Shown: one piece after another, positions 1-64,000 of the stretch
How the letters are laid out: each line of letters starts with the position of its first letter
Numbering within the stretch: the stretch's first letter is position 1
DNA from: Rhodospirillaceae bacterium
GTDB taxonomy: Bacteria > Pseudomonadota > Alphaproteobacteria > UBA828
DNA length: 64,000 bases
Assembly: GCA_002728135.1 (NCBI GenBank)
Contig: PBVE01000009.1
Coordinates: 1 to 64,000, forward strand
Direction: 5' to 3'
Translations under genes and position numbers: made by a program
The notes under the pieces: generated by a model
What the model was told of the DNA's origin: nothing
The model's input: only the letters and a program-made list of their open reading frames with translations
The model's database searches: none

Positions 1-15
1 TCGGAATTTTAACAT
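1..15 (-). CDS. Start of an unseen leftward gene (five codons visible)
   Basis: On the minus strand an ATG at 15-13 opens a frame that runs off the left edge (M-L-K-F-R). It is preceded by GAGGGG about six bases upstream, a good ribosome binding site. A Fur-box-flanked promoter about 220 bases upstream points the same way. Five codons say nothing about the product; the assignment rests on the ribosome binding site and the promoter, and an iron-related role is only inference. Confidence 0.35.
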
Positions 16-199
16 TTTTAACCCCTCAATTTTTGTTTTACATAGTTAATACTTTTTTCTTAAAACTTAGCTTATAAAAGGTAATTAACTCGTCTCAGGT
101 TAAAGTGATGCTTCATTTGCTTAAACCAGATGCGGAGAAATTTGCATTTTAAAAATTTATAGTTCAGATCCTCGTTACCCGTTTAATATACAATTTTAT

Positions 200-220
200 T
201 GCAAATGATTATCACTCGCA
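200..220. promoter_or_regulatory. Fur-type iron box (downstream copy)
   Basis: The core GCAAATGATTATCACTCGC matches the alphaproteobacterial Fur consensus (TGCAAATGATnnTCATTTGCA type). It sits just downstream of the predicted start point of the leftward promoter, a position where Fur binding would block transcription. It differs from the second copy at 261-281 by one base. Confidence 0.7.
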
Positions 221-236
221 TTTTAAATTCGCTATT

Positions 237-265
237 TATATACCATTACTAATATCTAATTGCAA
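237..265 (-). promoter_or_regulatory. Leftward sigma-70 promoter between two Fur boxes
   Basis: Read on the minus strand: TTGCAA at 265-260, a 17-base spacer, then TATATA at 242-237. The -35 hexamer overlaps the end of the Fur box at 261-281 and the other Fur box lies about 10-30 bases past the expected start point. This is the typical layout of a Fur-repressed promoter. The leader to the ATG at 15 would be roughly 215 bases. Confidence 0.55.
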
Positions 266-281
266 ATGATTATCACTTGCA
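261..281. promoter_or_regulatory. Fur-type iron box (upstream copy)
   Basis: The core GCAAATGATTATCACTTGC is a near-palindrome of the Fur family type, 61 bases from the copy at 200-220. The box overlaps the -35 element of the leftward promoter and could also influence rightward transcription toward the gene at 548. Confidence 0.7.
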
Positions 282-547
282 ATTATATTATATAGATATA
301 AATTTTTTAGTTGCATAAAATATCATTAGACAGGATTAGTATTTACTAGCGTCTTTGTGCCAACAATCTTTCATTTTTATCTATGTGCTAAAATAAAGAA
401 TTTTATATAAAATATCGAAAATGCATCATTTTTTACATTGAAGTCATATTTTAATGCTATAAAAATTAATTTTTTTCATACGTCCAAGCAGGCTCTTCGG
501 ATAGGTATCTAAGTTTAGCCGCATTATAACAATTACACGGAGATAAC

Positions 548-850
548 ATGCGTAGAAGTAATTTTTCATTTATTGCTGCACTTATATTCGTTTCATTAGT
601 ATTATCTTCACCTGTCTTATCTCATGAAGAGGGAAATGCAGAGCAGATTCTTAGAAAAGGAGATATATTGTTTGCAAGTAAAACTAACCATGAGCATATT
701 TTTACTGTTGTTTTTTCTAAAAGGATCTGGGCTTGCAGTGTAAAAACCATTGGGAATTGGGTTGGTGAAGGTGTTGGCGGTGTAGTTTGCCATTCAAATG
801 GGATTGACGCTGAAAATTTTGATATACTTGAACATTTAGAGCATGATTAA
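548..850 (+). CDS. Small secreted protein of unknown function
   Basis: A 100-residue product with a clear N-terminal signal peptide: Arg-Arg-Ser then a hydrophobic stretch, with likely cleavage after V-L-S near residue 25, leaving about 75 residues. The mature part has two cysteines (in ACSV and VVCH), which could form a disulphide, and a glycine-rich run (GEGVGGVV) between them; it ends in a histidine- and acid-rich tail. The ribosome binding site CGGAGA lies about seven bases before the ATG. I do not recognise the family. It lies 267 bases right of the Fur boxes, so iron control is possible but unsupported by any promoter seen facing it. Confidence 0.65.
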   Translation: MRRSNFSFIAALIFVSLVLSSPVLSHEEGNAEQILRKGDILFASKTNHEHIFTVVFSKRIWACSVKTIGNWVGEGVGGVVCHSNGIDAENFDILEHLEHD

Positions 851-946
851 TTTGTAAAAAAAATTTTATAATAATTTTGATGCAGACACTTTTAATGAAT
901 TTTAGTGGTAAAGTAGATTAATTTTAGAAGGTTTTTCACTCACATT

Positions 947-1990
947 GTGCTAAATAATTTAATACATCGTCAGAGTACAAGAGTCTTAAATTTACTCCCT
1001 CCCGAGTTGGCGCATAATTTTGTATTGTGGCTCTTAGCTAGGGGCTTTGTGCCTAAATTACAAATTAATCCGATAATGTTTTCTGAAGTGTCTAGAGATG
1101 TTTTTGGGGTTAGTTTTAGTCACCCTATAGGACTTGCTGCTGGGTTTGATAAAGACGCTCGTGCAATAAAGAATTTATTTCTGCTTGGTTTTTCTTTTAT
1201 TGAGGTTGGAACAGTTACACCTAGACCGCAGTTTGGTAATGATCTGCCAAGGCTTTATAGACTGAGGGAAGACTGTGCATTAATAAATCGCATGGGTTTT
1301 AATTCTAGAGGTCTTAACTTAGTTAGCCGTAATATAGAGACATGGAGAAAAAAACATTATAAACCAGGACAAGTTATAGGAGTAAATTTAGGTGCAAATA
1401 AGGATACATTAGATAAAGTAGCGGACTATGTTCAGGGTGTTAAAAGGATATCTGATCTGGCTGATTATATAACAATCAACATTTCTTCGCCAAATACTCC
1501 GGGATTAAGGGGGCTGCAAGAAGGGGACAATTTAGTCAGACTTCTTGATGCACTCAATAATATTCGTGCAAGTTGTTCTAAAAGGCCGCCATTACTTTTT
1601 AAGATTTCTCCAGATCTTGATCAAGATTCTATATGCCAGCTTGTTAATACTTGTGTTAATGCAGGTATAGATGGCTTGGTTGTTTCAAATACTTCTATTA
1701 GTAGGCCAAGTACACTATCTTCAAAATTTTCAACTGAAGGTGGTGGTTTGAGCGGACCTCCTATATCTAATCTTTCCAGAGAGGCATTAAAAACCGTTCG
1801 TAAAGTTGCACCTGATAATTTTAAAATAATTTCTGTTGGGGGAATAGATAGTGCAGAAGAAGCAACTCGGAGATTTGCTGATGGGGCACATTTAGTCCAA
1901 TTATACACAAGTTTTATTTATTCTGGGGCCGTAGTTGTTAAGGATATTTTAGACGATATGGTCAACAAAGGTTTGTTGGAATGCGATTAA
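947..1990 (+). CDS. pyrD: Dihydroorotate dehydrogenase (quinone), class 2
   Basis: Oxidises dihydroorotate to orotate with FMN and passes electrons to ubiquinone at the inner membrane, fourth step of UMP synthesis. The 347 residues include the class 2 N-terminal helical region (residues about 1-45, HRQSTRVLNLLPPELAH) that docks on the membrane, then the TIM barrel with GLAAGFDKD (FMN), the catalytic-serine motif NISSPNTPG, and the C-terminal phosphate-binding stretch ISVGGID. Start is GTG; AGAAGG lies about 15 bases upstream. It converges on pyrF, with the two stop codons sharing three bases, and pyrE lies just beyond, so three pyrimidine genes are grouped though not in one operon. Confidence 0.96.
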   Translation: MLNNLIHRQSTRVLNLLPPELAHNFVLWLLARGFVPKLQINPIMFSEVSRDVFGVSFSHPIGLAAGFDKDARAIKNLFLLGFSFIEVGTVTPRPQFGNDLPRLYRLREDCALINRMGFNSRGLNLVSRNIETWRKKHYKPGQVIGVNLGANKDTLDKVADYVQGVKRISDLADYITINISSPNTPGLRGLQEGDNLVRLLDALNNIRASCSKRPPLLFKISPDLDQDSICQLVNTCVNAGIDGLVVSNTSISRPSTLSSKFSTEGGGLSGPPISNLSREALKTVRKVAPDNFKIISVGGIDSAEEATRRFADGAHLVQLYTSFIYSGAVVVKDILDDMVNKGLLECD

Positions 1991-2742
1991 AAGCTTTTAA
2001 ATCCAATTTCATCTTTAATTTTTTTAGCACTTTGTGACGGATTAACTGCCCCTGTTATAGGTCGACCAACAACTAATGCAGTTGCCCCATCATTTGCAGC
2101 TTGCCTTGGTGTTGCGGAGCGTTTTTGATCATTTTTCATTGATCCTTCTGGTCGTATACCAGGGACAAATATTTCTTTATGTATTCCCACTTCTTTACGA
2201 ACTATAGATATTTCTTCAGGGCTACAAACTAAACCATCAATGCCTACTTCAGCTGCAAGTGTTGTAAGTTTTGCAACCGCATCTTTAGTTGTGCTACCTA
2301 TACCCATAGATATAAGATCTAAAGGACTAAGACTTGTGAGGATTGTTACAGCAAGAAGTCGGATTCTTGGTGTTCCTAGTCGATCAGCTTCTTCATGGGT
2401 GGCTGATATTGCAGCTTTGATCATCTCGGTCCCTCCACTGGCATGAACAGTTAAATATTTTGGAGAAAGTGGAGCAACACTGCGTACCGCTTCAGCAACA
2501 GTATTTGGGATGTCATGAAGTTTAAGGTCAAGAAATAAGGGTAGACCAATATTTTTTATTCGATTAATTCCAGCTGGACCATTATGACAAAAATATTCAA
2601 GACCAAGTTTAAAACCATCAACAGAGCCTGATAGTTTAATTGCCAAGTTTTCTACTGTTTCAGGGTCTTTATTATCAAGAGCACAATATAATAAGGTGGG
2701 GTTATCAATTTTTGTTGAATTTTTGGAGTTATTAGGCTTCAT
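1987..2742 (-). CDS. pyrF: Orotidine 5'-phosphate decarboxylase
   Basis: Catalyses OMP to UMP, the last step of pyrimidine nucleotide synthesis, in the cytosol. The 251 residues show the family signature DLKLHDIPNTV with the Asp-Lys-x-x-Asp catalytic array, VTILTSL in the middle, and the C-terminal phosphate loop VVGRPIT. The barrel starts after a polar N-terminal tail of about 15 residues. Its stop codon lies within the last codons of pyrD on the opposite strand, so the 3' ends overlap. It is divergent from pyrE with a gap of about 100 bases. Confidence 0.96.
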   Translation of the reverse strand: MKPNNSKNSTKIDNPTLLYCALDNKDPETVENLAIKLSGSVDGFKLGLEYFCHNGPAGINRIKNIGLPLFLDLKLHDIPNTVAEAVRSVAPLSPKYLTVHASGGTEMIKAAISATHEEADRLGTPRIRLLAVTILTSLSPLDLISMGIGSTTKDAVAKLTTLAAEVGIDGLVCSPEEISIVRKEVGIHKEIFVPGIRPEGSMKNDQKRSATPRQAANDGATALVVGRPITGAVNPSQSAKKIKDEIGFKSF

Positions 2743-2845
2743 ATTATTCTCTCGTAATTACACAATATTTATTGTTAGCAGAAAATTAAGTTAATGTGGA
2801 GCAGGCTTCTGAAGAATATCATTACATAGATTATGGTGTAAGAAT

Positions 2846-3538
2846 ATGAAGAGTAAAAATTTTAACAATGATTCTAAAAGAATTTCCGCTGAACTAAGCT
2901 CTTATTATATAGCCGAAGCGACAGCTAGAGCTATTTTAGATTCAAAGTCATTTTTAATTCATACTGAGAAACCATTTAGGCTCACATCTGGTCTGCTGGC
3001 TCCATTTTATATTAATTGTAGACAAATTTTATCCCACCCGCAGGCTAGAGGGATTATAGCTAACGGATTGGCTAATATTATAAAGCCATTAAACGCCAAT
3101 ATGGTTGCCGGAGGAGTCACAGCAGGAGTGCCTTATGCAACTATGGTTGCAGATCGTTTGGATTTACCATTGGTATATGTAAGAGGAGAGCCGAAGGAAC
3201 ATGGCACAGGTGCTCAAATCGAGGGGGGGCGTGTTGTTGGCCAGCAGATAGTTTTAGTGGAGGATTTAGTAACTACGGGGAAGAGTGTAATAAATTTTTC
3301 AAAAATTCTTCGAGATGAAGGTGCAATAATTGATAATGTTGTAGTAATGTTTACTCGTCCAACAGATGATGCAGTTTCAAAAATTGAAAATTTAGGTATA
3401 AGGCTATCTTCACTTTGTGATCTCAAAGTTTTACTTAGAATAGCACTCGAAGATGGTGTTGCTAATAAGAACCAGTTAAAGGAAGTTTATTCTTTTCTGG
3501 AAGATCCTAGGGGTTGGTCATTAGCAAATGATAAATAA
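2846..3538 (+). CDS. pyrE: Orotate phosphoribosyltransferase
   Basis: Joins orotate to PRPP to give OMP, the step before PyrF. The 230-residue protein has the type I phosphoribosyltransferase PRPP-binding motif VLVEDLVTTGKS and the hood-loop YVRGEPKEHGTGAQIEG whose lysine and histidine are catalytic. TSGLLAPFYINCR near residue 48 is the usual orotate-side motif. The ATG follows GGTGTAAGAAT. It reads divergently from pyrF; the two may share the gap 2743-2845, but no operator was recognised there. Confidence 0.95.
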   Translation: MKSKNFNNDSKRISAELSSYYIAEATARAILDSKSFLIHTEKPFRLTSGLLAPFYINCRQILSHPQARGIIANGLANIIKPLNANMVAGGVTAGVPYATMVADRLDLPLVYVRGEPKEHGTGAQIEGGRVVGQQIVLVEDLVTTGKSVINFSKILRDEGAIIDNVVVMFTRPTDDAVSKIENLGIRLSSLCDLKVLLRIALEDGVANKNQLKEVYSFLEDPRGWSLANDK

Positions 3539-3565
3539 AATAGGTTTTTATTTATTTTTAATTTG

Positions 3566-3629
3566 TGCTAGTTAAATATATAAGATCAATAGAGTAATGC
3601 TAGTTAAATATATAAGATCAATAGAGTAA
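3566..3629. repeat. Perfect 32-bp tandem duplication
   Basis: Positions 3566-3597 and 3598-3629 are identical 32-base units beginning TGCTAGTTAAATATATAAGA. They lie in the gap between pyrE and aceA, right beside the aceA terminator. There are only two copies and no coding content. It looks like a recent slippage duplication. Confidence 0.95.
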
Positions 3630-3659
3630 AAAGGGTGGGTAGAAAATTCTAACCCACCC
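3628..3659 (-). terminator. Rho-independent terminator of aceA
   Basis: Read leftward, GGGTGGGT and ACCCACCC pair (plus AGAA with TTCT inside, one bulged base) and are followed by TTTTT. The run of T exists only in the leftward direction, so it serves aceA rather than pyrE. The hairpin abuts the 32-bp tandem repeat. Confidence 0.8.
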
Positions 3660-3723
3660 CCCCCAATTGTGTGTTGCGCAGTGAAATACACTGTCCGGGA
3701 TCGCAACTCACTATTGATACTGT

Positions 3724-5061
3724 TCACTCAGCTGCTTCTTCAGCTGTTTTTTCGTCTTCAGTAAACTGTTCGGCTTCTGTAGATGCTCCCATGGCCGTGG
3801 TGGAAGTTTCACCACCACTAACGGCAATATTGATAGCGTCAAAATAACCAGTTCCAGCTTCCCTTTGGTGTCGAGTTGCAGTATAGCCATCCTTTTCAGA
3901 GGCAAATTCAGCATCCTGAAGTTGAGAATAGGCCGCCATTCCTCTTTGTGAGTAACCTCGAGCTAGATCAAACATTCCATGGTTTAAGCTATGAAAACCA
4001 GCTAGGGTGACAAATTGGAACTTGTATCCCATCATGCCTAGTTCGGATTGGAATCTTTCTATTGTTTCGGAATCTAGATTTGCTTGCCAATTAAATGATG
4101 GTGAGCAGTTGTATGCAAGAGATTTATTAGGAAATACTTTGTGAATCGCTTCCGCAAATGTGCGGGCTTGTTCTATATTTGGTCGTGATGTTTCCATCCA
4201 AATAAGGTCAGAGTAGGGAGCACAAGCTAGTCCTCTAGCAATGCATCTTGCCATCCCTTCATCATTTCTTAGGCGAAAATATCCCTCTGCGGTTCTTTCG
4301 CCACTTATAAATGGGTGATCTCTCTCATCAATATCACTAGTTAGTAGTTGGGCACTATCTGCATCCGTGCGACAAATAATTACTGTCGAAGTCCCCATTA
4401 CGTCAGCTGCTAATCTGGCAGCGTTAAGATTACGTATGTGCTGTGATACTGGTATTAAGACTTTTCCACCAAGATGCCCGCATTTTTTTTCAGCAGCGAG
4501 TTGATCTTCAAAATGAATTCCGCCAACACCTGCCTCTATATACGCTTTGGCTATCTCAAAAGCATTTAAGGATCCACCAAAACCAGCTTCAGCATCCGCA
4601 ACAATGGGAGCAAACCAGTCTATATCTTCCTGTTGCTCGTTATTGCTTTTTTCGAGGTGTTGTATTTGATCAGCCCTAGTCAGAGCGTTATTTATTCTTT
4701 TTGCAAGTGCAGGACCTCCATCTGCTGGATAGAGACTTTGATCTGGGTAGGTTTGGCCTGATCCATTTGCATCAGCGGCAACCTGCCAGCCTGAGAGATA
4801 AATGGCTTTTAGTCCTGCACGAACCATTTGGACTGATTGGCCTCCGGTCATTGCACCTAGGGCATTTACGTAAGGCTCATTTTTGATTAGTGACCAAAGC
4901 TTGTTAGCTGCATACTCTGCTAATGTATATTGTACTGGCAGGGAGCCGCGTAATTTATTTACTTGCTCAGGGGTATAATTACGTTTAATACCCTCAAAAC
5001 GATTACTGTCGTCTGCTGAAACAAGTGTTTTAAAAGAATTTACTGACATTAACGACTCCAA
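3724..5061 (-). CDS. aceA: Isocitrate lyase
   Basis: Cleaves isocitrate to glyoxylate and succinate, the first step of the glyoxylate shunt, allowing growth on acetate and fatty acids. The 445 residues carry the signature KKCGHLGGK with the catalytic cysteine, the metal-binding block DAEAGFGG, and the SPSFNW active-site motif. Length is typical of the shorter bacterial ICL. The ribosome binding site GGAG lies about nine bases before the ATG. It is divergent from an ScfR/RamB-like regulator gene, and an inverted repeat sits between them. No malate synthase gene is in the window. Confidence 0.96.
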
Positions 5062-5164
5062 ACAAAAAAATAATTTAAAAAATTTGAGCGATAATGTAGT
5101 TACGTTACATAAAAGTCCATAACCTATTGATAATAATCATGTATTTATGTATGATTATGTATTA

Positions 5165-5193
5165 TTACAAAATCAACATTGTAAATTTTGTAA
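5165..5193. promoter_or_regulatory. Inverted repeat, candidate ScfR/RamB-type operator
   Basis: TTACAAAAT (5165-5173) and ATTTTGTAA (5185-5193) are perfect 9-base arms around an 11-base spacer. Within the same stretch TTGTAAA occurs twice in direct orientation (5179-5185 and 5188-5194). The site sits between aceA and its divergent regulator gene, just before the regulator's ribosome binding site. Autoregulation plus control of aceA is inferred by analogy with RamB. Confidence 0.5.
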
Positions 5194-5211
5194 ACTAAGG
5201 TGATTATATTC

Positions 5212-6582
5212 ATGGACGAAAGAAAAATTATGGTTGGCCAGCGAGTTAGAAGGCTTAGGCAAAGTCAAGGTAGCACTCAGGCTGAAATGGCATCAAAATT
5301 AGGTATCTCCACCAGTTATCTTAACCTCATAGAACGAAATCAAAGACCGGCCACGGTTCAATTCTTACTACGATTGGGGCAAGCATTTGATATTGATTTG
5401 GTGCAATTTGCTGGTAACGATGAGGCTAGAATTGTTGCTCAACTGAGGGAAGTATTTGCAGACCCTATCTTTAAACAATCAAATATTTCACCCCAAGATA
5501 TTGAGGATATATGTACAGCAAGTCCCATCGGTGGAGAAGCAATTTACTTATTATATAAATTATATCGTAAGCTATCTGATCGCCATGCATTGGGTATTAA
5601 GACAATTGAAGAGAATAAGGAGTTAAAAGGTTCTTCTGACTTTGGATTATCGGGAGACTCTAACCCACGTGAATTAGTGCTTGATTATCTGCAGTTACAT
5701 AACAATTATTTTTCTGATTTAGAAGAAGCTTCGGGTGAGTTGAGCCATTTATTTTTTTCTAAAGGAGTTGATCTATTAGGGATTTTGGCTGAAATACTGG
5801 AGTCACGTCATGGTGTTAGATCTAGGGTCCTACCGTTAGATGTAATGGGTGAAACATTATGCCGGTATGATAGACATGGTCGTCGTGTCTTAATTTCCGA
5901 AGCTTTAGGAACAGATGGACGAGCCTTTCAGATGGCACGTCAACTAGTGGGTATGGAATGGCCAGATTTGTTATCTGATATTGTAGATAAAGCTGATTTA
6001 AGAGATCTCCCAACCAAACGCTATTTAAAGAACAGTCTAACAGATTACCTCGCTAGAGCACTATTAATGCCATATAGCAATTTTAAGGAAGCAGCAAATA
6101 ATCTTCGTCATGATTTTGTGTTATTATCACGTAGATTCATGGTTCCAATTGATCAAATTTGTTTTCGCCTGACAACGTTGCAACAACCTGGAGATAAAGG
6201 TGTTCCAATATTTCTTCTGCAGGTAGACTCTGCTGGGAACGTTTTGCAGAGGTTCAGTGCAACTAAATTCTATCCTCCGCGTTTTGGAGGTTTATGTCCC
6301 CGCTGGAATCTTTATGGCTTTGGAGCTGGAGCATTTTCTGTATGGCCTAGTAGAATTGATACGCCTAATGGGCTTCAATTTGCTTCTTTTTCAATACGGA
6401 CACCAAATGATGTGTGTGGTTCTTCTTCGAGGGTTAATCCCACTTTAGTTACAATTATTGGTTGTGAATCTGATCATGCTCAATATTTTTATGATGCCGA
6501 TGACTTACAATTTGTTAATAAAAAAATAATCTCAGAAGATGGACAGTCTTGTGGATGTTTAATGTGCCAGTTAAATAGTTAG
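5212..6582 (+). CDS. ScfR/RamB-type XRE regulator (short-chain fatty-acyl regulator family)
   Basis: A 456-residue DNA-binding regulator. Residues about 6-62 are a helix-turn-helix of the XRE class (VGQRVRRLRQSQGSTQAEMA, then GISTSYLNLIERNQRP). The rest resembles the IrrE/ImmA-like region plus the ScfR (DUF2083) C-terminal domain, with the CPRWNLY motif and a terminal cysteine cluster SCGCLMC. Family members such as RamB of corynebacteria control acetate and propionate genes including aceA; divergence from aceA supports that role. I place the start at ATG 5212, since AAGGTG precedes it at normal distance; a GTG at 5200 has no ribosome binding site. Confidence 0.88.
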   Translation: MDERKIMVGQRVRRLRQSQGSTQAEMASKLGISTSYLNLIERNQRPATVQFLLRLGQAFDIDLVQFAGNDEARIVAQLREVFADPIFKQSNISPQDIEDICTASPIGGEAIYLLYKLYRKLSDRHALGIKTIEENKELKGSSDFGLSGDSNPRELVLDYLQLHNNYFSDLEEASGELSHLFFSKGVDLLGILAEILESRHGVRSRVLPLDVMGETLCRYDRHGRRVLISEALGTDGRAFQMARQLVGMEWPDLLSDIVDKADLRDLPTKRYLKNSLTDYLARALLMPYSNFKEAANNLRHDFVLLSRRFMVPIDQICFRLTTLQQPGDKGVPIFLLQVDSAGNVLQRFSATKFYPPRFGGLCPRWNLYGFGAGAFSVWPSRIDTPNGLQFASFSIRTPNDVCGSSSRVNPTLVTIIGCESDHAQYFYDADDLQFVNKKIISEDGQSCGCLMCQLNS

Positions 6583-6634
6583 GACTCATTTTTGGGCCAC
6601 AAATTCTTTATATTTTTAAGGTATATTTGATTAG

Positions 6635-7771
6635 TTAATTTTTAAGCTCTTGCTGGCGCTTTTGCCATGTCCAAGCTCTAACTGATTCATATGGGTCTTT
6701 AGAGTGTTCAACTAAGTAGTCAATAGAGTCAATCATCCTTTCTCTTACAGTTATTCCTTCTCCAAGACTTAGACCGAAACGAGAACCAGAGCTTAGGGTC
6801 CAGGATCTTGGGTCAATAAACATATTTACCCCAAGGCCGATCGAGTCCCTTACTGAGGTTGGTCCAAAAAATGGCAAAACTAGGTATATTCCCTCGCCAA
6901 CCCCATAATTGTGGAGGGTCTTGCCAAAGTCCGATTTATGAGAAGGTAACCCAAGATTTTCTGCCACATCAAAAAACCCAGCTAAACCTACTGTAGAGTT
7001 TATTACAAAACGACTAAATGAAGTAGCTGCATTTCTAAATTCTAGCTGTATGATATCGTTAACAAAAATTAGTGGTTCTCCTAAATTGTTAAATGCTCTT
7101 GCGATAGCTGGTTTTGCTGTATCTGGAACAAAAAAACCATAGGTTTTTGCTAAGGGTTCAAAAAGTACAAAATCCAGTGCTCCATTTCCATAAAAGAAGG
7201 CCCTATTTAGACTTTCAAGAGGGTCAATATTTGCATACCCATCTGGGCCTCCTTCTGATGGAAGTTGAGGCCATAAATTCTTCTCTTTTTCTCTAAAAAC
7301 AATAGACTTTTTAACAGTATAAATTTGTTCAGCCTCGGTATTTCTAATTTGTTTTTTATAATAACTCTGCTTAATAATAGTTGCGTCTATAGAAGGTTTT
7401 TCATGTTTAGAGAAAAATTCAGGAAAGCTAATAGCTACTCTTTTAATTATAGCCTCCTTGTGTTCTGGAGCTAGTTTGACAGCCTTATTTATTGCTGGTT
7501 CTAGTAGCTCTGGATATCTTGCCACTATACTAATGATAGTTGTCTTTAGATGGTGAAATCCTCCCCTGCGGGGCTTATCTATGAGGTTACCTTGGCTTGC
7601 TACAATGGCCTTATCTCGACTGGCTGCCTTTGATAATGCAGCATCAAGGGAAACAGGTAGATTTGTTCTTGGTTCAGGATTAGCTTGAACTGATTGAAAG
7701 GTTATCATTGTAACTAGTGCAAAAAACCATAGCCAAGAAAGAAATAATATAAGCAATCTACTTTTAGTCAT
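6635..7771 (-). CDS. mlaA: MlaA/VacJ family phospholipid-transport protein
   Basis: Outer-membrane component that removes mislocalised phospholipids for return to the inner membrane through the Mla system. The MlaA domain spans roughly the last 230 residues: DPLESLNRAFFYGN, FVNDIIQLEF, FSRFVINSTVGLAGFFDVA, then LPFFGPTSVRDSIG. The start at 7771 gives a signal peptide ending QSVQA; no lipobox cysteine is present, whereas classical MlaA is a lipoprotein. About 110 residues without recognised domain precede the MlaA part. The gene overlaps the end of the upstream dehydratase by a few bases, suggesting coupling. An ATG at 7801 is a less likely start. Confidence 0.88.
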   Translation of the reverse strand: MTKSRLLILFLSWLWFFALVTMITFQSVQANPEPRTNLPVSLDAALSKAASRDKAIVASQGNLIDKPRRGGFHHLKTTIISIVARYPELLEPAINKAVKLAPEHKEAIIKRVAISFPEFFSKHEKPSIDATIIKQSYYKKQIRNTEAEQIYTVKKSIVFREKEKNLWPQLPSEGGPDGYANIDPLESLNRAFFYGNGALDFVLFEPLAKTYGFFVPDTAKPAIARAFNNLGEPLIFVNDIIQLEFRNAATSFSRFVINSTVGLAGFFDVAENLGLPSHKSDFGKTLHNYGVGEGIYLVLPFFGPTSVRDSIGLGVNMFIDPRSWTLSSGSRFGLSLGEGITVRERMIDSIDYLVEHSKDPYESVRAWTWQKRQQELKN

Positions 7772-8771
7772 TTGTATATTCTTTCGACAACAAGTAGACA
7801 AATGTTTCCATATCTACGTTTCCGCCTGAGGCTATGACTATTATAGTTTTTCCACATATTTCTATTTGTCCTTTTAAGGCTGCAGCAAGTGCAACTGCTC
7901 CTCCTGGTTCAATAACTAATTTTAGATGTTTGAAGGCAAGAGCCATAGCTCTAACAACTTCTTTATCTGTAACTACTATACTTGTCTCAAGTAAATGCTT
8001 ATTTATTAAAAATGTAATTTCTCCTGGCATAGGTGCTAATAAAGCATCACAAATAGTTTTAACATTTGAATTAGAAACTCTGCTTCTCTTGCTATTATCG
8101 ATTGAGAGTCGATGATCATCCCATCCATAAGGTTCGGCGGCATAAATTTTAATTTCTGGCCACCTATTTCTAATTGCAAGGCCTATCCCAGCTATTAAAC
8201 CTCCGCCACCAACAGGTGCCATAACCATATCAGGCTTGACACGCAAATTATTACATTGGTCTATAATTTCTAGACCAGCTGTACCTTGTCCAGCAATTAC
8301 TGCAGGATCATCAAAAGGCTTAATTAGAGTCAGTTTGTTTTCAGCTGCTAAAGTATGACCAATTTTTTCACGATCATCAAAATTACGATTATATTCATGA
8401 ATCTCAGCACCATAATAACGAGCACCTTCAAGTTTGACTTTAGGAGAGTCATCTGGCATTACAACATGTGCTTTTGTCTCTAAAATTTGTGCAGCGCATG
8501 CTATGGCTTGGGCATGGTTGCCAGAAGAATATGCTATTACACCCATTTTTCTTTTTCTTGGTGTAAGCATGGTAAGAGCATTCATAGCCCCACGAAATTT
8601 GAAAGCCCCAGTTCTTTGTAATGTTTCGGCTTTTATTAATATCCTTGCCCCAGTCATTTTATTCAGTATGGAGGACTCTAATAAGGGTGTAACTATAGAA
8701 TACTTTGATATTCGATTTGCTGCACTCTGAATATCTAATACATTGGGCAAGTTTTGCAATGTTTTCTCCAT
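7764..8771 (-). CDS. Threonine dehydratase-like PLP enzyme (fold type II)
   Basis: Likely deaminates threonine or serine to 2-oxoacids; serine racemase or hydroxyaspartate dehydratase activity cannot be excluded. The 335 residues lack the ACT-like regulatory domain of biosynthetic IlvA, so it resembles the catabolic TdcB/serine-racemase group. Visible motifs are GAFKFRGA with the PLP lysine, SSGNHAQAIA, the phosphate-binding PVGGGGLIAG, and EPGGAVALAAAL near the C terminus. The ATG is at 8771. It is followed with overlap by mlaA; the pairing has no obvious metabolic meaning. Confidence 0.85.
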   Translation of the reverse strand: MEKTLQNLPNVLDIQSAANRISKYSIVTPLLESSILNKMTGARILIKAETLQRTGAFKFRGAMNALTMLTPRKRKMGVIAYSSGNHAQAIACAAQILETKAHVVMPDDSPKVKLEGARYYGAEIHEYNRNFDDREKIGHTLAAENKLTLIKPFDDPAVIAGQGTAGLEIIDQCNNLRVKPDMVMAPVGGGGLIAGIGLAIRNRWPEIKIYAAEPYGWDDHRLSIDNSKRSRVSNSNVKTICDALLAPMPGEITFLINKHLLETSIVVTDKEVVRAMALAFKHLKLVIEPGGAVALAAALKGQIEICGKTIIVIASGGNVDMETFVYLLSKEYTND

Positions 8772-8850
8772 AAATACCTAAATATTATATATGTGAGGAC
8801 AAAATACTAATTACTTTTAGCACCTTTCACTTGTTACATATACAGAAGGA

Positions 8851-10884
8851 TTATTTTGATAACTTGATTGAAGAATGAAAGCCACGTTCAAGATCCATTT
8901 TTATATTATTTGCGCTTTTACCTTGTTTCATTAAACGTCTATATACTTGTAAACTTTCTAATACCCTTTGAACGTAGTTACGTGTTTCGTAGAATGGTAT
9001 TTTTTCTAACCAATCGATCATATCTACTTTGTTATCTACCCTTGGGTCACCGTAATTTTTTATCCATCTTGATAAATTCCCAGGACCAGCGTTATAAGCT
9101 GCCAGAGCTAATGCATAGGCACCATTGTATTTATTAATAAGACTATAAAGATACTCACTCCCAAGCTTGATATTATATGAAGCGTCGCGCGTCAGTAGTA
9201 ACTTGGAGAATATAAGTTTATGATTCTTAGCAACTGATAATGCTGTTTTGGGCATTAGTTGCATTAGACCACGAGCACCAGCACGACTTACAGCATTACT
9301 ATAAAATTGACTTTCTTGTCTTATGACGGCCATTACTAGAGCATACTCAAGCTTATTATCTGGAAGTGCAAAAGGTATGTTTGGGACTGGAAACAAATAT
9401 TCTTCATTATGATAACCATCTCTGGATGCTCTCTTTGCTGCAGCTATAGATAAGTCTGGTCTTTGTATTTCATCAGTTAGGGAAGCTATAAGGGCGAAAT
9501 CATCTGCAGTTTTAGCAAGCTCACCTAATTTAAGAATTATTGTATGAACTAACTTGTCCTTCCCTATAAAAGCTAATCTTCTTGCAGCAGAAAAAAGAGA
9601 ATGGTTTTGTAATTTACTGTTATTCGTTTTGGAAGAATCTTTTTGTTCTAGACATTTTGGAACGAAATAATCATTTTGCTTCAGAATCTCAGTAGCCAAT
9701 TGTCCATAGAAAGTGGTGCAGTAGCTGGCCGCACGATTAAACCATTTTTCAGCCATCAATTTATCTCCTGCGGCACTTGCAGCTTTTCCAGACCAATATG
9801 AGGATCTGGCCCGGCTAATCGGCATGAATACAGTGTCATAAATACTAGAAAAATGATTAATGGCGAGTAATGGCTCATTGAGCATACGAAGCGATATCCA
9901 GCCAGAGAGCCATTCTGCCTGGGAAAATGTTCCAGCGTGCATTTGCCCGTGCTCAGCAGCTAAAAAATAAGCTGTTTCATAATCACCAGAATCTAAAAGT
10001 TTCCTGATTTGAATTTCTCTTTCTTTCCACCAGAACTTTGGTCTAACTAAATTATCTGGTGGGAAAAGTAGTATGCTTCTTGCTGAATCATGTTTACCTT
10101 TTTTTCTTCTCCAACGTAGTCTCTCGTATTGAAGGCCTGCATTATTTTTAAGTTCTTGGGAAACATTAGATATGGCCGCATCTACTCCTTTATGAGAATT
10201 TCTTAAAGTCAAACGGGCAATTGCAAGGTTTTTATATTTAGATTTTACAAAGCGAAACATTTGTTTTGCTTGTTTTCTCTTGTTGTCCCATAAAAGCTGA
10301 TCAAGCCGTATTTGGTGATCCTTTGATCTTATGAATTTCCTATATTTTTCTTCTGTAGTTAGTAAATCTTGTTTGCTGTAATAATCAAGATGCCAAGATT
10401 TTCTGATATAATCCGTTGCTAGATCTTCTTTGCCTTGATTTAAGAGAGCGTCTGCTAATCTGAGGCGACCGTTTTTACTAACAGGGTCTCTCCATTTGTA
10501 CCACTCTATGACTGGTTTATCATCTAATTTGACAGCCAAAGCTCTGTCAGCGGTGTGCAACAAATGTTTTTGTAAAGGCCAATCTGCATGAGTATTTATG
10601 AAACTAGATATTTCCTCAAATGAGGGAAAACTAAATTTTTCAGTATAAGTTAACCATTCTATGATTTCTCTGGCGGAGTTATCTGTAATTTTGCTATTTA
10701 TTTCCATAGCCTCTGAATACCTTCCATTATCAAGAGCGACTATGGCTGCATCAAACTTTTTTGCATCATGTCCTGAAAAAGGCGGTGGAATAGGTATCTT
10801 TAAAGAATTAGCCATTGCTGTATTAATTATAGCTATTACTATAATTGCAAAAGACACATTGAAGGTTATAAGAAAATAACGCAA
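8851..10884 (-). CDS. Soluble lytic murein transglycosylase (Slt70-like)
   Basis: Cleaves peptidoglycan glycan strands to 1,6-anhydro products in the periplasm. The 677 residues start with a hydrophobic signal segment, followed by a long alpha-helical superhelix region (about 30-490) and the SLT catalytic domain (about 505-650). Catalytic glutamate lies in VIRQESQFY; other SLT motifs are GARGLMQLMPKTA and YALALAAYNAGPGNLSRW. I accept a TTG start at 10884, because TAGGAAA lies five bases before it. Standalone gene, divergent from dapA. Confidence 0.93.
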   Translation of the reverse strand: MRYFLITFNVSFAIIVIAIINTAMANSLKIPIPPPFSGHDAKKFDAAIVALDNGRYSEAMEINSKITDNSAREIIEWLTYTEKFSFPSFEEISSFINTHADWPLQKHLLHTADRALAVKLDDKPVIEWYKWRDPVSKNGRLRLADALLNQGKEDLATDYIRKSWHLDYYSKQDLLTTEEKYRKFIRSKDHQIRLDQLLWDNKRKQAKQMFRFVKSKYKNLAIARLTLRNSHKGVDAAISNVSQELKNNAGLQYERLRWRRKKGKHDSARSILLFPPDNLVRPKFWWKEREIQIRKLLDSGDYETAYFLAAEHGQMHAGTFSQAEWLSGWISLRMLNEPLLAINHFSSIYDTVFMPISRARSSYWSGKAASAAGDKLMAEKWFNRAASYCTTFYGQLATEILKQNDYFVPKCLEQKDSSKTNNSKLQNHSLFSAARRLAFIGKDKLVHTIILKLGELAKTADDFALIASLTDEIQRPDLSIAAAKRASRDGYHNEEYLFPVPNIPFALPDNKLEYALVMAVIRQESQFYSNAVSRAGARGLMQLMPKTALSVAKNHKLIFSKLLLTRDASYNIKLGSEYLYSLINKYNGAYALALAAYNAGPGNLSRWIKNYGDPRVDNKVDMIDWLEKIPFYETRNYVQRVLESLQVYRRLMKQGKSANNIKMDLERGFHSSIKLSK

Positions 10885-11046
10885 AGTAATTTCCTAATTA
10901 AATTAAGATTATTGAAATAGCAGTTTTAAGATTAATACAGAAGGTAAAGATTAATATTTATATAGGTTTTTTTATCCTAGTATTGTGAATACTTTATCTC
11001 CCTATTATTCTTAATTCTGGATAAAATCAAAAATTGGGGTTTCTTA

Positions 11047-11928
11047 ATGACCAAATTTGAAGGTTATTTCACAGCTTTGGTAACCCCCTTCTCGGGGGGG
11101 CAGATTGATGAGGCAGCGTTCAGAGATTTAGTGGAATGGCAAATTTCCGAAGGAGCAAGAGGTCTTGTTCCGTGCGGTACTACTGGTGAGTCACCAACAC
11201 TAACTCATAAAGAACATATGCGGGTTGTTGAACTTTGCATAGATGTAGTATCGGGTAGAGTACCTATTATTGCTGGAGCTGGTTCTAATGCAACCATTGA
11301 GGCAAAAAATCTTACACGTCATGCTAAGGAAGCAGGAGCTGATGGCACTTTATTAGTAATGCCTTATTATAATAAACCTACTCAAGAAGGAATGTATCGG
11401 CATTATATGACAATTGCAGATGCAGTAGAAATTCCCCAGTTTATTTATAATATACCAGGGCGTTGCGTAGTCGATATGTCAATTGAGACGATGGCAAGGC
11501 TATCAAAGCATATTAATATAGTCGGCGTAAAAGACGCCACAGCAGATCTTTGCAGACCTACATTAGTAAGAAGAGCCTGTGGCGAGGATTTTATTCAATT
11601 TTCAGGAGAGGATGGAACGGCACTTGGATTCCTAGCTCAAGGTGGGCATGGGGTCATTTCTGTGACGGCAAATATAACTCCTCGGGCATGTATGGAATTT
11701 TTCGAGGCTTGGCAATCTGGAGATAATTTCGAGGCCGTAAAAAAACACACAGCTTTGATGCCTATTCATGATATATTGTTTATAGAGAGTAGCCCTATCC
11801 CGGTTAAATTTGCCTTATCATTAATGAATCGATGTACGCAAGAATTCAGGTTACCTCTCTGTGAACCTAGTAAGGAAAATTCTATTTTGTTAGAAGAAGC
11901 TCTCCGTAAGTCGAACATTCTGCAGTAA
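11047..11928 (+). CDS. dapA: 4-hydroxy-tetrahydrodipicolinate synthase
   Basis: Condenses pyruvate with aspartate semialdehyde, the committed step to diaminopimelate and lysine, which feeds peptidoglycan. The 293 residues form the DapA barrel: CGTTGESPTL near residue 43, MPYYNKPTQEG, the catalytic tyrosine in FIYNIPGR, and the Schiff-base lysine in GVKDAT. The ATG follows TTGGGGTTTCTTA. It is followed closely by smpB, an order seen in other alphaproteobacteria. Confidence 0.96.
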   Translation: MTKFEGYFTALVTPFSGGQIDEAAFRDLVEWQISEGARGLVPCGTTGESPTLTHKEHMRVVELCIDVVSGRVPIIAGAGSNATIEAKNLTRHAKEAGADGTLLVMPYYNKPTQEGMYRHYMTIADAVEIPQFIYNIPGRCVVDMSIETMARLSKHINIVGVKDATADLCRPTLVRRACGEDFIQFSGEDGTALGFLAQGGHGVISVTANITPRACMEFFEAWQSGDNFEAVKKHTALMPIHDILFIESSPIPVKFALSLMNRCTQEFRLPLCEPSKENSILLEEALRKSNILQ

Positions 11929-11965
11929 AGATCAAGAAAAATCCTTAAAGCGGATAATTTTACCA

Positions 11966-12439
11966 ATGCCAAGCAAATCATCTGTTGATAGCAAAATGAT
12001 AGCAGTTAATCGTAAGGCTCGGCGTGATTATACTATTGAGGATTCGTTAGAGGTAGGTATTGTGCTTACTGGAACTGAGGTAAAGTCTTTAAGGGCTGGT
12101 AGGGCTAATATAGGTGATGCATATGCCTATGAAAAGGGAGGTGAAATATACCTCCAGAACGCCCATATAAGTGAGTATTTTGCTGGCAATTTTCAGAATC
12201 ATGAGCCAAATAGATCTCGTAAACTACTCTTGAGATCCAGAGAAATAAGCAGATTGATTGGTAAGCTTAAACGTGGTGGCGTGACTCTTGTTCCCTTATC
12301 ACTCTATTTTAACTCTCGTGGTATAGCAAAGATAGAACTAGCAATTGCTGTAGGTAAACGTAAGTTTGATAAGAGACAGACCGAAAAAGCACGTTCATGG
12401 CAAAGGCAAAAAGAAAGGTTAATAAGGAAGGATGTTTGA
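11966..12439 (+). CDS. smpB: SsrA-binding protein SmpB
   Basis: Binds tmRNA and delivers it to stalled ribosomes for trans-translation. The 157 residues show NRKARRDYTIEDSLEVGIVL near the N terminus, TEVKSLRAGRANI, and the basic C-terminal tail KRKFDKRQTEKARSWQRQKE that follows the mRNA path. It starts 37 bases after dapA and is probably co-transcribed. No tmRNA gene was recognised in the window. Confidence 0.96.
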   Translation: MPSKSSVDSKMIAVNRKARRDYTIEDSLEVGIVLTGTEVKSLRAGRANIGDAYAYEKGGEIYLQNAHISEYFAGNFQNHEPNRSRKLLLRSREISRLIGKLKRGGVTLVPLSLYFNSRGIAKIELAIAVGKRKFDKRQTEKARSWQRQKERLIRKDV

Positions 12440-12469
12440 TAGCTAGATACAATTCTTAAATTTTTAATA

Positions 12470-13141
12470 TTAATGAATCCGTTTTTTTATATTCTTAAAT
12501 ATGGCCTCAAACATTGATGGAGTTAATCTCTTAGTATTAGTATTTAGCCTAGAGCAATGATAGCTATCAATAAGCGAGAGGTCAGAATTTAAACGAAAAA
12601 TTTCTCCGTGCTGAAATTTATATTTTGATAGTTTCAGACCAAGTGCTCGTAATGTAGCCGTGTGTGATATTGATCCCAAACATAGTATAACAGACAATTT
12701 TTGCATTGATTTAATTTCGATTTTTAGAAATTTTCCACAAGAATCTATTTCTTCACCAATAGGCTTATTTTGTGGTGGTACACAGCGAACTGCGTTGGTT
12801 ATTCTGGCATTAATTAGTTTTAAGGGGTCGTTATATTTTGCGAGGTATTCTCCCTTTGCAAAACCAAATTTAATCATTGTTGGATATAATAAATCACCAG
12901 CATAATCACCAGTGAATGGTCTGCCAGTCCTATTGGCCCCTCGTAAACCCGGTGCCAAGCCAACAACTAGGAGTTGTGCATTCAATGAACCAAAACTCCT
13001 AACAGGTTGATTATGCCAATCTGGATTATTTTCTTGGTTTGCTTTTCTAAACTCTACTAGTCGTTGACAATAGTTACACCCTGTATCTGGTTCCTGATTA
13101 TAATCAATTTTTGTGTTCATATTTAATAGAAAACCTTGCAT
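12470..13141 (-). CDS. Uracil-DNA glycosylase, family 5 (UDGb-like)
   Basis: Removes uracil and other deaminated bases from DNA to begin base-excision repair. The 223 residues carry the family 4/5 iron-sulphur cysteines (CNYC near residue 22, then RCVPPQNKP and C-G-K-F). The active-site motif GLAPGLRGANRTGRPFTGD lacks the acidic residue of family 4 and matches family 5, and the second motif is SYHCSRLNTNT with its histidine. It is convergent with smpB. The ATG at 13141 is the longest option; ATG 13120 is an alternative. Confidence 0.9.
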   Translation of the reverse strand: MQGFLLNMNTKIDYNQEPDTGCNYCQRLVEFRKANQENNPDWHNQPVRSFGSLNAQLLVVGLAPGLRGANRTGRPFTGDYAGDLLYPTMIKFGFAKGEYLAKYNDPLKLINARITNAVRCVPPQNKPIGEEIDSCGKFLKIEIKSMQKLSVILCLGSISHTATLRALGLKLSKYKFQHGEIFRLNSDLSLIDSYHCSRLNTNTKRLTPSMFEAIFKNIKKRIH

Positions 13142-13326
13142 CTGCTTTCTTTATGAGAGTGATTTTTTAGAGTGTTCTGTGGCAAGCTTATGTAATTAAG
13201 TGCTTATTTGTATAACCATTATAAACTTCTAAAGATTTATGGCTATTCTGTTTTCATGTTATTTTTTTACTAAGAGATAGGAATTAAAGTCTGGATATAA
13301 TTATAACAGGACTTAGGGAGACTCTA

Positions 13327-13836
13327 ATGATTTTCATAGGTTTAGGTGCAAATTTACCCAGTAAGAGATTTGGAAAACAAGAAAATACATTGCAAGGAAT
13401 TATAAATCATTTGGATGATGGCGAGATAAAAGTCCTATCTAATGCTAGAGTATACAAAAGTGCACCAGTGCCTGTTTCAAACGATCCTTGGTATTTTAAT
13501 ACTGTGATAGGCATTCAGACAAATCTCTCTCCAAGCCAATTGATGTTAAGGCTTTTAGAAACGGAGATAAAATTTGGTCGTAAGAGGTCAGGTGCAAACG
13601 CACCACGTACGATAGATCTAGATCTTTTAGATTATAACGGTCTGGTTATAAATATGAGTGTAGAAAATTCTGGGATTGGGCTAAACCTGCCCCATCCACG
13701 AATGGACAAACGTGCATTTGTTCTGCTACCATTGAATGACTTGGATCCAAATTGGTGTCACCCAATATTAAAAATTAGCATAAGAAAATTAATTAAAAAT
13801 TTAGATCCCAAACAAAATATAGTTGTTTTAGATTAA
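13327..13836 (+). CDS. folK: 2-amino-4-hydroxy-6-hydroxymethyldihydropteridine pyrophosphokinase
   Basis: Transfers pyrophosphate from ATP to the pterin alcohol in folate synthesis. The 169 residues begin MIFIGLGANLPSK, the family opening, and contain YKSAPVPVSNDPWYFN, ETEIKFGRKRS and the magnesium/pterin motif PRTIDLDLLDYNG, followed by LPHPRMDKRAFVLLPL. Length and order match the monofunctional enzyme. The gap to rpoZ of 137 bases contains the rpoZ promoter. No folB or folP is adjacent. Confidence 0.95.
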   Translation: MIFIGLGANLPSKRFGKQENTLQGIINHLDDGEIKVLSNARVYKSAPVPVSNDPWYFNTVIGIQTNLSPSQLMLRLLETEIKFGRKRSGANAPRTIDLDLLDYNGLVINMSVENSGIGLNLPHPRMDKRAFVLLPLNDLDPNWCHPILKISIRKLIKNLDPKQNIVVLD

Positions 13837-13892
13837 TTTATGTCAATATGTAGTCAAATAAAACTACTTTTAAGTGGCAATAACTAAATTAC

Positions 13893-13921
13893 TTGCACGG
13901 TTTATAAAGCACATATATATA
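13893..13921 (+). promoter_or_regulatory. Sigma-70 promoter of rpoZ
   Basis: TTGCAC at 13893-13898, a 17-base spacer and TATATA at 13916-13921 form a strong match 52 bases before the rpoZ start codon. The -35 region belongs to a 12-base string (TTACTTGCACGG) that recurs at 16813-16824. Confidence 0.6.
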
Positions 13922-13973
13922 TCCCTGCTGGCTTAATTATTAATTTCACATATTTATCATAAGGTGTCGTCCA

Positions 13974-14414
13974 ATGGCTCGAGTTACAGTTGAAGATTGC
14001 GTTACAAAAGTTAGGAATCGTTTTGAGCTAGTGCTCCTTGCTGCACAAAGAGCACGTGATATTCATTCTGGTGCCGAGCTAACAGTAGATCGAGATAATG
14101 ACAAAGATGCTGTGGTAGCTCTCAGAGAAATTGCAGATGAACAAATCGAATTAAATCAATTAAGACACGAACTGGGCAGCGGTAGGCAATTTTTGATTGA
14201 TGATGTTGAAGATGATCTGGAAGAAGAAAACCCGGCAATGATAGCTGCAGAGCAAGCATGGGCTGGTGTAACATCGGCACAGGAAGCTGACGCTTCTTCT
14301 CCAGCTAATAACTCTGTTTTAGAAAAACAAGACGCTAGCACGGATTTAATGGGAGATATTAAGCAAGAAGAGCAAACTAATTTGACGGATTTGTATAAAG
14401 ACACTGATAGATAA
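13974..14414 (+). CDS. rpoZ: RNA polymerase omega subunit
   Basis: Small subunit that helps assemble and stabilise RNA polymerase and contributes to the ppGpp site. The N-terminal 65 residues are the conserved core: [20 protein letters not shown], then RARDIHSG and the [15 protein letters not shown] block. The remaining 75 or so residues are an acidic, low-complexity tail, longer than in E. coli but common in alphaproteobacteria. It is followed by the ppGpp synthetase gene rsh, the usual alphaproteobacterial arrangement. Confidence 0.95.
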
Positions 14415-14516
14415 TTTATTTAGCTAATATAAATTAACTTTATAGTGCTATTATAGATAAGTTAAGTCGTCCAATTTTGTAGCTCGCTAAAATATTTCTT
14501 GAAATCGGGGGCAGAA

Positions 14517-16667
14517 GTGATTCGCCAATACGAACTTGTAGAGCGGGTTAAGGCTTATGAGCCAAGTGCCGATGAAAAATTATTGAATAGGGCTTACGTT
14601 TTTTCTATGAGGGCCCATGGATCTCAGACGCGTGCAAGTGGAGATCCTTTTTTTTCACATCCATTAGAAGTAGCAGGAATTCTAACGACCTTAAAGTTGG
14701 ATTCAGCATCGGTTGTTACTGGACTGCTGCATGATACTGTTGAGGATACCCTAGCTACTCTAAATGAAATTGAGGATGGTTTTGGTTCTGAAATTTCTCG
14801 TTTAGTTGATGGAGTAACAAAACTCTCTCAATTTGAATTGCAATCAGATAAATCTAAACAGGCAGAAAATTTTAGAAAGTTTTTGCTTGCTATGAGCGAA
14901 GATATTCGTGTGCTGATAGTTAAGCTGGCAGATAGGTTACATAATATGCGCACTCTTAATTATATTTTGAAAGATGATAAGCGCAAAAAAATTGCAATGG
15001 AGACCATGGATATTTATGCACCACTGGCAGGAAGAATTGGTTTGCATAGCATAAAAGATGAGCTTGAAGACCTTGCGTTTGGTGAGTTGAATGCCGGTGC
15101 GCGTTTGTCAGTTTCTAAAAGATTAGAGTTTCTGAGAACTGAGGGAGGTGATTTAATTCCTCGTGTTTTATCTGGGTTACGTCAGACTATAAAACAAGAA
15201 GGAGTTAATTGCGAAATAACTGGAAGAGAGAAAAGCCCTTATTCTATCTGGATAAAGATGCAGCGTAAGAGTACTACTTTTGAACAATTATCAGATATAA
15301 TAGCTTTCAGAATCGTTGTAGATAACTTGGAGCAATGTTACCAATTACTTGGAATTGTGCATAAAGCTTATCCAATGGTTCCTGGGCGCTTTAAAGATTA
15401 TATCAGTACACCAAAACCAAATGGGTACCGCTCCTTACATACAGCTGTTATTGGACCAGAAAGACAGCGAATTGAAATTCAAATTCGTACAAGGAATATG
15501 CATGAGGAGGCAGAATACGGGGTTGCTGCTCATTGGGCTTTCAAGCAAACAAAAAGTGCTGAAGGTGATAGAAAAACATATCGTTGGATGAGGGATTTAC
15601 TTGATATTTTGGATAAGGCTTCCGGGCCTGAAGAATTTTTAGAACATACTAAACTTGAGATGTTTCAGGATCAGGTGTTTTGTTTTTCACCCAAGGGGGA
15701 CCTAATTGAGTTACCCCGTGGTGCAACACCAGTAGATTTTGCATATGCAGTTCATTCGGATATAGGTGATAGTTGTGTTGGTTCAAAAATTAATGGAAGG
15801 ATGGCACCTTTAAGAACACAGCTCCAAAATGGAGATCAAGTAGAAATAATTAAATCGCGAATACGAGCACCTTCACCCATGTGGGAGAGTTTTGTAGCTA
15901 CTGGTAAAGCTAGAGCAAGTATTAGAAGATTTGTTCGTTTTAAGGAGAAGGAAGAATTTATTTCATTGGGTAAGGCAATTGCAGAAAAAATTTTTCGAGA
16001 ACATGATACAAATTTTGATGAAACTGTAATTTCAGATCATTTGACGGTTATTAATGAGGGAAGTTTAAAGGACGTTTTAGCTAAACTGGGTAGTGGTGAA
16101 TTGACCAGTCGTAAACTAGCAGAGATACTTTTTCCTTCTCGTCGTTTTGAGTCAATAACAAATCGTGCACTTTCCTTTGTCATGAAACGTTCAGGGGAGG
16201 TGAAAGCAGGCGACCAAGGAGTTCCTATTCGTGGTCTTACCCCTGGCATGGCATTGCATTTCTCAGAATGTTGCAACGCCTTACCCGGTGAGCGAATTGT
16301 AGGTATAGTAACAACCGGTCGTGGAGTCACAGTTCACACTATAGATTGTGAAACATTAGCAGAATTTGGAGATACTCCTGAACGTTGGTTAGACCTATCT
16401 TGGGATAATACTGAAACAATCAAGCAGGTACAGATAGGTAGAATTGATCTAGTAGTAGTAAATGAAACTGGTGCATTAAGTAATGTGACTACAGCAATTG
16501 CTAGAAGCCAAGGTAATATTACTAATTTAAAGATTACTAATCGTGATATAGAGTTTTTTGCTCTTATAGTTGATGTCGAGGTACAGGATATAAGGCATTT
16601 ATCTGAAATCATGGCTAATTTGCGTTTAGTGCAATGTGTAAGTCGTGTTAGAAGAACTAGGCATTGA
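14517..16667 (+). CDS. rsh: Bifunctional (p)ppGpp synthetase/hydrolase, RSH family
   Basis: Makes and degrades the stringent-response alarmone. The 716 residues contain the HD hydrolase domain (FSHPLEVA, LLHDTVEDT), the synthetase domain with RFKDYISTPKPNGYRSLH, the TGS domain (about 380-445, VFCFSPKGDLIELPRGATP) and a C-terminal ACT domain. The RFKD motif is the R-x-K-D type of bifunctional enzymes, not the E-x-D-D of RelA. I start at GTG 14517 because IRQYELVERV matches the usual N terminus of alphaproteobacterial Rel and GGGGG lies about six bases before; a TTG at 14499 is possible. Confidence 0.95.
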   Translation: MIRQYELVERVKAYEPSADEKLLNRAYVFSMRAHGSQTRASGDPFFSHPLEVAGILTTLKLDSASVVTGLLHDTVEDTLATLNEIEDGFGSEISRLVDGVTKLSQFELQSDKSKQAENFRKFLLAMSEDIRVLIVKLADRLHNMRTLNYILKDDKRKKIAMETMDIYAPLAGRIGLHSIKDELEDLAFGELNAGARLSVSKRLEFLRTEGGDLIPRVLSGLRQTIKQEGVNCEITGREKSPYSIWIKMQRKSTTFEQLSDIIAFRIVVDNLEQCYQLLGIVHKAYPMVPGRFKDYISTPKPNGYRSLHTAVIGPERQRIEIQIRTRNMHEEAEYGVAAHWAFKQTKSAEGDRKTYRWMRDLLDILDKASGPEEFLEHTKLEMFQDQVFCFSPKGDLIELPRGATPVDFAYAVHSDIGDSCVGSKINGRMAPLRTQLQNGDQVEIIKSRIRAPSPMWESFVATGKARASIRRFVRFKEKEEFISLGKAIAEKIFREHDTNFDETVISDHLTVINEGSLKDVLAKLGSGELTSRKLAEILFPSRRFESITNRALSFVMKRSGEVKAGDQGVPIRGLTPGMALHFSECCNALPGERIVGIVTTGRGVTVHTIDCETLAEFGDTPERWLDLSWDNTETIKQVQIGRIDLVVVNETGALSNVTTAIARSQGNITNLKITNRDIEFFALIVDVEVQDIRHLSEIMANLRLVQCVSRVRRTRH

Positions 16668-16879
16668 TAAAAGTGAATTAAGGATTAAATTATTGTAAGC
16701 CGAATCCATAAAGAACAAAATGGTTCCAGGCCTTACCAGCTTTGAGTTAACTGTAATTATTTGGTGTTATTAATAACTATGAGTATTTTATCCTAATAAT
16801 TAGAAAATAATGTTACTTGCACGGATATTTTGAAGGCCGATTTCATTTTAGTTGGCTTGCATACTGTAGGCAGAATTGA

Positions 16880-17476
16880 ATGAGTCTATTTCAGCGCAGA
16901 AAAAAAAGAACCATCTCAGGGCGTATACGCGAATTATTTTGGCCAAGTATGGGTTGGAAGCGGAGTGGCCGTTATTTTTTTACAAGAATAAAGAGGCTCC
17001 CAGGCACTCCATATTCTATAGCTGCAGGTTTTGCCTGTGGTGCAGCAATTTCTTTTACACCATTTGTCGGGTTGCATTTCATACTTGGTGCGGTAATAGC
17101 TTGGCTTATGCGTGGTAACTTAATTGCTTCAGCTATCGGAACTGCTGTAGGTAATCCATGGACATTTCCCTTCATTTGGACGGGAATTTATTGGCTTGGA
17201 AGTAAAATATTAGGCTATGAGAAAGGTCAGGAGCTGCCAGAGGAACTCACAATTAGTGTGATTTTTGAACAGCCAACAACTATTTTCATTCCCATGTTAG
17301 CTGGTGGTATGCCCGTATCAATAATAGTTTGGCTGATCTTTTTCTTTCCTATACAACGCCTTATAGCAAATTATCAGGAGCATAGAAGAATGTCCCGTTT
17401 AAAGAGGCGTCAAGTTCTAGCTACACAGGATAAAGCTATTGATACAGAATCTAATAGGATAAATGCAGATGAGTAA
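16880..17476 (+). CDS. DUF2062 membrane protein
   Basis: A 198-residue inner-membrane protein of the DUF2062 family, function not established. The N terminus is basic (FQRRKKRTISGRIREL). The family core is SIAAGFACGAAISFTPFVGL and GTAVGNPWTFPFIW, with three or four membrane helices between residues 45 and 165 and a basic cytosolic tail. It overlaps pdxJ by eight bases, and the position between rsh and pdxJ is the standard one in alphaproteobacteria, which suggests a link to membrane or cell-envelope housekeeping but proves nothing. Confidence 0.92.
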   Translation: MSLFQRRKKRTISGRIRELFWPSMGWKRSGRYFFTRIKRLPGTPYSIAAGFACGAAISFTPFVGLHFILGAVIAWLMRGNLIASAIGTAVGNPWTFPFIWTGIYWLGSKILGYEKGQELPEELTISVIFEQPTTIFIPMLAGGMPVSIIVWLIFFFPIQRLIANYQEHRRMSRLKRRQVLATQDKAIDTESNRINADE

Positions 17477-18221
17477 TGAATTACGTTTGGGTGTGAATAT
17501 TGATCATGTAGCAACAATAAGGAATGCTCGCGGAGGCATACATCCAGATCCGTTAAGGGCAGCTAATTTGGCAGAAAAAGCAGGTGCAGACGGAATTGTT
17601 TGTCATTTAAGAGAAGATAGAAGACATATCTCAGATGAAGACCTTAGAAGGCTTATTCGCGAAGTCGCATTGCCATTAAATTTAGAAATGGCTACTACAA
17701 ATGAAATGCTAGAGATAGCTCTTAAGCATAAACCGCCTGGAGTTTGTCTTGTACCTGAGAAACGTCAAGAGCTTACTACAGAGGGTGGGTTAGATATTAT
17801 TTCTCGGATGGATGAATTATCGAAATTTATTGATTCATTGAAGGATGCTGATTGTTTTGTAAGTGTATTTATAGACCCTGACCATGATCAGATTGACGCA
17901 AGCTCCTCCATTGGGATACCTGCAATTGAAATTCATACAGGTCATTACTGTGATGCTAAAAACTTGATAGAAAGAAAGTCCCATCTGACAAAAATAATAT
18001 CTGCTACACAACATGCATTAGGCCTTGGCCTAGAAGTGCGAGCGGGACATGGTCTTTCTTTTGATACAGTTGGCCCTATAGCTGAAATAAAAGGAATAAG
18101 TGAATTAAACATAGGCCATTTCCTTATAGGTGAGGCAATCTTTTCAGGATTCGAGGATGCTGTTCGTAGAATGCGTGATCTAATGAATATGGCCCGTTCT
18201 AAAAACACTACAGAAAGTTAA
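17469..18221 (+). CDS. pdxJ: Pyridoxine 5'-phosphate synthase
   Basis: Closes the pyridoxine ring from 1-deoxy-xylulose phosphate and aminoacetone phosphate in vitamin B6 synthesis. The 250 residues open with LRLGVNIDHVATIRNARGG, followed by GADGIVCHLREDRRHI, CLVPEKRQELTTEGGLD and the C-terminal ELNIGHFLIGEAIF. I choose ATG 17469 over 17463 because AGGA then lies nine bases before it. The start overlaps the end of the DUF2062 gene, so translation is probably coupled. Confidence 0.96.
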   Translation: MSNELRLGVNIDHVATIRNARGGIHPDPLRAANLAEKAGADGIVCHLREDRRHISDEDLRRLIREVALPLNLEMATTNEMLEIALKHKPPGVCLVPEKRQELTTEGGLDIISRMDELSKFIDSLKDADCFVSVFIDPDHDQIDASSSIGIPAIEIHTGHYCDAKNLIERKSHLTKIISATQHALGLGLEVRAGHGLSFDTVGPIAEIKGISELNIGHFLIGEAIFSGFEDAVRRMRDLMNMARSKNTTES

Positions 18222-18263
18222 TTTATGATATATAGGATCTAACTTGTGGTGTAGGAAAATCAG

Positions 18264-18683
18264 GTGATTATAGGTATAGGGGTAGATTTAACAGACATAA
18301 ATCGTATTGCTAAGACTTTAAACCGTTTTGGAGACCGATTTACACATAGGGTGTATACTCAATCTGAGCGTCAAAAGTCTGATCTACGATTGAAAAGAAT
18401 TGAGAGTTATGCCCGACGATTTGCTGCAAAGGAAGCGTGTGCAAAAGCTCTAGGAACAGGATTCCGCAAAGGTGTTTATTGGCGAGACCTTGAAGTATGT
18501 AATTTGCCTTCAGGACAGCCAACTATGGTTCTTTCAGGAGGGGCAAAACATCGTTTGGAAGAAATTACACCTTCAGGAATGAAAGCCGAGATACTTCTTT
18601 CCTTGACTGATGAACCACCTAATGCACAAGCATTAGTAATTATAAGTGCTAAGATGAAAGAAGTCACCCATTCTGAGAATTAG
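18264..18683 (+). CDS. acpS: Holo-[acyl-carrier-protein] synthase
   Basis: Moves 4'-phosphopantetheine from CoA to acyl carrier protein. The 139 residues begin [18 protein letters not shown] with the metal-binding aspartate, and contain the second signature [21 protein letters not shown] is the start, placed directly after AGGAAAATCAG. It follows pdxJ with a short gap and precedes lepB, as in most alphaproteobacteria. Confidence 0.95.
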
Positions 18684-18737
18684 ATTATAATTATAAATAG
18701 ATTGGGTTTAAATATTATTTAGGTGAATATTACAAAA

Positions 18738-19520
18738 ATGTTAAAGAAAAAAATAAAAAATGAAGGATCTGACAATATTTCTAAGAAACCTAAGAAAGGT
18801 GGGTTCTTTGCGACAATACGAATGGTTTTATATGCAATATTGGCCGCACTAATTTTAAGAACAGTAGCTCTTGAACCCTTTAATATCCCATCGGGATCAA
18901 TGATACCAAATTTGATGGTGGGTGATTACTTATTCGTTTCAAAATACTCATATGGATATAGTAAATATTCTCTGCCATGGAGTTTACCTTTATGGTCGGG
19001 TAGAATCTTGGGTGGGGAACCAGAACGTGGAGATGTGGCAGTTTTTAAACTACCAAGGGATAACGAAACAGATTATATCAAAAGGATCATAGGTCTTCCA
19101 GGTGACAGAATACAGGTTAGAAATGGTGTTGTTTACTTAAATGACCGGCCTTTAAAACGTAATAAAATAAAAAATTTTGAATACAAGGACTCTAATGGCC
19201 ATATAAGAAGACTTGAGCAATATCGAGAAACCTTACCAAATGGGGTAAGCTATAATATTTTAGAAGCGACTCCCTATGGTGCCCTTGATGATACTCCAAT
19301 ATATACCGTTCCAATAAAACATTACTTTGCAATGGGAGATAATCGCGATAACTCTTTGGATAGTCGAGTGCTCTCGGCCGTTGGTTATATTCCAGAAGAA
19401 AACCTTGTTGGGAGAGCAGAATTCACATTTTATTCAACAAACGGTATAGCTGATATCTGGGAAGTTTGGAAATGGGGCGAGTCTACTCGTTTTGAAAGAG
19501 TTTTTAAATCAATAGACTAA
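18738..19520 (+). CDS. lepB: Signal peptidase I
   Basis: Cleaves signal peptides of exported proteins on the periplasmic side of the inner membrane. The N-terminal 30 residues are basic and are followed by one membrane helix (MVLYAILAALILRTVAL). The catalytic serine lies in NIPSGSMIPNL and the general-base lysine in DNETDYIKRIIGLPGDRI; the C-terminal GDNRDNSLDSR motif is also present. I prefer ATG 18738 as start, since AGGTG precedes it by 12 bases, over GTG 18723 which lacks a ribosome binding site. Eleven bases separate it from rnc. Confidence 0.94.
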   Translation: MLKKKIKNEGSDNISKKPKKGGFFATIRMVLYAILAALILRTVALEPFNIPSGSMIPNLMVGDYLFVSKYSYGYSKYSLPWSLPLWSGRILGGEPERGDVAVFKLPRDNETDYIKRIIGLPGDRIQVRNGVVYLNDRPLKRNKIKNFEYKDSNGHIRRLEQYRETLPNGVSYNILEATPYGALDDTPIYTVPIKHYFAMGDNRDNSLDSRVLSAVGYIPEENLVGRAEFTFYSTNGIADIWEVWKWGESTRFERVFKSID

Positions 19521-19531
19521 TAAACTTTTAT

Positions 19532-20239
19532 ATGGATATGGACTTGTCTGATAAAAAAAAGGGTTTCCAATTGAAGGATCTAGAATTAATTCTTGGGTAT
19601 CAATTTAAAGACCCTCATTTAATTAGACTTGCATTAAAACACCCAAGTGTTGTTGGGGGGGTAAATGATAGTAATCAACGACTTGAATTTTTGGGTGATA
19701 GAGTTCTAGGACTGTTTGTCTCTGAGTGTTTGTTTCTAAAATTTAGACATGAGTCTGAAGGTGCTTTAGCTAAAAGATTCTCTTCTCTGGTTAAAAGGGA
19801 TGCTTTAGCCAGAGTTGCACAAAATCTTGGGATCGGGCCTTTTATAGAAATGGCCCCCAGTGAATTAGCAAGTGGTGGTCGATCTAATCCTAAAAACTTA
19901 GCCGACGCTTTGGAGGCCATAATTGCTGCTTTACATCTTGATGGTGGATCAGATGTTTCTAGGGATTTTGTAATTAGACATTGGGGACCTTTATCTGAAG
20001 AACATATTCAGCCACCGAGCGACTCTAAGACTGTTTTGCAAGAATGGTCCCAAAAGCAAGGGCTAGGTTTACCTGTATATTCAATTGTGTCTAGATCAGG
20101 TCCCCCTCACCAACCAATTTTTGAGGTGGAGGTCAAAGTTTCAGGGGTTAATTCCGTTCGAGGTAGCGGAACATCAAAACAAAATGCTGAACAATTTGCA
20201 GCAAAAAATATGCTAGAAAATATTGAGTGTAATAACTAA
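19532..20239 (+). CDS. rnc: Ribonuclease III
   Basis: Cleaves double-stranded RNA in rRNA maturation and mRNA control. The 235 residues contain the signature NQRLEFLGDRVLGL (about 50-63), the second acidic cluster DALEAIIAALHLDGG, and a C-terminal double-stranded RNA-binding domain ending in GTSKQNAEQFAAKNML. The stop overlaps the era start codon by one base (TAATG), so the two are translationally coupled, as in many bacteria. Confidence 0.96.
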   Translation: MDMDLSDKKKGFQLKDLELILGYQFKDPHLIRLALKHPSVVGGVNDSNQRLEFLGDRVLGLFVSECLFLKFRHESEGALAKRFSSLVKRDALARVAQNLGIGPFIEMAPSELASGGRSNPKNLADALEAIIAALHLDGGSDVSRDFVIRHWGPLSEEHIQPPSDSKTVLQEWSQKQGLGLPVYSIVSRSGPPHQPIFEVEVKVSGVNSVRGSGTSKQNAEQFAAKNMLENIECNN

Positions 20240-21189
20240 TGGCCAACAAGTTAAGTGATAAGTCTTCTCTAGTTCCAAATGATTCTGTTGGAACGCAACG
20301 AGCTGGTTTTGTCGCAGTTATAGGTCCGCCAAATGCTGGAAAATCCACTTTAGTTAATTATATTGTTGGCGATAAAATTACAATCGTTAGTCCTAAAATC
20401 CAGACTACAAGAAACCAAATAAGGGGGATTTGTACACATGGAAACTCACAACTTGTTTTAATTGATACACCTGGGATTTTTCAGAATCCAAGAAAACGTC
20501 TTGAGCGGTCGATGGTGCATGCAGCTTGGAAAGGTCAAAGCGAGGCGGATGATGTGATATTTCTGATTGACCCAAACAGAGGGATTTGCCCGAATACCGA
20601 AGAAATTTTTAAGCATTTTCATAGGCATAAAAAAAAGCCACTAATGGTTATTAATAAAGTTGACACTATAAAGCACGAAATTTTGCTTCCACTAGTTGCA
20701 AAAATTCAACAAATGAAACTTTTTGAAAAAGTATTTATGATTTCTGCATTGAGAGGTGATGGAGTAAATGATCTTCTTCAATATTTATTATCTCGTCTAC
20801 CTAACGGTCCATGGCTATATCCAGAAGATCAGCTTAGTGACATATCTGAACGTATACTGGCTTCTGAAATTACAAGGGAAAAGATATTTAACCAACTCCA
20901 TCAGGAAATACCCTACTCTGTAAATGTTGAAACCGAGAAATGGAAAGAGCTTGCAGATGGTAGTTGTAGAATTGAGCAGATAATTTATGTCCAGAGAGAA
21001 AATCATAAAATTATGATTTTAGGAAAAGACGGCAGGAGAATTAAATCAATAGGTAAGGCCGCCCGAGAGGAGTTGAACAAAATTTTAGAAAGAAAAATTC
21101 ATTTATTCCTATTTGTAAAGGTTCGTGAAGGATGGGCAGAAAACCCAGAACATTACCGTAATATGGGGCTTGATTATAACCCTAAATAA
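20239..21189 (+). CDS. era: GTPase Era
   Basis: Essential GTPase that binds the 3' end of 16S rRNA during small-subunit assembly. The 316 residues contain G1 GPPNAGKST, G2 IQTTRN, G3 DTPGIF and G4 NKVD, then a KH domain (about 210-300) with ILGKDGRRIKSIGKAARE. An N-terminal tail of about 18 residues precedes the G domain. It starts inside the rnc stop codon and is followed by recO. Confidence 0.96.
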   Translation: MANKLSDKSSLVPNDSVGTQRAGFVAVIGPPNAGKSTLVNYIVGDKITIVSPKIQTTRNQIRGICTHGNSQLVLIDTPGIFQNPRKRLERSMVHAAWKGQSEADDVIFLIDPNRGICPNTEEIFKHFHRHKKKPLMVINKVDTIKHEILLPLVAKIQQMKLFEKVFMISALRGDGVNDLLQYLLSRLPNGPWLYPEDQLSDISERILASEITREKIFNQLHQEIPYSVNVETEKWKELADGSCRIEQIIYVQRENHKIMILGKDGRRIKSIGKAAREELNKILERKIHLFLFVKVREGWAENPEHYRNMGLDYNPK

Positions 21190-21231
21190 GAGTGATTGTC
21201 TTGAAAATTAAATATAAATCTAGGTTTTTCT

Positions 21232-21966
21232 ATGGAGTGGATTGACGAAGGTATAATTGTGTCATCAAGACATCATGGGGAGTCTTCTTCAGTAATTTGT
21301 CTTTTTACAAAAGAGCATGGACGACATGCTGGCCTTGTTAGGGGTGCAAGAAACAAAAATAATTCAGGTATTTATCAATTAGGTAATGGGGTAACAGCAA
21401 GGTGGCGTGCACGCTTAACAGAGCATTTAGGAATTTTTAATTGTGAGATGACTGATGCTCGAGCTGCACGGCTAATTGAAGACAATCTGAGATTGGAAGG
21501 TCTTTTGTCTATTTGCTCTTTAATCGAAATAGCTCTTCCAGAACGTCATCCATATCCAGAACTATACTCAAGAACAATTAGTTTCTTAGATGACTTTGAG
21601 GACAGTGCCTCTTGGATTCAGAACTTAATAATGTGGGAATTAAAATTATTAGCTGATTTAGGATTTGGTTTAGATTTATCAGTTTGTGCTCTAACCGGTG
21701 AAAAGGAAAATCTAGCATACGTTTCGCCTAGAACTGGTCGAGCAGTAACCTTTGCAGCTGGAGAACCCTATAGGGAGAAGTTGCTTTCGTTACCAAAATT
21801 TACGATAGATCAATCTTCAGAAGGGAAAATTTCAACCAAAGGTGATATATCTGCGGGGCTAAAATTAACAGAATGGTTTATTTCTAGACATCTTTTATCT
21901 GCACGAAAAACAAAGATGCCTGCAGCACGAAATCGTTTAGCTAAGCGGTGGGAAAATAAAATATAA
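21232..21966 (+). CDS. recO: DNA repair protein RecO
   Basis: Loads RecA on SSB-coated DNA in the RecFOR pathway. The 244 residues begin with the OB-fold motif MEWIDEGIIVSSRHHGESS and ELGxxR-like GLVRGARNK. The middle is helical with HPYPELYSRTISFLDDFE. The C-terminal block CALTGEKENLAYVSPRTGRAV matches the alphaproteobacterial subfamily, with one cysteine rather than a full zinc knuckle. The gene follows era, the common order. Confidence 0.93.
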   Translation: MEWIDEGIIVSSRHHGESSSVICLFTKEHGRHAGLVRGARNKNNSGIYQLGNGVTARWRARLTEHLGIFNCEMTDARAARLIEDNLRLEGLLSICSLIEIALPERHPYPELYSRTISFLDDFEDSASWIQNLIMWELKLLADLGFGLDLSVCALTGEKENLAYVSPRTGRAVTFAAGEPYREKLLSLPKFTIDQSSEGKISTKGDISAGLKLTEWFISRHLLSARKTKMPAARNRLAKRWENKI

Positions 21967-22023
21967 ACAAAATATTGTGTTTCTAAGCACTCACATATGC
22001 GTTATTTTGTGTTATGATGATTC

Positions 22024-24246
22024 ATGACTGAAATTAAAGATTCTTCTGGTATTCATTCTGTTACTTTTGCCGATGCTTTGGGAGAGCGTTATCTAGCCTA
22101 CGCGTTGTCAACTATCACATCACGTTCACTTCCAGATGTGCGTGATGGTTTAAAACCAGTCCAGCGTCGACTTCTGTATGCAATGTTAGAATTGAAGTTA
22201 GATCCGCACTCCGGACATAAAAAATGTGCCCGTGTGGTCGGAGATGTAATAGGAAAATTTCATCCTCATGGTGACACTGCCGTTTATGATGCTTTAGTTA
22301 GGCTTGCTCAATCTTTTGCTGTCAGATGGCCTCTTGTTGAGGGTCATGGCAATTTTGGAAATATTGATGGTGATAACGCTGCAGCTATGCGCTATACAGA
22401 AGCACGGTTAACTAAATTTGCAATAGCACTTCTAGAAGGTATTAGTGAAGATGCGGTAGATTTTAGGACAACTTACGATGGAGAAGAAGTCGAACCATCG
22501 GTTTTACCAGCAAGTTTACCTAATTTATTGGCTAATGGTGCTACGGGAATTGCGGTCGGGTTAGCAACAAATATACCTCCACATAATATTGAAGAATTAT
22601 GTGATGCGATAATTTTATTACTAAAAAATCAACGTTCTTCATACCAAGATATACTCAGGGCCTGCCCTGGTCCAGATTTTCCAACAGGAGGCCACTTAGC
22701 AGAAAATATTAATAATATTCAAGAAGCATATGAAACTGGGAGAGGTTCTCTTAGGTTAAGAGCTAAATGGAAAGTTGAAGAAAAAACCCGTGGTCAATGG
22801 CAAATAATAGTAACTGAGATTCCTTATCAGGTTCAGAAATCACGTTTGATTGAACGAATTGCAGAGCTTCTTGATCAAAAGAAATTAGTTCTTTTAGGTA
22901 ATGTTCGGGACGAATCTGCCGAGGATATAAGACTTGTTTTAGAGCCTAAGAGTAGGGGCGTTAAGCCTGAGCATATGATGGAGATGTTGTTTAAACAGAC
23001 TGATCTTGAAGTGCGGTTTTCTCTTAACATGAATGTATTGGACGCAAACGGTATCCCAAAATTAATGAGTTTTCGGGAGATGTTACTTGCGTTTATAGCC
23101 CATCGTTTTGATGTTCTTAACCGACGTACCCGATATCGACTAGATAAAATTCTTCAAAGACTATTAGTCTTAGATGGTTACTTACTTGTGTTTTTGAATC
23201 TTGATGCAGTTATAAAAATTATCCGTGAAGAAGATAATCCAAAAGAGAAGATTAGAAAAAAATTTAAATTAAATGATAATCAAGCAGAAGCAATTTTAAA
23301 TATGCGTTTGCGTTCCTTGAGGAAGTTAGATGAAGTAGAACTTCGAAAAGAATACAAAGAGCTAAAACAAGAGCAACAAGATTTAAATAAACTGCAGGAA
23401 AGTAAAGCAAGACAAAAAACAGCTATTCGAAAGGAAATCTTAAAAGCAAAAGAACATTTCGGAAGTAATACGTCGGAAGGTAAAAGAAAAACAAAAATAG
23501 TTGCCCCCCCTAAAGACCTGAATTTACCTGTTGAGGCAATTATCGAGAAGGAATCAGTTACCATTATTTGTTCAAAAAAAGGCTGGATCAGAGCAATTAA
23601 GGGCCATATTCAATCAGATTCAGATATTCGATATAAAGATGGTGATAGTAAGCGTTTTAGTTTCTATGCTGAAACTACAGATAAACTAATATTATTTGCT
23701 ACTAATGGGCGTTTTTATACCATAAACGTTGATAAGTTGCCTGGAGGGCGTGGATTTGGAGAACCTTTGCGTCTGATGGCGGATATTGGAAATGATCATG
23801 ACATAGTATCATTTTTTGTACATTATCCGAATAGAACATTACTCGTTGCTTCATCTGATGGCAGAGGCTTTTTAGTTGATGAATCTTCGGTTTTAGCACA
23901 TACAAAAGCAGGTAAGCAGGTGCTTAATGTAGTTCCTGATACAGACGCTTCGTTCTGTGTGCCAGCTGTCGGAGATACAGTTGCTGTAGTTGGAACCAAT
24001 CGCCGGTTGTTAACTTACCCAATTAAAGAAATTCCGTTTCTATCTCGTGGTAGAGGTGTTATTCTTCAGCGTTTTCGTGATGGAAGTCTAAGTGATATAA
24101 AAGTATACAAAAAAAATGAAGGACTTAGTTGGCCCAAAGGAAAAGGTATGCATTTTGAGGTTAATATGAAGAACTGGGTTGGTAAGCGAGGGCAATCTGG
24201 CCGCTTGATTCCAAGAGGTTTTCCAAGGTCAAACAAATTCAGTTAA
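22024..24246 (+). CDS. parC: DNA topoisomerase IV subunit A
   Basis: Breakage-reunion subunit that unlinks daughter chromosomes with ParE. The 740 residues start with the winged-helix/tower region including SLPDVRDGLKPVQRRLL and the catalytic tyrosine in AAMRYTEARLT. The C terminus (about 500-740) is a GyrA-like beta-pinwheel lacking the GyrA box, which with the short length favours ParC over GyrA. In the quinolone-determining region HPHGDTAVYD, threonine and aspartate occupy the positions of E. coli Ser80 and Glu84. A coiled-coil-like segment lies at residues about 440-480. Confidence 0.93.
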   Translation: MTEIKDSSGIHSVTFADALGERYLAYALSTITSRSLPDVRDGLKPVQRRLLYAMLELKLDPHSGHKKCARVVGDVIGKFHPHGDTAVYDALVRLAQSFAVRWPLVEGHGNFGNIDGDNAAAMRYTEARLTKFAIALLEGISEDAVDFRTTYDGEEVEPSVLPASLPNLLANGATGIAVGLATNIPPHNIEELCDAIILLLKNQRSSYQDILRACPGPDFPTGGHLAENINNIQEAYETGRGSLRLRAKWKVEEKTRGQWQIIVTEIPYQVQKSRLIERIAELLDQKKLVLLGNVRDESAEDIRLVLEPKSRGVKPEHMMEMLFKQTDLEVRFSLNMNVLDANGIPKLMSFREMLLAFIAHRFDVLNRRTRYRLDKILQRLLVLDGYLLVFLNLDAVIKIIREEDNPKEKIRKKFKLNDNQAEAILNMRLRSLRKLDEVELRKEYKELKQEQQDLNKLQESKARQKTAIRKEILKAKEHFGSNTSEGKRKTKIVAPPKDLNLPVEAIIEKESVTIICSKKGWIRAIKGHIQSDSDIRYKDGDSKRFSFYAETTDKLILFATNGRFYTINVDKLPGGRGFGEPLRLMADIGNDHDIVSFFVHYPNRTLLVASSDGRGFLVDESSVLAHTKAGKQVLNVVPDTDASFCVPAVGDTVAVVGTNRRLLTYPIKEIPFLSRGRGVILQRFRDGSLSDIKVYKKNEGLSWPKGKGMHFEVNMKNWVGKRGQSGRLIPRGFPRSNKFS

Positions 24247-24345
24247 CTAGAAAAATTAATAATTCTATAATGATCATATATTTCTAAAGACTGTTTAATT
24301 CAAAAAATAACAGAGTTAAGCCCTGCCACTTTTCTATAATGTGTA

Positions 24346-25500
24346 TCAATTACATAAGATATTTTTTTTAACAATTTTTGCTAAATTCTTAATATCATCA
24401 ATTTTATGTTCAGATGAGAAGGCAAAACGGAGTCGAGCAGTACCCTCAGGAACAGTAGGTGGCCTAATAGCAGTAACTAAATACCCTTTGTTTTCAAGTA
24501 TTTTGGATGCGTTCATAGCACGTTCTGGATCACCAAGAATTATAGGGACAATTGGACTTACAGCCTTATCTAATTTTAAAATCGATGTAAAAAACTGAGC
24601 ATTTTTTAATGGTATCTTAGTTAGTTCAGGGTTTGTTTTTATTATATTTAATGCTGAAATACTTGCTGATATTATAGCTGGGGGGAGTGCTGTAGAGTAG
24701 ATAAGAGTGCGTGCTCTGGTCTTAATTAATTCGATTACTGGCTTTGATGCACATAAATAACCTCCATATGATCCAACAGCTTTTGAAAGTGTCCCCATTT
24801 GAAGTGGAATTTCACTAGCTGATTCAAATGCAAAGTTCGAACCTCTTCCATTCCCTAAAACCCCTATGCCATGAGCATCGTCTGTCATAAGCCATGCATC
24901 ATATTTTTTACACAATTTTGAGAGCTCGGGTATAGGAGCTAGATCTCCATCCATGCTGAAAACACCATCAGTGACTACCATAACGTGTTGGTGTAAGCTT
25001 CTTTCTCTTTTTAAGATACCTTCAAGGTTGTTGATATCGTTGTGTTGAAAAGTCAAGATTTTACTTTCTGCCAAATCCGCTCCTGCAAAAATACAGGCAT
25101 GACTTAATTGATCAGTAACAATCAAGTCTTTAGGGCCTACCAAGGAGGGGATAATACCTAAATTTGCTAAATAACCAGAACCGAATACACAGGCGCGCTC
25201 TGTTCCTTTGAGGTCTGCTAGTTGATTCTCTAATTTTTTATAAAGAACATTGTTCCCTGTAACTAATCTTGAGGCTCCAGCTCCAGCTCCATATTTATTT
25301 GATGCTTCCTTAATTGCTCTGATAACGTCTGGATTTTGTGAAAGGCCTAGATAATCATTACATGCAAATGAAATTAATTTTTTATTATCACGAATTGTGG
25401 TCCCTGATGTGCTTCGATTAGTTTCTGCAAGTTTTCTTAATAATTTCTTACTTTCCAAAGTAGATAACTTTAATTGAACGTGTTTATCTAGGGATTTCAT
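24346..25500 (-). CDS. bioF: 8-amino-7-oxononanoate synthase
   Basis: Joins pimeloyl-ACP (or CoA) and alanine in biotin synthesis, with PLP. The 384 residues are an alpha-oxoamine synthase: FACNDYLGLSQNP near residue 47, GAGASRLVTGNN, DDAHGIGVLG and the PLP lysine in TLSKAVGSYGGYL. Length fits BioF better than HemA (KBL and ALAS are slightly longer), and divergence from bioB confirms the role. The start ATG is at 25500. The gap to bioB is 228 bases. Confidence 0.93.
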   Translation of the reverse strand: MKSLDKHVQLKLSTLESKKLLRKLAETNRSTSGTTIRDNKKLISFACNDYLGLSQNPDVIRAIKEASNKYGAGAGASRLVTGNNVLYKKLENQLADLKGTERACVFGSGYLANLGIIPSLVGPKDLIVTDQLSHACIFAGADLAESKILTFQHNDINNLEGILKRERSLHQHVMVVTDGVFSMDGDLAPIPELSKLCKKYDAWLMTDDAHGIGVLGNGRGSNFAFESASEIPLQMGTLSKAVGSYGGYLCASKPVIELIKTRARTLIYSTALPPAIISASISALNIIKTNPELTKIPLKNAQFFTSILKLDKAVSPIVPIILGDPERAMNASKILENKGYLVTAIRPPTVPEGTARLRFAFSSEHKIDDIKNLAKIVKKNILCN

Positions 25501-25570
25501 AATATTAATCTTCCTTTGCTACATGAATGAAGCAGCCCTTTCATTAAGATTATTTTATCAGTGAAAAAAT

Positions 25571-25595
25571 ATATTTATAGCACTATTATTTATAG
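25571..25595. promoter_or_regulatory. Possible BioR-like half-repeats between bioF and bioB
   Basis: ATATTTATAG (25571-25580) and TTATTTATAG (25586-25595) resemble the BioR consensus TTATMKATAA at seven or eight of ten positions and lie between divergent biotin genes. AT-rich sequence makes chance matches easy, so this is weak. Confidence 0.25.
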
Positions 25596-25728
25596 TATCC
25601 TTACATCAACCCTTGATTCCTTGACCTTGACGAAGCACCAGTCAACCTTAAACTGTAATAAAATCTTTTAGGACGTTTTTGAAGTAGGGGCTAGACCAAT
25701 ATCTAGCTGACCTCGATAAGGAAATAAA

Positions 25729-26733
25729 ATGAACACTGAGGGTATGAGCTCTGCGTTGGCAACAAATATTAATACATCACAGTCGGTCATAAGAAATGAT
25801 TGGAATATTGAGGAGGTAAAGGAATTATTCAACTTGCCCTTTAACGACCTTCTTTTCGAAGCACACAAAATTCATAGACAAAATTTTAATCCTAATCAAA
25901 TTCAAATGTCTATGTTGTTGAGCATTAAGACAGGGGGGTGTCCAGAAGATTGTGCTTACTGTCCACAGAGTGCACATCATGAAACAAGCTTAAAAGCTGA
26001 AAAGTTAATGGAAGTAGAGAAAGTTCTTTCTGAAGCAAGAAAAGCAAAAGAGTCAGGAGCAACTCGATACTGCATGGGCGCAGCATGGAGATCACCAAAA
26101 GATCATGATCTAGATACGGTTTGTGAAATGATTTCTGGAGTAAAAGCTCTTGGAATGGAAACATGTGTTACTTTAGGTATGTTAACATCTCTTCAAGCTG
26201 ATCGCTTGGCCTCGGTAGGGTTGGATTACTACAATCATAATATTGATACTTCACCAGAATTTTATAACGAAATAATTTCTACTCGAACCTTTGAGGATAG
26301 GTTAGATACTTTAGCTAATGTTCGTGATGCGGGTATAAATGTCTGTAGCGGCGGTATTGTAGGAATGGGAGAGAATGTTAAGGATCGTGCTGGAATGTTA
26401 TTAACGCTAGCAAACTTACCAGAACACCCTCAAAGCGTCCCAATTAATATGCTTGTCCACGTAGAAGGAACTCCAATAAGTAGAAGTGATGATCTAGATC
26501 AAATTGAATTTGTTAAATCTATAGCTGTGGCAAGAATTTTAATGCCAAGATCTGTGGTTAGACTCTCTGCTGGTCGCGAGGATATGTCAGATGAGGTTCA
26601 GGCACTGTGTTATTTTGCCGGAGCAAATTCAATTTTTGTAGGTGATCGACTTTTGACAACTGCTAATCCAGAGATACATAAAGACTCAGTTTTATTCGAA
26701 AAGCTTGGGATTAAGGGAACCCCTATTGAGTAG
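25729..26733 (+). CDS. bioB: Biotin synthase
   Basis: Radical-SAM enzyme that inserts sulphur into dethiobiotin. The 334 residues contain the SAM-cluster motif [11 protein letters not shown] (Cys-x3-Cys-x2-Cys), preceded by LLSIKTGG, then [12 protein letters not shown] and the SAM contact [10 protein letters not shown]. The C-terminal [16 protein letters not shown] fits. Ribosome binding site AAGGAA lies before ATG 25729. BioA follows after ten bases, so the two form an operon, divergent from bioF. bioD and bioC are absent here. Confidence 0.96.
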
Positions 26734-26743
26734 AAACATTAAA

Positions 26744-28012
26744 ATGCAGCCAGCATGGTATAGCAGTGGTATTGATCACATATGGTTGCCTTACACTCAA
26801 ATGAAAACGAGTCCTCCACCATTACCTGTATCACATACTGATGGTGTTAGAATTTTTCTTGATGACGGGAGAGTTTTAATTGATGGTATTGCATCTTGGT
26901 GGACAGCTTGCCATGGCTATAACCACACCCACATAAGAAAACTTCTAGTGGAACAGTTAGAGAGAATGCCACACGTAATGTTTGGTGGTTTAGTGCATGA
27001 ACCAGCACTGAAATTAGCAACAAGACTAGTAAATTTATTCCCTGAATCATTAAATAGAGTATTTTTTTCAGAGTCTGGATCTGTATCCGTAGAAGTTGCA
27101 ATTAAGATGTCAATTCAATTCTGGGTTAATAAGGGTTACCCAGAGAAAAACAAAATTTTGGCATTTTGGGGAGGATATCATGGGGATACTTCAGGGGCCA
27201 TGTCTGTTTGTGACCCTGAGGAAGGTATGCACAAGCTTTTTAAGGGGGCTATCCCTGAACAATATATTATTAAATTGCCAAGAACAGAAAATGATTTATC
27301 AACACTTGAAAAATTTTTATCAAATAAAGCAAAAAAGTGTGCTGCTATGATAGTTGAGCCACTAGTTCAAGGTGCAGGTGGAATGATTTTTCATGGTGAC
27401 GAAGTGTTGATCAGACTCAGGGAACTTTGTGATAGACATGATATATTATTAATCTTTGATGAGATTTTTACTGGATTTGCAAGAACAGGAACTCTTTTTG
27501 CTTTTCAGCAAGGGGGTGTAAGTCCAGATATTTTAACACTCTCAAAGGCACTGACTGGTGGTACAATTCCACTAGCAGCCACAGTTGCAAAAAATAATGT
27601 CTTTGAAGCTTTTTTAAACGAAAGTGATGAATCTGCTCTAATGCATGGCCCAACATTTATGGCTAATCCTTTATCTTGTGCCGCTGCAAATGCCTCTTTA
27701 GATTTATTTGAGTCGAAACCAATATTAAAGGAGGTATGTCGGATTTCATCTCAGATGAATGATGAATTGGAGCGTTGTCGTTCGATCCCTGGTGTAGCTG
27801 ATGTGCGAGTAAAAGGGGCAATCGGGGTGGTAGAATTAAGCGGCAAGATCAGCCTTGATTGGTTAAGGCAGCAATTTGTTGAAGAGGGTGTTTGGATTAG
27901 ACCATTCGGGAATATTGTTTATCTTACACCTGCCTATACAATATCTCAGCAAGATCTTTCAGTCCTTACTAGTGCTATATACCAGGTAGTTTCAAAGTGG
28001 TCTCAAAAGTGA
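26744..28012 (+). CDS. bioA: Adenosylmethionine-8-amino-7-oxononanoate aminotransferase
   Basis: Converts 8-amino-7-oxononanoate to diaminopelargonate with SAM as amino donor. The 422 residues are a class III aminotransferase: IWLPYTQM and DGIASWWTACHGYNH at the N terminus, YHGDTSGAMSV, FDEIFTGFARTG and the PLP lysine in TLSKALTGG. The WW pair and the YTQ motif mark BioA within the class. The start ATG 26744 follows the bioB stop by ten bases; a TTG at 26705 inside bioB would be an unlikely longer start. Confidence 0.95.
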   Translation: MQPAWYSSGIDHIWLPYTQMKTSPPPLPVSHTDGVRIFLDDGRVLIDGIASWWTACHGYNHTHIRKLLVEQLERMPHVMFGGLVHEPALKLATRLVNLFPESLNRVFFSESGSVSVEVAIKMSIQFWVNKGYPEKNKILAFWGGYHGDTSGAMSVCDPEEGMHKLFKGAIPEQYIIKLPRTENDLSTLEKFLSNKAKKCAAMIVEPLVQGAGGMIFHGDEVLIRLRELCDRHDILLIFDEIFTGFARTGTLFAFQQGGVSPDILTLSKALTGGTIPLAATVAKNNVFEAFLNESDESALMHGPTFMANPLSCAAANASLDLFESKPILKEVCRISSQMNDELERCRSIPGVADVRVKGAIGVVELSGKISLDWLRQQFVEEGVWIRPFGNIVYLTPAYTISQQDLSVLTSAIYQVVSKWSQK

Positions 28013-28026
28013 ACCTTCTTTTGAGA
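28001..28026 (+). terminator. Weak terminator at the end of bioA
   Basis: TCTCAAAAG (28001-28009) pairs with CTTTTGAGA (28018-28026), enclosing the bioA stop codon in the loop; GATTATAATTTTTT follows. The T run starts about eight bases after the stem, so termination may be inefficient. It lies between convergent genes. Confidence 0.45.
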
Positions 28027-28073
28027 GATTATAATTTTTTAGGGTTCGTAGTCTTTCTTTATTTATAGAGAGC

Positions 28074-29933
28074 TTACCATAGGCCATAATACCATGAGGC
28101 AAATAGAGAGAATCCAATCCAAAGAGTAATTATCAGAGGGACTCCAGCTTTGACGAAATCCATAAATTGATATCTGCCTGGGGTCATTACTAGCATATTG
28201 GTGACGTAGCCTATAGGCGTAGCAAATGAACAATTGGCTGCAAGTATAACAGCAGTAACAAAAATCATTGGGTCAACTCCTAATTTGACTGCTATTCCAA
28301 CAGCAATAGGTGTAAACAGAACAGCACAAGCCTGATTACTTAGTAGGTTTGTAAAAATAGCTACCATTAGAAAAAATATTGACAAAATGATTGCTGGGCT
28401 TGATCCATCTAGAATTGAAAGAATACCCTCTGCAAGATATGTTGCTCCGCCTGTTTTTGTTAGGGCTGCTGTAAGAGCAAGTGCAGTTGCACCGACTAAA
28501 ACTATTTGTCTGTCAATTGCCCTTGCGGCTTGGCGAATATTTAACGCTCCGGTTGCGACCATAAGAGCGGCTCCTGAGATGGCCGCTGCATATATTGGGA
28601 TAATACCTGCAGCTGATACTACAACGACAGCTGCAAATATTAATGTGGCTCTCCTTGCATGGTGATATGCACGAAGCTCCAGTGCTGACCATTCCATTAT
28701 TAAGACATCCTTATTGGCACGTAATCTTTGCAAACCATCCCGCCTGCCTTGTAATAGTAGGACATCCCCTGCTTCAATACGAATTTGGTGTATTTGACCC
28801 CTTGTCATTCTTGAACGCCTTTGAATACCTAAGACTGTAATGTTTTCAGCAACAGGAAAAGCTATCTGTTCTAATGGGAGTCCTAACATCCGTGATCCTG
28901 GCGAAACCATAGCTTCAGCCATTAGGTTGCCTGGTTTTATACGATCATCAGTTTTATTCTCATCTTCGGAGGGTATTTCATCAGTCCCTGATAATGAAAT
29001 CTGAAACCATCGTGCCCTAGCAACTATATTAGATAATGCATTTCGTGTTGAAGCTATTACAACTACGTCAGCAGATTTAAGTGATATATCTTCATATGGT
29101 GGTGGAACGACCCTACCATCACGTTCAAGCCGGAGTACTGTCATCTCCTTGAAGGCAGGAAAAAAACCGCCGATTGCATGCTGGCCGACAAGCTCAGATC
29201 CGTCTTCAATTGTAAATTGAGCTATAAACTGTTTTCCTGATGGAGAATGGAGTTGTTTTGTATCAAGAGAGCACTCTGGTAAAAGTCGAGGTGCGATGAA
29301 TTGAACATATAAAATACCAATTCCAGCAAGGACAAGTCCAGGAATAGTAAAGTCAAAGAAGCCAATCTCCTGAAGGCCAAGTTCTACCATAGTACCAGAA
29401 ACTAACAGATTAGTACTTGAGCCAATTAATGTTGTCATACCCCCTAAGATAGCTGCAAAGGATAATGGCATCATTATGCGTCCTACACCTCGACCAAGTC
29501 TTTCTGCAAGTGCGGCAAGTACTGGAATAAACATTATTACTACAGGAGTATTGTTTAGTGCCCCACTAACAATTAGTACAAGGCATAAAGTGAATGCGAA
29601 AGCAAGTGAGGGGCTACCCCGAGAAATTCTGAGTATCAATTCACTAACCGCATCAAGTGCACCGGTTCGGATCATTCCTTGACCTATTACGAGTAAACCT
29701 ACAACAGCAATAAGAGCGGGGTTGGCAAAGCCACTAAGTAAATCTGACGCGTCCAAAAATTTATCATTTTGCTCAATATTTAGTGGGGCAAATGAAAAGA
29801 GAAGTAAAAGTAAAGCTAAAATGACTATAGATGTTAACTCTAGAGGAAAGCGCCTATTGGCATATCCTAATATTGTTAGAGCGCCAATACCTAGGGTAAT
29901 CCACATCAGGATATTTGCAGAAACTGATACCAT
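28074..29933 (-). CDS. SLC13/DASS-type anion permease with RCK_C domains
   Basis: Inner-membrane transporter, probably sodium-coupled for di-anions or sulphate-like ions; substrate unknown. The 619 residues show about five N-terminal helices with GALNNTPVVIMFIPVLAALA and GSSTNLLVSG, then two soluble TrkA-C (RCK_C) domains (about 210-295 and 330-410, with GSRMLGLPLEQI), and a second membrane half with SNQACAVLFTPIAVGIAV and ANCSFATPIGYVTNMLV. This domain order is the SLC13-RCK_C subgroup common in marine and cyanobacterial genomes. Convergent with bioA. Confidence 0.9.
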   Translation of the reverse strand: MVSVSANILMWITLGIGALTILGYANRRFPLELTSIVILALLLLLFSFAPLNIEQNDKFLDASDLLSGFANPALIAVVGLLVIGQGMIRTGALDAVSELILRISRGSPSLAFAFTLCLVLIVSGALNNTPVVIMFIPVLAALAERLGRGVGRIMMPLSFAAILGGMTTLIGSSTNLLVSGTMVELGLQEIGFFDFTIPGLVLAGIGILYVQFIAPRLLPECSLDTKQLHSPSGKQFIAQFTIEDGSELVGQHAIGGFFPAFKEMTVLRLERDGRVVPPPYEDISLKSADVVVIASTRNALSNIVARARWFQISLSGTDEIPSEDENKTDDRIKPGNLMAEAMVSPGSRMLGLPLEQIAFPVAENITVLGIQRRSRMTRGQIHQIRIEAGDVLLLQGRRDGLQRLRANKDVLIMEWSALELRAYHHARRATLIFAAVVVVSAAGIIPIYAAAISGAALMVATGALNIRQAARAIDRQIVLVGATALALTAALTKTGGATYLAEGILSILDGSSPAIILSIFFLMVAIFTNLLSNQACAVLFTPIAVGIAVKLGVDPMIFVTAVILAANCSFATPIGYVTNMLVMTPGRYQFMDFVKAGVPLIITLWIGFSLFASWYYGLW

Positions 29934-30074
29934 AAGGCCTCTGTTTGTATGATAATGACTATGTTAGTCAGCCTATTTTTTTAAATATAACAACTTTGAT
30001 AGGCACACTTAATAGTTGGAACACGGTATGCTGATAATTATTTAATAGTTTTAGCTGCATAAAAAATATTTATT

Positions 30075-31088
30075 TCAAGCTTTTTGGATTTTCTTTGCAG
30101 CTTCAACTGCCCAGTATGTTAGTATACCATCAGCTCCAGCACGTTTAAAAGATTTAAGGCTTTCCATTAATACATCATCCGAGTTAAGCCACCCTTTTTC
30201 CCCAGCAGCTTTAAGCATCGCATATTCTCCGGAGACCTGGTATACGTATGTGGGCACTGCAAATGTCTTTTTGACTCTGTGTAATATATCTAGATAGGGC
30301 ATCCCGGGCTTTACCATAACCATGTCTGCTCCTTCCTCAAGATCAAGAGCTACTTCACGAAGAGCTTCGTCAGAATTTCTAGGGTCAAGTTGGTATGTTC
30401 TTTTATCTGCTTGTCCCAGGTTTGATGCTGAACCTATTGCTTCCCTAAATGGGCCATAAAAAGAGCTTGAGAATTTAGCTGAATATGACATTAACTGTAC
30501 ATTCTTAAAGTTGTAATGATCTAATTCTTTTCGGATTCTTCCAATTCTTCCATCCATCATATCTGAGGGGGCAATTATATCGCATCCAGCCTCTGCCTGA
30601 ACCACTGCTTGCTTAGCTAAAATTTCTATTGTCGCATCATTAGCAATTTGGCCATCTTCAATTATTCCGTCTTGCCCATGAGATGTATATGGGTCTAGAG
30701 CTACGTCACACACTACTCCCATTTGCGGAATGGATTTTTTTAATGCAATTACCGCCCTGCATATCAAATTATCAGGATTTGTTGATTCATCTCCCATTTC
30801 TGTCTTCAGATGCTCTGGCGTTTTTGGAAAAATTGCAACTGCTGGAATTCCACAATCGTATGCCTCTATTACTCTTTTGACCATCAGATCTATTGACATA
30901 CATTCGACTTCAGGCATTGATGGGATACTCTCAGATACATTTTCTCCTTCTCTAACAAAAATTGTCCATATAAGATCTGATGGTGATAGTGATGTTTCTG
31001 ATGTTAAATCACGGCTCCATGAGCTTTGTCTGTTTCTTCTCAATCTAGTTTTCGGATATGAACCTAGAAAATTTGAATTATCTACCAT
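30075..31088 (-). CDS. hemB: Delta-aminolevulinic acid dehydratase (porphobilinogen synthase)
   Basis: Condenses two aminolevulinates to porphobilinogen for haem and corrin synthesis. The 337 residues contain the catalytic lysines in MSYSAKFSSSFYGPFREA and MVKPGMPYLD. The metal site reads CDVALDPYTSHGQDG, with Ala and Asp where zinc-type enzymes have cysteines, so this is the magnesium/potassium type usual in alphaproteobacteria. It is 45 bases upstream of, and on the same strand as, metY's end, so separate transcription is likely. Confidence 0.96.
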   Translation of the reverse strand: MVDNSNFLGSYPKTRLRRNRQSSWSRDLTSETSLSPSDLIWTIFVREGENVSESIPSMPEVECMSIDLMVKRVIEAYDCGIPAVAIFPKTPEHLKTEMGDESTNPDNLICRAVIALKKSIPQMGVVCDVALDPYTSHGQDGIIEDGQIANDATIEILAKQAVVQAEAGCDIIAPSDMMDGRIGRIRKELDHYNFKNVQLMSYSAKFSSSFYGPFREAIGSASNLGQADKRTYQLDPRNSDEALREVALDLEEGADMVMVKPGMPYLDILHRVKKTFAVPTYVYQVSGEYAMLKAAGEKGWLNSDDVLMESLKSFKRAGADGILTYWAVEAAKKIQKA

Positions 31089-31133
31089 TGGCTGATTTAC
31101 TCATAACTTTTAAAGAAGTTTTTATTTAAATAA

Positions 31134-32426
31134 TTAAACTTCACTAAGAGCTTGTCCCAAGTCTGAAAGGATGTCGTCAATATGCTCTAGTCCAATCGAT
31201 AGTCTCACATAACCTTCAGAAGCACCCGAGGCATTTAGCTCATCTTCAGTTAATTGTGAATGTGTAGTGCTTGCGGGATGAATGGCTAAGCTTCTAGAGT
31301 CTCCGATATTAGCAAGATGATAAAACATTTTTAGAGAATCAATGAATTTTTTGCCTGATTCCATGCCACCTTTTATCTCTGCACCAACTAGAGGACCATA
31401 TCCCCCGCTTAGATAAGAATCTGCTCTTTTTTTCTGCTCTCCTTCCATCAGACTAGGGTGTATCACATTCATTACCTTATCGTGGTTATTTAAAAATTCA
31501 GCTACCTTTTCAGCATTTTGGCAATGTCGTTCCATCCTAAGTGGTAAGGTTTCCAATCCCTGCAGTAGAAGAAATGCATTCATTGGGGACATTGCTTGTC
31601 CACAGTCTCTGAGAAGCGTCACCCTTGCTTTAATAATGTATGCTATAGGACCGAGCGGTTTTACAGCTTCTGTCCAAATTGCTCCATGGTAGCTAGGGTC
31701 AGGTTGGTTAAGCATTGGAAATCTATCCTTATTTGCTTCCCAATCAAAATTACCGCTATCAATTATTATTCCACCAATTGAATTACCATGACCCCCAATG
31801 TACTTGGTGCAAGAAGATGCAATAATTGCAGCTCCATGCTCAAAAGGCCTGCAGATTCCATGAGCTGCTGTATTATCCATTATTAGTGGAACACCATGTT
31901 TTTTACCTATATCGGATACTTCTTGTATTGGGAAAACATGAAGTTTTGGGTTCGGTAAAGTTTCAGCATAATATGCACGTGTTCGATCATCTGTGACTTT
32001 AGCAAAATTTTCAGGGTTGCTCGGGTCAGCAAACCTTACCTCAATTCCCATTGTTTTAAGGGTATTGGCGAATAAATTCCATGTTCCGCCATATAGATCA
32101 GTTGAACTAACAATATTATCTCCAGCATGTGCTATGTTTTGGATTGCCATCATCGAGGCTGCCTGACCCGAGGATACTGCAAGGGCAGCTGCTCCACCCT
32201 CTAGAGCAGTTAATCTCTGTTCGAGTACATCACACGTGGGATTCATAATTCTTGTATATATATTTCCAAGTTCTTTAAGTGAAAAAAGATTTGCTGCGTG
32301 TTCAGTACTGTCAAATTGGTATGATGTTGTTTGGTAAATCGGAACCGCTACTGAATTTGTTGCGTTATCTTTTCGATAACCAGCATGTAGAACTATGGTC
32401 TCTTTATGGGAGCTTTTGATTGTCAT
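31134..32426 (-). CDS. metY: O-acetylhomoserine sulfhydrylase
   Basis: Makes homocysteine from O-acetylhomoserine and sulphide (direct sulphydrylation) with PLP. The 430 residues contain QTTSYQFDSTEHAANLF, SSGQAASMMAIQN, the PLP lysine in SCTKYIGGHGNSIGG and the C-terminal RLSIGLEHIDDIL. Length (about 430) and the insert fit MetY rather than the 380-400 residue MetB/MetC group. I start at ATG 32426, since GGAGAAG lies four bases before; the open frame extends to 32525 without such a site. Confidence 0.93.
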   Translation of the reverse strand: MTIKSSHKETIVLHAGYRKDNATNSVAVPIYQTTSYQFDSTEHAANLFSLKELGNIYTRIMNPTCDVLEQRLTALEGGAAALAVSSGQAASMMAIQNIAHAGDNIVSSTDLYGGTWNLFANTLKTMGIEVRFADPSNPENFAKVTDDRTRAYYAETLPNPKLHVFPIQEVSDIGKKHGVPLIMDNTAAHGICRPFEHGAAIIASSCTKYIGGHGNSIGGIIIDSGNFDWEANKDRFPMLNQPDPSYHGAIWTEAVKPLGPIAYIIKARVTLLRDCGQAMSPMNAFLLLQGLETLPLRMERHCQNAEKVAEFLNNHDKVMNVIHPSLMEGEQKKRADSYLSGGYGPLVGAEIKGGMESGKKFIDSLKMFYHLANIGDSRSLAIHPASTTHSQLTEDELNASGASEGYVRLSIGLEHIDDILSDLGQALSEV

Positions 32427-32768
32427 TTTCTTCTCCAGTAAATAACTGATCACGCTAGGCAATATTGCCATTATTAAATTGTGAAACATTTTAACCCACA
32501 AATTGAATTTGTGGAAGACATGCATAAAAAATTAAATTGGATATTTTTATGTAAATTTTAGCTATTTTGTTTAAATATCATCAGGACAGAATAAATTGGT
32601 AATGATGGAGTGCAAGTATGCTTGGATTTCTAAGTGTTGATATTTTAAGGAAAACGCATAAAACGATTTCTTATTTCTAATATGTAATATAGTTTTTTAA
32701 AAATTTTTGTTGCTTATTCGAGATTAAATTTTTTCTTTGTAACATTATGTTAGGCATTGGGTCAGATT
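32427..32768. other. Intergenic region with metY leader hairpins
   Basis: A gap of about 340 bases between divergent metY and the valine operon, without a convincing frame. On the metY side it holds two perfect short palindromes: CCACAAATT/AATTTGTGG (32496-32514) and GGCAATATTGCC (32458-32469), both within 90 bases of the metY start. They could be leader structure or protein sites. No promoter is clear on the right side. Confidence 0.5.
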
Positions 32769-33908
32769 ATGGAATTTGAGCTAAATCAGGAACAAAAAGC
32801 CATTAGTGAATCCGCAAAGGTATTCACTAATGCAGAGTGGGTGCCCCATGCCGCTAGCTGGGACCAAAATTATATTTTTCCAGTGGATGCCCTAAAAAAG
32901 GCAGCTAGTTTGGGGTTTGCAGGAATTTATGTTGATGAAGAATATGGAGGTAGTGGTCTTGGGCGTATTGAAGCAGCACTAGTTTTTGAGGCTTTGGCAA
33001 GTGCCTGTGCGTCAACAGCAGCGTATTTGTCAATTCAAAATATGGTTGCTTGGATAATAGATCTATATGGGGATCATGAACAGCGTCAAAGATGGTTGCC
33101 AGGCCTAACCTCTATGAGTTTGTTTGCTAGTTACTGTTTGACGGAGCCTAATTCTGGTTCTGATGCAGCTTCACTAAAGACCACAGCTCGTAAAGATGGA
33201 TCAGATTATGTTTTGAATGGAGTTAAGGCATTTATATCTGGGGGCGGAACGAGTGATGTTTATCTAGTAATGGCTCGTTCTGGAGATACAGGTTCAGGAG
33301 GTATTTCCTGTTTTGTAGTGGAGAAAGACACAAAAGGACTATCCTTTGGAGTTCCGGAGAAAAAATTAGGTTGGCATAGCCAACCTACTACAATGGTTAT
33401 GTTTGATGATTGTAGAATTCCAGATAGTAATTTAATTGGATATGAGGGGGGTGGTTTTAAGATAGCAATGTCTGGTTTGGAGGGTGGACGAGTAAACATC
33501 GCTGCATGTTCTCTGGGTGCGGCGTTTTCCTCTTTCTTTATAGCTAAGAATCATATTATTACTCGGGAGCAGTTTGGTAATAAATTATCTGAGTTTCAGG
33601 CTCTACAATTCAAAATAGCCGATATGGCGACAAATCTAGCAGCTGCAAGACTTATGGTTTGGCAAGCTGCAGATAAAATTGACAAACATGCCCTAGATTC
33701 AGGTATGTCATCTGCAATGGCCAAAAGATTTGCAACAGATGTTGGTTTTTCAGTAGTAAATGATTCACTACAGTTACTTGGGGGCTATGGATACTTATCT
33801 GATCATCCATTAGAACGACATTTAAGGGATTTACGTGTTCACCAAATCTTGGAAGGAACTAATGAAATTATGCGTGTTATCATTTCAAGAGAAATTCTGA
33901 AGGGGTGA
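32769..33908 (+). CDS. Isobutyryl-CoA dehydrogenase-type acyl-CoA dehydrogenase
   Basis: FAD enzyme that oxidises isobutyryl-CoA to methacrylyl-CoA in valine breakdown. The 379 residues contain the acyl-CoA dehydrogenase signatures CLTEPNSGSDAASLKT and QLLGGYGYLSDHPLERHLRD, and the catalytic glutamate in HQILEGTNEIMR. Substrate is inferred from the next two genes, which encode the following valine-pathway enzymes. I start at ATG 32769; a TTG at 32757 is an alternative. Gap to the next start is four bases. Confidence 0.9.
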   Translation: MEFELNQEQKAISESAKVFTNAEWVPHAASWDQNYIFPVDALKKAASLGFAGIYVDEEYGGSGLGRIEAALVFEALASACASTAAYLSIQNMVAWIIDLYGDHEQRQRWLPGLTSMSLFASYCLTEPNSGSDAASLKTTARKDGSDYVLNGVKAFISGGGTSDVYLVMARSGDTGSGGISCFVVEKDTKGLSFGVPEKKLGWHSQPTTMVMFDDCRIPDSNLIGYEGGGFKIAMSGLEGGRVNIAACSLGAAFSSFFIAKNHIITREQFGNKLSEFQALQFKIADMATNLAAARLMVWQAADKIDKHALDSGMSSAMAKRFATDVGFSVVNDSLQLLGGYGYLSDHPLERHLRDLRVHQILEGTNEIMRVIISREILKG

Positions 33909-33912
33909 ATTA

Positions 33913-35028
33913 TTGAAAAATTCAAATTTAGTTAATTTATCTTCAACTAATGATGAAGACGTTTTGTGTTCAAAGATTGGTTCTATCGGACATATAGTTT
34001 TAAATAGACCGTATGCTCTTAATTCTCTCACAGACAAGATGATTGCCACTATGTTATCCGTACTAAATGTATGGGCAAATGACGATGATGTTTGTGTTGT
34101 AGTCGTTGAAGGTGCTTCCTCAACAAATAATAAAAGGCCATTTTGTTCTGGTGGTGATATTCGAATGATCTTTGAAGGAAGAGAGGATCCTCAAAGAAAT
34201 TTTGCCAAATCATTTTTTTCTCAAGAATATCGTCTAAATAACTTTATCCAAAAATATCCTAAACCCTACTTATCTCTTATTGATGGAGTAGTTATGGGAG
34301 GGGGTGTGGGAATCTCAATCCATGGATCACATCGCGTGGTGACTGATAGAGTTCTTTTTTCAATGCCAGAGACAGGAATCGGTCTTTTCCCTGACGTTGG
34401 TGGAACTTATTTCTTGCCCAGACTCCCAGATTTGACAGGGATTTATATTGCTCTGACTTCCCAACGTTTGAACTTGGAAGATTGCATATATCTAGGTATA
34501 GGGACACATTATGTAAGAAGTACTGATTATCAGGCCTTAGTAGACGACTTAAAAACATCAAATTTTCAAGGTGATGCCTTTATTAAATTAGACAACTTGT
34601 TAGAAAAATATTTGAAGAAAGCTGGCACAGCCCCAATAAGTAAAAATATAGAAAATATTAAACGCTGCTTTGGAGCTAGCAGTCTTGACGAAATTTACCA
34701 TAACCTAAAATTGCATAAAACAACTTGGTCAAGTGAGACCCTCAGAGATTTATCCAAAAAATCACCAACAAGTCTTAAGGTAACCTTTAAGCAACTTAGC
34801 GAATTTAAGCACTTAGACTTTGAGGATGTCATGAAGTTAGAATATAGAATGGTAATAAAATTTAATTTTTCGGATGACCTATTTGAAGGTATAAGAGCTT
34901 TCATTATTGATAAGGATTTTTCTCCTGCATGGAATCCAAAAAATATTAAGGATGTTGAAGATAAACTTGTTAATGAATATTTTCAGGAACCCGACTCTGG
35001 AGATATTAATTTTAGAACATATTCTTAG
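33913..35028 (+). CDS. 3-hydroxyisobutyryl-CoA hydrolase
   Basis: Crotonase-superfamily hydrolase that frees 3-hydroxyisobutyrate from CoA in valine degradation. The 371 residues contain HIVLNRPYALNSLT, the oxyanion motif FCSGGDIRMI, MGGGVGISIHG and the family-specific ETGIGLFPDVGGTYFLPRLP with the catalytic glutamate. The C-terminal half is the HIBCH-type extension absent from plain enoyl-CoA hydratases. TTG is the start, with AGGGG seven bases before, immediately after the acyl-CoA dehydrogenase. Confidence 0.93.
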   Translation: MKNSNLVNLSSTNDEDVLCSKIGSIGHIVLNRPYALNSLTDKMIATMLSVLNVWANDDDVCVVVVEGASSTNNKRPFCSGGDIRMIFEGREDPQRNFAKSFFSQEYRLNNFIQKYPKPYLSLIDGVVMGGGVGISIHGSHRVVTDRVLFSMPETGIGLFPDVGGTYFLPRLPDLTGIYIALTSQRLNLEDCIYLGIGTHYVRSTDYQALVDDLKTSNFQGDAFIKLDNLLEKYLKKAGTAPISKNIENIKRCFGASSLDEIYHNLKLHKTTWSSETLRDLSKKSPTSLKVTFKQLSEFKHLDFEDVMKLEYRMVIKFNFSDDLFEGIRAFIIDKDFSPAWNPKNIKDVEDKLVNEYFQEPDSGDINFRTYS

Positions 35029-35041
35029 GGAGTTTTGCCGA

Positions 35042-35926
35042 ATGAGTAATATTGGATTTATAGGGGTTGGCAAGATGGGATTGCCTATGATGAACAATCT
35101 TATTTTATCAGGTCATTCAATAATTGCATATGATCACTCTGAAGATGCTCTAAAAAATGCATTAAAAAAAGGTGCAGTTGTGGCAGACAACATTAAGGAG
35201 GCTACATCTAGTCAAGATATTGTAATTACTATGTTACCTGCAGGAAAAGATATTTGTGATGTGTATTTGGGGAAAGATAGTATTTTTTCGGCGGCAGACT
35301 CTGGCACTCTCTTTATTGATTGTTCAACTGTGGATATAGGCAGTGCAATAAATGTCCATAAGGAGGCGACAAGGAATGAAATGTATATGGTTGATGCCCC
35401 AGTTTCGGGCGGTGTTGGAGGTGCTGAGAAGGGTACTCTAACGTTTATGGTTGGTGGCACTGAGATAGCATTCGCACGCGCAAAAAATATTCTTGGTGAT
35501 ATGGGTGCAAAAATTATTCATGCTGGAGGAGAAGGGCAAGGACAAGCAGCTAAAATTTGTAATAACTTACTCCTAGGAATTTCAATGGTTGCCGTCTGTG
35601 AATCATTTGCTTTAGCAGATAAATTGGGTCTAGATAGGCAAACACTTTTTAATATTTCGTCAAATGCAACAGGTCAATGTTGGGCTTTAAATAGTTATTG
35701 TCCTGTTCCTGGCCCAGTGCCAGAGTCTCCAGCTAACAATGGCTATGTAGCAGGTTTTGCATCTTCTATGATGCATAAAGATCTAGCACTTTCTCAACTT
35801 GCAGCTCAAAGTAACGGACTTCAAACCCAACTGGGTGCTTTAACTGAAAAACTTTATAAAAATTTTTGTGAAACTGGAAATTCTGATGTCGATTTTTCAG
35901 GAATCTTTGAGATGATCCGAAAATAA
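35042..35926 (+). CDS. mmsB: 3-hydroxyisobutyrate dehydrogenase
   Basis: NAD-dependent oxidation of 3-hydroxyisobutyrate to methylmalonate semialdehyde, the third enzyme in this valine operon. The 294 residues show the Rossmann start IGFIGVGKMGLPMMNNL, the substrate loop DAPVSGGVGGAEKGTL and the catalytic lysine in AAKICNNLLLGI. ATG 35042 follows GGGAGTTTTGCCGA, 13 bases after the previous stop. A longer open frame from 34907 overlaps the previous gene and is not credible. Confidence 0.95.
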   Translation: MSNIGFIGVGKMGLPMMNNLILSGHSIIAYDHSEDALKNALKKGAVVADNIKEATSSQDIVITMLPAGKDICDVYLGKDSIFSAADSGTLFIDCSTVDIGSAINVHKEATRNEMYMVDAPVSGGVGGAEKGTLTFMVGGTEIAFARAKNILGDMGAKIIHAGGEGQGQAAKICNNLLLGISMVAVCESFALADKLGLDRQTLFNISSNATGQCWALNSYCPVPGPVPESPANNGYVAGFASSMMHKDLALSQLAAQSNGLQTQLGALTEKLYKNFCETGNSDVDFSGIFEMIRK

Positions 35927-35993
35927 AATCATAAATGATAAAGGACCATTTGGTCTCATTGAAAACCTAGAACCAATTTTAATGGAGGGATGA

Positions 35994-38006
35994 ATGAATA
36001 TTAAAACTACTTGCCCTCGTGATTGTTATGACGCTTGTGGTATTGAGGTTAAAGTTGTGTCTAACCAGATTTCCAGCGTATCAGGAGATCCAGACCATCC
36101 ATATACACGTGGTTCGTTATGCGGTAAGTGTACTCTTGCTTATAATGGTGCTTTTCTAGATCCCAAACTTCGACTTGCAAATCCGCTAAGACGTGTTGGT
36201 GATAAGGGAACAGGTCAATTTGAGACGGTTACCTGGGACGAAGCCCTTGACTCAATATCTGCAAAATTAAAAGAAATAACAGATGATAATCCTGCTAAAA
36301 TACTCCATGCTCATTATACAGGAACATGCTCTCTTATAGCCAATAAGTTTCCCATGAGATTTTTCAACAAATTAGGAGCTACAGAGGTTGAGCCAGATAC
36401 AGTTTGTAATATGGCAGGACACATAGCTTTGGAACAACTAATTGGGACCTCGCTTGTTGGTTTTGACCCCCGCACATCTAAAGACTCTCACTCGATTTTT
36501 GTATGGGGTGCGAATCCATCAGCTACTGCCCCCCACGCTCATCAATATTGGTTAAAAGAATCTAATGCTAAAATAATAGTTATTGATCCAGTTCGTCACC
36601 AGACAGCAGAAAAAGCGGATTTGCATCTTCAACTAAGGCCTGGTTCAGATGCTGCTTTAGCTTTTTCTCTAATGCATGTACTTATTCATGAAAATGCATT
36701 AGATGAAGAATTTATTGAAAACTATACTATTGGATGGGATGAGCTTCTGCCAAAAGTGCTATTATGTAATCCCGAATGGGGGGCAAAGCACACTGGGCTA
36801 AAAAGAGATGATATAATCAAGGCTGCTAAAATATATGCTGAGGGGCCTTCACTGTTGTGGTTGGGGCAAGGTCTACAGCGACAAAGGCTTGGAGGTAATA
36901 TTATCAGATCCTGTGCTATTTTGCCTGCTATAACTGGTAACTTTAGTAAGCCTGGTTCGGGCCTGCTTTATTTAAATGGCAGTGGCCGTATGGGGGTTGA
37001 TGCTGATTATCTAACAGGGGCAAACCTTAGTAAAGATGTGCCAAGTATAAGCCATATGGATCTGGCTGAAAGATTGGAGAACAAATCAGAATCCAGCGCA
37101 TTTATTTGCTGGAATATTAATCCAGCAGTTTCTAATCCTGAGCAAGAACGATTACGTAGAGGCTTAGCTCGTGATGATTTATTTACGGTTGTGATTGATA
37201 TTTTTGAGACTGACAGTACAGACTACGCGGATTTTGTTCTTCCAGCAGCCTCCTTCTTAGAATTTGATGATTTAGTTTCAGGCTATTTCAATTTATCTTT
37301 TTCAGCTCAGGCTCAAGCCAAGCCACCCCATGGACAGTCTTTGCCGAATCAGGAAATTTTCAGAAAGTTGGCAAGTTTTATGAATTTTCCAGAAGAGGAG
37401 TTATATGAGTCGGATGAAAAGATTATTGAAAAAACGTTAAGGGATGTTGGCATTGAAGGGGGATTTAAAAAACTAAAATCTATTGGTACTACATGGCCGA
37501 CTGATGAACCTCAAATCCAATTCCCTGAAAAATTATTTCCAACAAGATCGGGAAAGATAGAAATATCAAGCTCCGTTGCTGAGAAAAAGGGTCTAGGTAG
37601 ACTTCCTGAACCTATTGTTGATGCACCAACGACCTCTGATAAATATAGGCTTATATCACCAGCCTCGAGATGGCTAATGAATGGAAGCTATGCTAATGAC
37701 GATAGAGTCATAAAAAAACTTGGTTCGCCTGAAGTTATTATAAATCCATTGGATGCAGATAGAATGGGACTGCATAAAGGTTCATTAGTTTCTCTTTCTA
37801 ATGAGGTGGGTTCAATTCGGCTAACAGTTGAAATTTCAGATGTTGTTAGACCGGGAGTGGTAATGAGTTATAAGGGGCGTTGGCCAAGACAGTGTCTTGG
37901 AGTTATGGGAAAAAACAATGTGAATTTTTTAAACCCAGGAACAAAGGCCGATATGGGTGAGAGTAGTGCTGTCCATAATATTGAGGTTTCTATAACGCCA
38001 GTTTAA
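35994..38006 (+). CDS. Molybdopterin oxidoreductase with one [4Fe-4S] cluster
   Basis: A 670-residue member of the DMSO-reductase superfamily; substrate unknown. The N terminus binds a [4Fe-4S] cluster through Cys7, Cys11, Cys15 and Cys43 (CPRDCYDAC then GSLCGKC). Cys138 in DTVCNMAGH may be the molybdenum ligand (inference). IFVWGANPSATAPH and GSGRMGVDADYLTG are dinucleotide-binding segments, and a molydopterin-binding C-terminal domain begins near residue 550. There is no Tat signal peptide, so it is cytosolic, and no partner subunit is adjacent. It lies 67 bases after mmsB behind ATGGAGGG, in line with the valine operon. Confidence 0.88.
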   Translation: MNIKTTCPRDCYDACGIEVKVVSNQISSVSGDPDHPYTRGSLCGKCTLAYNGAFLDPKLRLANPLRRVGDKGTGQFETVTWDEALDSISAKLKEITDDNPAKILHAHYTGTCSLIANKFPMRFFNKLGATEVEPDTVCNMAGHIALEQLIGTSLVGFDPRTSKDSHSIFVWGANPSATAPHAHQYWLKESNAKIIVIDPVRHQTAEKADLHLQLRPGSDAALAFSLMHVLIHENALDEEFIENYTIGWDELLPKVLLCNPEWGAKHTGLKRDDIIKAAKIYAEGPSLLWLGQGLQRQRLGGNIIRSCAILPAITGNFSKPGSGLLYLNGSGRMGVDADYLTGANLSKDVPSISHMDLAERLENKSESSAFICWNINPAVSNPEQERLRRGLARDDLFTVVIDIFETDSTDYADFVLPAASFLEFDDLVSGYFNLSFSAQAQAKPPHGQSLPNQEIFRKLASFMNFPEEELYESDEKIIEKTLRDVGIEGGFKKLKSIGTTWPTDEPQIQFPEKLFPTRSGKIEISSSVAEKKGLGRLPEPIVDAPTTSDKYRLISPASRWLMNGSYANDDRVIKKLGSPEVIINPLDADRMGLHKGSLVSLSNEVGSIRLTVEISDVVRPGVVMSYKGRWPRQCLGVMGKNNVNFLNPGTKADMGESSAVHNIEVSITPV

Positions 38007-38016
38007 AATCTGGAAT

Positions 38017-39243
38017 CTAGAAGAATGCTTGTATCCCAGTTTGTGATCTGCCTAAGATTAAGGCGTGAACGTCATGAGTTCCTTCGTATGTATTAACAGC
38101 TTCAAGATTCATAACATGTCTTATTATATGATATTCATCAGAAATACCGTTGCCCCCATGCATGTCTCTTGAGGCTCTTGCAATATTCAGGGATTTTCCG
38201 CATGAATTTCTTTTAACTAAAGATATCATTTCTGGGGATACATTGCCTTCATCAAAAAGCCTCCCAACGCGTAAACATGACTGTAAACTGATAGAAATTT
38301 CTGTTTGCATATCTGCCAGTTTTTTTTGAATGAGTTGGTTAGCCGCTAGTGGTTTGTTGAATTGTGTCCTTTCCATTGTATAGTCACGTGCCGCATGCCA
38401 ACAAAACTCGGCGGATCCTAAAGCCCCCCAAGCAATACCATAGCGAGCCCTATTTAGGCACTCGAATGGTCCCCTTAAACCACTTACTCCTGTCAATTCA
38501 TTTTCTGCAGGCACAAAAACCTCATCCATCTGGATCATACCAGTAACAGATGCCCGTAAAGAAAATTTTCCTTCTATCTTGGGTGCTTGGAGGCCTTTCA
38601 TGCCTTTTTCTAAAATGTATCCTCGGATATCGCCATCATCATTTTTTGCCCAAACAACAAATATATCGGCAATTGGTGAGTTGGTGATCCAATTTTTTGC
38701 ACCACTTACTAAAAAGCCATCACTTACCGATTTAGCTCTTGTCGTCATTGAACCCGGGTCAGATCCGTGATCGGGTTCGGTTAGTCCAAAACAGCCTACT
38801 AACTCACCATTTGCTAATCTGGGTAGATAGCGTTTTTTTTGTTCGGTAGTACCGAATACGTTTATTGGGTGCATGACTAGACTAGACTGAACGCTCATTG
38901 CAGATCTATAACCTGAATCAACTCGCTCAATTTCCCGAGCAACTAATCCATAACTAACGTAATTTATTCCTGCACAACCATACCCATCTATAGTTGACCC
39001 AAGAAGGCCTAGGCTTCCCATTTCAGTCATAATTTCTCTATGAAAAATTTCGTTGCGGTTGGCTTCCAGAATACGAGTCATCAACTTTTCTTGTGCATAT
39101 TCTTTTGCACTATCTCTAACCATACGTTCATCTTCAGTGAGTTGATTTTCTATGAGAAATGGATCATCCCATTTAAATTTATATGGTTTAGTAGTCCTTT
39201 TGGGGGGGATGGTTACTGCATTTGTGGCAGCTTTTGTGGTCAT
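38017..39243 (-). CDS. gcdH: Glutaryl-CoA dehydrogenase
   Basis: FAD enzyme that oxidises and decarboxylates glutaryl-CoA to crotonyl-CoA in lysine, tryptophan and related catabolism. The 408 residues carry [15 protein letters not shown], the arginine-bearing [19 protein letters not shown], and the C-terminal [16 protein letters not shown] with the catalytic glutamate, all typical of GCDH within the family. The N-terminal 20 residues are a basic, unstructured tail. It is convergent with the molybdoenzyme gene, ten bases away. Confidence 0.94.
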
Positions 39244-39565
39244 TTTGATGCCTCATAAAATTTTTGTTTAGCTACTACATAATATCTATTTGTGGTTAAT
39301 CCAAGTTAACATCGAACATTAGTTTGATTGTAAATTATCATCATTCTTTTTTAAACATAAATAATCATGTCTATTGTTATGCATAATCCACTAGTTTTTT
39401 TTGTTATAAACCTTGTGAAATAAAAACAATTACCCAAGTAAAAGTCTCTGGAATGAAATCATTTAATACGCGGGCTTGTCGAATCTGTTAGCAAAGGTAT
39501 AAATAGTAATTATTATAGTTGATGAGGAGTATATTTAAAAAATTCCCCACACTTGGTAGATTATA
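39244..39565. other. Intergenic region before rpiB
   Basis: A gap of about 320 bases between divergent gcdH and rpiB. No reading frame of note was found. A promoter-like pair for rpiB lies at 39476-39503 (given separately). No glycine riboswitch or other structured leader was recognised despite glyA following rpiB. Confidence 0.5.
39476..39503 (+). promoter_or_regulatory. Promoter candidate for rpiB-glyA
   Basis: TTGTCG at 39476-39481, a 16-base spacer and TATAAA at 39498-39503, about 60 bases before the rpiB start. The downstream genes rpiB, glyA, nrdR and the rib cluster run in one direction with short gaps and may share it. Confidence 0.45.
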
Positions 39566-40000
39566 ATGGAAAAAAATATTGTTGCTATTGCATCTGATCA
39601 TGCTGGTTTCAAGCTAAAAACTCATTTACTTTATTTGCTTCAGCAAGATGGATACAACACACTCGATTTAGGCACAAATTCAGATGAATCTGTGGATTAT
39701 CCCATTTATGCCTCAAAATTGACTGCTAAAATTGAGAACGGACAAGTAGAACGTGGTGTGTTAATATGTGGTTCAGGGATCGGTATTAGTATCGCTGCTA
39801 ATCGCAGTCCTTCTGTCAGAGCGGCTTTATGCAGAGATGCTGATGATGCAGAAATGTCAAGACGTCATAATGATGCTAATGTTATTGCGTTATCTGGTAG
39901 CAAAATATCAGTCGAAGAGGCTTGGCATTTAGTTAAATTATTTTTAAACACTAAATTTGATGGTGGGCGTCATGCTCGACGAGTTAATCAAATAAGTTAG
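39566..40000 (+). CDS. rpiB: Ribose 5-phosphate isomerase B
   Basis: Interconverts ribose 5-phosphate and ribulose 5-phosphate. The 144 residues of the RpiB/LacAB family begin with VAIASDHAGFKLK and contain VDYPIYASKL, the active-site cysteine in GVLICGSGIGISIAANR, and the phosphate-binding RHNDANVIALSG. Placement upstream of glyA is common in alphaproteobacteria. Confidence 0.95.
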   Translation: MEKNIVAIASDHAGFKLKTHLLYLLQQDGYNTLDLGTNSDESVDYPIYASKLTAKIENGQVERGVLICGSGIGISIAANRSPSVRAALCRDADDAEMSRRHNDANVIALSGSKISVEEAWHLVKLFLNTKFDGGRHARRVNQIS

Positions 40001-40028
40001 TACCGTTTGAAACCTGTATCGGAAAAAC

Positions 40029-41357
40029 ATGAATTATATAAAAAATCGTAATAATGACATAGAGATTGAGGCCGCCTGTAAAGATTTTTTTTCTCAGTCA
40101 ATTGTTAAATCTGATCCTGAAATAGCTACTGCCATTTCTAGTGAATTAGAGCGATTACAAAATCAAATAGAATTAATTGCTTCAGAAAATATTGTATCTA
40201 AAGCAGTTCTCGATGCCCAGGGATCAATTATGACAAATAAATATGCTGAGGGATATCCGGGACGGAGATATTATGGCGGTTGTGAATGGATTGATGTGGC
40301 AGAAAATATAGCAATAAATCGGGCTCGTGAACTTTTTGGCTGTAAATTTGTTAATGTTCAACCTCATAGTGGTAGTCAGGCTAATCAAGCAGTATTTTTA
40401 GCAGCCCTTAATCCAGGGGATACACTTCTTGGAATGTCTCTATCTGCGGGCGGTCATTTAACTCATGGAGCTAAACCAAATCAATCTGGTAGGTGGTTTA
40501 ATTCTGTGCAATATGGAGTCAGGGAGACAGATGCACTTATTGATATTGACGAAATTGCAAAGCTAGCAAAAGATCATAAACCAAAACTCATTATAGCTGG
40601 TGGATCTGCATATCCCCGAATTATAGATTTTAAGAGATTCAATGAAGTTGCTAGAGATGTTGGTGCACTTTTCATGGTAGATATGGCACATTTTGCTGGT
40701 TTGGTAGCAGCAGGAGTTCACCCTAGTCCTTTTCCTTATGCAGATGTTGTAACTACCACTACACACAAAACACTCCGCGGCCCGAGAGGTGGGATGATTC
40801 TTACGAATAATGAAAATCTAGCCAAGAAAATTGATTCAGCTATTTTCCCTGGTTTACAGGGAGGTCCTTTGGAACATGTAATTGCAGCAAAGGCTGTGGC
40901 TTTTGGTGAGGCTCTCAGAGCTGATTTTAAAGATTATGCTACTAATGTAGTTAAAAATGCAAAACAACTTTCATCTACACTTGAGTCAAAGGGTTTTAAT
41001 GTCGTATCTGGAGGAACCGATACACATCTCTTGCTGCTTGATCTTCGTTCAAAAGGAATAACAGGAAAATTAGCTGAAACAGCTTTGGAGGAATCGGGTA
41101 TGACTTGTAATAAAAATAGTGTACCTTTTGATCCTCAAAAACCAACTGTAACTTCTGGGGTGAGGTTAGGCACTGCAGCTGGTACTAGTCGAGGTTTTAG
41201 AAAGCAGGAATTTCATCAAATAGGGTTGTGGATAGCCTCAGTCCTAGATAATCTTGCATGCAATTCCTCCTTACCCGAGGAAAAGATTGAAAATCAGAAG
41301 TTTGTAAGGAAAGAGGTTCAAGAATTATGTCGTTTATTCCCAATATACACAGACTAG
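40029..41357 (+). CDS. glyA: Serine hydroxymethyltransferase
   Basis: Interconverts serine and glycine with transfer of a one-carbon unit to tetrahydrofolate, PLP-dependent. The 442 residues contain [28 protein letters not shown], and the PLP lysine in [15 protein letters not shown]. The N terminus is longer than in E. coli by about 25 residues, so a later start is possible though no better ATG is evident. Folate and nucleotide genes nearby (nrdR) fit the usual context. Confidence 0.95.
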
Positions 41358-41378
41358 TATTAATTTGGAGCAAGTAAG

Positions 41379-41852
41379 ATGCGATGCCCCTTTTGCGGCA
41401 ATGACGATACACAAGTAAAAGACTCACGTCCGACAGAAGATAGCACAGCAATTAGACGTCGAAGACAGTGTCCTAATTGTGCAGCACGATTTACAACTTT
41501 TGAACGTATTCAGCTGAGAGAGTTAGTTGTAATAAAATCAAATAAACAACGTGCTCCATTTGAACGAGATAAACTGCTACGCTCCATGATGATTGCAATG
41601 CAAAAACGTCCAGTGACACCTGATAGGGTCGAGCGTGTTGCTAATGGTATCGTAAGGCGTTTAGAGAGTTTAGGGGAAACAGAAATCCCTTCAACAGTGA
41701 TTGGTGAGATGGTAATGGAGGCATTGCGCAATTTAGACTCAGTTGCATATGTAAGGTTTGCTTCAGTGTATAGAAATTTTCATGAAGCTCGCGATTTTGA
41801 ACAATTCATTGGCGAATTGAGTGGTGACGACGAGCAGCAACCCGAGAATTAA
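41379..41852 (+). CDS. nrdR: Transcriptional repressor NrdR
   Basis: Represses ribonucleotide reductase genes through an ATP/dATP-sensing ATP-cone. The 157 residues begin with the zinc ribbon [18 protein letters not shown] and [15 protein letters not shown] (Cys-x2-Cys twice), followed by the ATP-cone with [20 protein letters not shown]. Its 3' end overlaps the proposed ribD start by 32 bases, an arrangement (nrdR-ribD) widely seen in proteobacteria. Confidence 0.96.
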
Positions 41853-42954
41853 TTCAACAAGTTATACGCGTTATATGGAAATGGCGCTGAGGCTTGCCAG
41901 ATGGGGTTTAGGTAAAACTGCACCAAACCCTTCTGTTGGCTGTGTATTAGTTAAGGACGAAAAAGTTGTAGGTCGTGGATGGACAGGTTATGGAGGCCGG
42001 CCTCATGCTGAGCAAATAGCTATTGAGCGAGCAGGGAAACAAACTATAGATGCAACTGCCTATATCACTCTTGAACCTTGTGCTCATCAGGGTGTGACAC
42101 CTCCCTGTGTCGATACAATAATAGAAGCCGGAATATCTAAAGCCGTTATAGCAGTTATGGACCCTGACCCACGTGTTTCTGGACGGGGAATTAAAAAACT
42201 TGAGACCGCAGGCATAAATGTTGTAACAGGGGTTTGTGCTGATCAGGCATTGGAATTAAATGCAGGTTTCTTCGCGAAAACTACAGAAGAGCGACCATTC
42301 GTGACAATTAAAGTTGCATCTACCGCTGATGGTTTTATTGCAACCAGAAACGGTGATAGTAAATGGATTACAAGCCCAAAAAGTAGAGAATGGGGACATT
42401 TATTAAGATCAGAAAATGATGCGGTTTTAGTAGGAATAGGTACAGTTTTGTCAGATAATCCATCTTTGACTGTCCGTTTGCCGGGTTTATACAACACTTC
42501 TCCAATAAGGATTGTTCTTGATAATAATTTACGAACACCATTGGGTTCAAAGCTAGTTTCTAGCGCTAAAGAAGTGCCGACTTGGCTGTTAACTACTAAA
42601 GATTTAAATAGTCTTGCTCACCGTAAGATGTATGAACAGTCTGGTGTTGAGATAGTAAGTCTGGGTAAAGTTCCTAGTGGGCAGCTGGGTATAACAAATA
42701 TTTTTAAAGTCTTGGCTAAAAGGGGTGTTACACGATTATTGGTTGAGGGAGGAAGTAAAGTAACAGGAAGCTTTCTTAGGTCTCAACTAGTTGATGAAAT
42801 TTATTGGTTTAGGTCAGGAAAAATTTTGGGAGAAAATAATATTTCTGCAGTCGCGGAACTAGGGATAAAGGATTTAGCAAATGCACCGAGGTTCATACTG
42901 AAAGAGCGTAAATTAATTGTTGATGAAACACTAGAAGTTTATAAACGAAAGTAA
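41821..42954 (+). CDS. ribD: Bifunctional diaminohydroxyphosphoribosylaminopyrimidine deaminase/reductase
   Basis: Performs the second and third steps of riboflavin synthesis. The 377 residues comprise an N-terminal zinc deaminase (about 20-150) with [11 protein letters not shown] and [15 protein letters not shown], and a C-terminal NADPH reductase with [32 protein letters not shown] and [14 protein letters not shown]. The start is uncertain: GTG 41821 or 41824; the family-conserved tyrosine before the first helix rules out ATG 41875. Twelve bases separate it from ribE. Confidence 0.94.
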
Positions 42955-42966
42955 TAATTAGAAGTT

Positions 42967-43560
42967 ATGTTTACTGGAATAATTACAAATTTAGGAAAAA
43001 TAAGAGAAATTTGCCCTAATGAGGGGGGAGATAAAAGATTAATTATTGGAGCCCAGTGGGGTAAAAGACCCATAGAGTTAGGTATGTCTATTTCTTGTTC
43101 AGGTGTTTGTTTGACAGTTGTTGAGTATGCTGTTGATTGGTTTGCAGTTGATGTGTCAGAGGAAACCCTATCATGTACTACTTTGGGGAGATGGAAGTCT
43201 GGCGATAATATTAATTTGGAACGTTCACTTAAAGCTGGAGACGAATTAGGAGGTCATATTGTTAGCGGGCATATTGATGGCATAGGAAAAATTGATTCTA
43301 TTTCTCCAGATGGTGACAGTAGCAAAATTGTTGTTGCTGCACCCAAAGAAATATTACGTTTTGTGGCAAAAAAAGGATCTATTGCTTTAGATGGTATTTC
43401 TTTAACTGTGAATGAAGTTAGTAGTCGATTTTTTGAAATTAACATTATTCCGCATACACAGGCTGTTACAACTCTGGGAAAAATTACTTCGGGGGAATTT
43501 GTAAACCTTGAAGTAGATATGTTGGCACGTTACGTCGCTCGAATAACTGAATATAAGTGA
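42967..43560 (+). CDS. ribE: Riboflavin synthase alpha chain
   Basis: Dismutates two lumazines into riboflavin and a pyrimidine, the final step. The 197 residues are two repeated lumazine-binding barrels, each beginning with a MFTGII- or LGGHIVSGHIDGIG-type motif; MSISCSGVCLTV and SIALDGISLTVNEV are the matching halves of the repeat. The stop overlaps the ribBX start (GTGA), so the two are coupled. Confidence 0.95.
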   Translation: MFTGIITNLGKIREICPNEGGDKRLIIGAQWGKRPIELGMSISCSGVCLTVVEYAVDWFAVDVSEETLSCTTLGRWKSGDNINLERSLKAGDELGGHIVSGHIDGIGKIDSISPDGDSSKIVVAAPKEILRFVAKKGSIALDGISLTVNEVSSRFFEINIIPHTQAVTTLGKITSGEFVNLEVDMLARYVARITEYK

Positions 43561-44735
43561 GACTAATGATTAAATCAAAAAGCAATTATACTTTAGCTTC
43601 AACAGAAGAAATTATTGAAGAATTTCGTAATGGTCGGATGGTTATACTCGTTGATGATGAAGAACGTGAGAATGAAGGTGACTTAATTATACCTGCACAA
43701 ATGGCTACACCCGACTCTATAAATTTTATGGCACGGTATGGTAGAGGCTTAATTTGTTTAGCCCTGACTCAGGAGCGATGCCAGACTCTTGGTCTTGAAT
43801 TAATGCCTAAACGTAATGAATCACGACATGATACTGCCTTCACATTATCAATAGAGGCCCGGGAAGGAATTACAACTGGAATTTCAGCTGTTGATAGAGC
43901 AGTAACTGTTGGTGTCGCAATAGATCCAGCTAAAGGATTATCAGATATTACATCTCCCGGCCATGTTTTCCCTCTTATGGCACGAGATGGGGGATGTCTT
44001 GTGCGTGCTGGCCATACTGAAGCAGGTGTTGATCTAGCTAGGTTAGCAGGGCTAAATCCTGCTGCGGTTATTTGTGAAATTATGAGTGAAGATGGCACTA
44101 TGGCAAGAATGCCTGACCTTATTAATTTTGCCAAAAACCATGAAATAAAAATTGGTACCATTGAGTCTCTTATAGCTTATCGCCTACGTTATGACACCAT
44201 TGTTCAGCATGTTCACCAAAGTACATTCAACAGTCTTCACGGTGGTGAATTTCAAATGCACTTGTATGTAAATACTGTTGAATACGCGGAACATATAGCA
44301 CTTGTTAAGGGAGATATTTCGGGAGAAGAGCCAGTGCTCGTTAGAGTCCATGATTTTAATCCTCTAGAAGACGTTTTGATGAGTGTAGATGCAAATCAAG
44401 GCGGGCGACTGCAGTCTGCAATGGATGTTGTTGGAAAAACAGGCCGGGGGATTATCATTTTAATCAGAGAGCCTAGACAAACTCGTGTTACAGATCTTCT
44501 CAATACAAAAAATAATAAGACTGGGTCTATTGGACTACGTGATTACGGAATTGGTGCTCAAATTCTTCTGGATTTAGGTGTTAAAAATATGACTCTTCTA
44601 CATAATACCCATTGGACAATAGTAGGGCTTGATGGTTATGGTTTGACTGTTACGGGCCATCAAGATTTACCTGTTTTTGGTCCAAATTTTGCTGAGGAGA
44701 GTCTAAATTTATCTTTAGGAGCTTCTGATGGGTAG
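43557..44735 (+). CDS. ribB: RibBX: DHBP synthase fused to a degenerate GTP cyclohydrolase II domain
   Basis: The N-terminal half (about 15-210) is 3,4-dihydroxy-2-butanone 4-phosphate synthase, with LVDDEERENEGDLI and the catalytic AGHTEAGVDLARL, which makes the four-carbon unit of riboflavin. The C-terminal half (about 215-392) keeps the GTP cyclohydrolase II fold and end motif YGIGAQILLDLGV, but the zinc site has gone: the region normally holding three cysteines reads NPLEDVLMSVDANQGGRLQ, and the half has no cysteine at all. This matches the RibBX variant described for Proteobacteria. GTG 43557 overlaps the ribE stop; ATG 43566 is the alternative. Confidence 0.93.
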   Translation: MRLMIKSKSNYTLASTEEIIEEFRNGRMVILVDDEERENEGDLIIPAQMATPDSINFMARYGRGLICLALTQERCQTLGLELMPKRNESRHDTAFTLSIEAREGITTGISAVDRAVTVGVAIDPAKGLSDITSPGHVFPLMARDGGCLVRAGHTEAGVDLARLAGLNPAAVICEIMSEDGTMARMPDLINFAKNHEIKIGTIESLIAYRLRYDTIVQHVHQSTFNSLHGGEFQMHLYVNTVEYAEHIALVKGDISGEEPVLVRVHDFNPLEDVLMSVDANQGGRLQSAMDVVGKTGRGIIILIREPRQTRVTDLLNTKNNKTGSIGLRDYGIGAQILLDLGVKNMTLLHNTHWTIVGLDGYGLTVTGHQDLPVFGPNFAEESLNLSLGASDG

Positions 44736-45189
44736 TAGTGGCAATGTTCTAATAGTAACAGCAGAGTTTTATCAGGAAATAAGTTCTGAACTTGAGGCAG
44801 GGGCCAGAGATTTTTTAGATGATAAGGGTATTACATATACTCGTGTGTCTGTACCTGGTGCATTTGAGATTCCTGCTGCTGTAAAGATGGGATACGCATC
44901 AGAGCGCTTTGGGGGGTTTATAGCACTTGGTTGTGTCATAAGGGGCGAGACATCACACTACGATTATGTTTGTTCAGAAAGTGCCAGAGGGCTAAGTGAT
45001 CTTGCACTTAGATACAATCTTCCCATAGGATATGGAATACTAACTGTAGAAAACCATGATCAAGCCTGGGTTAGGGCTTCCCGGGAAAATGGGAACAAGG
45101 GTGGTAAAACTGCTGCTGCATGTATTCAAATGATGTCATTAAAGGATAAATTAATTATTAAAGATAAAAAATCCTTAACAGAGAACTAA
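44728..45189 (+). CDS. ribH: 6,7-dimethyl-8-ribityllumazine synthase
   Basis: Condenses the pyrimidine and the four-carbon phosphate from RibB to lumazine. The 153 residues contain VSVPGAFEIPAAVKMG, ALGCVIRGETSHYDYV with its catalytic histidine, and PIGYGILTVENHDQAW. It overlaps the end of ribBX by eight bases and abuts nusB (TAATG), completing a ribD-E-BX-H-nusB operon typical of alphaproteobacteria. Confidence 0.96.
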   Translation: MGSSGNVLIVTAEFYQEISSELEAGARDFLDDKGITYTRVSVPGAFEIPAAVKMGYASERFGGFIALGCVIRGETSHYDYVCSESARGLSDLALRYNLPIGYGILTVENHDQAWVRASRENGNKGGKTAAACIQMMSLKDKLIIKDKKSLTEN

Positions 45190-45704
45190 TGAATAATAAG
45201 TTCCATAAAACTTCCTCTCTTAGCAGGTCAGCTGCTAGATTAGCCGCTGTGCAGGCACTTTACCAAATAGAAGAATCAAATATTAGTGCAGAAAATGCTA
45301 TTGAAGAATTTCTTTCATACCGAATTGGGAAAGGTTTAGGGGAGAATAACAACTATCAGAAAGTTGATACCGAATACTTTTCTTTAATTGTAACTGGAGT
45401 ATCAGTGCAATTGTCTCAGCTGGATAACGAGTTAGAAAAATGTATATCTGTGAACTGGAATATAAATAGGCTTGGACCGCTAATGCATTCTCTGTTAAGG
45501 GCGGGTATATTTGAGCTTTTGAATAGGCCAGATATTCCTGTAAAGGTAGTAATAAGTGAGTATATTGAGCTTTCACATGATTTTTTTGATAGTAAAGATT
45601 CAGCTTTTGTGAATGCAGTATTAGATTGTGTATCAAAGATGCTAAAATCCGACACAAATCCAAAAGTTAGAGGCTTAAATGGGTTTTCCCAAACCAAGCA
45701 ATGA
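45189..45704 (+). CDS. nusB: Transcription antitermination protein NusB
   Basis: Binds boxA with S10 during rRNA antitermination. The 171 residues form the all-helical NusB fold, with SRSAARLAAVQALYQIEES at the N terminus and VVISEYIELSHDFFDSKDSAFVNAVLD at about 120-147 (given in part by its key residues DSKDSAFVNAVLD). It starts in the ribH stop codon and overlaps the thiL start by 26 bases. Confidence 0.95.
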   Translation: MNNKFHKTSSLSRSAARLAAVQALYQIEESNISAENAIEEFLSYRIGKGLGENNNYQKVDTEYFSLIVTGVSVQLSQLDNELEKCISVNWNINRLGPLMHSLLRAGIFELLNRPDIPVKVVISEYIELSHDFFDSKDSAFVNAVLDCVSKMLKSDTNPKVRGLNGFSQTKQ

Positions 45705-46671
45705 AATAGACCTGATTGAGAAGTATTTTGCCCCGCTAGCTTCTAGCTCTGATAGTTCACTGGGTTTGCTTGATGATGCTGCACTTATAAAAGTGCCTAA
45801 AAAACATGAGCTTGTGGTAACAAAGGATGTGCTCGTTGAGGAAATACATTTCTTAGCTAATGATCCACCTAAATCTTTAGCATGGAAGGCTTTGGCTGTT
45901 AATCTCTCTGACCTTGCCTCTATGGGAGCAAAGCCAGCTTACTATACATTAGGTTTTGCAATACCAAATCATATTAAGCCAGATTGGATTGAATTGTTTG
46001 TTAAAGGTTTAAATGAAATTCAAAACAAATTTGAAATTTTGTTAATAGGTGGAGATACCATTGTTACCAATGGGCCAATAACAATATCTGTAACAGCCTT
46101 CGGCCAAATTCCTGAGAGTATGGCAATGAAAAGATCTGGAGCCTCTGCAGGTGAAACAATATACATGAGTGGTTGTATAGGGGGAGGATATTTAGGCCTT
46201 AGGCATCTTCAGGAAAATCTGTTTGGGTTAAACAACAAATTCAGTGATTTTTGTGTTGAGAGATACCAGAGACCCTTTCCACGTGTTGCACTTGGTATGG
46301 CACTTAGGGACTTTGCAACCTCTGCAACTGACATTTCTGATGGTTTGGTTGCTGACCTTGCAAATATCTGTAGAACTTCATCTGTTTCAGCAACTATCTA
46401 TGCTGATGATGTTCCTTTACCTAACGGTGTTAAACAGTTAATTCAAAATGGATGTGTTAATCTTAATGATCTATTTTCTGGGGGAGATGACTACGAATTA
46501 TTATTTACTGCCCCGGCTAGCTATGACAGTAGAATCAAAAGTTTAGAATCTAAGTTAGACGTTAAAATTTCATCAATTGGTAAAATTGGCTCCGGCCCAG
46601 CAAATCTTACCTTTTTTGGTAAAGGAGGTAAAATTTTGGACTTCGATTCGATGGGATATAGCCACTTTTGA
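45679..46671 (+). CDS. thiL: Thiamine-monophosphate kinase
   Basis: Phosphorylates thiamine monophosphate to the active pyrophosphate. The 330 residues are of the PurM/ThiL fold, with the motifs DDAALIKVP, LAVNLSDLASMGAKP, GGDTIVTNGP, and TDISDGLVADL, all binding ATP-magnesium, and FSGGDDYELLFTAP near the C terminus. The start lies inside nusB, an order (ribH-nusB-thiL) common in alphaproteobacteria. It probably ends the operon, with a hairpin 60 bases later. Confidence 0.95.
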   Translation: MGFPKPSNEIDLIEKYFAPLASSSDSSLGLLDDAALIKVPKKHELVVTKDVLVEEIHFLANDPPKSLAWKALAVNLSDLASMGAKPAYYTLGFAIPNHIKPDWIELFVKGLNEIQNKFEILLIGGDTIVTNGPITISVTAFGQIPESMAMKRSGASAGETIYMSGCIGGGYLGLRHLQENLFGLNNKFSDFCVERYQRPFPRVALGMALRDFATSATDISDGLVADLANICRTSSVSATIYADDVPLPNGVKQLIQNGCVNLNDLFSGGDDYELLFTAPASYDSRIKSLESKLDVKISSIGKIGSGPANLTFFGKGGKILDFDSMGYSHF

Positions 46672-46731
46672 TGAAAATCATATTTTTTGTCTAGAAGAGT
46701 TTAATTTTTTTATATTTTTTTAGAACACATA

Positions 46732-46754
46732 AAACCCTTATAGAGAAAGGGTTT
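46732..46754 (+). terminator. Hairpin after thiL, possible weak terminator
   Basis: AAACCCTT (46732-46739) pairs with AAGGGTTT (46747-46754) around a seven-base loop. No T run follows in the forward direction, so function as an intrinsic terminator is doubtful. Confidence 0.35.
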
Positions 46755-46953
46755 AGGAATAATAATAACGAAAAAACAAATATATTTTCATTAATTGTAT
46801 TTGCTTCGGTTGCCTTTCTTTGTTTTCTCTGGCATTTTCCGCCAACTTTTTAAGTAAAATATTGTAGATAACATCACATACTTGATAGAGTAATAACTTT
46901 AGTTCACCTTTAACATAATCAGTTTTAATAAGAACGAAGGATTAAACCGGAAA

Positions 46954-49044
46954 ATGGATGCCATATACTGGTTCGCTCTGGCCTGTGGGGTCGTTTCACT
47001 AATTTATGGTGTTTACGCCATAAGATCTGTTTTTGCCTCAAGTGCTGGGTCTGAACGAATGCAAGAAATTGCTGGTGCCGTCCAAGAAGGCGCACGAGCT
47101 TATTTAAATAGGCAATATATGACGATAGGTATCGTTGGAATTGCTATTTTTGGAATTTTAACAGGTCTATTAGGCTATAAAGTTGGCATAGGCTTTGCAA
47201 TCGGAGCCATACTCTCGGCAGCTGCAGGCTATATTGGGATGTATGTTTCAGTGCGGGCTAATGTAAGGACCGCCCAAGCTGCAACTGTTGGTTTAAAAGC
47301 AGCACTTGGGGTAGCTTTTCGTTCTGGTGCAGTTACCGGTATGCTTGTAGTTGGTCTAGGTCTTCTCGGAGTCTTGATATATTACGGCATATTGCTAGCA
47401 GCTGATGTTCATACCGATGAGATCATAGAAGCACTTGTCGCTCTTGGATTTGGTGGATCTTTAATTTCTATTTTTGCTCGATTAGGAGGGGGTATTTTTA
47501 CTAAAGGTGCAGATGTTGGTGCTGACTTGGTAGGTAAGGTAGAAGCAGGTATACCAGAAGATGATCCGAGAAATGCAGCAGTAATTGCTGATAATGTCGG
47601 TGACAATGTTGGTGATTGTGCTGGGATGGCGGCAGATTTATTTGAGACCTATGCTGTCACTCTGGTAGCAACAATGCTTTTAGCGGCTGTCTTTTTTACT
47701 GGGGCTTTGCAAGAAGCTATGATGCTATATCCTCTTGCAATTGGTGGAGCATGTATCGTTACATCAGTTATTGGAACATTTTTTGTTAGACTAGGGCGTA
47801 GCCAGAAAATTATGCCCGCCCTTTATAAGGGTTTTATTGTTTCTGCAGTACTTTCGGGCTTGGCATTCTGGCCCATTACTGAATGGGTGATAGGCTGGAA
47901 TACGCAATTTATGGTTGGTGATGTTCCCTCAAGTGGTTCTGATTTATTCCTATGCGGATTAATTGGCCTTGTTGTTACTGGTCTTATGGTTTGGGTCACA
48001 GAATATTATACATCTACAGATTTTAATCCTGTGAAATCTATTGCTAAGGCCTCTGAAACTGGCGATGCGACAAATATTATACAGGGACTTGCTATATCTA
48101 TGCAGGCTTGTGCTGTTCCAGCTATAATAATTGCTGCAGGTATAATACTAGCATACCTCTCAGCAGGATTGTTTGGAATTGCTGTTGCAGTTACAGCCAT
48201 GCTTGCTTTGGCTGGAATGGTTGTTGCTCTGGATGCATATGGACCAGTTACTGACAATGCGGGTGGTATAGCGGAAATGGCGGAGCTACCAGAAGATGTT
48301 AGAAAGACTACAGATGCACTTGATGCAGTAGGAAATACTACAAAAGCAGTAACCAAGGGATATGCTATTGCATCTGCAGGCCTCGCAGCTCTTGTGCTAT
48401 TTGCTGCGTATACACAGGATCTGAAGAAATATTTTCCTGATGTTCCTGTGGAGTTTAGTCTTTCAAACCCTTACGTAGTAGTTGGTTTGTTTTTTGGAGG
48501 AATGCTTCCTTTTCTTTTTGGATCAATGGCAATGTTGTCAGTAGGTCGAGCTGCGGCGTCTGTAGTAATTGAAGTAAGGCGGCAATTCCGAGAAATTTCG
48601 GGGATCATGGAAGGTACTGCAAAACCAGAATATGGTCGTGCTGTAGATTTACTCACTAAATCTGCAATTCGAGAGATGATTATTCCTTCATTATTGCCTG
48701 TAGTTGCACCCATCCTTTTATATATAGTTATATGGGCTATAGCTGGTCAGTCCGCAGGTTTTTCAGCACTCGGTGCGTGTCTTATGGGAACAATAGTAAC
48801 TGGGCTATTTGTTGCTATATCAATGACTGCCGGAGGTGGAGCTTGGGATAATGCTAAAAAATATATTGAAGATGGAAATCATGGAGGTAAAGGCTCAGAC
48901 AGCCATAAGGCTGCTGTAACTGGTGATACTGTTGGTGACCCTTACAAGGACACTGCAGGACCAGCTGTAAATCCAATGATTAAAATTACCAATATTGTGG
49001 CAATACTTTTGCTTGCGATACTTGCAAAATTTGCTACCGGTTAA
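46954..49044 (+). CDS. hppA: K+-insensitive proton-translocating pyrophosphatase
   Basis: Integral membrane pump that uses pyrophosphate hydrolysis to export protons. The 696 residues have about sixteen membrane helices and the substrate site [20 protein letters not shown] and [18 protein letters not shown], with further acidic motifs near 430 and 650. The motif [17 protein letters not shown] has lysine at the position that is alanine in potassium-dependent enzymes, so it is predicted K+-independent. A promoter is likely in the preceding 280-base gap. A strong terminator follows. Confidence 0.97.
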
Positions 49045-49064
49045 TATATAAAGCTTCTTAACTC

Positions 49065-49094
49065 AAAAAGGGGGGACTTACCCCCCTTTTTTTT
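49065..49094. terminator. Bidirectional rho-independent terminator
   Basis: GGGGGG and CCCCCC pair around ACTTA, flanked by AAAAA on the left and TTTTTTTT on the right. It serves both hppA (rightward) and the convergent bamE gene (leftward), whose stop lies three bases away. Confidence 0.92.
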
Positions 49095-49096
49095 AG

Positions 49097-49531
49097 TTAT
49101 TGCCCACTTCCAATTGGAACACCAAGGTTGCCGAAGATCTGCTCAAATAGTCCCAGACTCTTTCCTTTTGTTGGAGTTATTCGGTCAATAAAACTTATTT
49201 TCTTTGCTTGATCTGGGTCAAGTTTTTTGATGGAAGCAACAAACCCTCCTTCATCAAAAGTAATTAATATTATAGATTGGCTTATTAATTTTGGTTCAAA
49301 AAAAGCGGTACTCTCAGTTTTTTGACTAATATAATACCAATGATCATCTTCGAAGGTACCGACAACAGATGGTGAACCTAAAATTTGAACTACTTGATCG
49401 CGAGATTGATGGCCTGGCTTAATTTTGCTAATCAATTCAGGTGAAGGCACGTGTCCACGGATATCTATTTGTGGAGTGCATCCAATAACACTACAACAAA
49501 GAAAAATGATAATTATAGTTTTTAATGGCAT
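49097..49531 (-). CDS. bamE: Outer membrane assembly lipoprotein BamE (SmpA/OmlA)
   Basis: Component of the Bam complex that inserts beta-barrel proteins. The 144 residues begin with a lipoprotein signal, CSVIGC as lipobox with Cys18 for lipidation. The SmpA/OmlA domain follows: KPGHQSRDQVVQILGSPSV, then DDHWYYIS and LITFDEGGFVASI. The gene stands opposite the cytochrome bc1 chaperone, an arrangement found in many alphaproteobacteria. Confidence 0.93.
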   Translation of the reverse strand: MPLKTIIIIFLCCSVIGCTPQIDIRGHVPSPELISKIKPGHQSRDQVVQILGSPSVVGTFEDDHWYYISQKTESTAFFEPKLISQSIILITFDEGGFVASIKKLDPDQAKKISFIDRITPTKGKSLGLFEQIFGNLGVPIGSGQ

Positions 49532-49664
49532 TGATCACTTACTACCTTCTGTTATCGTCTGGATGATTTAGTTTTGATATAGTTAATTATATTAGAGTAA
49601 ATACAAAATCTTTTTGCAATTCTAATGATGTTGATGAATGTAAAGATAAACTGTAGAGGAAACA

Positions 49665-50219
49665 ATGTTGATTGATCGTTGGCTTAGAAATATTCGAAAA
49701 AAAACAAACCTAAGGAACGTTGCACATCAAATTTACTTTACAACGGTATCCCAGTCGCGAAAGCCAACATTATTTTCCGACTTAGAGGTTCCTGATACCC
49801 TTGATGGAAGATTTGACTTGGTAATCTTACATATTAGTCTTGTGCTAAGGCGTTTACGTTCTTCGGGCGAATCTGGAAAACAGCTTTCAGATGCGTTGTT
49901 TACAGTTATGTTTGACGATCTAGATCAAACTATAAGAGAAATGGGTGTAGGTGATATAAGGGTTGGTAAGAAGGTAAAAGCAATGGCAAGGGCATTCTAC
50001 GGTAGATGTCTAGCCTACGACAGTGCATTAGATTCAAATGATAATGAGGCTCTCGAGAAAGCCTTGTGTAAAAATATTTATGGTTTAAATACTGTAACAA
50101 GTCCAAAGTCTGGCATATTGAGTCATTATGTAAAGGATGTAGTAATAAAGCTAGATACTCAAAAGGATCAAGACCTGCTTGAGGGAAGAATTAAATTCCC
50201 ACAAATAGATCTTAATTGA
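49665..50219 (+). CDS. Ubiquinol-cytochrome c chaperone (CBP3 family)
   Basis: Homologue of yeast Cbp3, which assists cytochrome b and bc1 complex assembly. The 184 residues of the family include DTLDGRFDLVILHISLVLRR near residue 50, the block FTVMFDDLDQTIREMGVGD, and AMARAFYGRCLAYDSAL. The start ATG is preceded by GAGGAAAC. Divergent from bamE and followed by the DUF177 gene, the usual alphaproteobacterial order. Confidence 0.9.
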   Translation: MLIDRWLRNIRKKTNLRNVAHQIYFTTVSQSRKPTLFSDLEVPDTLDGRFDLVILHISLVLRRLRSSGESGKQLSDALFTVMFDDLDQTIREMGVGDIRVGKKVKAMARAFYGRCLAYDSALDSNDNEALEKALCKNIYGLNTVTSPKSGILSHYVKDVVIKLDTQKDQDLLEGRIKFPQIDLN

Positions 50220-50279
50220 AAATCATAGACTTTTTTTGAAATATAAAATGTTTAGAACCCCATCAAGATAGATTCCAAC

Positions 50280-50837
50280 ATGAATGCAAGTTTACACAAC
50301 TTTAGAAGAATAATATCAGTCATTAATTTGCCGATTGAAGGCAAAAGCTTTCAAATCAATGCCTCAGCTGAAGAATGTAAACAAATAGCATCTTCCTTGG
50401 GCTTGGTAATGCTAAAATCACTTAGTTCATCAATTATTTTAATCCCAGAAAATATTGGTAAAGGTGCAATAAGAGCTAAAGGAAAGTTTTCAGCAAATTT
50501 TGTTGAGAAATGTGTGATTACTTTAGAAAATTTTGAGAGTTCTTGCGAAGAAGATATTAATACTCTTTTTGCATTAGATATTTCTGATAATACAGAAAAA
50601 ACTGTATTTTTTGACTCTGCAGAAGAAATAGTTGATTCTGTGAATAATGATGGAACTTTGGATTTAGCAGCACTTATTTTTGAATATTTGTCGCTAAGTA
50701 TTGAGCCTCATCCAAGAAAACCTGGTAATTCAAAAGATTCACTAAAATACTATTGTGGCCCTAGTAAGGTGGTATCAAAAGATGAATTCTCTAATAAGCC
50801 ATTTGCGGTACTTGGAGATTTACGCCGCAAGATGTAA
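50280..50837 (+). CDS. DUF177 (YceD) family protein
   Basis: Member of a family found next to rpmF; YceD has been implicated in 23S rRNA accumulation. The 185 residues show the short conserved block EYLSLSIEPHPRKPG, in which the C-x-P of other members is replaced by I-E-P, and acidic ends. It precedes rpmF by 118 bases, without other genes between. Confidence 0.87.
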   Translation: MNASLHNFRRIISVINLPIEGKSFQINASAEECKQIASSLGLVMLKSLSSSIILIPENIGKGAIRAKGKFSANFVEKCVITLENFESSCEEDINTLFALDISDNTEKTVFFDSAEEIVDSVNNDGTLDLAALIFEYLSLSIEPHPRKPGNSKDSLKYYCGPSKVVSKDEFSNKPFAVLGDLRRKM

Positions 50838-50955
50838 TGTGCCCTCAAATTAATCTATAAAAGCTTTAGGCTATCTATTTGCTTATATAGAGGTTGGAAA
50901 ATATTTAAAGTAATTTTAAACATAGGTAAATTTAACCCTAATAGGAAGATTAGTT

Positions 50956-51141
50956 ATGGCAGTTCCTAAGAAGAAAGTTTCTAGATCACGAAGAGATAAA
51001 CGACGTTCACATCATTCATTGAAATCTGCAAACCTTGTGGAATGTGATAATTGTGGGGAACTTAAACTCCCTCATCATATCTGTCCAGCATGCGGATATT
51101 ATAGTGGTCGCGAAGTAGTAGAACCAGAGGATGGCGTTTGA
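50956..51141 (+). CDS. rpmF: 50S ribosomal protein L32
   Basis: Small zinc-ribbon ribosomal protein. The 61 residues start [20 protein letters not shown] and contain two Cys-x2-Cys pairs ([20 protein letters not shown]), so this is the C+ zinc-binding form. A clear ribosome binding site AGGAAG precedes the ATG. plsX follows after 32 bases. Confidence 0.97.
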
Positions 51142-51173
51142 GGAGCAAATACTGTGATCATTGAGGTCTTACA

Positions 51174-52223
51174 ATGAGTAAAGATATTGTATTAGCATTG
51201 GATGTAATGGGCGGTGATAAAGGTCCTCCAATGGTTATAAGAGGTGCAAATATAGCAAGGGTTCGTCATCCAAACTTAAAGTTCCGATTCTATGGGGATA
51301 AAAATCTAATTAATAAATTACTGCGTCGTTATAAACGCTTGAAACCCATCAGCAGTGTTTATCATACTGATGAACATGTGGAAGATGATTTGAAGCCTTC
51401 CCAAGCACTTCGTCAACGTAAAAAATCTGGAATGAACCTTGCTATTTCTGCTGTCCGGGGTGGAGATGCTGATGGTATAGTTTCTGCAGGAAATACAGGG
51501 GCTCTGATGGCATTCGCAAAACTAAGTTTGCGAACACTCCCAGGTATCAATAGGCCTGCTATGGTATCGGTATTTCCAACAGAGCGTGGTGAATGTGTAA
51601 TGCTTGATTTGGGTGCTAATATTGATTGTGACGCCCAAACTTTGGTTCAGTTTGCAATGATGGGAGAGGTTTTTGCTAGAAATGTATTAGGCGTTAAAAA
51701 ACCTACTGTTGGTCTCTTGAATATTGGTAGCGAAGAATTGAAAGGTAATGAAACTATTCGTCAAGCAGCATCTATGCTGCGTGACGCAGATTTACCTATT
51801 GAGTTTAGAGGATTTGTTGAGGGGAATGATATTCCTGCCGGCACAGTCGATGTGGTTGTGACAGATGGATTCGTTGGGAATGTGGCTCTGAAAACTGCAG
51901 AGGGTGTTGCAAAACTTTACTTGGAATATATGCGTAGTGCATTTAGGCGAGGACTTTTCTCTCGTATGGGTTTTTTGTTGGCTCGTCCGGCCCTCAGAGC
52001 TCTAAGGGATCGTATAGACCCACGGGCATATAATGGGGGCACTTTTTTGGGTCTAAATGGAGTTGCAGTCAAGAGTCATGGAGGAACTGACCACAAGGGT
52101 TTTGCTAATGCACTAAGTGTGGCTGTGGATATGATAGAACAGGATGTTAATCCAAAGATTATCAGTGAGTTAAGGAGATTACATCTAGATGAAGAGACGA
52201 ATATGAACAAGGTGGTTGTCTAA
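51174..52223 (+). CDS. plsX: Phosphate acyltransferase PlsX
   Basis: Converts acyl-ACP to acyl-phosphate at the start of phospholipid synthesis. The 349 residues begin ALDVMGGDKGPPMVIRGA and contain VSAGNTGALMAFA, LDLGANIDCDAQTLVQFA, LLNIGSEELKGNE and VVTDGFVGNVALKTAEG, all typical of PlsX. It ends one base before the fabH ATG. Confidence 0.96.
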   Translation: MSKDIVLALDVMGGDKGPPMVIRGANIARVRHPNLKFRFYGDKNLINKLLRRYKRLKPISSVYHTDEHVEDDLKPSQALRQRKKSGMNLAISAVRGGDADGIVSAGNTGALMAFAKLSLRTLPGINRPAMVSVFPTERGECVMLDLGANIDCDAQTLVQFAMMGEVFARNVLGVKKPTVGLLNIGSEELKGNETIRQAASMLRDADLPIEFRGFVEGNDIPAGTVDVVVTDGFVGNVALKTAEGVAKLYLEYMRSAFRRGLFSRMGFLLARPALRALRDRIDPRAYNGGTFLGLNGVAVKSHGGTDHKGFANALSVAVDMIEQDVNPKIISELRRLHLDEETNMNKVVV

Positions 52224-52224
52224 A

Positions 52225-53196
52225 ATGATTCTGTCTAGAATCATTGGATGTGGGGGGTATTTACCTCAGAAAGTACTAACAAATGATGACCTTTCAAAGA
52301 ACTTAGATACATCCCATGATTGGATTGTTGGACGCAGTGGAATTAATCAACGTCATATTGCTGCTGACGATGAATTAACATCAGATCTAGGGTTGGCGGC
52401 CGCAAGAAACGCTATAAAAGATTCTGGTATTAGTCCTCAAGAAATTGACTTGCTAATTCTTGCAACTTCAACCCCAGATAATACTTTTCCCGCAACTGCA
52501 ACTAAGATTCAGTCAAAACTTGGTATGGGTTGTGGATTAGCCTTTGATGTGCAAGCAGTTTGTGCAGGCTTTATTTGTGCCTTTAGTATAGCAAATAATT
52601 TTATTAAGAGTGGTCAGGCAAAAACAGCCTTAGTGATCGGAGCAGAGACATACTCACGTATTCTTGATTGGAAAGATCGTGGTACATGTGTTCTTTTTGG
52701 TGATGGAGCAGGAGCAGTAATACTTCGTTCTGAGGAAGGAAATGATAATAAGGATAGAGCGGGAATACTTTCTACTTGTATGTATTCGAATGGTGATTAT
52801 TACAAAGCTTTATATGTAGATGGAGGTGTTTCCACAACGCAAACTGCTGGTTATCTGAGAATGGAAGGTAGAGAAGTCTTTAAACATGCTGTTGAAAAAT
52901 TAACATCTGCAGCAAACGAAGCACTTAATTTAGCTTCCTTAAATATAGAAAATGTAGATTGGCTAATACCGCACCAAGCAAACCTCCGAATTATAGATGC
53001 AATAGCAAAAAAACTTGAATTGGATAAGAAAAAACTGATTATTACAGTTGATCAACATGCGAACACATCGTCTGCTTCCATCCCTTTAGCCCTAAGTGCC
53101 GCAATAAAAGATGGTAGAATAAATGCTGGTGATATTATAGTTCTTGAAGCAATTGGTGGAGGTTTGGTGTGGGGTGCAGGCGTAGCAAGGTGGTAA
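52225..53196 (+). CDS. fabH: 3-oxoacyl-[ACP] synthase III
   Basis: Starts fatty acid synthesis by joining acetyl-CoA and malonyl-ACP. The 323 residues carry the Cys113-His-Asn triad in QAVCAGF, PHQANLRI and HANTSSAS, plus GDGAGAVILR and the terminal GGGLVWGA. I start at ATG 52225 with AAGGTGG nine bases before; a TTG at 52216 overlaps that site. Co-transcribed with plsX and followed by ihfA. Confidence 0.96.
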   Translation: MILSRIIGCGGYLPQKVLTNDDLSKNLDTSHDWIVGRSGINQRHIAADDELTSDLGLAAARNAIKDSGISPQEIDLLILATSTPDNTFPATATKIQSKLGMGCGLAFDVQAVCAGFICAFSIANNFIKSGQAKTALVIGAETYSRILDWKDRGTCVLFGDGAGAVILRSEEGNDNKDRAGILSTCMYSNGDYYKALYVDGGVSTTQTAGYLRMEGREVFKHAVEKLTSAANEALNLASLNIENVDWLIPHQANLRIIDAIAKKLELDKKKLIITVDQHANTSSASIPLALSAAIKDGRINAGDIIVLEAIGGGLVWGAGVARW

Positions 53197-53287
53197 TATA
53201 AATATGGATTAAAAATTTTCGTTGCTATGTTGACGCTTCGCTATTGAAACGTTACCGTTTTTGTCCAAACATAGGAGATCAGGAGAA

Positions 53288-53704
53288 ATGACCGGAAAAA
53301 CGGTCACAAGAATAGATTTAGCAGCGGCGGTTTATCGTGAGATAGGATTGTCTCGTAATGAGTCTGCTAAATTGGTTGAGTCTGTTTTGTCCATAATCGA
53401 AACTAGTTTAGTCAATGGAGAAACAGTAAAGTTGTCGTCCTTTGGTACATTTACTGTTAGGGAAAAGAATGAACGTGTAGGACGTAACCCAAAAACTGGA
53501 GAAGAAGTTCCTATTACACCTCGAAAGGTCCTGACTTTTAGGGCATCACATGCTCTAAAAGATCTAGTAAATAGTTCAAATATAGAAAGCAATCATTCCT
53601 CAACTGACATAACCAAAACCAAAGATTTTTCAAGTGAATTTTATGCTGAGGATATTAAAAGTAATCTAAATAATTTATCTGAAGGTAAGGAATCTTTGGA
53701 ATAA
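53288..53704 (+). CDS. ihfA: Integration host factor alpha subunit with acidic tail
   Basis: Nucleoid protein that bends DNA with IhfB. Residues 1-97 form the HU/IHF fold: [39 protein letters not shown], and the arm tip [14 protein letters not shown] with the intercalating proline. About 40 residues of polar, acidic sequence follow (ending EGKESLE), not seen in E. coli IhfA of 99 residues. Start ATG 53288 follows AGGAGAA; the open frame extends to 53261 without such a site. Confidence 0.94.
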
Positions 53705-53710
53705 TAGAAT

Positions 53711-54130
53711 ATGACAGATGAGGATGTGAAAAGCATGTCCCGTAATGGGAAATCACCTCAAGCGTTTAGAACTATCCGTGAGGTATCTGAAGAACTTGGG
53801 ATCCCTCAACATGTTCTCAGATTCTGGGAGACAAAGTTTAAGCGATTACGTCCACTCAAGCGAGGAGGAGGACGTCGTTATTATCGTACAGAAGATTTCG
53901 AAATGTTAAAAACAATACAAAAATTACTCTATACGGATGGATATACTATAAAAGGTGTTCAAAAGCTTTTCGAAGACTCTGAAAATAATCTCAACACTAC
54001 CAAATCATCTGCATCAAAAAATGCCACTAATTTTATGAAAGATATGTCATACGACACTAGAGAAATTGAAAAGATTGTTTCAGAACTCAGTAATCTACGT
54101 GACATGCTGAGAGGCAAGTTTTCAGGTTGA
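53711..54130 (+). CDS. MerR family regulator downstream of ihfA
   Basis: A 139-residue protein whose N-terminal half is a MerR winged helix-turn-helix: [20 protein letters not shown], then [20 protein letters not shown] and [16 protein letters not shown]. The C-terminal 45 residues are polar and helical, without metal or drug-binding cysteines, so effector unknown. It is fixed in alphaproteobacteria after ihfA and before a proline tRNA, as here. Confidence 0.92.
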
Positions 54131-54187
54131 TATTAGGAGTAATTACTCAAAATATAGTTAAAAATTTTCCAAAACTATGGTTTCAGT

Positions 54188-54264
54188 CGGAGCGTAGCGC
54201 AGCCTGGTAGCGCACTTGTCTGGGGGACAAGGGGTCGTGGGTTCAAATCCCGCCGCTCCGACCA
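54188..54264 (+). tRNA. tRNA-Pro (anticodon GGG)
   Basis: A 77-base cloverleaf with encoded CCA. The acceptor stem CGGAGCG (54188-54194) pairs with CGCTCCG before ACCA. The anticodon stem CTTGT/ACAAG holds the loop CTGGGGG, so the anticodon is GGG. The T arm has GGTTCAAATCC. No integrase or repeat of the 3' end was seen beside it. Confidence 0.97.
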
Positions 54265-54323
54265 AACACTCCCATTAACTATTAGATAAATCTATTACTT
54301 TAATGCCTAATCTCGCTTGTAAT

Positions 54324-54695
54324 CTAGACGCTTGCAGTACTGGTCAGGTGCGAAGTGTCATCAAAAGGTTGCCAAGATATTGCTTTACCTTCTTTTACTA
54401 CACTCATATGAATTCCTTCAGAGGTTTTTCCACCTATAGTAATTTTGTGATGAACAAACACGGTATTACCTGATTCATAAAATGCTATTGGCTCCATCTG
54501 AAAACCTGGCCATGTTGTGGGAATATTACTTATGAATTGAGTAATAAAAGCCTCTGCCCCCCTATAAGTCCCAGACATAGGTTGACTTTCGGGAACTGTT
54601 CCTACCCAATCTGGGGAGAAAAGAGATGCCATTTTTTGAAAATCACCTTCACCAAAGGCTTGGTATATAGTTTGAATAACCTCTAGATTAGTCAT
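54324..54695 (-). CDS. SnoaL-like/NTF2-family protein
   Basis: A 123-residue single-domain protein of the cone-shaped NTF2 superfamily, as in polyketide cyclases and ketosteroid isomerases; the ligand is unknown. Visible are the N-terminal helix IQTIYQAFGEGDFQKMASLF, SPDWVG, TYRGAEAFITQFI and HHKITIGG on the sheet. I start at ATG 54695, where AGGGGAA lies five bases before; the open frame extends to 54773. It is convergent with the tRNA region. Confidence 0.8.
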   Translation of the reverse strand: MTNLEVIQTIYQAFGEGDFQKMASLFSPDWVGTVPESQPMSGTYRGAEAFITQFISNIPTTWPGFQMEPIAFYESGNTVFVHHKITIGGKTSEGIHMSVVKEGKAISWQPFDDTSHLTSTASV

Positions 54696-54967
54696 AATTG
54701 TTCCCCTCTTATACAAATCAATTAAATGAAAAAACTTTGTTCTATGGTTAAAATATATATATATGGTTTCCAAGATAGAGCACTATATATAATGATATAT
54801 TAACACAGCAAAAGAATGAAGAGTTTTAAAGAAACAGAGATGTCATTTTTTATGATGAGTTTAAAAAATTTGTAGCCGCTTTTCTTGTTTGACGAGTAAT
54901 TTTTATTATTTTTTAATAATTATATTTATAATATTTTTAAAGTTATGAATAATAGGGTGGCTTGCTT

Positions 54968-55660
54968 ATGTGTGGTAGGTATTCACTTACAAATCCATCA
55001 AAACTCAGGGAAGAGTTTGGTTCTGACATTGATGGTCATAGAACTATCTCACCCAGATTTAACATTGCACCCGGCCAAGTTGTTCCAGTAATACGTATAT
55101 GCCAAGAAGGTAAAATGTGTATCTCTGAAATGAGGTGGGGTTTTCTACCTAACTGGGCCAGTAAGACTAATTCATATAAACCGATGATCAATGCTCGTTC
55201 AGAGTCAATTTTTGAAAGAAAATATTTTAGGGATTCTATTAAAAGGCAGAGAGTTCTTATACCGGCTGATGGCTATTATGAGTGGATGTATATAAATAAT
55301 AAGAAGGTTCCTTACCGAATAACAAAAAATAATCATGGATTGTTTGCATTCGCTGGTGTTTGGGAAAGGCCATCAAAAAATGCTTGTAATAAATTCCCAA
55401 CATTCGCAATTATAACAAGGAATTCTATTAAAAATTTAAGTGTAATTCATCAGAGGATGCCTGTTATTTTATCTCAGGGCAACTATCTTCAATGGCTAAA
55501 TAAAAGACTAAAGCTTAATCTTGTGGAAAGTTGTTTATCAGAGATGAATAATTCCAATCTAGAAGGTTATCCTGTGAATAGTTGGGTAAATGATATTAGA
55601 AATGATGATGTTAAATGTATTCAAACCATTGATTCATCTGGTAATAAAATAATCAATTAG
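54968..55660 (+). CDS. SRAP-domain protein (YedK/HMCES family)
   Basis: Forms a covalent thiazolidine link with abasic sites in single-stranded DNA to protect it. The 230 residues begin Met-Cys-Gly-Arg-Tyr so that Cys2 is N-terminal after Met removal; this fixes the start at ATG 54968 (TTG 54962 would bury the cysteine). Other conserved residues: Asn75 in INARSES, Glu105 in GYYEWM and His161 in VIHQRMPVIL. It stands alone between the tRNA-side genes and panC, with no SOS box recognised. Confidence 0.93.
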   Translation: MCGRYSLTNPSKLREEFGSDIDGHRTISPRFNIAPGQVVPVIRICQEGKMCISEMRWGFLPNWASKTNSYKPMINARSESIFERKYFRDSIKRQRVLIPADGYYEWMYINNKKVPYRITKNNHGLFAFAGVWERPSKNACNKFPTFAIITRNSIKNLSVIHQRMPVILSQGNYLQWLNKRLKLNLVESCLSEMNNSNLEGYPVNSWVNDIRNDDVKCIQTIDSSGNKIIN

Positions 55661-55685
55661 TCGCAGAAGGAAAGTTAAGGCTATC

Positions 55686-56555
55686 ATGACCAAGTCAACA
55701 GAAAACATTAAAATAATTCATAATGTTAAAGAGCTTCGTAAGCAGGTTGCGGAGTGGAGGAGGAAAGAACTTAAGGTATCTTTTGTCCCAACTATGGGTG
55801 CATTACATGCTGGACACATGTCGTTAGTAAATAATGCTCAAGGTTTTGCAGATCGAACTATAGTAAGTATTTTTGTAAATCCTTTACAATTTTCTGATGG
55901 CGAAGACTTGGATAGTTATCCTCGCACCGAGGATGAGGACATTATAAAATTAAATGAAGTTGGGGTTCAGTCAGTTTTCATACCTTCGGTTGATGAGATG
56001 TACAAGCCTGGAGCACTTACCAGAGTATTTGTAGATGATTTAAGTGAAGGGTTATGCGGCTCATCAAGACCTGAATTATTTGTAGGAGTTGCGACTGTTG
56101 TTACAAAGTTATTGCTTCAATGTTTACCTGATTTTGCAATGTTTGGAGAGAAGGATTATCAGCAATTGCAGATTATAAAGAAACTTGTTATCGATTTGGA
56201 TATACCTGTCAAAATTATTCCCGTAGAAACAGTTAGGGAGTCTGATGGATTAGCGATGTCTTCCCGGAACGCTTATTTAAATTCTCAAGAACGTGCTCTG
56301 GCCCCATGTCTTTATAAGGAACTACAAAAAGTTGCAATACAATGCCAGCAAGGCAATCCCATACCAGATGTTATTTCAAATGCACTTAATAGATTATTAG
56401 ATATGGGTTTTTCAAAAGTAGATTACTTTACATTGTGTGACTCAGAGATACTTACTCCACTCTACAAACTTGATAGGCCCTCTAGATTGCTCGTAGCTGC
56501 ATGTTTGGGGGAGACAAGGTTGATCGATAATATAGAGGTTTCTCCAAAGCATTAA
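55686..56555 (+). CDS. panC: Pantothenate synthetase
   Basis: Joins pantoate and beta-alanine, with ATP, to make pantothenate. The 289 residues contain VPTMGALHAGHMSLV (nucleotidylyltransferase HIGH-like motif), SIFVNPLQF, FGEKDYQQLQIIKK and AMSSRNAYLN. It follows the SRAP gene by 25 bases and may share its transcript; panB is not adjacent. Confidence 0.95.
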   Translation: MTKSTENIKIIHNVKELRKQVAEWRRKELKVSFVPTMGALHAGHMSLVNNAQGFADRTIVSIFVNPLQFSDGEDLDSYPRTEDEDIIKLNEVGVQSVFIPSVDEMYKPGALTRVFVDDLSEGLCGSSRPELFVGVATVVTKLLLQCLPDFAMFGEKDYQQLQIIKKLVIDLDIPVKIIPVETVRESDGLAMSSRNAYLNSQERALAPCLYKELQKVAIQCQQGNPIPDVISNALNRLLDMGFSKVDYFTLCDSEILTPLYKLDRPSRLLVAACLGETRLIDNIEVSPKH

Positions 56556-56567
56556 TGATAATATAAT

Positions 56568-57743
56568 CTACAATTCCAGTATTCCATTAATAGAAGACTT
56601 ATATATAGAAGTGATTGCAGTTTCATTAAGTATCCTTGGATTCGTTGCTGCAGCTTGATCATTTAAAGCCATTTTTGTAAGTGCTGGAATATGTGTACTG
56701 TTTACACCTAATGATGATAATTTGTGTGGTATTTGGAGAGAATCTCTTAGCTTTAATAACCAACTTATTATAGCTTTTGGTTTTTCTGAATTCAGGTTTA
56801 AATACTTTGAGACAAGACTTAGTGGCTCATGAATTTCTGGAAGGTTATACTCTATTACATATGGTAATAGCACTGCATTTGTTAACCCATGATGGCTGTT
56901 AAATAAAGAGCCAATCGGATGAGAGAGAGCATGGACACCCCCAAGACCTTTCTGGAATGCTATAGCTCCCATAGTTGATCCAACAAGCATTGCACATCGT
57001 GCATTCAGGTCATTACCATTTTGGAAAGCTTTTTCTATATTATTTTTAATAAGTCTTAATCCTTCAATTGCTACACCGTCTGCGATGGGGTGATAACGAG
57101 TTGAACACAAGGCTTCTAGATTATGCACTAACGCATCAACTCCAGTTGCAGCAGTAAGGTGTGCTGGCAATCCTATTGTCAACTTAGCATCAAGAATTGC
57201 TATAAATGGCATCATCTGGGGATGAAATATTATTTTTTTCTTAAGATCTTGAGTATCCTTTATAACTGCTGCTCTTCCCACTTCTGAACCAGTTCCAGCT
57301 GTAGTTGGGATAGCTATAACTCTACGGATCTTTTCTTTATTGGCTTTTTTCCACCAATCAAACCTATCTTCAAAATTAAATATCGGTTGTGATTGGCCAT
57401 CCATAAAAGCTACCGATTTGGCAAGGTCTATGGCACTACCACCTCCAATAGCAACTAAACCATCATTTTTATTTTTCTGAAAAACAGTTAAACCTTCCAT
57501 CACAGATTTATCTGTAGGATTTTCTTCAAAATCTGTGAATATATTGAAAGATATTTTGCTGTTACATAATGAGTCAATACATGGAGTTATTATGGAATTC
57601 TCTATAAGTTTCTGATCCGTTATGATCATGGGCCTATGAAATTCTGCTTCTTCACAATAGTGAGCCAAGTTTGACGACAACCCACAACCAAAATGTATAT
57701 TAGTAGGGTAAGTCCAGGATTGCGTTGTATTGGCCAAATCCAC
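56568..57743 (-). CDS. Iron-containing alcohol dehydrogenase
   Basis: NAD(P)-dependent group III alcohol dehydrogenase; substrate unknown. The 391 residues contain the dinucleotide-binding GGGSAIDLAKSVA, PTTAGTGSEVGRAAVI, and the metal ligands in DALVHNLEA and ALSHPIGSLFNSHHGLTNA. GTG 57743 is the start, with AAGGATG eight bases before. The 47-residue membrane peptide lies upstream on the same strand. Confidence 0.9.
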   Translation of the reverse strand: MDLANTTQSWTYPTNIHFGCGLSSNLAHYCEEAEFHRPMIITDQKLIENSIITPCIDSLCNSKISFNIFTDFEENPTDKSVMEGLTVFQKNKNDGLVAIGGGSAIDLAKSVAFMDGQSQPIFNFEDRFDWWKKANKEKIRRVIAIPTTAGTGSEVGRAAVIKDTQDLKKKIIFHPQMMPFIAILDAKLTIGLPAHLTAATGVDALVHNLEALCSTRYHPIADGVAIEGLRLIKNNIEKAFQNGNDLNARCAMLVGSTMGAIAFQKGLGGVHALSHPIGSLFNSHHGLTNAVLLPYVIEYNLPEIHEPLSLVSKYLNLNSEKPKAIISWLLKLRDSLQIPHKLSSLGVNSTHIPALTKMALNDQAAATNPRILNETAITSIYKSSINGILEL

Positions 57744-57860
57744 CTATTTGACATCCTTTCTTTAAATCCGAGAAAAATATTCTGAGTTTCATTTAATTAA
57801 ATTTCGGCTGGTATTCGATAGATTGGCAAGATGAGTGATTTTGAATCTATTTGTTTGGTA

Positions 57861-58004
57861 TTATTCATTTCCAGAGTTATTTGCATCTATCCCATCTTCA
57901 GATCTTGGCTCTGCCAGCATTTTTTTTGCAGCCCAGAAGATCCATCCCATACAAATGAATGTAGCCAAACAAACCAAAAGAGGTAGTGCTAAATCCCAAC
58001 TCAT
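57861..58004 (-). CDS. 47-residue single-pass membrane peptide
   Basis: A short gene read leftward: ATG at 58004, TAA at 57863-57861. The product starts MSWDLALPLLVCLATFICMG, continues with WIFWAAKKMLAE, and ends in a hydrophilic, acidic tail (SEDGIDANNSGNE). Residues 5-25 form one membrane helix with two Cys. AAAAAGGA lies about nine bases before the ATG, and a promoter-like pair is 80-110 bases upstream. It is the first gene of a possible unit with the alcohol dehydrogenase, 117 bases on. I do not recognise a family; small accessory subunits of membrane transporters look similar, but this is a guess. Confidence 0.6.
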   Translation of the reverse strand: MSWDLALPLLVCLATFICMGWIFWAAKKMLAEPRSEDGIDANNSGNE

Positions 58005-58084
58005 AGACTTAATTCCTTTTTATTTTATTAATCATATTAACAAAAACTTTGTTTAAAATCTTTTATCTATCTATTGGATTAAGT

Positions 58085-58113
58085 TTAGTAATAAACGAAA
58101 TGCCGTCGGTCAA
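58085..58113 (-). promoter_or_regulatory. Promoter candidate for the 47-residue peptide gene
   Basis: Read leftward: TTGACC (58113-58108), a 17-base spacer and TACTAA (58090-58085). It would give a leader of about 75 bases to the ATG at 58004. The -35 is near-perfect, the -10 moderate. Confidence 0.4.
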
Positions 58114-58200
58114 GGAATAGTTTTTTAAAAATGTATATGACAATATGATCAATTAAATAAGTATATATTTTTTATCCAGTATATATATGAAAAAGGCTAA

Positions 58201-59037
58201 TTATTTCTGTAGAACGTACCTATGTAAGAATCTTTCTAAAGAGATTTTTGGTGTTTTATGATCTAAAGGTGTATGTATCCTCGATAAAGGGGTTTTACTA
58301 TAAACTATAGAGAAACTATCATCATTCTTCATGAATTTTCCACAATCACCTTGTAATGTTGGATGCATGAACCAAGGATCCAGTTTGCCCACAAAACTCA
58401 TTACAGGTTGGTTATTAGGACTGTTTAATCCTGAATATTCTGTCCATCCCGAGTGACAGCCCCAGCCTTCAATTATTCTTGCAAGGACAGGTGTGGAGGT
58501 TGATTCTTTTAAGGTTGCTGTTGTAATCCCGCCTTCACTTAATCCAACTAAAATGACCTTATTGGATTGAATCCAATCTAACTTCATAGAATTTTCAATT
58601 GCGTATGTTGCTTCTTCTTGCCTAAGTGTTAGTGTACCTCGATGCAGTCCTCCTTTAAATTGATAGGGAAGACAACTTAAGGGTTTAATTTTTCTTGCAA
58701 AACTATCTGGTGCAATAACTATAAAACCAAGCTTTGCAAGAAAACTACCCCGACGATCAGATCCTTCCCAGAGGCCAGCACATCCATGTAAGTAAATGGC
58801 TAATGGAAGTGGTTTTGCATGAGAACCTTCCATCAGCTTTGAAAGCTCTGAAATTGATAGTTTCTTTATAGAACCCTTATGTTGAATATATGTTCTAGCT
58901 GATTCCCATGTACGGCTGACTTCAGTGCAATCAATTCTATTGCAGAGCTGGTCTGAATAAACGATTGAGCTTTTGCTAAAAATAGGAAGACCTAAGAGCA
59001 ATATAAAGAAAATAAGAATTCTATATGATTTAAACAA
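58201..59037 (-). CDS. Secreted alpha/beta hydrolase (dienelactone hydrolase-like)
   Basis: A 278-residue exported protein: hydrophobic signal ILIFFILLLGLPIFSKSS, then a hydrolase fold. LAIYLHGCAGLWEG is the oxyanion-side strand motif, GLSEGG the nucleophile elbow with Ser, GKLDPWF the likely acid and IHTPLDH the histidine. Five further cysteines suggest disulphides in the periplasm. Substrate unknown. TTG 59037 is taken as start because AAGGACAG lies just before. It faces away from the Fur-box promoter and may be controlled by it. Confidence 0.72.
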   Translation of the reverse strand: MFKSYRILIFFILLLGLPIFSKSSIVYSDQLCNRIDCTEVSRTWESARTYIQHKGSIKKLSISELSKLMEGSHAKPLPLAIYLHGCAGLWEGSDRRGSFLAKLGFIVIAPDSFARKIKPLSCLPYQFKGGLHRGTLTLRQEEATYAIENSMKLDWIQSNKVILVGLSEGGITTATLKESTSTPVLARIIEGWGCHSGWTEYSGLNSPNNQPVMSFVGKLDPWFMHPTLQGDCGKFMKNDDSFSIVYSKTPLSRIHTPLDHKTPKISLERFLHRYVLQK

Positions 59038-59110
59038 ATGCTGTCCTTGGTATTTTTTTCAGAAAACAATTAATAACCCATTAAAATTTTTTTTCTATTA
59101 TTTACTGGGC

Positions 59111-59139
59111 TTGATATTCATTTTTTTTTCTGATAGATA
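59111..59139 (+). promoter_or_regulatory. Promoter candidate before the Fur box
   Basis: TTGATA (59111-59116), 17 bases, TAGATA (59134-59139). The expected start point falls near 59146, with the Fur box just beyond. A second option is TTGCAT (59169-59174), 17 bases, TAGATT. Both place the box where Fur would block the rightward operon. Confidence 0.4.
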
Positions 59140-59151
59140 TAATATTATTAT

Positions 59152-59172
59152 TGCGAATGCTTCTCATTTGCA
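59152..59172. promoter_or_regulatory. Fur-type iron box before the DUF4856-fbp operon
   Basis: The core GCGAATGCTTCTCATTTGC is the alphaproteobacterial Fur box form. It lies 90 bases before the DUF4856 start codon and 115 bases from the divergent hydrolase gene. Its presence next to an Fe(III) transporter operon supports iron-responsive control. Confidence 0.72.
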
Positions 59173-59261
59173 TTCTCAATAAAGATGTTATAGATTATAA
59201 ATTGTTTACTAATGTCACACTTTTGATGACGCATAACACAGAATTTTGGGAGATTTGAATA

Positions 59262-60695
59262 ATGAGTCGAATTGTTGGTGTTGGGGCTATAGCTCTAGCT
59301 GGTTCATTAATATCAGGGTCTGCATATTCTGATGGTCATGTATATTCAGGTTTTCCCGTAACCGTTAAAGGATATGAGGGAAGTAAGAATACTTCTGTTT
59401 CTTACACAGGGCAGATTGCAAGGCATGTTCTGCATGACTCTATAAAGGTTCTTGCTAGTCAGGGAACAGAAAATACTAAATCATCAACCGTAATTGAAGA
59501 TAAGATGCTGTCTTACTTTTCAAGCAGTGAAAAAGGACGAGAAATAATTGCACCTAAATCAAAGGGTGTTTTTATTATAAAGCAGGAAAAAGTTGATGAT
59601 ATTTCAGGTGGAAAGAATCTATCTGGAAAAACTTATTCTGGCCAGATTGCAGGTATGCCTGGAAATATGACAGGTGCGGAACTTGTTGAGTTTTGGATAA
59701 ATAAGGCATCACGAGTTAATGGCGGTGTTGATATTCATACAGGATATAATTATCCACAGTTAATTTCGAAGTTTGTAATGGGAGCTGTTTCCTATAACCA
59801 AGCTGTTGATAATTACCTGGATGAGAAGTTGACCGCAGAAAATAAACCAAATGACAAGCCTTATAAAGATGGTGCTGCATACACTGGTAAAGAACATTCA
59901 TGGGATGAGGCATTTGGGTATTTTGGTGCTCCAGCCCATACAATGGCATTGACGGCAAAGCAAGTATATGAGATTGCCAAATTAGGATCAAAATCTAAAG
60001 ATCCTGCTGATGCCCTTAAATACGCAGATCACAACAATGATGGTGTAGTTGATCTAAAGACAGAAATGGTATTTGGGCCCGCTTATTATGCTGCATCCTT
60101 TGATAAGGGTGGTAAAACTAGTTATCTCCACAACATAATGGGAGCATATCTCGACGGTCGTAAGGTCATTATAGCTGCCGACGGAAACAAACTTTCAGAT
60201 GAACAGAGGTCGGAGCTTATTGATTATGCTTCAACTATTTCATCTAATTGGGAGGCTGTTCTTGCTGAAGCTACTTTTAAATATGCTGGTTCAGTCTACA
60301 AAGATATGGCAGCCATCCAGAAGGCTCTAGACACAGGCGAGAGTATATCTAAGATTTCTCTGAACTACTATAAACATTGGGGTGAATTGAAGGGTTTTAG
60401 TCTATCTCTGCAAGTAGGTAAAGATAATCTTGGAGGAATAGCGGCACGTATAAATCGTTTAATCGGCTATGGCCCACTACTACCAAACCTTAGCCAAGTT
60501 GTTGATATCGATAGTAAAGGTGCTTATCAGAAGGATCAGGGTTCATCATGGGGCGAGTATATGCTCCATATGCTTAAATTACAGAAGCTGCTAGCTGCTG
60601 AATTCCCAATTTCAGTACTCAGTAATAATATGATGGAAGATATTTCATCCCTTGCTGGTTCATTGGGTGATGGTGCTAGTGCAGAAAATGATTAG
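59262..60695 (+). CDS. DUF4856 family exported protein (imelysin-like context)
   Basis: A 477-residue secreted protein: signal peptide ending GSAYS near residue 23, then a DUF4856-type region. The family hallmark EHSWDEAFGYFG is at 211-222, with TYSGQIAG, GYNYPQLISKFVMGAV and YYKHWGELKGFSLSLQ also matching. An EF-hand-like loop DHNNDGVVDLKTE (256-268) may bind calcium. DUF4856 proteins are known mainly from Bacteroidetes and have no established role. Being first in a Fur-box operon with an iron importer points to iron or haem handling at the cell surface (inference). Strong hairpins follow it. Confidence 0.8.
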   Translation: MSRIVGVGAIALAGSLISGSAYSDGHVYSGFPVTVKGYEGSKNTSVSYTGQIARHVLHDSIKVLASQGTENTKSSTVIEDKMLSYFSSSEKGREIIAPKSKGVFIIKQEKVDDISGGKNLSGKTYSGQIAGMPGNMTGAELVEFWINKASRVNGGVDIHTGYNYPQLISKFVMGAVSYNQAVDNYLDEKLTAENKPNDKPYKDGAAYTGKEHSWDEAFGYFGAPAHTMALTAKQVYEIAKLGSKSKDPADALKYADHNNDGVVDLKTEMVFGPAYYAASFDKGGKTSYLHNIMGAYLDGRKVIIAADGNKLSDEQRSELIDYASTISSNWEAVLAEATFKYAGSVYKDMAAIQKALDTGESISKISLNYYKHWGELKGFSLSLQVGKDNLGGIAARINRLIGYGPLLPNLSQVVDIDSKGAYQKDQGSSWGEYMLHMLKLQKLLAAEFPISVLSNNMMEDISSLAGSLGDGASAEND

Positions 60696-60711
60696 TTGAA
60701 TTTTCCCCCCT

Positions 60712-60746
60712 CAATGGTCTGGGTTTAACCCCCCCTGGTTCCATTG
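60712..60746 (+). terminator. Nested hairpin after the DUF4856 gene
   Basis: CAATGG (60712-60717) pairs with CCATTG (60741-60746) around an inner GGGTT/AACCC pair. It precedes the stronger hairpin at 60757-60791. Together they form a structured stretch between the first gene and the rest of the operon. Confidence 0.4.
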
Positions 60747-60756
60747 GGACTCCCCT

Positions 60757-60791
60757 CTCAGCAGGTCTGGTTAAATATCAGACCTGCTGAG
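60757..60791 (+). terminator. 13-bp stem-loop, attenuator or mRNA processing/stability site
   Basis: CTCAGCAGGTCTG (60757-60769) and CAGACCTGCTGAG (60779-60791) are a perfect 13-base inverted repeat with a nine-base AT-rich loop. Downstream reads ACTATTTTGG, only a weak T run, so partial read-through is likely. It would let the first gene be expressed more strongly than the three that follow. Confidence 0.6.
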
Positions 60792-60808
60792 ACTATTTTG
60801 GTGTTTAG

Positions 60809-61834
60809 ATGTTTGAGATTATTGATGATTATATAAACCAAATATGGGAACCTTTAATTAATCCCCAAAAACGTATTTTTATTGGTTATTTGGCATCGAG
60901 TTTTTTTCTAGCATTTTTTATCATAATTTTTCAGTTTAGATCTTCAAATAAGACAGTTGATATTCGTAAAATATTGATGATGCTTTTTTCACGACGTATA
61001 TGGCTTAGTACCTCTTCATTTGCTGATTATAAGATTTTGCTAATAAGTAGATTTATTATACTTTCGATAGCCCCTTTCTTGCTATCTACTGTAGCTTTAA
61101 CAACTATAATTTTCGAATGGTTACATATAGTTTTTGACGGAAGAATTTATATAACTGGATCAATTCCAGATTGGGCCGTAGCAGTTGTTTTCTCAGTGTC
61201 CATGTTTCTTGTTGATGACTGGACAAAATATATTATTCATAAAGCTCTTCATAGAGTACCCCTACTTTGGTGTTTTCATAAAGTTCATCATACTGCAGAA
61301 GTCTTAACTCCATTCACTGTCTATAGAACACATCCTGTAGAAGCTATAATTTTTGCAATACGCAGTGTCATAAGTAAAAGTATTGTGTTAGCGATTTTTG
61401 TTTATTTCTTTGGTAGTCAAGTAGAGCTACTTACTGTTGTAAGTGTCAGTATTTTTCTTTTCTTTTTCAATTTATTAGGTTCTAATTTACGTCACTCCCA
61501 TGTATGGCTTTCATACGGGGAGAAATTTGAAAAGTGGTTGATTTCTCCAGCACAACATCAGATACATCATTCTTTACTAATCGAACATCGGGATCAAAAT
61601 TTTGGTGCTGTATTGTCTATATGGGACAGAATAAATGGAAGTTTATATGTAACAACTAGAAGAAAAGAACGGATTATATTTGGCATCTCAGGGACTTCCA
61701 AGAAAGTGCATAAGATTCAGCATATATTTTTGTATCCATTTCTAGAATTCTATCAAATTTTTACTGGTGGTATTAGGCCATCATTTAAAAAAATCATACC
61801 AAAACAAAATACTCAACTATTTAAAGTAAAATGA
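60809..61834 (+). CDS. Membrane fatty-acid-hydroxylase/sterol-desaturase family protein
   Basis: A 341-residue integral membrane protein, with about four helices, of the di-iron fatty acid hydroxylase superfamily. The histidine boxes are HKALH (144-148), HKVHH (157-161) and HQIHH (250-254), plus RHSH near 229 and THP near 174, the expected metal ligands. Such enzymes hydroxylate or desaturate lipids with O2. Here the gene sits 18 bases after a stem-loop and seven bases before the iron-binding protein gene, so it is in an iron-uptake operon; its substrate is unknown. Confidence 0.88.
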   Translation: MFEIIDDYINQIWEPLINPQKRIFIGYLASSFFLAFFIIIFQFRSSNKTVDIRKILMMLFSRRIWLSTSSFADYKILLISRFIILSIAPFLLSTVALTTIIFEWLHIVFDGRIYITGSIPDWAVAVVFSVSMFLVDDWTKYIIHKALHRVPLLWCFHKVHHTAEVLTPFTVYRTHPVEAIIFAIRSVISKSIVLAIFVYFFGSQVELLTVVSVSIFLFFFNLLGSNLRHSHVWLSYGEKFEKWLISPAQHQIHHSLLIEHRDQNFGAVLSIWDRINGSLYVTTRRKERIIFGISGTSKKVHKIQHIFLYPFLEFYQIFTGGIRPSFKKIIPKQNTQLFKVK

Positions 61835-61841
61835 GAGTCCA

Positions 61842-62861
61842 ATGTACAAAATTCCCTTATCGATGTCTTTGTTAGGTCTTTTTTTAGGACTGATTATATT
61901 ACCTACAGTAGGTCTGGCCGATTTAAATATTTACTCACATCGTCAGCCATTTTTAATATCCCCTTTTATAGAGGCTTATGAGAAAGAAAGCGGGACAAAG
62001 GTTAATATTGTTTATGCATCAAAGGGTTTAGCACAACGTTTGCAGGCAGAGGGAGAATTAAGCCCTGCTGATGTAATACTTACAGTTGATATTGCAAGAT
62101 TATCAGTATACGCGGATAAGGATTTACTAGCAGTGGTCCAATCCTCTTTACTAGAAAACTCAATCCCCCCTCATCTAAGAGACAAAGATAATAAGTGGTT
62201 TGCCTTCTCCAAGCGAGCTCGTGTGATCGCTGTTTCAAAGCAATCTAGTGATGTAAACAATATAAAAGATTATGAGGACTTATCCAACAAAGAGTGGGAA
62301 GGGAGAATTTGTTCAAGACCAGGCAGTCACGTATATAATCGTGCCCTATTAGCTTCAATTCTTCATGCACATGGTTACGAGAAAGCAAAGAAATGGGCTA
62401 AAAGTCTGCGAGATAACTTTGCTCGTAGGCCTCAGGGTAATGACCGAGCCCAAGTTAAGGCAATTCAAGAAGGTATTTGTGATATAGCAATTATAAATCA
62501 TTACTATTATGGAAAACTTAAATTTTCTGAGAAAGTTGAGCACCGTAGTTGGGCTGATAATGTTGATATAATTTTTCCAAATCAGGGAAATAGAGGAACT
62601 CATATAAATATCTCAGGTGGCGGAGTCGCAAAGTATTCGAAAAATAAAAAAGAAGCTGTTAAGTTTTTGGAATTTTTAATCTCAGATAAAGCACAAGAAT
62701 TATATGCTTCGATAAATTTCGAATATCCTGTTAGAACAGATGTGCCTTTATCAGAAGAACTTGCCTCTTGGGGAAAATTCAAGGAAGATAAGATGCCAAT
62801 TGGAAAAATAGCAGTTCTTGCACCAGAGGCTCAGAAAATAATTGATGTAATAGGATGGTAG
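61842..62861 (+). CDS. fbpA: Fe(III) ABC transporter substrate-binding protein (FbpA/FutA-like)
   Basis: Periplasmic ferric-binding protein. The 339 residues have a signal peptide ending VGLA (about residue 26), then the mature start DLNIYSHRQ. Iron-binding tyrosines of the class II family lie in AIINHYYYGKL, and GNDRAQVKAIQEG and NISGGGVAKYSKNKKEAVKF are the conserved ligand-lobe and C-terminal motifs. It abuts the permease gene, whose GTG immediately follows the stop codon. The Fur box 2.7 kb upstream fits iron-limited expression. Confidence 0.92.
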   Translation: MYKIPLSMSLLGLFLGLIILPTVGLADLNIYSHRQPFLISPFIEAYEKESGTKVNIVYASKGLAQRLQAEGELSPADVILTVDIARLSVYADKDLLAVVQSSLLENSIPPHLRDKDNKWFAFSKRARVIAVSKQSSDVNNIKDYEDLSNKEWEGRICSRPGSHVYNRALLASILHAHGYEKAKKWAKSLRDNFARRPQGNDRAQVKAIQEGICDIAIINHYYYGKLKFSEKVEHRSWADNVDIIFPNQGNRGTHINISGGGVAKYSKNKKEAVKFLEFLISDKAQELYASINFEYPVRTDVPLSEELASWGKFKEDKMPIGKIAVLAPEAQKIIDVIGW

Positions 62862-64000
62862 GTGTTTTCTCAGGTAATTAAGGATAATTTCCTTGGTCTT
62901 CGATCAAATGGTTGGCAAACCTTAGCGCTACTTTTTACCTTAGTATTGTTAGCACCAATTGTAGCGATCTTTTATGTTGCTTCCGGAAACAGCGAAGGGC
63001 TTTGGGAGCATTTAATAGATAGTGTTATCCCTCGATATGTTCTTAACACATTGGGCTTAATGTTAGGTGTAGCAATTGTATCTCTGATTTTTGGAGTTTC
63101 AACGGCATGGATTGTAGTTAAATATGATTTCAAGTTCCGTAGAGTTTTTGAATGGCTATTATTGTTACCTGCCGCAATTCCTGCCTATTTAATAGCATAC
63201 ACATACGCTGATTTTTTGGAATTTTCTGGCCCAATCCAGACTGGAATAAGGTGGCTTTTTGGTTGGGAAAAAGCTACAGATTACTGGTTTCCTGAAATAC
63301 GTTCTTTGCCGGGTGCCTGTATTTTAATGGGTGCAGTTCTATATCCATATGTTTATGTTATGGCTCGTGTATCATTTTTGCTTATTCCAAGTTCGTTTTT
63401 TGATGTCGGCTTGTTAGCAAATAGAAATATCTTTATCGCTGTAGCCCTCCCAATTGCAAGGCCTGCTATAGCTGCAGGTTTAGCCCTTGTTTTAATGGAG
63501 ACTGTATCAGATTTTGGGGTGGTGGAATATTTTGCAATAGAAACACTTACCCTAGGTATATTCAATGTTTGGCTTGGAATGAATAATATCACAGCAGCTG
63601 CACAAATTGCATGCTTATGCTTTGTTTTTATAATTCTTCTCATAGCGATGGAGGTAATTTCCAGGGCTCGCCAAAAATTTGCCGACACAACTAAAAAATC
63701 TAAATCAATTTCTCCAACAAAACTGAGTGGATTAAAGGTAGCGGGTTGTTGGATCGTCTGTTGTCTACCAATAATAATTGGTTTTTTCTTACCAGTTGGT
63801 GTCTTATTAGGTTTCATAGTAAAGGGATATAGTGTTGACCTCAACGTTGAACTTGGGGCGGCAGCACTAAATAGTTTATTGATTGGTATTTCTGTTGCTT
63901 GTTTAGTTCTTTTTCTATCATCTGTAATGTTATTTACGGCGAATTATAAAGGTGATTTCCTTATGCGGCGTTTGGTGGGACTCGCCTCTATAGGGTATGC
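62862..64000 (+). CDS. fbpB: Fe(III) ABC transporter permease FbpB-like (incomplete at right edge)
   Basis: Membrane channel of the ferric importer. An open frame with GTG start at 62862, directly after the fbpA stop, runs to the window end (about 379 codons). It begins VFSQVIKDNFLGLRSNGW and shows several helices, ALLFTLVLLAPIVAIFYVA being the first, with the family segment YVLNTLGLMLGVAIVS and the EAA-loop region LPIARPAIAAGLALVLMETV, VSDFGVVEYFAI. A long linker follows before the second half begins near residue 285. FbpB proteins are usually two fused permease halves, so about a third is missing. An ATPase gene should follow outside the window. Confidence 0.88.
   Translation, partial: MFSQVIKDNFLGLRSNGWQTLALLFTLVLLAPIVAIFYVASGNSEGLWEHLIDSVIPRYVLNTLGLMLGVAIVSLIFGVSTAWIVVKYDFKFRRVFEWLLLLPAAIPAYLIAYTYADFLEFSGPIQTGIRWLFGWEKATDYWFPEIRSLPGACILMGAVLYPYVYVMARVSFLLIPSSFFDVGLLANRNIFIAVALPIARPAIAAGLALVLMETVSDFGVVEYFAIETLTLGIFNVWLGMNNITAAAQIACLCFVFIILLIAMEVISRARQKFADTTKKSKSISPTKLSGLKVAGCWIVCCLPIIIGFFLPVGVLLGFIVKGYSVDLNVELGAAALNSLLIGISVACLVLFLSSVMLFTANYKGDFLMRRLVGLASIGY

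Follow-up and report, generated by a model that had tools for sequence, protein, structure and literature searches.

Why should a DUF4856 protein and a membrane protein of the FA_hydroxylase superfamily (FAH) be encoded in line with a ferric iron importer? The question is raised by the last 4.9 kb of the window, the whole stretch of 64,000 nucleotides from a marine-type Rhodospirillaceae bacterium that was analysed, where four genes follow one another on one strand in the order DUF4856, FAH, FbpA and FbpB. All read on the plus strand: the DUF4856 gene (59262-60695, 477 aa, matching PF16148), the FAH gene (60809-61834, 341 aa, matching PF04116), the FbpA gene (61842-62861, 339 aa), which encodes an FbpA/FutA-type Fe(III)-binding protein matching 1q35, and the FbpB gene (62862-64000, the window end), which continues on contig C22 to about 64517 and encodes a two-domain permease of 551 aa. 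The next gene on the contig after FbpB, encoding a short-chain dehydrogenase (SDR), is reversed. The original prediction had described a Fur box followed by four same-strand genes of these families, with gaps of no more than 7 bases after the first gene pair, and the ORF calls, profile matches and structure-sequence matches agree with it; the measured gaps are 113, 7 and 0 bases. That DUF4856 and FAH belong to an iron-acquisition module is a conclusion held here with high confidence.

The original prediction had also suggested a wider iron-acquisition system, an idea that a lack of conserved neighbourhood in related genomes would have refuted. Co-occurrence was checked in a scan of one genome per species, which found 416 DUF4856 relatives, of which 80 were kept (loci L003-L082, to which the totals refer because some loci repeat a record, L084 for example being the same as L003). 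Two of the 80 contigs end inside or just after DUF4856, leaving 78 in which the presence of FAH could be tested. FAH accompanies DUF4856 in 74 of these 78 and is nearly always the next gene, so that the neighbourhood is conserved and, with Fur-like boxes recurring upstream, the suggestion is supported. FbpA occurs in 59 of the 80 loci (the other 21 show none, some of them because contigs end) and FbpB in about 50; many loci also have ABC ATPases within them or alongside, the ATPase cluster behind this statement also containing unrelated members. Some maps of GC-rich loci miss genes, the longest antisense ORF having been chosen there, and the counts were not taken from these maps. Carriers of the module include SUP05, SAR116, Rhodospirillales-like and Oceanospirillaceae genomes, with culturable strains such as Nisaea denitrificans DSM 18348, which is of the single-ORF type, and members of Oceanospirillum and Neptunomonas among them, and the FAHs adjoining DUF4856 form one supported group in a quick FAH tree.

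A second, even sample of 398 genomes of the phylum, searched for FAH at an E-value threshold of 1e-20, gave DUF4856 in 10 genomes, the source genome included. In all nine of the other carriers FAH lies on the same strand within about 5 kb, adjacent in four and about 4.5 kb off in five, and FAH occurs in only 36 other genomes of the 398; the hypergeometric probability of this overlap is near 1.5e-10 (calculated by hand, uncorrected for relatedness). The five distant cases have the order DUF4856 lipoprotein, imelysin, TonB-dependent receptor, FAH. Three other relatives of FAH are each the last gene in a run of imelysin, DHOR, imelysin and FAH, followed by a MauG-type peroxidase gene where tested, and one such run has FbpB and FbpC directly upstream. 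More distant FAHs, outside the clade, lie in unrelated neighbourhoods. The presence of FAH in two further iron architectures indicates, as far as gene context can, that it is a recurrent partner in iron acquisition and not an accident of the source genome. An iron island in locus L125 (6269-16998) carries FbpB, FbpC, imelysin, DHOR, imelysin, FAH and a MauG-like ORF, beside which lies an ORF with a REGLEA motif, recognised by eye, which we take to be typical of FTR1/EfeU permeases.

In 25 of the 80 loci one ORF, about 650-690 aa long, encodes both FAH and FbpA. Of 21 linkers checked between the two, 20 contained a signal-peptide-like hydrophobic segment and 19 an AxA-like site, and the segment is usually preceded by a methionine. 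In such a topology the C-terminus of FAH would lie on the inner side of the inner membrane and FbpA on its outer side. On the quick FAH tree the single-ORF state is scattered, with at least four changes on well-supported branches, and even close relatives differ in it: FAH and FbpA are split in the window and fused in the sister genome L003. Cleavage by signal peptidase, or translation from internal starts, may divide the product, and the fusion need not, therefore, mean a lasting physical complex. A merely chance proximity of FAH was rejected on the strength of the conservation together with the single-ORF versions.

The FAH of the window matches PF04116 with an E-value of 1.5e-21 and has the superfamily histidine motifs complete. 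Ten histidines expected at or near the di-iron site (H144, H148, H157, H160, H161, H175, H229, H250, H253 and H254) are invariant or near-invariant, being kept in 80 or 81 of 81 sequences, which makes FAH very likely an active di-iron oxygenase, its catalysis being inferred without enzyme data. An AlphaFold2 model of the protein reached a pLDDT of 89.5, but a PDB fold search with it returned no match, so the family assignment rests on sequence. Lipids are substrates of the FA_hydroxylase superfamily, and a lipid- or ligand-modifying membrane enzyme is a plausible inference, both the substrate and O2-dependent hydroxylation being inferred.

FAH might instead be an independent enzyme of lipid remodelling at low iron, for example a hydroxylase of the ornithine-lipid type, that shares Fur control and handles no iron. 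Lipid activity is established for the superfamily, and FAH weakly matches the OlsE NCBIfam equivalog (42.8 bits, with the cut-off of 475 not met), yet a plain member of the regulon needs neither adjacency nor fusion, whereas FAH is found with iron modules of three kinds and shares an ORF with FbpA in 25 of the loci. An iron-requiring enzyme for lipid upkeep would also be odd during iron shortage, and this explanation is considered unlikely. Less likely still is a non-catalytic FAH, whose histidine cluster would bind or relay iron or which would serve as a membrane scaffold for FbpA; the physical linkage to FbpA in single ORFs and the many invariant histidines would fit such a role, but the full superfamily histidine set has been kept, which suggests selection for catalysis. 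An oxygenase acting within iron uptake remains the preferred reading of FAH.

The DUF4856 protein matches PF16148 at 5.5e-12 (45.8 bits against a gathering cut-off of 22.3), as do all 50 of the aligned homologues. Its motifs are EHxxDExxGYFG, KHWGELKGF and an EF-hand-like DxNxDG loop. Residues invariant down to lipoprotein versions only 24-28% identical include E211, H212, D215, E216 and the GYFG run, together with D256, E268, R300, W330, K371, H372, E375 and K377; by inference from this conservation, they could form a metal site. The AlphaFold2 model, made with 50 homologues, is mostly helical (pLDDT 91), and a PDB fold search with it matched no solved structure. An identity with imelysin was rejected, there being neither a Pfam M75 match nor a PDB fold match; the resemblance is confined to a vague HxxDE/HxxE motif. 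In the clade of the window the protein has an ordinary signal peptide, ending in the window near the AYS/DGH junction, which makes a periplasmic location as likely as a surface one, and in the TonB-receptor architecture it is lipoprotein-like. An iron-capturing surface protein is a plausible inference, without binding data; with no structurally related PDB entry to go by, the ligand can only be guessed. No plasmid carrier of DUF4856 was found in a plasmid search, and no paper on it in a search of the open-access literature.

The Fur-box-like operator, TGCAAATGAGAAGCATTCGCA, lies on the minus strand at 59152-59172, exactly where it had been predicted. It matches the 21-base consensus at 15 of 21 positions, a score that is attained by 7-15% of shuffles of the AT-rich window DNA and is thus unconvincing alone. 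Conservation supports it: the site lies within a longer block that is almost unchanged in the sister genome, in contrast to its poorly conserved surroundings. Across 84 upstream regions (some of them repeats of one record) the best score had a median of 15/21 against 11.9 in shuffles, and 54 of the 84 outscored at least 97.5% of their own shuffles. Fur-family genes are present in the source genome, and Fur and bacterioferritin genes recur beside alphaproteobacterial DUF4856 loci. The site at the promoter can thus be regarded as a putative Fur operator supported by conservation, with no data on Fur binding or iron-dependent transcription. The intergenic region holding it is common to a divergent gene for an esterase-like secreted protein (58201-59037, minus strand), which no locus but that of the sister genome was seen to share. 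In alphaproteobacteria, small proteins without a Pfam match, about 170 aa long, recur in the vicinity of Fur, bacterioferritin and the DUF4856 operon (L024 4311-4817, L018 3243-3752 and similar). Two more Fur-box-like sites, both strong, lie near the other end of the window at 200-281 (TGCAAATGATTATCACTCGCA and TGCAAATGATTATCACTTGCA); they are at least as good as the site at 59152 and lie upstream of a 100-aa exported protein (548-850).

Within the operon, the gap between DUF4856 and FAH contains a perfect stem-loop of 14-16 bp (TCTCAGCAGGTCTG..CAGACCTGCTGAGA, 60756-60792, plus strand) without a clean T-run. A significant perfect hairpin occurs in 20 of 54 homologous gaps, and its recurrence with differing sequences suggests that DUF4856 is made in excess. 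Binding proteins are usually made in excess. The stem-loop is possibly an attenuator, or a 3' stabiliser of the DUF4856 message, and the downstream genes may be expressed below the level of DUF4856.

FbpA has E-values below 1e-80 with both 1q35 and 2pt1 (4.5e-87 with Mannheimia FbpA, 1q35), and has tyrosines at the positions aligned with Y142, Y198 and Y199 of 1q35, presumably the Fe(III) ligands of that protein. FbpB, directly downstream, matches PF00528 at 2.5e-13. No fbpC is present at the locus; the best candidate stands alone on another contig, C17, where its neighbours are scpB-like and tatA-like genes. Although a substrate cannot be fixed from sequence alone and the NCBIfam models nearest to FbpA are phosphonate binders (all far under cut-off), import of another metal or of an organic solute in place of Fe(III) can be set aside with little hesitation, as FbpA comes nearest to Fe(III) binders of known structure and keeps their tyrosines, and Fur boxes and bacterioferritin and Fur neighbours accompany the module.

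The source genome (2.1 Mb, 91% complete) has one FAH and one FbpA, and searches of it detected neither an imelysin nor a PF00593 TonB receptor, although missing contigs could hide a receptor. On these four grounds the DUF4856-FAH-Fbp locus looks like the main Fe(III) importer of this genome. PF00593 receptors were counted in 26 other carriers reached through the loci: 11 have none, eight have one and the others many. Their absence from the 11 carriers and from the source genome indicates that the module can do without TonB receptors, with which it can nevertheless coexist; absences in single genomes may again reflect missing contigs.

These elements can be joined in a model of a Fur-repressed Fe(III) operon in which DUF4856 is the capture protein and FAH an oxygenase at the hand-over to FbpA. 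As a whole the model is considered probable, with appreciable doubt, and data on expression, binding and enzyme activity are lacking. Under iron shortage Fur would leave the operator, and DUF4856 would be exported, probably in excess of the downstream products. Outside the inner membrane it would capture Fe(III) or a ferric complex, in a role resembling that of the imelysins, with which DUF4856 co-occurs elsewhere. FAH, in the inner membrane, would draw on O2 and its di-iron centre for the oxidation of a hydrophobic partner, which could be the iron-holding organic ligand or lipid, or else a lipid on which the capture protein docks. This oxidation would help the iron to pass to FbpA, which is made beside FAH or as one chain with it, and FbpB and FbpC would then import it. 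No TonB-dependent receptor would be needed in genomes like the source genome. Gene order, families, co-occurrence, single-ORF versions, Fur-like boxes and the metal ligands of FAH and FbpA are observations; the specific roles given to DUF4856 and FAH go beyond the evidence. The boldest form, an uptake independent of TonB receptors in which a DUF4856 protein with a new fold captures Fe(III), FAH attacks the organic ligand or lipid bound to it and the iron is released directly to the attached FbpA, is speculative and improbable as it stands.

Growth is iron-limited in much of the ocean. The module is widely distributed, including in genomes without a detectable TonB receptor, where the outer route of iron is an open question, and its recurrent partnership across many unrelated bacteria points to an undescribed way of iron uptake. 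DUF4856 and the whole FA_hydroxylase clade thereby gain a role in iron acquisition that can be put to the test. None of the component families is new; the module, the single-ORF FAH-FbpA form and the link between the FAH clade and imelysins were not found described. That the gene combination was new had been proposed at the outset, and searches confined to the open-access literature returned no description of it and nothing linking FAH to an iron importer.

Among the closest known systems, the ornithine lipid hydroxylase OlsE shares the FA_hydroxylase superfamily with FAH, which scores far under the OlsE family cut-off and whose context is iron and not lipid. The imelysin operons PA4370-4373 and VC1264-1266, LruB and the EfeUOB-type systems (Xu et al., PMC3143127) are similar in consisting of Fur-regulated exported iron-uptake proteins with helper oxidoreductases. 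FAH is itself found in imelysin-DHOR-imelysin operons, whereas the window has neither imelysin nor DHOR; the account of imelysin operons in PMC3143127 makes no mention of a hydroxylase. In Riemerella anatipestifer, the neighbouring genes RAYM_09779-09794, Fur-repressed and controlled by iron, encode a TonB receptor, a membrane enzyme, an imelysin lipoprotein and a hypothetical protein (PMC5609570). This set parallels the architecture of DUF4856, imelysin, TonB receptor and FAH, but the membrane enzyme in the place of FAH is annotated as a vitamin K-dependent gamma-carboxylase (PMC5609570). Another is the FbpABC/FutABC ferric importer, which the window system resembles in an FbpA near 1q35 and 2pt1, a two-domain FbpB and Fur-box-like control, and from which it differs in the detachment of fbpC in the source genome, in its two additional conserved genes and in the frequent union of FAH and FbpA in one ORF. 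It would be an importer of the FbpABC type, with its ATPase encoded elsewhere, extended by two conserved accessory parts.
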